Assembly (NCBI GenBank): GCA_027061725.1
Contig: JAMOVG010000212.1
Coordinates: 1 to 40,178, forward strand
Length of the DNA stretch: 40,178 nt
Direction: 5' to 3'
From: Desulfobacteraceae bacterium
GTDB taxonomy: Bacteria; Desulfobacterota; Desulfobacteria; Desulfobacterales; JALSRD01
In this document: in pieces, positions 1-40,178 of the stretch
How the letters are laid out: each line of letters starts with the position of its first letter
How positions within the stretch are numbered: position 1 is the first letter of the stretch
The notes under the pieces: generated by a model
Databases searched by the model: none
Seen by the model: only the letters and a program-made list of their open reading frames with translations
What the model was told of the DNA's origin: nothing
Position numbers and translations under genes: made by a program

Positions 1-21
1 ATGATCCGTAGTACGTCAGGT

Positions 22-654
22 TCACGGTTCTTCCTCTTCGCAGATTCCGGGATTTTCGTCCACCAGCATCTGGGCGATGGTCAGCTTCAGCCGCCGGCGT
101 GGGTCGACGCCGAAGGCGCTGCGGAAATCCCATTCCAGTTCGGCCAGCTCCCGGTAAAGCGGCGTGCGGTCCAGGGGAACGTAATCCATGTGCCCGTATC
201 GTTCGGTGAACAGGGCGCACCCCGGGCCGCGCACCATCTGCCCGTCGGGCCGGATGAAGTGATGGGGCAGCCCGTGCAGCCGGCAGATCATGGTGCGGTG
301 GCCGTACAGCCCGCACGGGCCGTCATCGTTTAGGGGGCACATGTAGCCGGCCTGCCGGCCGCCGGCGGCCTGCGCCCGGCAGGCCTCGGCCGCCCGGCGG
401 CGGAAGGTGCGCCGCCGCTCTTCACCGGCCGTGGCCACCCCCTTGAGCAGATAGTAGTATTCCAGGTGGGTGTGGTGGTGAAAAACCGTCCGGCAGCAGT
501 TGTCCCGGCAGCCCGTGCACTGGAAACCGTAGTCCCCGGCGGCCTGGCGGTAGGCCTGGTCCATCTTCTCGTAGAGCGCCGCCAGCCGGGACAGCAGCGG
601 CGCCAGGGCGGGCGAGGAAAACGGTATGGGATCGGGACGGTACAGTTTTTCCAT
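22..654 (-). CDS. YkgJ-family cysteine-cluster protein (putative Fe-S/Zn cluster protein)
   Basis: CTGCRDNCC N-terminal cluster plus CPLNDDGPCGLYGHRTMICRLHG; starts 4 nt after the dgt-like stop codon. Confidence 0.8.
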   Translation of the reverse strand: MEKLYRPDPIPFSSPALAPLLSRLAALYEKMDQAYRQAAGDYGFQCTGCRDNCCRTVFHHHTHLEYYYLLKGVATAGEERRRTFRRRAAEACRAQAAGGRQAGYMCPLNDDGPCGLYGHRTMICRLHGLPHHFIRPDGQMVRGPGCALFTERYGHMDYVPLDRTPLYRELAELEWDFRSAFGVDPRRRLKLTIAQMLVDENPGICEEEEP

Positions 655-657
655 GGC

Positions 658-1713
658 TCAGATCAGCGGCGAGGGGAAGAACAGGCGCTCGTAGAGGTTC
701 AGGGCGTAGCGGTCGGTCATGCTGGCAACGAAGTCGCAGACCACCCGCCGCGTGTCCCGGTCCTGGCCATTGCAGCGTGCCATGTCAAGGCTGGCCAGTT
801 CCTCGTCCAGCCGGTCGCCGTTCTCCAGGAAGTAGGCGTAGAGTTCCGAGAGGATCTTCTTGGCTTTCAGAAACTCGCTGTGCACCCGCTCGGAGCGATA
901 GACGTTGTCGTAGAGAAAACCGCGCAGCTCCATCATGGCATCGTGGATGCGCGGGCTCAGGTGCAGCTCCAGGCGGCCGTCGCCGTCCCGGCTGCTGGAA
1001 ATCAGGTCCCGGATCATGGTGGTGGCCCGCGAGGAGTGGTCGTGGCCGATGACGTCCAGGCAGGAGGACGGCACCTGGTTGTAGCGCACCACCCCGCTGC
1101 GGATGGCGTCGTCCAGGTCGTGGTTGAGGTAGGCCATGATGTCGGCGATACGCACGATCTGGCCCTCCACCGTGCAGGCCATCTCGGCCGGGTCGTCGGG
1201 GATGATCTTGCCGAAGCCCTTGGAGTGCTTCAGGATGCCGTCGCGCACCTCGTAGGTCAGGTTGAGCCCGCGGCCGTTGTTCTCCAGCACGTCCACCACG
1301 CGCAGGCTCTGCTCGTTGTGGGAAAAATGCGGGTCGAAAATTTCCTTGAGGGCCGTCTCCCCACTGTGGCCGAAGGGCGTGTGGCCCAGGTCGTGGCCCA
1401 GGGCGATAGCCTCGGCCAGGTCCTCGTTCAGGAAGAGGGCCCGGGAGACGGTGCGCGCGATCTGGGCGACTTCCAAGGTGTGGGTCAGCCGCGTGCGGTA
1501 GTCGTCGCCCATGGGCGTCAGAAAAACCTGGGTCTTGTGCTTGAGGCGCCGGAAGGCGTTGGAGTAAACGATACGGTCGCGGTCCAGCTGGAAGGCGCTG
1601 CGCACCGGGCAGGGCTTCTCGGGGTGCAGCCGCCCCCGCGTGGCAGCGCTGGGGCAGCCGTAGGGAGACATGAAGTTCGACTCGCGCCGCTCGAATTCTT
1701 CGCGAATGGACAT
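658..1713 (-). CDS. dgt: deoxyguanosinetriphosphate triphosphohydrolase-like protein (HD domain)
   Basis: SNAFRRLKHKTQVFLTPMGDDYRTRLTHTLEVAQIARTVSRAL...GHDLGHTPFGHSGE, a typical dGTPase/HD signature. Confidence 0.93.
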   Translation of the reverse strand: MSIREEFERRESNFMSPYGCPSAATRGRLHPEKPCPVRSAFQLDRDRIVYSNAFRRLKHKTQVFLTPMGDDYRTRLTHTLEVAQIARTVSRALFLNEDLAEAIALGHDLGHTPFGHSGETALKEIFDPHFSHNEQSLRVVDVLENNGRGLNLTYEVRDGILKHSKGFGKIIPDDPAEMACTVEGQIVRIADIMAYLNHDLDDAIRSGVVRYNQVPSSCLDVIGHDHSSRATTMIRDLISSSRDGDGRLELHLSPRIHDAMMELRGFLYDNVYRSERVHSEFLKAKKILSELYAYFLENGDRLDEELASLDMARCNGQDRDTRRVVCDFVASMTDRYALNLYERLFFPSPLI

Positions 1714-1821
1714 GATGACCCGGCACCCCGGGAGTTGCGGGTTTATCCTTTACATTATCACCAAAGGATTTATTTTATCGGTAATCGGTATAAATTGCAA
1801 AGAATTTCTGGACAGGCCCCC

Positions 1822-2373
1822 ATGACCGGACACCACCTCATCCTGGGCGAACTGCAGGACTACATCACCGGCAAGACGCTGCCCGACACCCACGACGAGC
1901 GCTACCGGCAGAAACTGGCGCGCTTCCTGGTGGAACGGCGCGGCTTCGCCCGCAGCGAACTCCGCCCCCGGCGCTTCATCCGGCTGGACATCGACGGACG
2001 GCAGGAGCCCGCCGTGGTGGACCTGGCCGTTGACGTCGAGGGTCGCATCGCCATGATCATCAAGTACGGGCCGGGCTCCCTGATTACCCGGCACCGGCCG
2101 GCGCTGGCGGCTTCGCGGCTGCTGGCGCCCTACCAGATCCCCTGGGTGGTGGTCACCAACGGCGAGGATGCCGACGTGCTGGACGGCGCTAGCGGCAAGG
2201 TGCTGGGCAACGGCCTGGCGGCCATTCCCTCCCGCGACGAGGTGTTGCACCGGCTGGCGGACATGGATTTCAAGACCCTCTCGGAGAAGCGGCGCCGGGG
2301 CGAGGCGCGCATCCTGTACTGTTTCGACATCGACGGGCGTTGCCCCTGCGACGGACCGCTATGCGAAATATAG
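1822..2373 (+). CDS. HsdR N-terminal domain-like protein (type I restriction enzyme R N-terminal family), solitary
   Basis: Internal ATG of the 466..2373 ORF; upstream part of that ORF is antisense to dgt. Sequence LARFLVERRGFARSELRPRRFIRLDIDGRQEPAVVDLAVDVEGRIAMIIKYGPGSL fits the HSDR_N family. Confidence 0.7.
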   Translation: MTGHHLILGELQDYITGKTLPDTHDERYRQKLARFLVERRGFARSELRPRRFIRLDIDGRQEPAVVDLAVDVEGRIAMIIKYGPGSLITRHRPALAASRLLAPYQIPWVVVTNGEDADVLDGASGKVLGNGLAAIPSRDEVLHRLADMDFKTLSEKRRRGEARILYCFDIDGRCPCDGPLCEI

Positions 2374-2897
2374 ACCACACCGTTTTCATGCGCAGCGCCC
2401 TGGAACAGGCCCGCCAGGCCCTCGAAGAGGGCGAGTTCCCGGTGGGCTGCGTGCTGGTTCACCGGGGGACCGTCATTGCCGACGGCCGGCGCGCCGGCAG
2501 CGGCCGCCGGCAGCCCGACGAACTGTCGCACGCCGAGATCGTGGCCCTGCGCAACCTCAGCCGCCTGGCGCCCGACATGGCGCGCGAAGAGGTCACGCTC
2601 TACAGCACCATGGAACCCTGCATGATGTGCCTGGGCGCCGTCATGCTCAACCGCATCGGCACGGTGGTCTGGGCTTACGAAGACGTCATGGGCGGCGCCA
2701 CCGGCTTTCCGCGCCGGCACCTGACTCCGCTGTACCGCGACAACCCGCTCAGGATCATCGGCCCCGTGCTGCGCGAGGAGAGCCTGGCGCTATTCCGGAC
2801 TTTTTTCAGCCGTCCCGACAACGCCTACTGGCGCGGCAGCCTGCTGGCGCGCTACACCCTGCAGCAGCCCTGTCCGGCGGCAGACGGTGCAAATTAG
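2361..2897 (+). CDS. nucleoside deaminase (TadA/CDA-like zinc deaminase)
   Basis: HAE and PCMMC zinc-binding motifs; start overlaps the end of the upstream gene. C-terminus diverges from classical TadA. Confidence 0.85.
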   Translation: MRNIDHTVFMRSALEQARQALEEGEFPVGCVLVHRGTVIADGRRAGSGRRQPDELSHAEIVALRNLSRLAPDMAREEVTLYSTMEPCMMCLGAVMLNRIGTVVWAYEDVMGGATGFPRRHLTPLYRDNPLRIIGPVLREESLALFRTFFSRPDNAYWRGSLLARYTLQQPCPAADGAN

Positions 2898-2923
2898 GGG
2901 CATCAAAGGAAATTTTTCATTTT

Positions 2924-2952
2924 TTTATTGCTTTTCGCCGGCGCATTATATA
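2924..2952 (+). promoter_or_regulatory. candidate sigma70 promoter upstream of infC (TTTATT-17-TATATA)
   Basis: -35 at 2924-2929, -10 at 2947-2952; AT-rich island followed by the 7-bp hairpin TTGCCGC/GCGGCAA at 2971-2990. Confidence 0.4.
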
Positions 2953-3061
2953 TGGCACTTGCCAAGACAGTTGCCGCCCCAAAGCGGCAAATGAGTGTGG
3001 TGCGCCCTGAGGGGAGCGTCTTTGCCTTTTCGACAATCAGTAAAACCAGGGAGGTGCAGGC

Positions 3062-3601
3062 ATAGCTTTACCGAGAAGACCCCGCAGAAATGACAGATCG
3101 GATCGCACGAGAATCAATCGCAACATTCGGGCGAGGGAAGTCAGGCTGATCGACCCCGACGGCAATCAGGTCGGTGTCATGCCTACGTACAAGGCCTTGG
3201 CCATTGCCGGCGATCACGGGCTGGACCTGGTCGAGATTTCACCGACGGCCAATCCGCCGGTGTGCAAAATCATGGACTACGGCCGGTACAAGTACGAACA
3301 AACCAAAAAGAAGCAGGAAGCCAAGAAGAAGTCCACGACTTTCCAGCTCAAGGAAATCAAGGTTCGCCCGAAAACCGGGGAACACGACCTGCAGACCAAA
3401 ATCGGCCATATCAAGAAGTTCATCGGCCGGGGCGACAAGGTCAAGGTCACGGTGATGTTCCGCGGGCGGGAGATTACCCTCACCGACAAGGCGCGGGAAG
3501 TTTTGCAGAGAATCGCCGAAGAGACGGCCGAGATCGCTGCCATAGAGCAGATGCCCAAGTTTGAGGGACGCACCATGATCATGGTGCTGGCCCCCCGCTA
3601 G
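3062..3601 (+). CDS. infC: translation initiation factor IF-3, with an AUA start codon
   Basis: INRNIRAREVRLIDPDGNQVGVMPTYKALAIAGDHGLDLVEI...; frame open from 3044 with no ATG/GTG/TTG before 3179; AGGGAGG at 3048-3054 is 7 nt before ATA at 3062. Confidence 0.9.
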   Translation: MALPRRPRRNDRSDRTRINRNIRAREVRLIDPDGNQVGVMPTYKALAIAGDHGLDLVEISPTANPPVCKIMDYGRYKYEQTKKKQEAKKKSTTFQLKEIKVRPKTGEHDLQTKIGHIKKFIGRGDKVKVTVMFRGREITLTDKAREVLQRIAEETAEIAAIEQMPKFEGRTMIMVLAPR

Positions 3602-3746
3602 CCGACGCGGACAGGATACCTGGGAAGACGCTTTCCAGAGGACGGCTGTGGCACAGCCAGGCCGAAGATATTGCACGGACAGCCCATGGCGTGAGCCGAT
3701 ATTCACTATCGTTCACGCTTTCAATTTTTGACGGATCCGTAAAGAG

Positions 3747-3774
3747 CCGCCTCCCGTCCCAGGCCGGGAGGCGG
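3747..3774 (+). promoter_or_regulatory. strong hairpin in the infC-rpmI intergenic region (attenuator or r-protein leader candidate)
   Basis: CCGCCTCCCG-8 nt-CGGGAGGCGG perfect 10-bp stem, followed by ACTTTT; 54 nt upstream of rpmI. Confidence 0.5.
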
Positions 3775-3828
3775 ACTTTTGACGGGATCGTTCTTTTTTT
3801 GCAGAACAGACACTGAAGGAGAGACAAA

Positions 3829-4026
3829 ATGCCGAAAATAAAAACCAATCGTGCTGCGGCCAAGCGCTTCAAGCGCACCGGAAGCGGGAAGGTGGTCTTT
3901 TTCAAATCCCACGCCAGCCACATCCTGACCAAAAAGTCCACCAAGCGCAAGCGCTACCTGCGCAAGAGCCAGATTATTGACAAGTCCAACATGAAAGAGA
4001 TAAAGTTACTACTTCCCAACGGTTGA
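3829..4026 (+). CDS. rpmI: 50S ribosomal protein L35
   Basis: MPKIKTNRAAAKRFKRTGSGK...; good RBS. Confidence 0.97.
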   Translation: MPKIKTNRAAAKRFKRTGSGKVVFFKSHASHILTKKSTKRKRYLRKSQIIDKSNMKEIKLLLPNG

Positions 4027-4148
4027 GCGGCGGCGGGGACACGGGCTTCGCGGTCCATGCCGCCGACCACCGGGAAAACACCTGAATTTCGCAAACGAGA
4101 GCGGCCGGGGCACAGGGCGCCTTCGGGCCGTGCATTAGGAGAACGAAC

Positions 4149-4502
4149 ATGCGAGTCAAAAGAGGTTTCAAAGCCAGGAGAAGACGAAAGAAGATTCTCA
4201 AACTGGCGCGGGGCTACCGCGGCGGTCGCAGCAAGCTGTACCGCACCGCCGCCGACGCGGTGGACAAGGCGCTTATGTACGCCTACCGGGACAGGCGCCA
4301 GAAAAAACGCGATTTCCGGCGCCTGTGGATCAGCCGCATCAACGCCGCTGCGCGCATGAACGACCTGTCCTACAGCAAGTTCATCCACGGCCTCAAGCTG
4401 GCGGGGGTTGAACTGGACCGCAAGGTGCTGGCCGAACTGGCCGTGTCGGACCCCCAGGGATTTTCGCACATCGCCGCAATGGCCTCCGAAAAGCTCCAGT
4501 GA
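4149..4502 (+). CDS. rplT: 50S ribosomal protein L20
   Basis: [33 protein letters not shown]... Confidence 0.98.
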
Positions 4503-4543
4503 CCCCGGGCCGGCGCCCGTAAAGAGACAGAGCGGACAGCACC

Positions 4544-5551
4544 GTGGAAAAATCCATCGAACAGATCCATGACGACGCCCTGCGGGAAATCGAAGCCGCG
4601 ACCGACGACGAGACGCTGAAGCAGATCGCCGTGCGCTTCCTGGGCCGCAAGGGCGCCGTGACAGGATACCTGCGCAGCATCTCCCAGCTCCCGCCCGACC
4701 AGCGTCCGGCGGCCGGCAAACGCGCCAACGAAGTTAAAAAACTCCTCGAGGCCGCCATCGAGGCGGCACGCGGGCGCATTGCGCAAGCCGCCGCCCGCGC
4801 CGGCGGCGACATCGACGTGTCCCTTCCGGGCCGGCCCGCAAGGGCGGGCAGCCTGCACCCTGTGACGCGCGTCAACAACGAGATCTGCACCATTTTCAGC
4901 CGACTGGGCTTTGACATCGCCGAGGGCCCGGAAATCGAGAGCGACTACTACAATTTCGAGGCGCTCAACTTTCCGCCCCACCACCCGGCCCGCGACATGC
5001 AGGACACCTTTTTCGTGTCCGAGGCCGTAGTGCTGCGCACCCACACCTCGCCACTGCAGGTGCGGGTGATGGAACGAACACAGCCGCCCGTGAAGGTGAT
5101 CGCGCCGGGCAAGGTCTACCGCTGCGACTCCGACCTGACCCACTCCCCGGTGTTTCACCAGGTCGAGGGCCTGCTGGTGGACAGCAACGTCTCCTTCGGC
5201 GACCTCAAAGGCACCTTGACCACCTTCATCCACCAGCTGTTCGACAAGCAGATCAAGCTGCGTTTCCGCCCCAGTTTCTTCCCTTTCACCGAGCCTTCGG
5301 CCGAAGTGGACATCATGTGTGTCATCTGCCGGGGACGCGGCTGCCGGGTCTGTTCGCACACCGGCTGGCTCGAGATCCTGGGCTCCGGCATGGTGCACCC
5401 GGCGGTGCTCGAAAACGTCTCCTACGACACCTCGCGTTACAGCGGATTCGCTTTCGGTGTGGGGGTCGAACGGCTGGCCATGCTGAAGTACGGCATCGAC
5501 GACATCCGTCGCTTTTTCGAAAATGACATGCGCTTCTTATCCCAGTTTTAA
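4544..5551 (+). CDS. pheS: phenylalanyl-tRNA synthetase alpha subunit (GTG start)
   Basis: RFRPSFFPFTEPSAEVD and GSGMVHPAVLENV motifs; synteny. Confidence 0.98.
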   Translation: MEKSIEQIHDDALREIEAATDDETLKQIAVRFLGRKGAVTGYLRSISQLPPDQRPAAGKRANEVKKLLEAAIEAARGRIAQAAARAGGDIDVSLPGRPARAGSLHPVTRVNNEICTIFSRLGFDIAEGPEIESDYYNFEALNFPPHHPARDMQDTFFVSEAVVLRTHTSPLQVRVMERTQPPVKVIAPGKVYRCDSDLTHSPVFHQVEGLLVDSNVSFGDLKGTLTTFIHQLFDKQIKLRFRPSFFPFTEPSAEVDIMCVICRGRGCRVCSHTGWLEILGSGMVHPAVLENVSYDTSRYSGFAFGVGVERLAMLKYGIDDIRRFFENDMRFLSQF

Positions 5552-5575
5552 TGCATCCTCAGCAACGGCGGCAAA

Positions 5576-7993
5576 ATGAAAGTTAGTCTCAGCTGGCTCA
5601 ATGAATACATACCGGTAACCCTGCCGGCGGCGGACCTGGCCGACGCCCTGACCATGGCGGGGCTGGAGGTCGGCGCCGTCGAAGACCGCTACGATTACCT
5701 GGAAACGGTGGTCGTGGGCCGGGTGGCGGCCGTGACCGACCACCCCAACGCCGATCACCTCAAGCTGTGCCGGGTGGAAGCCGGGGACCAGGCAGTCTCG
5801 GTGGTCTGCGGCGCCCCCAACGTGGCCGAGGGCATGCTCAGCCCCCTGGCGCGGCCAGGCACGGTGCTGCCCAACGGCACGGTCATCCAGGCCAGCGTCA
5901 TCCGCGGCGAGGCTTCCGAGGGCATGCTGTGCAGCGAGAGCGAGCTCGGCCTGGGCGAAGACGCCTCGGGCATCATGTCCCTGGACCCCGGCCTGACGCC
6001 GGGTGAGAGCCTCAAAAGCGCCTTGGGCCTCTCGGACCCGGTGCTGGACCTGGAGCTGACCCCCAACCGGCCCGACTGCCTGAGCATCGTCGGCGTCGCC
6101 CGCGAGGTGCGCGTCATCCAGAACGGCGAACTGAGGTTGCCGCCCACCGAGATCCACGATGCGGGCCGCGACATCGAGGGGCTCACGTCGGTGACCATCG
6201 AGGCGCCGGACCTGTGCCCGCGCTACACCGCCCGCGTGTGCGTGGACGTGGCCGTAGGGCCGTCGCCCTTCTGGCTGCAGGACCGCCTGATGTCCGTGGG
6301 GCTCAAGCCCATCAACAACATCGTGGACATCACCAACTTCGTCATGATGGAAACCGGCCAGCCGCTGCACGCCTTCGACCTGGACCGCCTGGCGGAAAAC
6401 CGCATCGTGGTGCGCACCGCCGGGGAGGAAAAAACCTTCACCACCCTGGACGGCAAAGAGCGCAAGCTCAAGCCGGAAATGCTGATGATCTGCGACGGCC
6501 GCCGCCCCGTGGCCGTGGCCGGCGTCATGGGGGGGCTGGACTCGGAGATCGAAAACGACACCCGGCGCGTGCTGCTGGAAAGCGCCTGCTTCAACCCGGC
6601 CAGCATCCGCCGCACGGCCAAGGCCCTGGGGCTGAGCACCGATGCGGCCTACCGCTTCGAACGCGGCGTGGACCCGCTGGGCACGGTGGCCGCGGTGAAC
6701 CGGGCCGCCCTGCTGATCGCCGAAACCGGCGCCGGGCGCCTGGTCGACGGCCTCATCGACGCCCACCCGCGTCCGATCGAGGCGGCCCGCATCCCGCTGG
6801 ATCCCCACCGCACCAACCAGCTGCTGGGAACCGGCCTGGCCGCCGACAGGATGGCCGCCCTGCTGACGTCCATCGGGTTTACGGTACGCCCAGACGGCGA
6901 CGGCGCGCTGGACGTAACGGTGCCTACCTTCCGGGTAGACGTCACGCGGGACATCGACCTGGTGGAGGAAATCGCCCGCCTGGAGGGATACAACAACATC
7001 CCGACCACTTTTCCGCGCATCGACACCGCCGAGCGCCGGCCCAACCCGGCGCTGGACCTGCGCGACCGGGTGCGCCAGTTGATGACCGGGTTCGGCTTCA
7101 CCGAGGCCATCAACTACAGTTTCCACAGCCTGCAGAGCCCGGACCAGCTCAAGATTCCGTCCGGAGACGACCGCCGCCGCATGGTGCGGGTCCTCAACCC
7201 CCTGACCGAGGACCAGGCCGCCATGCGCACCTCCCTGGTGCCCGGACTGCTGGAGTCCGTGCGGCGCAACCTGTCCTGGGGAACGCGCGACCTGAAGCTC
7301 TTCGAAATCGGCAAGGTCTTCTTCGCCGCTGATACCCCGGCGGAACTGCCCGAGGAAGTCGAAATGCTGGGCGCCCTGTGGACCGGCGTGCGCCGGCCCG
7401 CGGCCTGGCTGTGCAAGCCCGTACCCTGTGATTTTTACGACCTCAAGGGCGCCGCCGAGGGCCTGCTGCACGCCCTGGGGTTCGAACACCCCGTTTTTAC
7501 CCGGCAGCCGGAAGAGGCCTGCGCCTACATGCGCATCGGCCACAGCGCCCGCATTCTCGTCGACGACCGGCAAATCGGCACCGTCGCCGAGGTGGCCGCC
7601 GACGTGCTGGACGGCTTCGACATCAACCAGCCCGTCTTCATGCTGGAAATCGACCTCAACCGGCTGCTGCCGCTGGTGCCGACATCCAAGACGCTGCGGC
7701 CCATCCCCCGCTTTCCGGCCGTCACCCGCGACGTCACTTTCATCATCGACCGCGACATCGAGACCATGTCCATCCTGGAGAGCCTGCGGCAGATGAAGGA
7801 GGAGCTGGTGGAGGACGTCTACCTGTTCGACGTTTTCGAGGGCGACCCCATCGCGGCAGGCAAGAAGAGCATCTCGTTTCGCATCGTGTACCGCTCGGCC
7901 AGCCGCACGCTGGAAGACGATGTGGTCAACCGGAAACACAAGGCCCTCACCGACAGGCTCATCGAGAAGTTTCACGCCAGTCTGCCGGGATAA
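5576..7993 (+). CDS. pheT: phenylalanyl-tRNA synthetase beta subunit
   Basis: Full-length 805 aa, tRNA-binding domain plus B5 and FDX-ACB domains; follows pheS. Confidence 0.98.
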   Translation: MKVSLSWLNEYIPVTLPAADLADALTMAGLEVGAVEDRYDYLETVVVGRVAAVTDHPNADHLKLCRVEAGDQAVSVVCGAPNVAEGMLSPLARPGTVLPNGTVIQASVIRGEASEGMLCSESELGLGEDASGIMSLDPGLTPGESLKSALGLSDPVLDLELTPNRPDCLSIVGVAREVRVIQNGELRLPPTEIHDAGRDIEGLTSVTIEAPDLCPRYTARVCVDVAVGPSPFWLQDRLMSVGLKPINNIVDITNFVMMETGQPLHAFDLDRLAENRIVVRTAGEEKTFTTLDGKERKLKPEMLMICDGRRPVAVAGVMGGLDSEIENDTRRVLLESACFNPASIRRTAKALGLSTDAAYRFERGVDPLGTVAAVNRAALLIAETGAGRLVDGLIDAHPRPIEAARIPLDPHRTNQLLGTGLAADRMAALLTSIGFTVRPDGDGALDVTVPTFRVDVTRDIDLVEEIARLEGYNNIPTTFPRIDTAERRPNPALDLRDRVRQLMTGFGFTEAINYSFHSLQSPDQLKIPSGDDRRRMVRVLNPLTEDQAAMRTSLVPGLLESVRRNLSWGTRDLKLFEIGKVFFAADTPAELPEEVEMLGALWTGVRRPAAWLCKPVPCDFYDLKGAAEGLLHALGFEHPVFTRQPEEACAYMRIGHSARILVDDRQIGTVAEVAADVLDGFDINQPVFMLEIDLNRLLPLVPTSKTLRPIPRFPAVTRDVTFIIDRDIETMSILESLRQMKEELVEDVYLFDVFEGDPIAAGKKSISFRIVYRSASRTLEDDVVNRKHKALTDRLIEKFHASLPG

Positions 7994-8056
7994 AAAACCG
8001 CACAGCGAGGGTTGAACGCATAAGGCACCGAAACCGACTCAAAATGGGACTGCCTC

Positions 8057-8404
8057 ATGGCCGCTGATCAGCACGCAAAACCCGTTGTTCCCGACAAGCT
8101 GTATTTCAAGATTGGGGAGGTCAGCCGGATTACGGGACTGCCGGCTTACGTGCTGCGTTTCTGGGAAACCGAGTTCAAGGGGATCCACCCCAAGCGCACC
8201 TCCACCGGGCAGCGCATGTACCGCAAGAGCGACGTCGAACTCATCCTGGACATCAAGCACCTGCTGCACGAAAAGAAATTCACCATCCGCGGTGCCAAGC
8301 AGTACCTCAGGGACCGTCGCAAAGCATCCCAGGCACCCCCGGAAACGCTGACCCTGAACGAGATCCGCTCCGAGCTTCAGCAGATCCGGGAACTGCTGTC
8401 CTGA
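8057..8404 (+). CDS. MerR-family transcriptional regulator
   Basis: YFKIGEVSRITGLPAYVLRFWETEF...KRTSTGQRMYRKSDVELILDIKHLL, MerR HTH. Confidence 0.9.
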   Translation: MAADQHAKPVVPDKLYFKIGEVSRITGLPAYVLRFWETEFKGIHPKRTSTGQRMYRKSDVELILDIKHLLHEKKFTIRGAKQYLRDRRKASQAPPETLTLNEIRSELQQIRELLS

Positions 8405-8532
8405 CCCTGCCTTCCGTCCCGCGAGGGGCCCGTGCCGGGGCGCAGGCCCCGATCGGGTTCCCCTGCAGAGGCTTCGCGCACGGCCCGCCGGGACCGCATC
8501 GCGCATTTTTCACAAAAGCATGACAAAATATA

Positions 8533-8561
8533 TTGACAGGCGGCCTCTTTTGCTTTAATTA
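8533..8561 (+). promoter_or_regulatory. sigma70-like promoter for tRNA-Gly (TTGACA-17-TAATTA)
   Basis: -35 TTGACA 8533-8538, -10 TAATTA 8556-8561, 14 nt upstream of the tRNA. Confidence 0.75.
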
Positions 8562-8574
8562 GTAAGATTGGTGA

Positions 8575-8650
8575 GCGGGCATAGCTCAGCTGGTAGAGTA
8601 CAAGCTTCCCAAGCTTGGTGTCGCGAGTTCGAATCTCGTTGCCCGCTCCA
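8575..8650 (+). tRNA. tRNA-Gly(CCC)
   Basis: 76-nt cloverleaf: acceptor GCGGGCA/TGCCCGC, anticodon arm CAAGC-TTCCCAA-GCTTG (CCC at 8608-8610), T-arm GCGAG-TTCGAAT-CTCGT, encoded CCA, T73. Confidence 0.96.
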
Positions 8651-8656
8651 CCACTT

Positions 8657-8680
8657 CGAAAGTCCGCCCTTTCGTTTTTT
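8657..8680 (+). terminator. intrinsic terminator after tRNA-Gly
   Basis: CGAAAG-tccgcc-CTTTCG-TTTTTT. Confidence 0.7.
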
Positions 8681-8713
8681 GGGTTGTACTGGTGGATTAC
8701 ACGAAAGTTGTGG

Positions 8714-8742
8714 TTGCGGGTGAGTTTTTCCTTCTGTACTTT
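8714..8742 (+). promoter_or_regulatory. candidate promoter between the two terminators (TTGCGG-17-TACTTT)
   Basis: -35 TTGCGG 8714-8719, -10 TACTTT 8737-8742. Confidence 0.35.
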
Positions 8743-8812
8743 AACGGAAAGCGTGTAACGTGAACAGTTAACTTTTTCCGCTTCACGGGACAAAGACCAC
8801 AAGAATGAGAGG

Positions 8813-8837
8813 AAACGGGCATTTTGCCCGTTTTTTT
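8813..8837 (+). terminator. intrinsic terminator/attenuator just upstream of rimP
   Basis: AAACGGGC-atttt-GCCCGTTT followed by a T-tract (8831-8837); lies inside the over-extended ORF call 8805..9404. Confidence 0.8.
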
Positions 8838-8861
8838 GTTATCCGACGGTCGGGAAACGGT

Positions 8862-9404
8862 GTGAAACGCAGACAGGGCCAAAAAGCCGGCGGCGGCGCG
8901 ACCGTCACCGAAAAACAGATCGCGGCCTTCGTGGAAACGGCCCGTTCACTGGGAAACGCCCTGTGCGAGGCCGAGGGAGTGGAACTGGTGCACGTGGAGT
9001 ACCAGCGCGAACCGGTGGGAAGGGTTCTGCGCCTGTATATCGACAAGCCGGGGGGGGTCACCCTGGACGACTGCGTGGCGGTCAGCCGCCAGATGGGCGA
9101 CCTGCTGGACATCCACCTGGATGTCGAGGTATCCTACCGGCTGGAAGTGTCATCGCCCGGCGAACAGCGGCCCCTGGGCCGGCGGGAGGATTTCACGCGC
9201 TTCGCCGGCAGACGGGTTGAGATCAGGGTCCGGCAGCCCGTCGGCAACCGCCGGAAGTTCAAAGGGACTCTGCTCGGCATGGACGGAGAAACCGTCAACA
9301 TGCTGGTGGACGGCAGCCCGGTCGCCATCCCCTTCGGGGAAATCAAGCGGGCGCGCCTGGGAAAACAAACGGAGAATAATAGGGATGTTCATCACAGACA
9401 TTAA
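8862..9404 (+). CDS. rimP: ribosome maturation factor RimP (GTG start proposed)
   Basis: EAEGVELVHVEYQREPVGRVLRLYIDKPGGVTLDDCVAVSRQMGDLLD...; start moved downstream of the terminator. Confidence 0.9.
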   Translation: MKRRQGQKAGGGATVTEKQIAAFVETARSLGNALCEAEGVELVHVEYQREPVGRVLRLYIDKPGGVTLDDCVAVSRQMGDLLDIHLDVEVSYRLEVSSPGEQRPLGRREDFTRFAGRRVEIRVRQPVGNRRKFKGTLLGMDGETVNMLVDGSPVAIPFGEIKRARLGKQTENNRDVHHRH

Positions 9405-10998
9405 ACGCGTTGTCGACCAGATCAGTCGTGACAAGGGCATCGACCGGGACGTACTTATCAGCGCCCTGGAAGAGGCGGTGAAATCGGCGGCCAAGAAGAA
9501 ATTCGGCAGCAAGATCGACATCGAGACCCAGTACAACGAGCGCACCGGGGAGATCGAGGTCTTCCAGTTTAAGGAGGTCACCGAAACGGTGACCGATCCG
9601 GAGATCGAGATCAGCCTCGAAGAGGGGCGCCGTCTGGACCCGGGATGCGAGATCGGCGACAGCCTGGGCACCAAAATGGACACCACCACCTTCGGTCGCA
9701 TCGCGGCCCAGTCCGCCAAGCAGGTGATCATCCAGAAGATGAAGGACGCCGAGCGCGACGCGGTCTATGCCAGCTTCATCGACCGCAAGGGCGAAATCAT
9801 CAACGGCATCGTGCAGCGTTTCGACCGCGGCGACATCATCGTCAACCTGGGCCCCACCGAGGGCATCGTGCCGGTGCGCGAACAGGTTCCCCGGGAAAAC
9901 TACCGCCGGGGCGACCGCATCAGGGCGCTGATCCTCGACATTCTCTACGAAACCCGCGGGCCGCAGATCGTGCTGTCCCGCACGCACCCCGACTTCATGG
10001 TGAACCTCTTCAAGACCGAGGTGCCGGAGATCAGCGAGGGCATCGTAACCATCATGGGCGCCGCCCGCGAACCCGGTGTGCGCGCCAAGATCGCCGTCTC
10101 CTCCAACGACTCGGACATCGACCCCGTGGGCGCCTGCGTGGGCATGAAGGGCTCGCGCGTCCAGAACGTGGTCCAGGAACTCAAGGGCGAGAAGATCGAC
10201 ATCATACCCTGGCACGTTGACCCGGCCAAGTTCGTGTGCAACGCCCTGGCCCCGGCCGAGATATCGCGGGTCATCATCGACGAGGAGAACAAGTCCATGG
10301 AGGTCATCGTGCCCGATGAGTTCCTGTCCATCGCCATCGGCAAACGTGGACAGAACGTGCGCCTGGCCTCGAAGCTGACCGGCTGGCACCTGGACGTCAA
10401 GAGCGAATCGCGCTACAGCGAGGATATGCAGAGCGGCTACGACTCGTTGGTGGCCATGGAGGGCATGACCGTCAGCCTGGCCGACGCCCTTTATGAAAGC
10501 GGCCTCTACTCGGCCGAAGAGGTCAGCCGCGCCTCGGTGGACGACCTGATGCAGATCCGCGGCATCGATGAAGAGACTGCGCTGCAGCTCATCGAGGCCG
10601 CCGAAAGGCAGCTGGCCGTCCAGGCCGCCGAGGCCGAACGCGAAGCCCTCGAGCTGGCCGCACGGGAAGCCGAAGAGGCCGAAGCCGCGGCAGCCGGGGA
10701 ATCCGCCGAGGCGGGGTCCGAAGAGGCCCAGGCAGCGGCCGGGGAAGAGACGCCGGACGAAGCCGAAGGGGACCAGGAAGCGGATCCGCCTGCCGCAGAG
10801 GACACCGCAGATGAGCCGGCCGGCGAAACGCCGCAGCAAGCGCCGACGGAAGACGCCGAAACCGCTGACGCGGCCGAAGCGCAGGCGACGGACGAGGGGG
10901 CCGAACCGGCGCCGGACGAGTCCCAGGAGCCGGCACCGTCACCGGCCGACGAGGAAAACAAGACGGATACCGCCCGGGACGTGGCGTCGTCCGAGTAA
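9385..10998 (+). CDS. nusA: transcription termination/antitermination protein NusA with a long acidic Ala/Glu-rich C-terminal tail
   Basis: [41 protein letters not shown]..., S1/KH domains ([28 protein letters not shown]); overlaps rimP. Confidence 0.96.
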
Positions 10999-11066
10999 GA
11001 CGGGATGAACGGCCGGGCAGCTTCCGGCGGAAAGACCGTTTCTAAATGCAGAAGCAAGGGGGATGA

Positions 11067-13859
11067 ATGGCAAAGATCAGGATATATGAACTTGCCAGAG
11101 ATTTTAACATGACCAACAAGGCGCTGCTGGAGAAAATCCGGGATCTCGACCTGCCGGTCAAGAGCCACATGAGCTCTCTGGACGAGGATGCCGTCGCCAA
11201 GATCAAGGCCCATATTTTCGGTGCCAAGGGCGAACAGGTCGAGGAAACCCGGGTGAAGCCGACGGTCATCCGTCGGCGCAGGAGGGTGGTCAGCAAGGAA
11301 CCGGAGGCACCGCCCGCGGACGAGGCGCCGGCCGAGGAAGCCGCGGCCGAAGCCCCCGCGGAAGAAACCGCCGTGGAGACGCAGCCGCCTGCCGCCGAGA
11401 CGGCCGAAGCGGAGGCCGCGGCCCCGGAAGAATCCCCCGCAACCGAGGAAGCGGCCGCCGAGCCGCCGGCCAAGGTCGTGAGAAAGCGGAAAGAGGCCGC
11501 CAGGATCATCAAGAAACCAGAGGCCCCCAAAGCGCCGGATCCGGAAGCGCCGCCCGCACCCGAAACCCCGGCAGAGGAGGCCGCGCCCGAAGCCCCCGTG
11601 GAGAAGGCGCCCGAGGCCCCCCAAGCCGAGGCCGCGCCGGCCGAAGAAAAGCCCGCCGGAGAAAAGCCCACCGAGGAGAAAACCGCCGAAAAGCCGGCCG
11701 AGGAGGCGCCGAAGGCCGAAAAAGCGCCCGAAGCCGAAAAGCCGGCCGAACCGGTAGTCAAGCCCATGGCCCGCATCAAGAAGCGGCTGGCCAAAAAGGA
11801 AACGCCGGCCAAGATCATCAAGCTGGGCCCGCCGCCGGAACTGCGTCGCGAGAGACCCGCCGCCACCGGCGTGCAGGGACCGCCAGCGGGAACCGGGGAC
11901 CGGGATGCCGGAAAGAAGGGCCGCAAGAAGGACAAGGATCGCAAGTTCTTCAAAAAGAAGATCTCCTTCCGCCGCAAAGCGGTGGTGGAAGGCGCCGACC
12001 TTTACAGCGGCGGCGGCCGCGGCCGCCGGGGCCGCAAGGGTGCCAAGGGCAAGGCCGCCTCGGCCACGGCCCAGAAGACCCAGATCACCACGGCCAAGGC
12101 CATCAAGCGCCGCATCAAGATTGACGAGACCATCGTGCTCTCAGATCTGGCCAAGCGCATGGGCATCAAGTCCAACGAGCTGATCATGAAGCTCATGGGC
12201 ATGGGCGTGATGGCCACCGTCAATCAGACCATCGATTTTGACACCGCCGCACTGGTGGCAGCCGAGTTCAACTACGAGCTCGAAAAGGCCGTCTTCGAGG
12301 AAGAGGCCGTGCTCAAGGTCCAGGAAGACGAACCCGGCAAGCTGGTGGCCCGCCCGCCGGTGGTGACCGTCATGGGCCACGTCGACCACGGCAAGACCTC
12401 CCTGCTGGACGTCATCCGCAAGACCCGCGTCACCCAGAGCGAGGCCGGCGGCATCACCCAACACATCGGCGCCTACAAGGTCGAAACCGACAAGGGCCAA
12501 ATCGTGTTCCTGGACACCCCGGGCCACGAGGCCTTCACCTCCATGCGTGCCCGGGGCGCCAGCGTGACGGACATCGTGGTGCTGGTGGTGGCCGCCGACG
12601 ACGGCGTGATGCCCCAGACCGTGGAGGCCATCAACCACGCCCGGGCCGCCGAGGTGCCCATCATTGTGGCCATCAACAAGATCGACAAGGCCAACGCCGA
12701 CCCCGAGCGCGTGCAGCGTGAGCTGGCCGAAAACGGGCTGACGCCCGAAGACTGGGGCGGCGACACCATTTTCGTCAAGGTGTCCGCCAAGCAGAACCAG
12801 GGCATCGACGAACTGCTGGAGATGATCATGCTGCAGGCCGAAATCCTGGAGCTCAAGGCCAACCCCGACAAACTGGCCTTCGGCCACGTGGTGGAGGCCA
12901 AGCTGGACTCCGGGCGCGGCCCGGTGGCCACCGTGCTCATCCAGGAGGGCACCCTGCACACCGGTGAACCCGTGGTGTGCGGCGTACACTACGGCAAGGT
13001 GCGCTCACTGATCAACGACCGCGGCGAGCGCATCGATTCGGCCGGCCCGGCAACCCCGGTGGAGATCCTGGGCCTGTCGGGCGTACCCCAGGCCGGCGAC
13101 GAACTCGTCGCCCTCAAGGACGAGAAGGACGCCAAGCAGGTCTCCGAGCACCGCCTGCAGAAGCAGCGCGCCAAGGAGCTGGCCAAGACCAGCCGCATGA
13201 GCTTGGACAAGCTCTTTGAGAAGATGAGCGAGGGCGACGTCAAGGATCTCAACATCATCCTCAAGGCCGACGTGCACGGCTCCATTGAGGCGCTGCGCGA
13301 CTCGCTGACCAAGCTGTCCAACGAGGAGGTGCGCATTAACATCGTGCATGCCGCCACGGGCACCATCACCGAGTCAGACGTCGCGCTGGCCGCGGTGTCG
13401 GACGCCATCATCATCGGCTTCAACGTGCGGCCCTCGCCCAAGGTGCAGGCCCTGGCCAATGACGAGCAGATCGACATGCGCTACTACAACGTCATCTACA
13501 ACGTCATCAAGGACGTCAAGGACGCCATCGTGGGCATGATGTCCTCCACGTTCGAGGAGCAGGTGCTGGGGCAGGCCGAGGTGCGCGAGGTTTTCCACGT
13601 GCCCAAGGTGGGCGCCATCGCCGGATGCTACGTGACCGACGGCAAGATCGAACGTGGCCGCCAGGTGCGCCTGCTGCGCGACGGCGTGGTCAGCTACGAG
13701 GGCAAGATCGCCTCGCTGCGCCGCTTCAAGGACGATGTCAAGGAGGTCCAGAGCGGCTACGAGTGCGGCATCGGCATCGAGAATTACAACGACATCAAGG
13801 TAGGCGACATCATCGAGTGCTTCTACCTGGAAGAAATCAAGCCGGAACTCAGGGAGTGA
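11067..13859 (+). CDS. infB: translation initiation factor IF-2
   Basis: [39 protein letters not shown]-domain; Ala/Glu/Pro-rich linker at the N-terminus. Confidence 0.98.
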
Positions 13860-13909
13860 GGCGCCTGTTCACCGGTCAGCGGTGAACGGGGCCGGCCCCG
13901 ACAACGGGA

Positions 13910-14209
13910 GTGGAACACGACATGGTGGTAGGCATCGGCATTTTGACCTTCAGGCTGCACGACTGCCGCTCGCTCAAGGGAAAGCGCCGCGTGGTCAAGG
14001 CCCTGATCGCCCTGATCCGCAACCACTTCAACGCCTCGGTGGCCGAAGTGGGCGACAACGACGTTCACCAGCGTATCCAGGTGGGATTCTCGCTGGTGGG
14101 CAACGACGGCGGCGTGGTGAACTCCAAGATGGACAAGCTGCTGAACCTGGCCGACGACTTCGCCGAGGCGGAGATCATCGACAGTGAAATGGAACTGATG
14201 CATTTATGA
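13910..14209 (+). CDS. DUF503/YlxP-family protein
   Basis: MVVGIGILTFRLHDCRSLKGKRRVVKALIALIRNHFNASVAEVGDND; infB-rbfA synteny. Confidence 0.9.
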   Translation: MEHDMVVGIGILTFRLHDCRSLKGKRRVVKALIALIRNHFNASVAEVGDNDVHQRIQVGFSLVGNDGGVVNSKMDKLLNLADDFAEAEIIDSEMELMHL

Positions 14210-14586
14210 AACCTTTTGCCCGATCAGATCGGGTCGGCGGACAGATCCAGAAACTCATCTCGGAGCTGCTGCAGAAGACCCTCAACGACCCGCGGCTGGA
14301 AATGGCCACCATCACCACCGTGCGCCTGACATCCGACCTGCGGATGGCCCGGGTCTATTTCACGGTGACCGGCGGCCTGGAAAACCGCGACGAGGCCGCC
14401 CGCGGGTTCCGCTGCGCCACGGGCTACATCAAGCGCAGCCTTGCCCCCCGGCTGGGACTGCGGTATATGCCGGATCTTAAATTTTTCTACGACGAGACCT
14501 TCGAATACGGAACGCACATCAACCAGGTACTGAAATCGCTGAACATAGACGATGAAATCGACCCTGATGCACCTGAAGTCGTGTAG
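14206..14586 (+). CDS. rbfA: 30S ribosome-binding factor A
   Basis: RVGGQIQKLISELLQKTLNDPRLEMATITTVRLTSDLRMARVYFTV. Confidence 0.96.
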   Translation: MKPFARSDRVGGQIQKLISELLQKTLNDPRLEMATITTVRLTSDLRMARVYFTVTGGLENRDEAARGFRCATGYIKRSLAPRLGLRYMPDLKFFYDETFEYGTHINQVLKSLNIDDEIDPDAPEVV

Positions 14587-15526
14587 GCGCGCACTGGTGG
14601 CCTCGCATGTCAACCCCGACGGAGACGCCATCGGCTCTCTGATCGCCATGGGCTTGGCCCTGAAGTCTTTGGGCAAAGAGGTCACCATGTACAACGAAAG
14701 CGCGATCCCGGCGGTCTACCAGTTCCTGCCGGCCATCGACCGCATCGTCAGCCGGGTGGCGGATTTTTCGGCCTACGACACGGCCGTGATCCTCGACTGC
14801 GGCAACCTGGATCGCGTCGGCGAGGCCGGCTCCGCCATCGGGGCCATCGGGACAGTGGTCAACATCGACCACCACGTTACCAACAACGGTTTCGGAGACC
14901 TGCAGTACGTCGACACCGAGGCCTGCGCCAGCGCCGAACTCGTCTATCGGCTGATCCATGAGCTGGGCGTGACCATCAGCGAGGCCATGGCCTGGTCCCT
15001 GTATACCGGCATCCTGACGGATACCGGTTCGTTTCGCTTCTCCAACACCAACCGGGCCGCCTTCGCCATCAGCGAAGAGATGCTGACCATCGGGGTGGAT
15101 CCCTGGATGGTGGCCCAGTACGTCTACGGCACCTATTCGCTGGGACGCATCAAGCTGCTCAACCTGGCGCTGGACACTATCGAGCTGGCCCACGACGGCA
15201 AGGTGTCGCTGATGACCGTGACCCGCAAAATGCTGGAGAAAACCGGAACCCGCCCGGAAGACGCCGACGGCATGATCAACTACGCCCGCGGCATCGAGGA
15301 CGTACGCCTGGCGGTGCTCATCCAGCAGAACGGAAACGGTGGGCCCGCCGCCAACGGCAACGGCCCCTATCATGTCAGCCTGCGCTCCGACGGCTCGGTG
15401 GACGCCGCGGCTATCGCCGCGGCCTTCGGCGGCGGCGGCCACGCCAGCGCCGCCGGTTTCAACGTGGAGGCCGTGAGCCTGGCCGAACTCAAGGCCAGGA
15501 TTCTGGAGCTGGCCACGGATCTTTGA
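14552..15526 (+). CDS. DHH/DHHA1 phosphoesterase, NrnA-like oligoribonuclease/pAp phosphatase
   Basis: ASHVNPDGDAIGS, NIDHHVTNN, FGGGGHASAAGF motifs; overlaps rbfA. Confidence 0.93.
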   Translation: MKSTLMHLKSCRRALVASHVNPDGDAIGSLIAMGLALKSLGKEVTMYNESAIPAVYQFLPAIDRIVSRVADFSAYDTAVILDCGNLDRVGEAGSAIGAIGTVVNIDHHVTNNGFGDLQYVDTEACASAELVYRLIHELGVTISEAMAWSLYTGILTDTGSFRFSNTNRAAFAISEEMLTIGVDPWMVAQYVYGTYSLGRIKLLNLALDTIELAHDGKVSLMTVTRKMLEKTGTRPEDADGMINYARGIEDVRLAVLIQQNGNGGPAANGNGPYHVSLRSDGSVDAAAIAAAFGGGGHASAAGFNVEAVSLAELKARILELATDL

Positions 15527-15537
15527 TATTTTGATGT

Positions 15538-16464
15538 ATGGGTGACAACAGGCCAGACGGTTTCCTGATCGTCGACAAACCCGCCGGTATCAGTTCGGCC
15601 GGCGTGGTGGCGGCCGTCAAGCGCACGACAGGCGTCCGCAAGGCCGGTCACACCGGCACACTGGACCCTTTCGCCACCGGGGTCCTGGTGTGCTGCCTGA
15701 ACCGGGCCGCGCGGCTGTCGCGCTTCTTCTTGGACGGCAGCAAACGCTACGACGCCGAAATCCGCCTGGGAACCGAAACCGACACCCAGGACCTCACCGG
15801 CCGGGTTACGGCCGAGATGCCCTGGGACGGCGTGAACGAAGCGCAGATCCGGGCCTGTGCGGCGCGCTTCGAGGGCTGGATCGAGCAACTGCCGCCGGTC
15901 TACTCGGCACTCAAGCACCGCGGAAAACCGCTTTACCGGCTGGCCCGCGAGGGCGTTGCTGTGCAGAAGCCGCCGCGGCGCATCCGGATCTACGCCATCC
16001 GCATCGTACAGATCGACCTGCCGCGCATCCGCATGCAGGTGCACTGCTCGGCAGGCACCTACATCCGGACCCTGGCCGCCGACATGGCCCGTGCCCTGGG
16101 CACCTGCGGGCACCTGTCCGCGCTGCGGCGCACGGCCAGCAGCCACTTCGATCTGTCCATGGCGGTGGCGCTGGACGACCTGCCGGAGCTGGTGCGCGAG
16201 GGTGCGCTGGAGCGGCACGTGATTTCCATGGCCGAGGCCCTGCGGGATTTTCCGTCGGCCGGGGCCGACGCGCCGCTGGCGGAAAAAATCCGCCACGGCC
16301 GGCCTGTTTACGAAAAAGACCTGGCAATCGCTGGTATCGACACCGGCCGCCGGTCCCACCCTTACATCAAGGTTGTCGATCGCAGCAGCGGTGACCTGCT
16401 GGCGGTGCTGGAAACGCCGGCAAGGGGCAAACCCTACGGTTATTGTTGCGTTTTCGCCGGTTAA
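15538..16464 (+). CDS. truB: tRNA pseudouridine(55) synthase
   Basis: GFLIVDKPAGISSAGVV...KAGHTGTLDPFATGVLVCC. Confidence 0.97.
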   Translation: MGDNRPDGFLIVDKPAGISSAGVVAAVKRTTGVRKAGHTGTLDPFATGVLVCCLNRAARLSRFFLDGSKRYDAEIRLGTETDTQDLTGRVTAEMPWDGVNEAQIRACAARFEGWIEQLPPVYSALKHRGKPLYRLAREGVAVQKPPRRIRIYAIRIVQIDLPRIRMQVHCSAGTYIRTLAADMARALGTCGHLSALRRTASSHFDLSMAVALDDLPELVREGALERHVISMAEALRDFPSAGADAPLAEKIRHGRPVYEKDLAIAGIDTGRRSHPYIKVVDRSSGDLLAVLETPARGKPYGYCCVFAG

Positions 16465-16557
16465 GCCATAGACTCGACCGGAAACGCCGCCGCCGCGGCT
16501 GCGGAAACGGTTCCAGCAAGAGGACGCATCACACCGAATACAGGAGGCTTAGAGAAA

Positions 16558-16827
16558 TTGGTTTTTTCAACGGAAGACAAAAAGAAACTGATCGAAAAGT
16601 TCAGGCTGCACGAGAGCGATACGGGATCACCGGAAGTCCAGGTGGCCCTGCTGAGCCACCGGATCGCCTACCTGACCGAGCATCTCAAGGTGCACAAGAA
16701 GGACCACCACTCCCGCCGGGGGCTGCTGATCCTGGTCGGCCGTCGCCGACGCCTGCTGAACTACGTAAAAAACAAGGACGTAAAACGTTATCGTGCCATC
16801 ATCGAGGCACTGGGATTGAGAAGGTAA
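16558..16827 (+). CDS. rpsO: 30S ribosomal protein S15 (TTG start)
   Basis: [49 protein letters not shown]. Confidence 0.97.
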
Positions 16828-16920
16828 GGACCTTTTCTCCCGCACTAACCGGATGGGCGCCGCCACGGGTGCGCGCTGCAGCCCGGTCGTTATTCATTAC
16901 CTCAGGAAGTTGATATTATT

Positions 16921-19020
16921 ATGGAACACACATTCAAGACCCAAATTGGCACAAAAGAGCTTTCCATCCAGACCGGCAAGGTCGCCAAGCAGGCCTCCGG
17001 CTCGGTGGTCGTGCAGTACGGCGAAACCGTTGTGCTCGTATCGGTGGTTTCCACCCACGACGAGCGCAACGTCGATTTTCTGCCTCTTACGGTGGAATAC
17101 CAGGAAAAGATCTACGCGGCCGGGCGCATTCCCGGCAACTATTTCCGGCGTGAGATCGGGCGCCCCAGCGAAAAGGAAACCCTCACGGCGCGCCTCATCG
17201 ACCGGCCCATCCGGCCGCTTTTTCCCAAGGGCTACCGTTTCGAGACTCAGGTGATCGCCACCGTGCTGTCGATGGACCAGGAAAACGACCCCGACACCCT
17301 GGCCATGCTGGGGGCCTCGGCGGCCCTGGAAATTTCGGACGTACCCTTCGCCGGCCCCATCGCCAGCGTGCGTGTGGGCCGCATCGACGGGGAGCTGATC
17401 GTCAACCCCACCCTGGCCCAGCAGGAAGAGAGCGACATTAACATTATTGTGGCCGGCTCCAAAACGGGCGTGGTGATGGTGGAAGGCGGCGCCGATGTGG
17501 TGGGCGAAAAAGACATGCTGGAGGCCATTTTCTTCGGTCACCGCGAACTGCAGCCGCTCATCGAGCTGCAGGAAAAGCTCAGGGAAGCCGCCGGAAAGCC
17601 CAAGCGCGAATTCCTGCCGCCGGAAAAGGATCCCGCGCTGGTGGAAAAGCTGTCCGCCGAAGCCACTGACGCCATCCGCGAGGCTGTGCTGACGCCGGCC
17701 AAGGTGGAGCGCAACGCCAAGCTGCGCGAGGTCAAGGCCCAGATTTTCGAAAACCTGGGCGAGGACTACGCCGAGCGCAAGGGGGAAGTCTACGAGATCC
17801 TCGGCGATATCCAGAAAGACGTCTGCCGCCGGTTGATCCTGGAGGAGGAGCGTCGCATCGACGGCCGCCGCTTCGACGAAATCCGGCCCATCAGCTGCGA
17901 GGTCGGCGTGCTGCCGCGGCCCCACGGCAGCGGCCTGTTCACCCGCGGCGAGACCCAGGTGCTGGGCGTGCTGACCCTGGGATCCGGTCAGGATGAGCAG
18001 CGCGTCGAGACCCTCAGCGGTGAGGAGTTCCGGCCTTTCATGCTGCACTACAACTTCCCGCCCTTCTCGGTGGGTGAGGCGCGCCGCATCGGCGGCCCCA
18101 GCCGCCGCGACATCGGCCACGGCGGTCTGTCCACGCGCGCCATCGAAAAGGTGCTGCCGGACAAGGAGGTCTTCGATTACACCATCCGCATCGTCTCCGA
18201 GGTGCTGGAGTCCAACGGTTCGTCCTCCATGGGCACGGTCTGCTCCGGAATCCTGGCCCTCATGGACGGCGGTGTCCCCATTAAGGCGCCGGTAGCCGGC
18301 ATTGCCATGGGGCTGGTGCAGGAAGGCGACAAGGTGGTGGTGCTTTCTGACATCCTGGGTGACGAGGACCACACCGGTGACATGGACTTTAAGGTGGCCG
18401 GCACGGCGGAGGGCATCACCGCCCTGCAGATGGACATCAAGATCCACGAGCTGCCGCGCGACATCCTGGAAAAGGCCCTGGCGCAGGCCCGCGAGGGGCG
18501 CCTCTTCATCCTGGACCGCATGCTCGAGGCCATCGGCAAGCCCCGCAGGGAAGTATCGCCCTATGCGCCGTCCATCGTGACGGTCAACATCAAGCCGGAC
18601 AAGATCGGCGACGTCATCGGCACCGGCGGCAAGGTGGTGCGCGCCATTCAGAGCGAGACCAACACGCGCATCGAGATCGACGACAGCGGCCTGGTCAAGA
18701 TCGCGGCCTTTTCCAAGGAAGAGGGCGAGAAGGCCAAGAAGATGGTGGAAGACATCACCCAGGAGCCGGAAATCGGCGCGGTTTACGAGGGCAAGGTGGT
18801 CAAGATTACCGACTTCGGCGCCTTTGTCGAGATCCTGCCCGGCACCGACGGACTGGTGCACATTTCGCAGCTGGCCCCCCAGCGGGTTACCAAGGTGTCG
18901 GACATCGTCAAAGAAGGCGACCGCATCAAGGTCAAGGTGCTGGAGATCTCGCGTGACGGCAAGATCCGCCTGAGCCGCAAGGCCCTGATGGAAAAAGGCC
19001 ATGGCTCCCGCCGTAAATAA
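16921..19020 (+). CDS. pnp: polyribonucleotide nucleotidyltransferase
   Basis: Two RNase PH domains plus KH and S1; [22 protein letters not shown]; follows rpsO. Confidence 0.98.
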
Positions 19021-20260
19021 AACGGTACTTGACAACGGCGTCCGCATTCTCACCGAGGCCATGCCCCACAGCCGGTCGGTTTCCATGGGGGTCTGGGTGA
19101 ATGTGGGTGCCCGCGATGAAAGCGAGGCCGAACAGGGGCTCTCGCATTTCATCGAGCACATGATTTTCAAGGGCACGCGCAAGCGCAGCGCCTTTGACAT
19201 CGCCAAGGAGTTCGACGCCATCGGGGGCTACACCAACGCCTTCACCGGCATGGAGAACACCTGCTACCACGCCAAGGTCCTGGACAGCCACCTGGAAACC
19301 ATGGTGGACATCCTGTCGGACATCTTTCTCAACTCGGTGTTCGACGAGGAGGAGGTGGAACGCGAGCGGGCGGTCATCTGCCAGGAGATCGGCATGCTGG
19401 AAGACAGCCCCGACGAGTACCTGCACCTGCTGGCCGGCCGCACCTGGTGGGGCGATCACCCCCTCGGCCGCCCGGTGATGGGAACGCGCGAAAACATCCT
19501 GGGTTTCAGCGCCGGGCAGATCCGGGCCTTCTTCCGGCGCCTTTACCAGCCCGGGCGCATCATCGTCTCGGCCGCCGGCCACCTGGACCACGACCGTTTC
19601 GTGGACCTAGTGGCCCCGCTTTTTGGAACCATCGAAAACGGCGGGCACTTTCCGCGGCGGCAGCCGGCCCGGGGCCGGGCGCGGGTGGAGCTGTGCCCCC
19701 GCGACCTGGAGCAGACCCACCTGTGCGTGGCCACGCGGGGGCTGCCCATTGCCGACCCGCAGCGCTACGCCTTCTCGCTGATGAGCGCCATCCTTGGCGG
19801 CAACATGAGTTCGCGCCTGTTCCAGGAGATCCGCGAACGCCGCGGCCTGGCCTACTCGGTTTACTCCTTCGCGCACGCTTACGTGGACAGCGGCATGAGC
19901 GGCGCCTGCGCCGGGGTCGAACCGCGCAACGCGCAGGAATCCGTGCAACTGATCATCGAGGCCCTGCGCGCCCTGTGCGAAGCACCGGTGGGCGATGACG
20001 AGCTGCGCGACGCCAAGGAGTACACCAAGGGCAGCCTGCTGTTGGCCGCCGAGAGCAACGACAACCAGATGGTGCGCCTGGCCCAGAACGAATTTCACTT
20101 CGGCCGGCAGGTTCCGCTGGATGAGGTGGTGGCCGAAATCGAATCCGTCACCGCCAGGGATATCCAGCATCTGGCCGGCCACCTGTTCCAGCCAGGCGAA
20201 ACCGCCCTGACCGTGATCGGTCCGGTTCCCGACGCCCACCGGTTCGAGAGCCTTGTCTGA
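19001..20260 (+). CDS. M16-family zinc metallopeptidase
   Basis: [11 protein letters not shown] (HxxEH inverted zinc motif); overlaps the pnp end. Confidence 0.95.
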
Positions 20261-20714
20261 TCGGCCCGTCATAAGGATTCGCCGCCTGAACCCGGCGACC
20301 GACGCCGACATCCCCCTGCCGCGCTACATGACGGCCCATGCGGCCGGCATGGACCTGCACGCCGCGCTTGAAACCGACCTGACCCTGCCCCCCGGGGAAA
20401 TTGCACTGATCCCCACCGGTTTTGCCGTGGCCATTCCCGAGGGTTTCGAGGGGCAGATCCGCCCCCGCAGCGGACTGGCGGTCCGGCACGGCATCGGGCT
20501 GATCAACGCACCGGGCACCATCGACGCCGACTACCGCGGCGAAATTCGCGTGGCCGTCATCAACCTGGGGAGAAAACCCTACACTTTCAGACGCGGTCAG
20601 CGCATCGCCCAGATGGTCATCCAGCAGGTCTGCCGGGCGACTTTCGCGGAGGTGGAGCAGCTGCCGCCAACCGACCGCGGTGACGGCGGTTTCGGCCACA
20701 CCGGGGATACATGA
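20253..20714 (+). CDS. dut: dUTP diphosphatase
   Basis: [46 protein letters not shown] motifs. Confidence 0.97.
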
Positions 20715-21529
20715 AAAGCGGAGAATCGGGCGGCGCCGCCGGCAGCCGGACGCCCGGCGGGCACCTGGCGGTGTGCATGCTGGCCTCGGGCAGCCGGGGC
20801 AACGCCATCTATGTCTCCGACGGCACCACGGCCGTCCTGTTCGACGCCGGCCTGTCGGGTATTGAGATCCAGCGGCGTATGGCTTCCCGCGGCCTGTCTC
20901 CCGACAACCTGGACGCCATCGTGGTCTCCCACGAGCACAACGATCACGTCAACGCCGTGGGGGTACTGGCGCGCCGTTTCGGCCTGCCGGTCTATATCAA
21001 CGCGGGTACCCTGCGGGCCGCCGAGCGGCTGGGCGTCCTGCCACAGGCCGTGGATTTCGCCTGCGGCACGGCCTTTCGCATCAACACCTTGGATATCCGA
21101 CCCTTTTCAACCTCCCATGACGCCGCCGACCCGGTGGGTTTCACCGTGGAAGGAGACGGCCGCAAGGTGGCCATCGCCACGGACCTGGGCATCGTCACCG
21201 CCATGGTGCGCGAACACCTGCGCGGGGCCCACATCCTGGTGCTGGAAGCCAACCACGACCCCGACATGCTGATCAACGGCCCCTACTCCTGGCCCCTGAA
21301 ACAGCGCATCCGCAGCCGCCTGGGGCACCTGTCCAACCAGGACACGCGGGAGCTGCTCAAATCCGTGGCACACCCAGCGCTGCAGCACGTCATCTTGGCG
21401 CACCTGAGTGAAACCAACAACACCCCCCACAGGGCCCGCTCCGAGGTAGGCCTGGCGCTGGACGATGTCCGCGTACGGCTGACCGTTTCCAGCCAAGACC
21501 GCAGCAGCAAACTGATCTTCACCCGCTAA
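20711..21529 (+). CDS. MBL-fold metallohydrolase (YycJ/WalJ-like)
   Basis: [27 protein letters not shown]...[19 protein letters not shown]. Confidence 0.9.
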
Positions 21530-21546
21530 GGAAACTTTTGAAACGC

Positions 21547-21996
21547 TCAGCTTTGGGTGATTTTTTCGGCCACGGCCTTGCCGTACTCCTGGCAGGCCTT
21601 GATTCCATCAGGCGTGTCGATGATCTGCTCCTTGAGGTTGAGTGCGCCCAGGTTGACCATGTCCATTTTGTAGACGTACTGCATGGTGTCGAAAATCATG
21701 GGTCCTGATTCGCCGCTGTGGGTGTAGGAACAGAAGGCGCCGCCCGCCTTTCCGGCCAGGTCCTGTTTCTCCGCCAGGAACAGAAAAGTCTTCATGGCGT
21801 TGGTCATGTCGCGGTGATAGGTGGGACAGCCAAAGAGATACCCGTCATAGCCATCCAGATCCTTGGCGCTGCGAATGTCGGTGACCTTTTTGACCTCAAC
21901 CTCCTGGCCGCTGATGCGCAGGCCCTCGGCGATGAACTCGGCCATCTTCTGGGTGTTTCCCGTTCGACTGATGTAGGCTACCAGCGCTTTTCCCAT
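21547..21996 (-). CDS. flavodoxin-family protein
   Basis: MGKALVAYISRTGNTQKMAEFIAEGL P-loop; FGCPTYHRDMTNAMKTFL; RBS AGGAGG upstream of ATG at 21996. Confidence 0.9.
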   Translation of the reverse strand: MGKALVAYISRTGNTQKMAEFIAEGLRISGQEVEVKKVTDIRSAKDLDGYDGYLFGCPTYHRDMTNAMKTFLFLAEKQDLAGKAGGAFCSYTHSGESGPMIFDTMQYVYKMDMVNLGALNLKEQIIDTPDGIKACQEYGKAVAEKITQS

Positions 21997-22252
21997 GACG
22001 CATCCTCCTTTTTCCGATGGGGTGTGCGTGTCCGCAGTTTTTACAACCCGACGGCGATCGTCGTTCACGATTCCGCGATGCCGCTGGCGTCAGATTCCTC
22101 TTTCAGCCTATCACCGCCCCCGGCGATTTGCAACGGACAACTGGCGCGTCCATCCCCAGTTTGTGCTTGCCTTTTGGCCGACGCTGGGGTAATTATTCCT
22201 GATTGATTTTTGCAACACATTGGAATGTGGCTGAAAAAGCAGGGAGGCGTTC

Positions 22253-23212
22253 ATGGAGACGCGCCAACTGGGCAAATCCGAGATCCGGATTTGCCCCATC
22301 GTCATGGGAACCTGGCAGGCCGGCAAAAAGATGTGGGCCGGCATCGAAGACGCCGAGACCATCGCCGCCATCCGAGCGGCCTTCGACGAGGGCGTGACCA
22401 CCGTGGACACGGCCGAGGTATACGGGGACGGGCATTCGGAGCGCATCGTGCACAAGGCCCTGGGCGACGTACGCAAGGAGGCGGTTTACGCCACCAAGGT
22501 CTTCGCCAATCACCTGGCCTACGACCAGGTGTTCGAGGCCTGCCACCGCAGCCTGCGCAACCTGCACACGGACTATATCGACCTGTACCAAATCCACTGG
22601 CCGGCGGGCTCCTTCGGAACCCCCGAGGTTCCCGTGGAGGAAACCATGCGGGCCCTGAACGAACTCAAGAAACAGGGCAAGATCCGCGCCATCGGGGTCT
22701 CCAACTTTTCCCGCCGGCAACTGGAGGAGGCCGCCCAATACGGACAGATCGACAGCCTGCAGCCGCCCTATTCGCTGTTCTGGCGTCACGTGGAAAAGGA
22801 CGCCATGCCCTACTGTGTAGACAACGGCATCACCATCCTGGCCTACTCCTCGCTGGCGCAAGGTCTGCTGACCGGCAAATTCGGCCCCGATCACCGGTTT
22901 GCCAAGGGGGACCATCGCTTCAAGAACCGGCTCTTCCAGGGGGAGGCTTTCGAGCGCGTGCAGCAGGCCCTGGCGGAGCTGCGCGACATCTGCGGCCGGC
23001 TGGGCCTGCCCATGAACCAGGTGGCCCTGGCCTGGCTGATCCGCCAGCCCATGACCTGCGCCATCGCGGGGGCCCGCAATGCCGAACAGGCCCGCCAAAA
23101 CGCCCGGGCCGCCGAAGTGAACCTCACCGACAGCGATCTGGAAATGATCGACGCCGCCGGCCGGCTGGTCACGGACCACCTGGACGACGACCCGGTAATG
23201 TGGAAATGGTAG
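22253..23212 (+). CDS. aldo/keto reductase
   Basis: VDTAEVYGDGHSERIVHKAL, LHTDYIDLYQIHWP, IRAIGVSNFS motifs. Confidence 0.96.
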   Translation: METRQLGKSEIRICPIVMGTWQAGKKMWAGIEDAETIAAIRAAFDEGVTTVDTAEVYGDGHSERIVHKALGDVRKEAVYATKVFANHLAYDQVFEACHRSLRNLHTDYIDLYQIHWPAGSFGTPEVPVEETMRALNELKKQGKIRAIGVSNFSRRQLEEAAQYGQIDSLQPPYSLFWRHVEKDAMPYCVDNGITILAYSSLAQGLLTGKFGPDHRFAKGDHRFKNRLFQGEAFERVQQALAELRDICGRLGLPMNQVALAWLIRQPMTCAIAGARNAEQARQNARAAEVNLTDSDLEMIDAAGRLVTDHLDDDPVMWKW

Positions 23213-23224
23213 GAGGGGACGCCC

Positions 23225-23422
23225 ATGTCTTTCTGCACCGTACCCGGACTTGAGGGGAAGCTCTTCACCCCGTCGCCGGCGCCCGCAGCAAGCCACAAAC
23301 ACGCCTGCCCGGACTGCTTCGCCTGCCAGGCCTGCAGCCAGGCCCGCTGCCGACTGTGCCGGTCGGAGGGTACGGTATCCGGCGACCGTTCCGCCGTTCC
23401 GCCGGAGGAGAACACCTGCTGA
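23225..23422 (+). CDS. small Cys-rich protein (65 aa; CxxCxxCxxCx4CxxC)
   Basis: RBS AGGAGGGG 6 nt before ATG; HACPDCFACQACSQARCRLCR; TGATG overlap with the mlaE start. Confidence 0.65.
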   Translation: MSFCTVPGLEGKLFTPSPAPAASHKHACPDCFACQACSQARCRLCRSEGTVSGDRSAVPPEENTC

Positions 23423-24225
23423 TGCCGACCGCTGAAGCCATCCGCAACGGCCTGGAGGCCCTGGGCCGGCACGCCATAACGCCCGTCGAGGAGATGGGGC
23501 GCATCGCCATTTTCTTCTTCAAGGCCCTGAGCCAGATCTTCACCCTGCCCCTGCAGGTGCGCAAGATCATCCAGCAGGTGTATTTCATCGGCGCCAAATC
23601 GGTGTTCGTCATCTGCCTGACCGGCGCCTTCACCGGTATGGTGCTGGGCATCCAGGGCTACTACACCTTGGTCAAGTTCGGGTCCGAGGGCCTGCTGGGA
23701 GCGGCCGTGGCGCTCTCTCTAATCCGCGAAATGGGGCCCGTGCTGGCCGCCATCATGGTCATCGCACGGGCCGGCTCGGCCATGTCGGCCGAAATCGGCA
23801 TCATGCGCATTTCGGAACAGATCGATGCCCTGACCACCATGGACATCGACCCCATCCGCTTCCTGGTGAGCCCGCGCATTGCCGCCGGCCTGATCAGTTT
23901 CCCGCTTCTGACGGCGCTTTTCGACGTCATCGGCATCATTGGCGGCTACCTGACGGGATCGCTGCTGCTGGGCATCAACCCGGGCATCTATTTTGCCCGC
24001 GTGCAGAGCAGCGTGGTCATGCAGGACGTCAGCGGGGGATTCATCAAGTCCATCGTTTTCGCCATCATCGTAACCCTGATCTGCTGTTATGAGGGCTTTT
24101 ACACCGACCGCCGCCGGGAGGGTTTTGGCGCCAAGGGGGTCAGCCTGTCGACCACCGCGGCCGTGGTCACCTCCTGTGTCCTCGTGCTGATCTCCGACTA
24201 CGTGCTGACGTCGATCCTGTTGTAA
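23422..24225 (+). CDS. mlaE: MlaE-family lipid ABC transporter permease
   Basis: GAFTGMVLGIQGYYTLVKFGSEGLLGAAVALSLIREMGPVLAAIMVIARAGSAMSAEIG. Confidence 0.95.
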   Translation: MPTAEAIRNGLEALGRHAITPVEEMGRIAIFFFKALSQIFTLPLQVRKIIQQVYFIGAKSVFVICLTGAFTGMVLGIQGYYTLVKFGSEGLLGAAVALSLIREMGPVLAAIMVIARAGSAMSAEIGIMRISEQIDALTTMDIDPIRFLVSPRIAAGLISFPLLTALFDVIGIIGGYLTGSLLLGINPGIYFARVQSSVVMQDVSGGFIKSIVFAIIVTLICCYEGFYTDRRREGFGAKGVSLSTTAAVVTSCVLVLISDYVLTSILL

Positions 24226-24234
24226 AGAGATGCC

Positions 24235-25464
24235 ATGGAAACGCCGCTCATCCAATTCCAAAACGTATTCAAGAGCTTCGGTGAAAACCGGGTGCTGCGT
24301 GGCGTAGACCTGGACATCTACCGGGGACAGGTAACCACCATCATCGGCAAGAGCGGCGTGGGCAAGAGCGTCATGCTCAAGCTGATCATCGGGCTGATGC
24401 AGCCCGACAGCGGCACCATCCTGTTCGACGGCCGTCCCCTGACGGATTTCAGCAAGAAGGAGAAAAAGGCCCTCAAGCAGCGTCTGAGCTACATGTTCCA
24501 GGGTACGGCGCTGTTCGACTCCATGACTGTATTCGAAAACATCGCCCTGCCGCTGGCCGAACGCCGGGGCCACTCCACTGCCGAAATCCGCAAGCGGGTG
24601 CGCGAGAAAATGCGCCAACTGGACCTGCACCAGATCGAGGACAAGTACCCCTCACAGCTGTCCGGTGGCATGAAGAAGCGCGTGGCCCTGGCGCGGGCCC
24701 TGGTGACGGATCCCGAGATCGTACTGTTCGACGAACCCACCACGGGACTGGACCCCATCCGCAAGAACGCCGTGCACAGTATGATCTCCAACTACCAGAA
24801 GCGTTACGGGTTCACCGGCGTCATCGTCAGCCACGAGATACCGGACGTCTTTTACATTTCCCAGCAGGTGGCCATGCTCGACGAGGGCCGTATCCTTGTG
24901 CAGGGAAAGCCCGACGACATCCTGGAATCCACCGACCCGGCCGTCCAGGAATTCATCAACGGCCTCGAGACCCGTCACGACGACCTGACCGGCCTGATGC
25001 CCCAGCCCCAGGGCACCAAAAAATTCTGGGAGCACATGGCCCACCTGCGGAATCACCACATCCACTTTTCGCTGGTGCTGCTGACGGTGGAAAATATCGA
25101 CGAAATCAACGACACCATCGGCCACGTGGCCGGCCAGATCGTGCTGCGCAATCTGGCCACGCAAGTGCAGCAGTTCCTGTCCATAACGGACACCTGCTCG
25201 CGCCTGGGGCTCAACAAGATTCTGGTGTCCCTGTCCGGCAGCAACCGAAAACGGGCTGAGGATTTCTGCGAGCGGCTCTCCGGAAAACTCAAGCCGGACA
25301 AAATGCTCGAGGGCCGCCCCGGGGCCAACTTCTGCGTGTCCATCAGCGCCGGCTTCGTGGAGGTGCACGAAAACAGCCAGCTCGAGGAACTGCTGGCCGG
25401 AGCGGAGCAGAACCAGAAGACCTTTTTCGAGTTTCGGGTCTGTACCATAGCGGAGGAAACATGA
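24235..25464 (+). CDS. mlaF: MlaF-family lipid ABC transporter ATPase with a C-terminal degenerate GGDEF-like domain
   Basis: Walker A GKSGVGKS, LSGGMKKRVALARAL, Walker B IVLFDEPTTGLDP; aa 249-409 read as a GGDEF fold (DDLTGL...SLVLLTVENIDEINDTIGHVAGQIVLRNLA...SRLGLNKILVSLSG). Confidence 0.92.
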   Translation: METPLIQFQNVFKSFGENRVLRGVDLDIYRGQVTTIIGKSGVGKSVMLKLIIGLMQPDSGTILFDGRPLTDFSKKEKKALKQRLSYMFQGTALFDSMTVFENIALPLAERRGHSTAEIRKRVREKMRQLDLHQIEDKYPSQLSGGMKKRVALARALVTDPEIVLFDEPTTGLDPIRKNAVHSMISNYQKRYGFTGVIVSHEIPDVFYISQQVAMLDEGRILVQGKPDDILESTDPAVQEFINGLETRHDDLTGLMPQPQGTKKFWEHMAHLRNHHIHFSLVLLTVENIDEINDTIGHVAGQIVLRNLATQVQQFLSITDTCSRLGLNKILVSLSGSNRKRAEDFCERLSGKLKPDKMLEGRPGANFCVSISAGFVEVHENSQLEELLAGAEQNQKTFFEFRVCTIAEET

Positions 25465-25910
25465 AAAAATCGTCTGCGGAAATGGTTGTCGGCATTTTCG
25501 TATTGATCGGCATTGTGTGTGTCGGTTACCTGACCATCCAGTTGGGAAAAATGGAGCTGATCGGGGGAAACTATTATCACCTGCAGGCCAAATTCGAGTC
25601 GGTTTCCGGACTCAAGACCGGCGCCCAGGTGGAAATCGCGGGCGTGCAGGTGGGGCAGGTAGACGCCATCAACCTCGACGTGGACCAGATGGTGGCCCTG
25701 GTGGACCTGAAAATCCGCAAGGGCATCGAACTCACCGACGACACCATCGCGTCGGTGAAAACGGCCGGCCTGATCGGCGATAAATACATCAAAATTTCCC
25801 CCGGGGGCTCCGATGAAGTCCTCAAGCCGGGCGGTATGATCATGGAAACCGAATCGGCCATCGACCTTGAGGAACTGATCAGCAAGTATGTCTTCGGCGG
25901 CATCAAGTAG
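25461..25910 (+). CDS. mlaD: MlaD-family (MCE domain) lipid transport protein
   Basis: VGIFVLIGIVCVGYLTIQLGK...FESVSGLKTGAQVEIAGVQVGQVDAI. Confidence 0.95.
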   Translation: MKKSSAEMVVGIFVLIGIVCVGYLTIQLGKMELIGGNYYHLQAKFESVSGLKTGAQVEIAGVQVGQVDAINLDVDQMVALVDLKIRKGIELTDDTIASVKTAGLIGDKYIKISPGGSDEVLKPGGMIMETESAIDLEELISKYVFGGIK

Positions 25911-25945
25911 GCCGCCTTTCCACAGAAACGAGGGGAAGTGCACAC

Positions 25946-26554
25946 ATGAAAACCATTGTCACCTTCTGCCTGGGCCTGCTGCTGGTGGTCACCGCACCGG
26001 CTGTCGCCGGGGCGCCGGGACCCATGGAGACTCTGAGGGTCCCCGTAAACAAGGTCCTGGCCCTGCTCAAGGACCCGCAGTACAACACGCCCGAGAAGCG
26101 CAAGATCCAGCGTGAAAAGCTCTTCGAGTACACCGGCGACATCTTCGACAGCGTTGAGATTTCCCGGCGTGCCCTAGGGCGCAACTGGCGGCGCTTCACC
26201 CCCGAGCAGCGCAAGAAATTCACCGAACTGTTCGCCAAGATCCTCAAGAAAACCTATTCGCGGAAAATCCAGAGCACCCAGGAGGACTACAAGGTGGTCT
26301 GGCTGGGCGAGAAAAAGACCTCGCCCACCCGGGCCGTCGTGATGACCAAAGTGGTGCGCCCCAGCGGCGATTTTCCGGTGGACTACAGGATGCACCTCAA
26401 GAACAACCGGTGGAAGGTCTACGACGTAATGGTCGAGGGTATCAGCCTCGTCAAGAACTACCGCTCCCAGTTCAACAGGTACCTGGTCAACAAGAAACCC
26501 GCCCAACTGATAGCCCTGCTGCAGAAAAAAGTCGATCGCATGGAAAATGAATAA
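25946..26554 (+). CDS. mlaC: MlaC-family periplasmic phospholipid-binding protein
   Basis: Signal peptide; ALGRNWRRFTPEQRKKFTELFAKIL...VDYRMHLKNNRWKVYDVMVEGISLVKNYRSQF. Confidence 0.93.
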   Translation: MKTIVTFCLGLLLVVTAPAVAGAPGPMETLRVPVNKVLALLKDPQYNTPEKRKIQREKLFEYTGDIFDSVEISRRALGRNWRRFTPEQRKKFTELFAKILKKTYSRKIQSTQEDYKVVWLGEKKTSPTRAVVMTKVVRPSGDFPVDYRMHLKNNRWKVYDVMVEGISLVKNYRSQFNRYLVNKKPAQLIALLQKKVDRMENE

Positions 26555-27473
26555 AAAAACCGATCGTCATGCTCTCATTGGGTCCAGGAGTCTCGCGGCC
26601 CTGATGGTGGTTCTGCTGGCGCTGACGGGCTGCGCCCACAAGCGAACCGCTGGTGGGCCGGCCGATATGCGGACTCCGGAAAGCGGCGCACCGTCGCCTG
26701 CGGCACAGGTGGTCCGGGTGTCCTCTTCTTCGGCCACGCCGGCCGAAACCGCCGGCGGCAAAGCCGACTCCGGCGCCGCCCAGGCCACTGATGATTCCGA
26801 ATTTTCCGACGATGCCTACACGGACGACGAGGATTTCCTGGACGAAGACGAGGACACCGAGCCGGCCATGGATGTCCCCGACCCGCTGGCGCCCTTCAAC
26901 CGCGCCATGTACGTCTTCAACGACCGCGCCTATTTCTGGGTGCTCAAGCCCGTGGCCTTGGCTTACCGCAAGGTGGCCCCGAAGCAGTTTCGCCTGTGCG
27001 TCAAGAATTTTTTCTACAACATCGCGGCCCCCATCCGTTTCGCCAACTGCCTGCTGCAAGGCAAGTTTACCTCGGCGGCTCGGGAACTGACCCGCTTCTT
27101 CATCAACTCCACGGTGGGCTGCGGCGGCCTCAACGACTTGACGCCCCTGTACCCGGACCTGCAGACCCACCCCGAGGACCTGGGCCAGACCTTCGGGCGC
27201 TACGGCATCGGCGAGGGGTTTTACATCGTCTGGCCCCTGCTGGGCCCGTCCTCACTGCGGGACACCATCGGCATGGTGGGCGACATTTTCATCGACCCGG
27301 TGACCTACTTCAACACGACCACCATCGGCATCGGAACGCGCGCCCTGGACATGATCAACCTGACCTCTTTCCGCATCGGCGACTACGAGGCCATCAAGGA
27401 TGCCGCCATCGACCCGTACGAAGCCCTGCGCAACGGCTACCTGCAGTACCGCCGCCAACAGGTCAGCGAGTGA
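26547..27473 (+). CDS. mlaA: MlaA-family outer-membrane lipoprotein
   Basis: Lipobox LTGC; DPLAPFNRAMYVFNDRAYFWVLKPVALAYRKV...RFFINSTVGCGGLNDL. Confidence 0.95.
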   Translation: MNKKTDRHALIGSRSLAALMVVLLALTGCAHKRTAGGPADMRTPESGAPSPAAQVVRVSSSSATPAETAGGKADSGAAQATDDSEFSDDAYTDDEDFLDEDEDTEPAMDVPDPLAPFNRAMYVFNDRAYFWVLKPVALAYRKVAPKQFRLCVKNFFYNIAAPIRFANCLLQGKFTSAARELTRFFINSTVGCGGLNDLTPLYPDLQTHPEDLGQTFGRYGIGEGFYIVWPLLGPSSLRDTIGMVGDIFIDPVTYFNTTTIGIGTRALDMINLTSFRIGDYEAIKDAAIDPYEALRNGYLQYRRQQVSE

Positions 27474-28249
27474 ACCGCCCTGGAACCAACCCGGTGCACG
27501 GGGGGCCCCGGCTGGCGGCCCTGGAAGCCGTCTACAGACTCTACGACCGCTTCGTCAAGGGGTTGAACTTGTTCTGCCGGCGGGGCTGCGCCCACTGCTG
27601 CACGGCCAATGTAACACTCACCAGCCTGGAAGCCCGCTACCTGCTCGACACGCTTCCGCGATCGGTTCGGGCGGACCTGCTGCAGCGCCTGGCGACGCAA
27701 GCCGGCAGCCGTCCCCCGGCGGCGCCGCTGACCACCAACAAACTCGCCCGCCTGTACGCCGAGGGCCGCACACCACCGGAAGCGACGGAGGTGGCCAATG
27801 CGGGCCGCTGCCCCCTGCTGACACGGGAAACCTGCCCGGTGTATGCCGCCAGGCCCTTCGCCTGCCGGTGCCTGGTGTCGACATCGGACTGCGGTGTCTC
27901 CGGTTACGCCAGCATGGATGAATTCACCCTGTCCCTGAATACTGTGTTCCTGCAGTGCATCGAACACCTGGACGCCAACGGGGTTTCCGGCAGCCTGGCG
28001 GTGCTGCCCGTCTGGCTCGGCCGTTTTCCGGGACGGATTCCGCCGCCAGCCACTGACCTGCCGTCGGGCCTGGCGGCCAACAGCCCCCTGACGGTCCTGA
28101 TGGTGCCGCCCGAACACCGTGCGGCCATGGCCCCCTGGCTGGAGAGGCTGCGGCAGGCCATGACCCCGGGACAACCCGCGGGACGGGACAAAACCCAAAA
28201 TCGGATCGCTGCAAAGGAGGAAACCTATGGCAAAAAGCCAGCACGCTGA
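27470..28249 (+). CDS. YkgJ-family cysteine-cluster protein (GTG start overlapping the mlaA stop)
   Basis: LFCRRGCAHCCTANVTLTSLEARYLL...CPLLTRETCPVYAARPFACRCL. Confidence 0.85.
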   Translation: MNRPGTNPVHGGPRLAALEAVYRLYDRFVKGLNLFCRRGCAHCCTANVTLTSLEARYLLDTLPRSVRADLLQRLATQAGSRPPAAPLTTNKLARLYAEGRTPPEATEVANAGRCPLLTRETCPVYAARPFACRCLVSTSDCGVSGYASMDEFTLSLNTVFLQCIEHLDANGVSGSLAVLPVWLGRFPGRIPPPATDLPSGLAANSPLTVLMVPPEHRAAMAPWLERLRQAMTPGQPAGRDKTQNRIAAKEETYGKKPAR

Positions 28250-29402
28250 TGTGGCCATCGTCGGCGGCGGTGTGATGGGCGCCTCGGTAGCCTACCACCT
28301 CATGGCCGCCGACGGTGCACTCAACGTCACCGTGGTGGAGCGCGATCCGGCTTACGAACACGCTTCCAGCTCCCTGTCCCTGGCCAACGTGCGCATTCAG
28401 TTCAGCCTGCGCGAAAACATTGAGATCTCGCGCTACACGCTCTCGGTGTTCGAGACATTCGAAGAGGACATGGCCGTGGACGGACAAGGGCCCAGGGTGA
28501 TGTTCCGCCCCGAGGGCAACCTTTTCCTGGTGGACGCGGCCGGCCGGGAGATCTTCCGCCGGGCCTTTGAGCTCCAGCAGGGGATGGGCTGCCGGGTCGA
28601 GTGGTGGGACCCGGAAACCGTGAAGCAGCGCTACCCCCTCTATCGGCCGGAAGGCATCGTGGGGGCCACCTTCGGCCCCGGTGACGGCCACTTCGATGCC
28701 CAGGCCGTGCTCATGGGCTACCGCGCCAAGGCGCGCGCCCTGGGCGCTGATTTCGTCAAGGACGAAGTCGTCGCTGTGACGCACCGCGACGGCCGGGCCA
28801 CGGGGGTACGCCTGGCCTCGGGGGAACAGCTGGCCGCCGGCTGTGTGGTCAACTGTGCCGGGGCCTGGGCCGCGGACCTGGCCGCCACGGCGGGCGTGGA
28901 CATACCGGTGGTGCCGGTCAAGCGCCAGGTCTTTGTGGTGGACACGGCCGTCAAGCCCGGAGGCCCCCTGCCGCTGACCATCCTGCCCTCGGGACTCTAC
29001 TTCCGCACCGAGACCGGCGGGCTGATCCTGGTGGGAAAATCCATGGAAGAAGACCCCACGGGCTACAGCTTCAGCTACGACCAGCGGCGCTTTTTCGATG
29101 TCCTGTGGCTGGAGCTGGCCGCCTTCGTACCGGACTTCGAGCGTCTCAAACTGGTGCGCGGCTGGGCCGGACTGTACGCCGTCAACACCCTGGACCGAAA
29201 CGCCATCCTGGGACAGTGGCCTGAACTGACGGGTTTTTACCTGGTCAACGGCTTCTCCGGACATGGTCTGCAGCAGGCCCCGGCCGTGGGCCGCTACATC
29301 TCGGAGCTGATCCTGGGGAAACCGCCGGTGCTGGACCTGTCCATCTTCAGTCCCCGGCGCATCCTGGAAAACCGCCCCATCCAAGAAGTGGGCATCGTCT
29401 AA
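28227..29402 (+). CDS. FAD-dependent oxidoreductase (DAO/sarcosine-oxidase-beta-like)
   Basis: DVAIVGGGVMGASVAYHL Rossmann motif; VVNCAGAWAADLA; GFSGHGLQQAPAVGRYISELI; RBS AAGGAGG. Confidence 0.93.
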   Translation: MAKSQHADVAIVGGGVMGASVAYHLMAADGALNVTVVERDPAYEHASSSLSLANVRIQFSLRENIEISRYTLSVFETFEEDMAVDGQGPRVMFRPEGNLFLVDAAGREIFRRAFELQQGMGCRVEWWDPETVKQRYPLYRPEGIVGATFGPGDGHFDAQAVLMGYRAKARALGADFVKDEVVAVTHRDGRATGVRLASGEQLAAGCVVNCAGAWAADLAATAGVDIPVVPVKRQVFVVDTAVKPGGPLPLTILPSGLYFRTETGGLILVGKSMEEDPTGYSFSYDQRRFFDVLWLELAAFVPDFERLKLVRGWAGLYAVNTLDRNAILGQWPELTGFYLVNGFSGHGLQQAPAVGRYISELILGKPPVLDLSIFSPRRILENRPIQEVGIV

Positions 29403-29414
29403 GGAGAACCGGTC

Positions 29415-30536
29415 ATGACCGCGAGTTTCATGGAAGGCAACGAGGCCATCGCCCACGGGGCGATGGCGGCCGGCTGCCGCTTTTTCGCCGGCTATCCCAT
29501 CACGCCGGCTACCACCATCTTCCAGTCCATGTTAACCCTGCTACCGCCCGCGGGGGGCATCTGCCTGCAGGGCGAGGACGAAATCGCCTCCATCGGTTTC
29601 TGCCTGGGGGCCTCCATGGCCGGCCTCAAGGCCATGACGGCCACTTCGGGCCCCGGCATCAGCCTCTACAGCGAACAGATCTCCTTCGCCATCGGCAGCG
29701 AGATCCCCATTGTTATCGTGGACGTCCAGCGCCTAGGGCCCTCCACCGGCTCGGCCACCCGTGGTGCCGACGGCGACATCCAGTTCCTGCGCTGGGGAAA
29801 CTCTGGCGGTCTGCCCGTCATCGCGCTGGCGCCGGTGAATCCAGCCGACTGCTTCGTGCTCACCATGGCGGCTTTCAACCTGGCCGAAACCTACCGCTGC
29901 CCGGTCTTTATCGCCTCGAACAAGGAAATCGGCATGACCCGCGAAAGCGTCGACCTGCGGTCTCTGCCGCAGCCGGAAATCGTCGAACGGCGCGGGTTTG
30001 CCGGGCCGCCGCCCTACCGGCCCTTTGCCGTTGCAGACGGCCGCGACGTGCCCGATTTTCTGCCCATCGGAGCGGATATCCTGGTGCGGCAAACCTCGTC
30101 GACCCACGGGCCGGATGGATACATCACCACCGATGCCGTCCAGATCGCCGCCGCCCAGCAGCGCCTGGACCGCAAGCTGCGCTCGGCGGTGGACACCTTC
30201 ACCTACTGGGAGTTTTACGGACCGCCGGATGCCGACACCCTGGTCATCACTTACGGCGTCAGCGCCCGCGCCGCCCGCAGTGCGGTGGACGCCGCCCGCG
30301 CCGCCGGGACCACGGCTTCGTTGCTGGTTCTGAAAACGCTCTGGCCGGTTCCGGAAGCCCTCATCCGGGAAAAGGCGGCCGGCGCCGGCCGCATCGTGGT
30401 CGTCGAGATGAACCTGGGACAGTACGTGCGGGAGATACGGCGAGTGCTGGGGAATCAACACATCGACTTCATCGGGCAGATGGACGGCCGTCTGATCCAT
30501 CCCGAGACCATCGAGGAGGTGATCTGCCATGGATAG
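29415..30536 (+). CDS. 2-oxoacid:acceptor oxidoreductase, alpha subunit (KorA/VorB-like)
   Basis: EGNEAIAHGAMAAGCRFFAGYPITPATTIFQ...ATSGPGISLYSEQISFAIGSEIPIVIVDVQRLGPSTG. Confidence 0.93.
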   Translation: MTASFMEGNEAIAHGAMAAGCRFFAGYPITPATTIFQSMLTLLPPAGGICLQGEDEIASIGFCLGASMAGLKAMTATSGPGISLYSEQISFAIGSEIPIVIVDVQRLGPSTGSATRGADGDIQFLRWGNSGGLPVIALAPVNPADCFVLTMAAFNLAETYRCPVFIASNKEIGMTRESVDLRSLPQPEIVERRGFAGPPPYRPFAVADGRDVPDFLPIGADILVRQTSSTHGPDGYITTDAVQIAAAQQRLDRKLRSAVDTFTYWEFYGPPDADTLVITYGVSARAARSAVDAARAAGTTASLLVLKTLWPVPEALIREKAAGAGRIVVVEMNLGQYVREIRRVLGNQHIDFIGQMDGRLIHPETIEEVICHG

Positions 30537-31845
30537 CCTGATCAACGACAGCCGGCCGCCGGTGTTCTGCCCCGGCTGTACGCACGAGCGCGTGGTACAC
30601 GGCCTGGACAAGGCTTTCGCCCTGCTGGGACTGCCCGCCAACCGCATCGCCCTCGTCAGCGACATCGGCTGCTCGGGCCTGTTTGACACCTTCTTCAACA
30701 CCCATGCCATGCACGGCCTGCACGGCCGCGCCCTGACCTACGCCACGGGCCTGAAGATGGCACGACCGGAACTGACCGTGGTGGTGACCATGGGAGACGG
30801 CGGCCTGGGCATCGGCGGTGCGCACCTGCTGGCAGCCTGTCGGCGCAACCTGGACCTGACCCTGCTGGTGCTCAACAACTTTAACTTCGGCATGACCGGC
30901 GGCCAGTGCTCGGTCACCACGCCGCCAGAGGCTCAGGCCGGATCGTCCTTTCTCAACCGGCTGGAAAAGCCCATGGACCTTTGCCGCCTGGTGGAGGCCG
31001 CCGGCGCGCCCTATGCGGCGCGCTGCTCGGGCCTGTCCAAGGGCCTGGCTGAGAACATCCGCGCCGCCATCGCCTTCGAGGGCTTTTCGGTGCTGGACAT
31101 CTGGGGCATCTGTCCCGGCCGATACACACGTAAAAACCGCCTGACACCGAAGATGATCGATGAGAACCTGGCGGACATGCCCGGCGGACAGGGCGTCATC
31201 GCCGAAAACCGGCGCCCCGAGTACGGACGAAGCTACGCCCGGCAGCAGGCCGAATTGCCGCCAACCAAGCCGCCCCTGGAGGTCCCGCCCGAATTCACGC
31301 CACTTGCCGGAAAACGGCAGGAATTGGTCATCCTGGGCAGCGCCGGCCAGCGCATCATCACAGCCGGTGAAATCGTCGGGCTGGCGGCCATGACCGCCGG
31401 GCTGCAGGTCACCCAGAAAAACGAGTACAACATCACCGTGCTGCGGGGGCCCTCTATCAGCGAAGTAATCGTATCGGACGAAGCAATCGGCTACACCGGC
31501 ATCGAGACGCCGGACGTGGTGCTGGCCCTGGCCCAGGAAGGCGTGGACCGCCGCCGGGCGGCTTTCGCGCACTTCGGCGAAAACACCCTGGTGCTGGCAG
31601 CTGCCGACGTGACCCTGCCCGAAAGCCCGGCCCGCGTGCACACTATCGACTTCAAGGCACTGGGCGTGCGCCCGCCGGACCGCGCACTGGCGGCGGTGGC
31701 GGCGGTGGCGGCCCGCGAGCGGATCATCTCCCCGCCCATGCTGGACCGGGCGCTGGAATATCGTTTCGCGGGCAAGGTGCTGGAGTCGGCCCGGGCGACA
31801 GTGAAGAAAGGCCTCGAGGAGGGGCGCAAAGACGCAAAGCCGTGA
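30529..31845 (+). CDS. 2-oxoacid:acceptor oxidoreductase, fused beta (TPP-binding) plus gamma subunits
   Basis: FCPGCTHERVVH...VVTMGDGGLGIGGAHLLAACRRNLDLTLLVLNNFNFGMTGGQ (beta); ELVILGSAGQRIITAGEIVGLAAMTAGLQVTQKNEYNITVLRGPSISEVIVSDEAI (gamma). Confidence 0.9.
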   Translation: MDSLINDSRPPVFCPGCTHERVVHGLDKAFALLGLPANRIALVSDIGCSGLFDTFFNTHAMHGLHGRALTYATGLKMARPELTVVVTMGDGGLGIGGAHLLAACRRNLDLTLLVLNNFNFGMTGGQCSVTTPPEAQAGSSFLNRLEKPMDLCRLVEAAGAPYAARCSGLSKGLAENIRAAIAFEGFSVLDIWGICPGRYTRKNRLTPKMIDENLADMPGGQGVIAENRRPEYGRSYARQQAELPPTKPPLEVPPEFTPLAGKRQELVILGSAGQRIITAGEIVGLAAMTAGLQVTQKNEYNITVLRGPSISEVIVSDEAIGYTGIETPDVVLALAQEGVDRRRAAFAHFGENTLVLAAADVTLPESPARVHTIDFKALGVRPPDRALAAVAAVAARERIISPPMLDRALEYRFAGKVLESARATVKKGLEEGRKDAKP

Positions 31846-32091
31846 AGCTGCCGAGCGGCGGCACGGTGGCCATTGCGGATCTGCCGCGAATCGGCCGTCC
31901 GATGCCGGGCATGCCGCCTCCTGCGAAGCACAACGGGCCGCTCGTATTTCATGAGGCGGCATCTTTTAGACCGGGGTAGGCAGGTATGGGTTGCGCACCA
32001 CTCGCGTACGGATGGATTCGAATAACGGAGGGGTGCCCGCAACGGGCAGACCAACGGCTTTGAATGGCCCTGCCGCTTTCGGGCCGCAACC

Positions 32092-32120
32092 TTGACGGTT
32101 CGCCGATACGGTGCTACATT
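32092..32120 (+). promoter_or_regulatory. sigma70-like promoter for the DUF134 gene (TTGACG-17-TACATT)
   Basis: -35 32092-32097, -10 32115-32120. Confidence 0.7.
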
Positions 32121-32138
32121 TTGGTAAAACGACCAAAA
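32119..32138. promoter_or_regulatory. candidate operator palindrome TTTTGGT-N6-ACCAAAA
   Basis: Perfect 7-bp arms overlapping the -10/+1 region of the DUF134 promoter. Confidence 0.6.
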
Positions 32139-32155
32139 AGGAGGCTCTCCAAACC

Positions 32156-32485
32156 GTGCCCAGGCCCAAAAAGCCTCGTCTTGTTTCCCAGTATCCTTTT
32201 CTGACACGCTTTGGACCGCTGCAGGGTGCGCCCAGCGGCGAGGTGCGGTTGAGCGTCGAGGAAATGGAGGCCATCCGCCTCAGCGATTTCGAGGGGCTGG
32301 ACCAGGAGACCGCCGCCGGCCTAATGCAGGTATCGCGGCAGACCTACGGACGCATCCTGTCCCAGGCCCGCCGCACCGTGGCCCAGGCGCTGGTGACCGG
32401 CAAGGTGATTTCCGTCGGGGGCGGTGACTATCGCTTCCGGGGACACGGCCCCGGGCGGCGGCGCAGGAGAAGGGGCTTGGGGTAG
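32156..32485 (+). CDS. DUF134-family DNA-binding protein (GTG start)
   Basis: MPRPKKPRLVSQYPFLTRFGPLQGAPSGEVRLSVEEMEAIRLSDFEGLDQETAAGLMQVSRQTYGRILSQARRTVAQALV. Confidence 0.93.
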   Translation: MPRPKKPRLVSQYPFLTRFGPLQGAPSGEVRLSVEEMEAIRLSDFEGLDQETAAGLMQVSRQTYGRILSQARRTVAQALVTGKVISVGGGDYRFRGHGPGRRRRRRGLG

Positions 32486-32544
32486 CGGCGCCGAGAGAGG
32501 GGGGGACCTATGTTCTTATCCTGCACCTCCGGCGTCACGCTGCT

Positions 32545-32919
32545 TTGGAAATCGGCCGGCTGGGAACCATTGCTTTTCCCGCCGGATACTATGCCTACGT
32601 CGGCAGCGCTCACGGCCCGGGGGGATTGGCTGCCCGCCTGAAACACCACTTCGGCCAAAGCCCCCGTCCCCACTGGCACATCGACTACCTGAAGACGCGG
32701 GCCGCCATCGTGGATGTCTGGATGGCTGCTCACCGGGACCGGCTGGAGTGCCGCTGGGCCGGGGTGCTGGCGCACACGGACGACAGCCGTACGCCGGCGC
32801 CGGGCTTCGGAGCCTCAGACTGCACCTGTACCAGCCACCTCTTCCACTTCAACGGAAATCCGCGGCGGGCCGACTTCAACCGGCGGCTCACCGAAATCGG
32901 TGTCAGGGGGCCGGCCTAG
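32545..32919 (+). CDS. DUF123 GIY-YIG nuclease-like protein (start uncertain; conserved region begins near 32503)
   Basis: GTYVLILHLRR...GRLGTIAFPAGYYAYVGSAHGPGGLAARLKHHFG...HWHIDYLK...GASDCTCTSHLFHF. Confidence 0.8.
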   Translation: MEIGRLGTIAFPAGYYAYVGSAHGPGGLAARLKHHFGQSPRPHWHIDYLKTRAAIVDVWMAAHRDRLECRWAGVLAHTDDSRTPAPGFGASDCTCTSHLFHFNGNPRRADFNRRLTEIGVRGPA

Positions 32920-32944
32920 TGCTTTTTTCCGGCCCCCAAACAAA

Positions 32945-32982
32945 ACGGGGCGGCATCGGCAATTCCGCCGATACCGCCCCGT
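32945..32982 (-). terminator. hairpin terminator for the minus-strand gene 33018..33287
   Basis: ACGGGGCGGcATCGGC-aattcc-GCCGATaCCGCCCCGT; the minus strand continues with TTTTGTTT. Confidence 0.6.
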
Positions 32983-33017
32983 GAGCCGGGTACGGCACGT
33001 CTGCGCTTTCGTTCAGA

Positions 33018-33287
33018 TTACCACAGGCGGCCGAAGAACGCGCGCTCGAAATTCACGAAAGGATCATAGAACCCGTCGCCGAAGAAGGCTTCGTCTTCTA
33101 GTTTCCCGAACTCTTCGTGCAGCTTGCGCACATGGTGCGCCGCGTACAGCACGCCAATGCCGATGGTGATCAGCGTGGCGGCCACCAGCGCCACCAGCAG
33201 TTCAGGAACCGCAACAATCAGAATTCCCAGTAGAATCAGTACACTTCCCGGAACATAGTAACCCAGTTTACGCAGCATGACCATCAC
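33018..33287 (-). CDS. small membrane protein (hydrophobic N-terminal half, charged C-terminus)
   Basis: YVPGSVLILLGILIVAVPELLVALVAATLITIGIGVLYAAHHVRK. Confidence 0.7.
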   Translation of the reverse strand: MMVMLRKLGYYVPGSVLILLGILIVAVPELLVALVAATLITIGIGVLYAAHHVRKLHEEFGKLEDEAFFGDGFYDPFVNFERAFFGRLW

Positions 33288-33355
33288 CTCCCCGCTTCAC
33301 TGTGGTGCATCGGGGCGGACGGCCCCCCGGCAGGGGAGCCGCCGCCGCATGTGCG

Positions 33356-33799
33356 TTAGTGAATGGCGATCTGCTTGGGTTTCTGCTCTTCGGGTTTGGG
33401 AACCACGATCTTCAGAACACCATCCTTGTACTCGGCCGCGATCTTCTCGGGATCGATCTCGCCGGGCAGGGTGAAGGAACGTTCAAAGCGGCCGAAGGTT
33501 CTCTCGCGACGGTAGTAGCTGTCCTCCTTGACTTCCTTGTCAGCAGAGCGTTCCCCGCTCAGGGTGAGGACACGATCCTTGACGTCCACTTTGATGTCCT
33601 TCTTGTCGACGCCCGGCATTTCGGCCTTGATTACGATGTTGTCCTTGTCATCGTAAATGTCCACGCGCGGTTCCCAGCTCGACAGACCCCAGTCGCCCTC
33701 GCTCCTGGTGGTCGGATAGAAGAAATCATCGAACATGGCGTTGATACGGTTGCGCAGACTGAACATATCTTTCATGGGATTCCACTTGACGAGTTCCAT
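33356..33799 (-). CDS. Hsp20/alpha-crystallin family small heat-shock protein
   Basis: EPRVDIYDDKDNIVIKAEMPGVDKKDIKVDVKDRVLTLSGER...FTLPGEIDPEKIAAEYKDGVLKIVVPK. Confidence 0.96.
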   Translation of the reverse strand: MELVKWNPMKDMFSLRNRINAMFDDFFYPTTRSEGDWGLSSWEPRVDIYDDKDNIVIKAEMPGVDKKDIKVDVKDRVLTLSGERSADKEVKEDSYYRRERTFGRFERSFTLPGEIDPEKIAAEYKDGVLKIVVPKPEEQKPKQIAIH

Positions 33800-34071
33800 A
33801 ATGACACCTCCTGATCCTTTTTATTTAGGCTACCTCACTGGTGCCGTTGCATGTCCTTTTTTGGCCTATAAAATAAAAACAATTTTTTGCTTGTCAAGTT
33901 TTGGCATGCAATTTTTTTGTTCATTACTTTAAATGATTTTATTCTTTAATAATGCGCCATACCCGGGCAGTTTGTCGAAGAAAAAGGGTGGGGAAGCAGT
34001 TTCTCAGTGGTCCGGTTCGCAAAACCGGTGACGCACCAAAGTCGCCGAGGCGCCCGTCCGGCGAGGGGCGA

Positions 34072-34105
34072 AAAATTCGGAACATCCGGCAAATGTTGGA
34101 ATTTT
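34072..34105. repeat. inverted repeat/hairpin 3' of the DAC-domain gene
   Basis: AAAATTC-gg-AACAT-ccggcaa-ATGTT-g-GAATTTT; on the minus strand it ends in GAATTTTT (terminator-like). Confidence 0.5.
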
Positions 34106-34168
34106 CACAACGCCACCGCACGGGGCGCATTGCCGGACAAATGCCACCGTCTGGATGAATCAGGCCAC

Positions 34169-34795
34169 TCAGACCGTGTCCCGGACTGAAAAAATGCGCA
34201 GGTCCGCGATGCGGTTTTCCTGGCAGGGGCCGCTGATCTTGACGCTTTCGTGGCTGAACAGCCAGATTTCCGGAATGATCTCGGCGATCAAGCGGCCTTC
34301 GTTGAACAGCCGCACCACCGAGCTTTCCGAGACCACCACGGCCACGGCATGGGTGTCGCGGGTGATGGAAGCCGCGGCCACGTGCCGGCTGCCCAGGCCC
34401 AGGGGCAGTTCAATGCCGTCGGCCGAGGCGTTGATATAGCGCGCCGCAGAGATGACCACACCGTCGCCGCCCACAATGAAAGCGCCGTCGAGCTGGGCCA
34501 GTTCCTTGATGGTCTCGCGCATGTTGGGGTCGGAGATGCGCTTGGCCTCCGGAGGGTGGCCGAACAGGGGGTCCAGGATGAGATTGCGCGAACGCCGCAT
34601 GGTCTCCCGCTCGTCGGATACCACGAAGAGGGTTCCGATCTTGTGGCCCTCACGCCCCTCCCGGGCTATCTCCACGGCCAGTTGGATCGTGTGCTCCAGC
34701 GTGTCGACATCACAGTCGACCTTGGATCCGCAAAGTTGTTTGAGGGTCGGCACCATGGGCTTCTCGGTTCCGGGGGATAGGGTCCGCCTGTGCAT
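34169..34795 (-). CDS. DisA_N (DAC)-domain diadenylate cyclase-like protein
   Basis: LDGAFIVGGDGVVISAARYI and GLGSRHVAAASITRDTHAVAVVVSESSVVRLF match the DGA and (G)xRHxAA motifs. Confidence 0.85.
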   Translation of the reverse strand: MHRRTLSPGTEKPMVPTLKQLCGSKVDCDVDTLEHTIQLAVEIAREGREGHKIGTLFVVSDERETMRRSRNLILDPLFGHPPEAKRISDPNMRETIKELAQLDGAFIVGGDGVVISAARYINASADGIELPLGLGSRHVAAASITRDTHAVAVVVSESSVVRLFNEGRLIAEIIPEIWLFSHESVKISGPCQENRIADLRIFSVRDTV

Positions 34796-34912
34796 ACTCT
34801 AATGATAAAATGCTGCGCCGAAAAATACAAGGGGGGCGTCCTTAAAAAATTCAGTAACCCGCCTTGTCCCCCACGGCGCAAACAGCCTACCAAAGGCGAA
34901 TTGTTTCGTTAT

Positions 34913-35251
34913 TTAAAGACGTCCCCCCTGAGATTGCAGTACCTGCTCCATGGCGGTGATGAGGTCTTCGGCGCTTTGAAGCCCGACGAAACGCTTCATT
35001 TCGCGGCCGTTCTTGAAGATGATCATGGTCGGGATGCTGGTGATCCCCAGTTTGAGGGCCTGGCGCTGATTCTCATCCACATTGACCTCCACGACGGCGG
35101 CGCGGCCCTTGTATTTGCGTGACAGTTTGGAAATAATCGGGCTCTGAATCCGGCAGGGGGCACACCACGGGGCGTTGAAATCTACCAGTGTCACTCCTTC
35201 TGCGATCAACTGCTCGAAACGAACTCCGTCTACTGCAATTGCCTGTTCCAT
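34913..35251 (-). CDS. thioredoxin-family protein (WCAPC active site)
   Basis: VTLVDFNAPWCAPCRIQSPIISKLSRKYKGRAAVVEVNVDENQ...ITSIPTMIIFKNGREMKRFVG. Confidence 0.93.
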   Translation of the reverse strand: MEQAIAVDGVRFEQLIAEGVTLVDFNAPWCAPCRIQSPIISKLSRKYKGRAAVVEVNVDENQRQALKLGITSIPTMIIFKNGREMKRFVGLQSAEDLITAMEQVLQSQGGRL

Positions 35252-35447
35252 CGTTGCTGAATCCCCTACACCGTTTCGATGGAGAGGCCCGGATCCAGGG
35301 GGCTGTCCGGCCTCGGCACGAATTGTCAAAAAAAACTGCGCCCCTGCATCCCGGGGGAGCCCCCCGGAAGGGATCCGCTCCCGCAAGGGCAACCGACGGG
35401 CTGCCCCTGCGTCGAAGCAGGTGGCGGTCATGGGACGCGGCCTGCCG

Positions 35448-35765
35448 TTAGCCCCCGAAGTTACCGGCCCCCAGCCCCCTCATGGCTTCGTCGACGCTCA
35501 CCCGCAGAGTGGCCAAGTGCCTGTCGAACTCCTCTTTCTCGGTGCGGATGTCGTCGATGCCGGTTTCCGGTGTGCAGTTGTCGCGGATCTCCTCGATGCG
35601 CTCATCCATGTCGGAGATCATCATGTGGATATCCTCGATGTTGGGCAGAACCTTCTCCTTGGTTTCATGGGGAAGCGCCTCCATCTTGCGGACAATGTCG
35701 TAGACGATGGCTTTCCAGGCCGTCAGCTCCATCTCCATGGTTTTGCAACAATTTCTGGCTTTCAT
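35448..35765 (-). CDS. hypothetical alpha-helical protein
   Basis: MKARNCCKTMEMELTAWKAIVYDIVRKME...; RBS-like GGAGA upstream of the ATG. Confidence 0.65.
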   Translation of the reverse strand: MKARNCCKTMEMELTAWKAIVYDIVRKMEALPHETKEKVLPNIEDIHMMISDMDERIEEIRDNCTPETGIDDIRTEKEEFDRHLATLRVSVDEAMRGLGAGNFGG

Positions 35766-36001
35766 GGCGGTCTCCTTTCCTGGGTGGTTTTTCTTTCCGG
35801 GAATCACCCGGTTTTGTGTCTCTTTTTCCCTTCACCCTTCAACACTACAAATACCGTGCCACCCTGGAGTGAAAACGGTCAGTCCACCGCCACTGAAAAA
35901 ATAACCACACATATTCAATGCGTTAAATGGCTCGCCCCATAGCGTTCCTGTTTTGAATAATTAGGTACGTATCCTTTTTCCACACGGCCCGCCCTGAGAA
36001 T

Positions 36002-36020
36002 GTAACGTTACCTAACGTTA
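36002..36020. promoter_or_regulatory. paired TAACGTTA palindromes (candidate operator O1)
   Basis: GTAACGTTACcTAACGTTA. Confidence 0.55.
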
Positions 36021-36146
36021 TTTTTCCGGGCTGATCGCTGCCGTTCGTCACGCGCCAACGCCGGCAGTTCTTTCGGACCTTCTATTTGCCAAGGCATTTT
36101 TCAGGAAAACTAGGGCAACCACCTGAAGGGTTGCCGCATTCCGCTC

Positions 36147-36175
36147 TTGACAGCGCCCCCAACGTTACCTAATGT
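36147..36175 (+). promoter_or_regulatory. sigma70-like promoter for the sigma54-activator gene (TTGACA-17-TAATGT)
   Basis: -35 36147-36152, -10 36170-36175. Confidence 0.7.
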
Positions 36176-36201
36176 AACAGGTACGGGACCCGTAACGTTA
36201 C
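36161..36201. promoter_or_regulatory. candidate operators O2/O3 overlapping the -10 and the start region
   Basis: AACGTTACctaatGTAAC (36161-36178) and GTAACGTTAC (36192-36201), with TACGGGaCCCGTA between them. Confidence 0.6.
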
Positions 36202-36240
36202 ACCATCCTCTCCAACCCTCCAAAAAAAGGTATCTGGACC

Positions 36241-37659
36241 ATGCCGCCAGAAACACACGACTTGTGGGACAGCCGCTTCCTCAACCAGATCATCCACTTC
36301 ATGGCCGACGGTGTCTTCACTTTGGACACCCGCGGCCGCATTTCCTCCTGGAACGCCGCCATGGAGCGCATCACCGGCTACTCGCCGGCCGAGGCCCTGG
36401 GAAAGACCTGCAACATCCTGGAGTGCAGCCAGTGTTTTGACAAGGAGTGCCCTTCGGGTCTGAAGGCCTGCGGGCTTCTTGAACACGGTGAATCCAAGGA
36501 CTACGAGTGCATGGTGCGCCACAAGGACGGCCACGAGGTACCGGTGATCAAAAACGCCCGGGTGGTGCGGGACGACGAGGGCGCCATCATCGGCATCGTG
36601 GAAACGCTGACGGACCTGACCGAACTGAAAAAAGCCCGCTTGAAGGCCGAGCAGGCCCAGCGCTGCCTGGAGGAACGGCACCGCCTGGGAAACATCATCG
36701 GCAAGAGCCGGGAGATGCAGCAGGTCTTCACCGCCATCCAGGCAGCGGCGTCCAGCAGCGCCACCATCCTGATCCAGGGCGAAAGCGGCACGGGCAAGGA
36801 ACTGGTGGCCGGCGCCATTCACTACAACGGTCCTTTCCGGGACAAGCCGCTGGTCACGGTCAACTGTTCGGCGTTGTCCGAGTCCCTGCTGGAAAGCGAA
36901 CTGTTCGGACACGTCCGGGGCGCCTTCACCGGCGCCATGCGCGACCGTATGGGCCGCTTCGAGGAGGCCGACGGCGGCACCGTTTTTTTGGACGAAATCG
37001 GTGAGATCAGCCCCTACATCCAGGTAAAGCTGCTGCGGGTGCTGCAGGAGCGGGAAATTGAGCGTGTGGGAGAATCGCGCAAGCGCAAGGTCAACATCCG
37101 TGTCATCGCCGCCACCAACCGCGACCTGTTCGGCCTGGTGCAGGAAGGCAAGTTCCGGCAGGATCTCTATTACCGCCTGAAGGTGTTTCCCATCCTGCTG
37201 CCGCCCCTGAGAAACCGGCGCGACGACATTCCGCTGCTGGTCAACCACTTCATCGAAAAGCAGAACCAGAAAACCGGCAAACACATCACCGGCGTGCGCC
37301 ACGCGGCCATGCAGCTCATCCTGGACTACTCCTGGCCGGGCAACGTGCGCGAACTGGAAAATGCCATCGAGCACGCCTTCGTGCTCTGTAACAGCGACCG
37401 CATCGACGTCTTCGACCTGCCCATCGAGATCCGCCAGATGAAATACCATCCGGAAATCGTGACCGTGCCCCCCTTTGCGGCACCGCCCCGGCCGCGGGCC
37501 CGCGCAAAGCTCACCCGCGAGAAGCTTCTCGAGGTGCTCAACGCCTGTAACTGGAACAAGGCCGAGGTGGGAAGGCAGGTGGGCCTGAGCCGCACGGCCA
37601 TCTGGAAGTACATGAAAAAGTGGGATATTCCCCTCAAGCCGCCGGCAAGCAGCACCTAA
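36241..37659 (+). CDS. PAS-domain sigma54-dependent transcriptional activator (NtrC family)
   Basis: [51 protein letters not shown]-terminal Fis HTH ([23 protein letters not shown]). Confidence 0.96.
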
Positions 37660-37702
37660 CCACGCGCCCTTTTTCCCCTTCCGTAACGCCCCCTGGGGGC
37701 CT

Positions 37703-38761
37703 TCAATCCTCCCGGCGGCGGCGCACGGCTTCCAGCAGGCCGGCGGTGCCGGTCATCATATTGTCCCCCATGGGCGCGCCCCACAGCACCGCCAGCGAGG
37801 CGCCTTCCAGCATCCGCCGCTTGGGGCCCGTGGCGATGACGGTCTCCAACGCCGAAGGGCCCACGGCGCGGCGCACCCAGGCACCGTGTCCGCCCTCGGC
37901 CAGCAGCTGCTGGTGCGCCAACCGGCCATCAGCCAGGTCGCGCAGCAGCGCTTCCAGCCGCCAGGGGGTGATGTCGTGGGTGTGGTACTCGAAAAAGCCG
38001 GCCAGACGCCCGTTTTCCACCGTGGCCGCCACGGTATGCGAGGTGGCGATATCCAGCACCGCGAAGACTTCACGCCCGCGGGCCTGGCGGTCCAGCCCGG
38101 CGCCCAGAATGGCGGCCATGCCGCTGTCCATGAGATAGAGCTCCCCGGCCGGCAGGGCCGCAGCGCTGCGGGCGATGCACTGCAGGCGGGTCATGGTCTG
38201 CGGCAGGGTCCTGGGGTCGTAGAGCAGCCGGTGCACCATGGGCGACTCGCTGAGCACCTGCCGGAACATCAGGTGCCGGTAGTCCAGGGCCGATACCCCG
38301 GCCGGTGGGCGGCCGTGATCCTGGGCGCACACCGCCACCACGTCGAACGCGAAGGGCACGCCGAACCCCTGCACGATAGTCTCGATGCGGGCGGGATCCA
38401 GATCGGCCAGTTCCAGGTGCGCGAACCCCTTGCGCGACGTGAGCTCCTCGGCTCGGCTGTCTTCGACTACCTCTATGCCCATGGCCTGCACCTTCTGCGG
38501 GTCGCGGTGCACCGTGGCGGACGCCGAGCGGCTCATAATCACGGCAAAACGGCCGGCCCGCTCCCGCAGCGCCTGGGTCAGGGCGCCGCCGCCCATTTCG
38601 CCGCCGGTGACCAGCAGGTCTCCCCGCCCCTGTCGCACGCGGCCGGCCAGCATCCGCACGGGCGAGGCCACCACCGCCTTGTAGACCACGTCCGTCTCCT
38701 CGTCCAGGTAGAGCACATCCATGGTGCCGGCCCCGATATCGATCATCAGGTATCTGCTCAT
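37703..38761 (-). CDS. DUF1786-family protein (actin-like ATPase-fold candidate)
   Basis: MSRYLMIDIGAGTMDVLYLDEE...MDSGMAAILGAGLD...FAVLDIATSHTVAATVENGRLAGFFEYHTHDITPWRLEALLRDLADGRL. Confidence 0.85.
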   Translation of the reverse strand: MSRYLMIDIGAGTMDVLYLDEETDVVYKAVVASPVRMLAGRVRQGRGDLLVTGGEMGGGALTQALRERAGRFAVIMSRSASATVHRDPQKVQAMGIEVVEDSRAEELTSRKGFAHLELADLDPARIETIVQGFGVPFAFDVVAVCAQDHGRPPAGVSALDYRHLMFRQVLSESPMVHRLLYDPRTLPQTMTRLQCIARSAAALPAGELYLMDSGMAAILGAGLDRQARGREVFAVLDIATSHTVAATVENGRLAGFFEYHTHDITPWRLEALLRDLADGRLAHQQLLAEGGHGAWVRRAVGPSALETVIATGPKRRMLEGASLAVLWGAPMGDNMMTGTAGLLEAVRRRRED

Positions 38762-38891
38762 GTGTTCTCTCCCGTAGCGCCCCTTCCCCGCGGCCGACGG
38801 GATTTTCGGCCTGCGGGCGTGAGGCGGCACTTCCTACAGGGCTGAAAAACCCTCTTTCAAGCCCTTCGCAAATCGGCTATACAATCTGGCC

Positions 38892-39692
38892 ATGCTGCGC
38901 TATCCTGACATCAGCCCGGACATCGTGCGCATCGGCCCCTTTCACCTGCGCTGGTACGGCATGATGTACGTCCTGGGGTTCATCGCCGGCTACCTGCTGG
39001 TGCAGCGCCAGCGGCGCGCCAGAGAAATCGGCCTGGTGGGCCCCAAGGCCCAGGACCTGATCCTGTACCTGGCCATCGGTCTGGTGGTGGGTGCCCGCTT
39101 GGGTTACATCCTCTTTTACCAGTATGCCGACCTGGCGGCCTATCTGAAAAACCCCATCGAGATCATCGCTGTGTGGCACGGCGGCATGTCCTTTCACGGC
39201 GGCCTGCTGGGCGCCGTCGCCGCCGGCTGGTGGTTCGCCCGCCGCAACGCCATGCCTTTTGCGGTCATCGCCGACAGCGTCATCGTCACCGCGCCGGTGG
39301 GCCTCTTCTTCGGGCGCATCGGCAACTTCCTGAACGCCGAACTCTACGGCCGCGTCACCGACGTGCCCTGGGCGATGGTGTTCCCCAATGCCGGCCCGCT
39401 GCCCCGCCATCCCTCGCAGCTCTACGAGGCCCTGGGCGAGGGCCTGCTGCTGTTTGCCGTCCTGTGGACCCTGCGCAAACGCCGCTTCGCCGACGGCATG
39501 ATGGTGGCCTTTTTCCTGTGCTTCTACGGTGCTATTCGCTTCGTGCTGGAATTCTTCCGGCAGCCCGACCCGCAGCTGGGCTTTATCTGGGGGCCCTTCA
39601 CCATGGGCCAGCTGCTGTGCGCCCTGATGATCGCCGCCGGGCTGGTGCTGGCGCTCGTACTGCGCCGCACGGGTTCCCGCCCGGCGGAATGA
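38892..39692 (+). CDS. lgt: prolipoprotein diacylglyceryl transferase
   Basis: RWYGMMYVLGFIAGYLL...GGMSFHGGLLGAV...GRIGNFLNAELYGRVTDVPWAMVFPNAGPLPRHPSQLYEALGEG. Confidence 0.98.
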   Translation: MLRYPDISPDIVRIGPFHLRWYGMMYVLGFIAGYLLVQRQRRAREIGLVGPKAQDLILYLAIGLVVGARLGYILFYQYADLAAYLKNPIEIIAVWHGGMSFHGGLLGAVAAGWWFARRNAMPFAVIADSVIVTAPVGLFFGRIGNFLNAELYGRVTDVPWAMVFPNAGPLPRHPSQLYEALGEGLLLFAVLWTLRKRRFADGMMVAFFLCFYGAIRFVLEFFRQPDPQLGFIWGPFTMGQLLCALMIAAGLVLALVLRRTGSRPAE

Positions 39693-39693
39693 C

Positions 39694-39927
39694 TCAACCG
39701 CCCTCCAGAGGCGGAAAAACGGTCAACTCGTCGCCTTCGTTCAGCGCCTGCCGCACCGTTGCCACGCGCCCGTTGACCATGATGACCTTGGGCGTTGCCG
39801 CCGATATGCCAACGGCCTTCAGGGCATCGGCCACCGTGCCGCCCGGAGCCAGCTCCAGGGTGAAGGGGTTCCGCCCGCCGGGAGCCCGGCGCGCGAAAGT
39901 GAGCTGCAGCTTCACGCGCACCCGCAT
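39694..39927 (-). CDS. MoaD/ThiS-family sulfur-carrier protein
   Basis: LELAPGGTVADALKAVGI...VIMVNGRVATVRQALNEGDELTVFPPLEGG (C-terminal GG). Confidence 0.88.
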   Translation of the reverse strand: MRVRVKLQLTFARRAPGGRNPFTLELAPGGTVADALKAVGISAATPKVIMVNGRVATVRQALNEGDELTVFPPLEGG

Positions 39928-39929
39928 GG

Positions 39930-40178
39930 CTACGCCAGGCCCAGCTCGGCCAGCTTTTCGGGTGTCGGGATACCGTCGGCGTCCCAGCCCCGCAGGTGGT
40001 AGTAGTCGGTCAGCATCTCCTCCAGGTGGCACACCATACCCTCGGCCGGCCCGTCGGGAAGGGGCTCCGCCACAATGCGCGGCGGCAGGCTGTCATCACG
40101 GCGCGAAAACCCGGCCCGTACCAGGAACAGGCGCTCGGCGTTGAAGATGCGCTCGCCGGCCGTGCACAGCTCGTCCAC
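39930..40178 (-). CDS. aldehyde:ferredoxin oxidoreductase family protein, C-terminal fragment (runs off the window)
   Basis: GERIFNAERLFLVRAGFSRRDDSLPPRIVAEPLPDGPAEGM...YYHLRGWDADGIPTPEKLAELGLA. Confidence 0.88.
   Translation of the reverse strand: MDELCTAGERIFNAERLFLVRAGFSRRDDSLPPRIVAEPLPDGPAEGMVCHLEEMLTDYYHLRGWDADGIPTPEKLAELGLA

Follow-up and report, generated by a model that had tools for sequence, protein, structure and literature searches.

A degenerate GGDEF domain fused to the Mla transporter ATPase MlaF in Desulfobacteraceae and further families of Thermodesulfobacteriota

The window, a stretch of 40,178 nucleotides from a Desulfobacteraceae genome, contains an mla operon on the forward strand, in which Pfam identifies the gene order mlaE-mlaF-mlaD-mlaC-mlaA. 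The permease gene mlaE (23356..24225; Pfam MlaE, E 1.1e-78) probably starts about 22 codons downstream of its listed GTG (window 23356-23425 region), many of its homologues starting near residue 23-33 of the listed ORF. The start of mlaD (25461..25910; Pfam MlaD, E 2e-21) overlaps the stop of mlaF (ATGA), and is followed by mlaC (25946..26554; Pfam MlaC, E 6.1e-45) and the lipoprotein gene mlaA (26547..27473; Pfam MlaA, E 1.4e-67). The flanking genes are unrelated to Mla; upstream lies one for an aldo/keto reductase, and downstream are those for a CxxCxxCC protein and for a DAO oxidoreductase. The window's mla operon contains no mlaB; STAS proteins are encoded elsewhere in the genome.

The gene mlaF (24235..25464, forward strand) encodes a protein of 409 aa, compared with 269 aa for E. 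coli MlaF. Residues 1-244 (24235..24966, forward strand) form the nucleotide-binding domain, with Walker A GKSGVGKS, signature LSGGM and Walker B LFDEP. Pfam ABC_tran matches residues 21-170 (E 1.5e-38), the top NCBIfam model is NF008809 (MlaF), and the best fold matches of a full-length structural model are E. coli MlaF chains. A previous sequence-only reading had called this ORF an MlaF ATPase extended by a further domain from residue 249 (nt 24979); its coordinates and motif readings are right, and the three comparisons agree with its assignment to MlaF. The score against NF008809, 193 bits, lies below the equivalog cut-off of 441, and the protein does not have the short handshake end that works with MlaB in E. 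coli. Its ABC ATPase motifs, including the LSGGM variant, and the accompanying mlaE, mlaD and mlaC genes are those of MlaF, and the fusion protein is an Mla ATPase of a layout other than the E. coli type. The junction (residues 236-248; 24940..24978, forward strand) ends in FINGLETRHD, and its FINGLE aligns with FLDGIA of E. coli MlaF, the point from which the E. coli protein continues into its handshake extension. A frame error or chimeric assembly is ruled out by the presence of the same fusion in independent genomes, including the single- or two-contig assemblies G011, G050 and G150.

Residues 247-409 (24973..25464 with the stop codon included, forward strand) constitute a degenerate GGDEF domain. 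PF00990 matches residues 247-393 (E 1.1e-17; 64.7 bits, cut-off 23.8), with the match ending at profile position 150 of 161, and also matches all 44 homologous tails tested. Searched against the PDB, a profile made from 44 tails finds GGDEF/cyclase families by sequence, the best match being 3ign (E 3.8e-21). AlphaFold2 models of the tail alone (pLDDT 83.7, pTM 0.81) and of the full-length protein (pLDDT 85.1) both place the helices and strands of the tail in the order of the cyclase topology. The best 50 PDB matches listed by Foldseek for the tail model are all GGDEF domains or diguanylate cyclases, with a TM-score to the query of about 0.67-0.78. The C-terminal GGDEF fold proposed from the sequence is thus borne out, and neither the lack of a cyclase fold nor assignment of the tail to the ordinary MlaF C-terminal region emerged from these searches. 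Profile, structure and conservation together rule out an ordinary MlaF C-terminus and a chance resemblance alike; the likeness to GGDEF domains is far beyond chance. Among the six GGDEF matches in the window's genome the mlaF tail is the weakest, at 66 bits compared with 123-170 for the others.

Residues were counted in 54 tails of the window's own branch of homologues (branch 1) and in 31 tails of a second, divergent branch (branch 2). At the metal-binding LDIDxF the window protein reads LTVEN (residues 283-287; 25081..25095, forward strand), both aspartates being replaced; within branch 1 the first Asp is found in 0/54 tails and the second in 6/54. Q301 (25135..25137, forward strand) replaces the guanine-contacting Asp of GHxxGD, a position at which Gln is found in 47/54 branch-1 and 19/31 branch-2 tails. 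The GGDEF signature reads GLNKI (residues 325-329; 25207..25221, forward strand). In branch 1, L or M takes the place of the second Gly of this signature in 47/54 tails, the signature Asp position holds N in 35, D in 16, S in 2 and T in 1, and the catalytic Glu position is occupied by Lys or Arg in 50, giving xNKI; branch 2 mostly has xNEF, xNEI or xNQF. Like Q301, other replacements are conserved in branch 1 (K328 in 44/54, N287 in 48/54 and C321 in 52/54), while F278 and D319 are invariant there. The C-terminal helix of active cyclases holds phosphate-binding Lys/Arg residues; here it lies beyond the end of the Pfam match in the window protein and is shortened in the alignment. The GG(D/E)EF signature and metal aspartates of an active diguanylate cyclase are missing from the window protein and lost family-wide, and the residue counts rule out an active cyclase. 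The degeneracy already noticed in the window's active site extends throughout its relatives, and the window tail is predicted to be catalytically dead and is not expected to synthesise c-di-GMP.

At the position of the I-site RxxD, the window protein has SITD (residues 316-319; 25180..25191, forward strand), in which the Arg is lost. The sequence-only reading had inferred loss of the inhibitory site, which holds for the window protein but not for the family, since branch 1 keeps the Arg in 38/54 tails and the Asp in 54/54, typically as RITD (for example in L021) and in L026 as RVTD. The lineage without the Arg includes G001, which also has SITD, and L018, which has NITD. A Lys or Arg is found in 44/54 branch-1 tails at the second I-site position, that of PleD R390. 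Branch 2 has the Arg in 2/31 tails and the Asp in 0/31, and most of its tails carry GGFSxR in place of this region. Active-type cyclase domains from the surveyed genomes have the I-site Arg in 33 of 35 cases, a figure that may be high as these are mostly top-scoring matches. Four of the five other GGDEF proteins in the window's genome have a GGEEF signature, and their I-sites read RNSD, RNMD, RPSQ and KDID. By conservation the I-site Arg ranks 54th of 159 tail columns, so its retention is a hint of ligand binding and no proof. Binding of c-di-GMP by the window protein through the primary I-site is unlikely. Because most branch-1 relatives keep RxxD, a ligand-binding origin stays possible for them, and it is possible that their tails sense c-di-GMP.

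The same extension is widespread among homologues, as a survey called for by the sequence-only reading confirms. A genome of the same genus carries the fusion at 74% identity, and at least 97 matches at 48% identity or more span both MlaF and tail among 390 genomes of the order. The named relatives belong to Desulfobacterales/Desulfobacteraceae, in the phylum Thermodesulfobacteriota. Many other genomes of the order have, among the matches listed, an MlaF match that stops at about residue 245-255. A class-level search gave nearly the same genomes as the order-level search, while at phylum level (296 genomes) matches of 42-59% identity reach far into the tail in further families. No full-length match to the fusion was found on plasmids. 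Branch 2 (L066-L074, L087, L090-L107 and L113-L115) comprises a divergent MlaF of the same layout from further families of the phylum, with tails that match PF00990 more weakly, some under the cut-off. Both branches are present in the genomes G003, G152, G195 and G511. Given that the junction and layout are common to the two branches, their tails likely have one origin.

In an unrooted tree of 100 ATPase domains, tail-less MlaF proteins are interspersed among tailed ones, and well-supported branches force at least eight changes of the tail-less state. Tailed and tail-less sister pairs include L075/L076, L056/L080 and L042/L078, and what look to be vestiges of the tail stand at the C-termini of the short proteins L080 (TGSESETS) and L111 (ELTDPYARSRF). 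We read this pattern as an old gain of the tail followed by many losses, a direction of change that we infer, with transfer of mlaF genes as a possible contributor. On this reading the tail, which is widespread in the phylum, is old and has been lost time and again, and this argues for a role in modulation instead of an indispensable one. It is under purifying selection, with a dN/dS of 0.17 in the window/G001 pair (0.15 for the ATPase domain) and of 0.10-0.22 for the majority of the remaining pairs; values of 0.3-0.7 come from three very close pairs that differ by few changes. No link was found between loss of the tail and loss of c-di-GMP enzymes, as genomes whose MlaF lacks the tail still show 2-26 strong GGDEF matches, and other strong GGDEF proteins are encoded in 63/63 genomes tested.

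The mla operon is conserved in relatives both with and without the tail. A rough STAS profile search found no STAS ORF beside the surveyed mla loci except at L059. The profile was built from seven seeds, one of which (L122) was wrongly excised; when E. coli MlaB was left out of these seeds, the resulting profile still picked it up at 20.7 bits. The tail-less operons (L076-L085 and L108-L112), which are scattered in the tree, are also without a detectable mlaB. Three loci depart from the usual arrangement. L059 (4953-9265) has the atypical order mlaF-mlaE-mlaD-mlaA, with the STAS-domain ORF adjoining on the minus strand (8930-9265). At L049 (2419-6671) the operon is split: mlaA and mlaC precede mlaE-mlaF-mlaD and are encoded on the other strand. 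At L067 (2127-6221) the tailed mlaF is separate from mlaE-mlaD-mlaC and lies about 0.8 kb downstream of mlaC.

The final ~25 residues of E. coli MlaF embrace the adjacent MlaF subunit and contact MlaB; a protein truncated here no longer functions, and most of its function returns on artificial dimerisation (PMC7367683). The tail of the window protein begins at the site of this extension, a domain-swapped handshake, and the window's operon lacks mlaB. We propose, at roughly even confidence, that the dead GGDEF domain is a C-terminal regulatory domain of MlaF whose copies associate with one another or pack on a neighbour, tuning the ATPase dimer. The two tails of an MlaF dimer would pair up, or each would pack on the neighbouring MlaF, and through these contacts the MlaE-bound ATPase dimer may be tuned or made more stable, much as with the C-terminal domains of MetN. 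Both the self-association and its effect on transport are our extrapolation from the shared start of tail and extension and from the missing STAS ORF, a combination that favours a domain of this kind; the AlphaFold2 predictions were of monomers only. Foldseek aligns the full-length model with MetN over ~360 columns at an rmsd of about 8-10 Å, which does not in itself superpose the tail on the MetN C-terminal domain. As tail-less operons likewise have no detectable mlaB, the tail would act as a modulator rather than an essential clamp, and the frequency of tail-less MlaF without mlaB indicates that in this phylum MlaF can do without either part. The same observation weakens a one-for-one replacement of MlaB by the tail and makes it doubtful that the tail strictly substitutes for the handshake.

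The tail might instead be a c-di-GMP receptor, at least ancestrally in branch 1, in which binding at the I-site (RxxD and the Lys/Arg of the next helix) alters MlaF activity and would couple lipid transport at the outer membrane to the c-di-GMP level, and which has been lost or modified in the window protein. Degenerate GGDEF receptors that retain an I-site are already known, and branch 1 keeps each element of the site in most tails even though its active-site positions are almost all replaced; every genome tested encodes strong GGDEF proteins elsewhere. We consider this reading unlikely, however, as S316 stands in place of the Arg in the window protein and G001, branch 2 has almost entirely lost the motif, the Arg is of middling conservation rank, and cyclases persist in genomes whose MlaF is tail-less. 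Improbable to a similar degree is sensing of another nucleotide (GTP or ppGpp) or of a protein partner through a reshaped former active-site face, with xNKI and Q301 marking the putative surface; the conserved replacements in branch 1 speak for such a surface, but the metal aspartates are gone and the phosphate-binding helix is shortened. It is very unlikely that the tail is no more than a passive leftover, contributing structure or stability at best: the tail-less state recurs in close relatives and the tail evolves faster than the ATPase domain, but its dN/dS is clearly below 1 in most pairs, F278 and D319 do not vary in branch 1, and many families of the phylum keep it. The proposed self-associating regulatory domain could also be taken further, into a phylum-wide dead-GGDEF regulator that replaces the MlaB/handshake module and doubles as a c-di-GMP receptor setting phospholipid transport in the RITD branch, a combination that we regard as quite improbable.

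Aligned over 266 residues, the window MlaF and the ATPase of E. coli MlaFEDB are 33% identical and belong to one family, and both systems have the partners MlaE, MlaD and MlaC. While E. coli has a handshake of ~25 aa and the STAS regulator MlaB, the window MlaF has a folded degenerate GGDEF domain of ~160 aa, and its operon lacks mlaB and includes mlaA. Profile and structure comparison place the tail in the fold and family of the diguanylate cyclases (PleD, SiaD and DosC; PF00990), but its metal, catalytic, guanine-contact and C-terminal phosphate-binding residues are replaced or missing. The dead active site, together with RxxD in most branch-1 relatives, is shared with the degenerate GGDEF receptors of c-di-GMP; unlike these, the tail is fused to an ABC ATPase and has lost RxxD in the window protein and branch 2. 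MetN-type ABC ATPases also have a folded domain after the nucleotide-binding domain, by analogy a candidate for self-association below the dimer, but in the window protein this domain is GGDEF and not the MetN C-terminal domain. A GGDEF-family domain is likewise found on another transport protein, an ammonium transporter (PDB 8qj3 and 8qpf), though one unrelated to ABC transporters.

No description of an MlaF-GGDEF fusion was found in the literature, judged from titles, abstracts and occurrence counts, subscription papers lying mostly outside this scope; protein databases may already carry such proteins under automatically assigned domain labels. Taken across the surveyed genomes, the fusion is real, conserved and commoner than a reading of one stretch of DNA could reveal, and it appears to be a new form of a known transporter. 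Even for E. coli, the post-translational control of Mla transport is an unsettled question (PMC7367683). A folded domain derived from signalling, held across a phylum at the position that locks the dimer, is a natural experiment on this question, and since sister species within the same genera differ in whether they have the tail, its role is directly testable. If the tail does sense a nucleotide, it would tie second-messenger state to the lipid asymmetry of the outer membrane.
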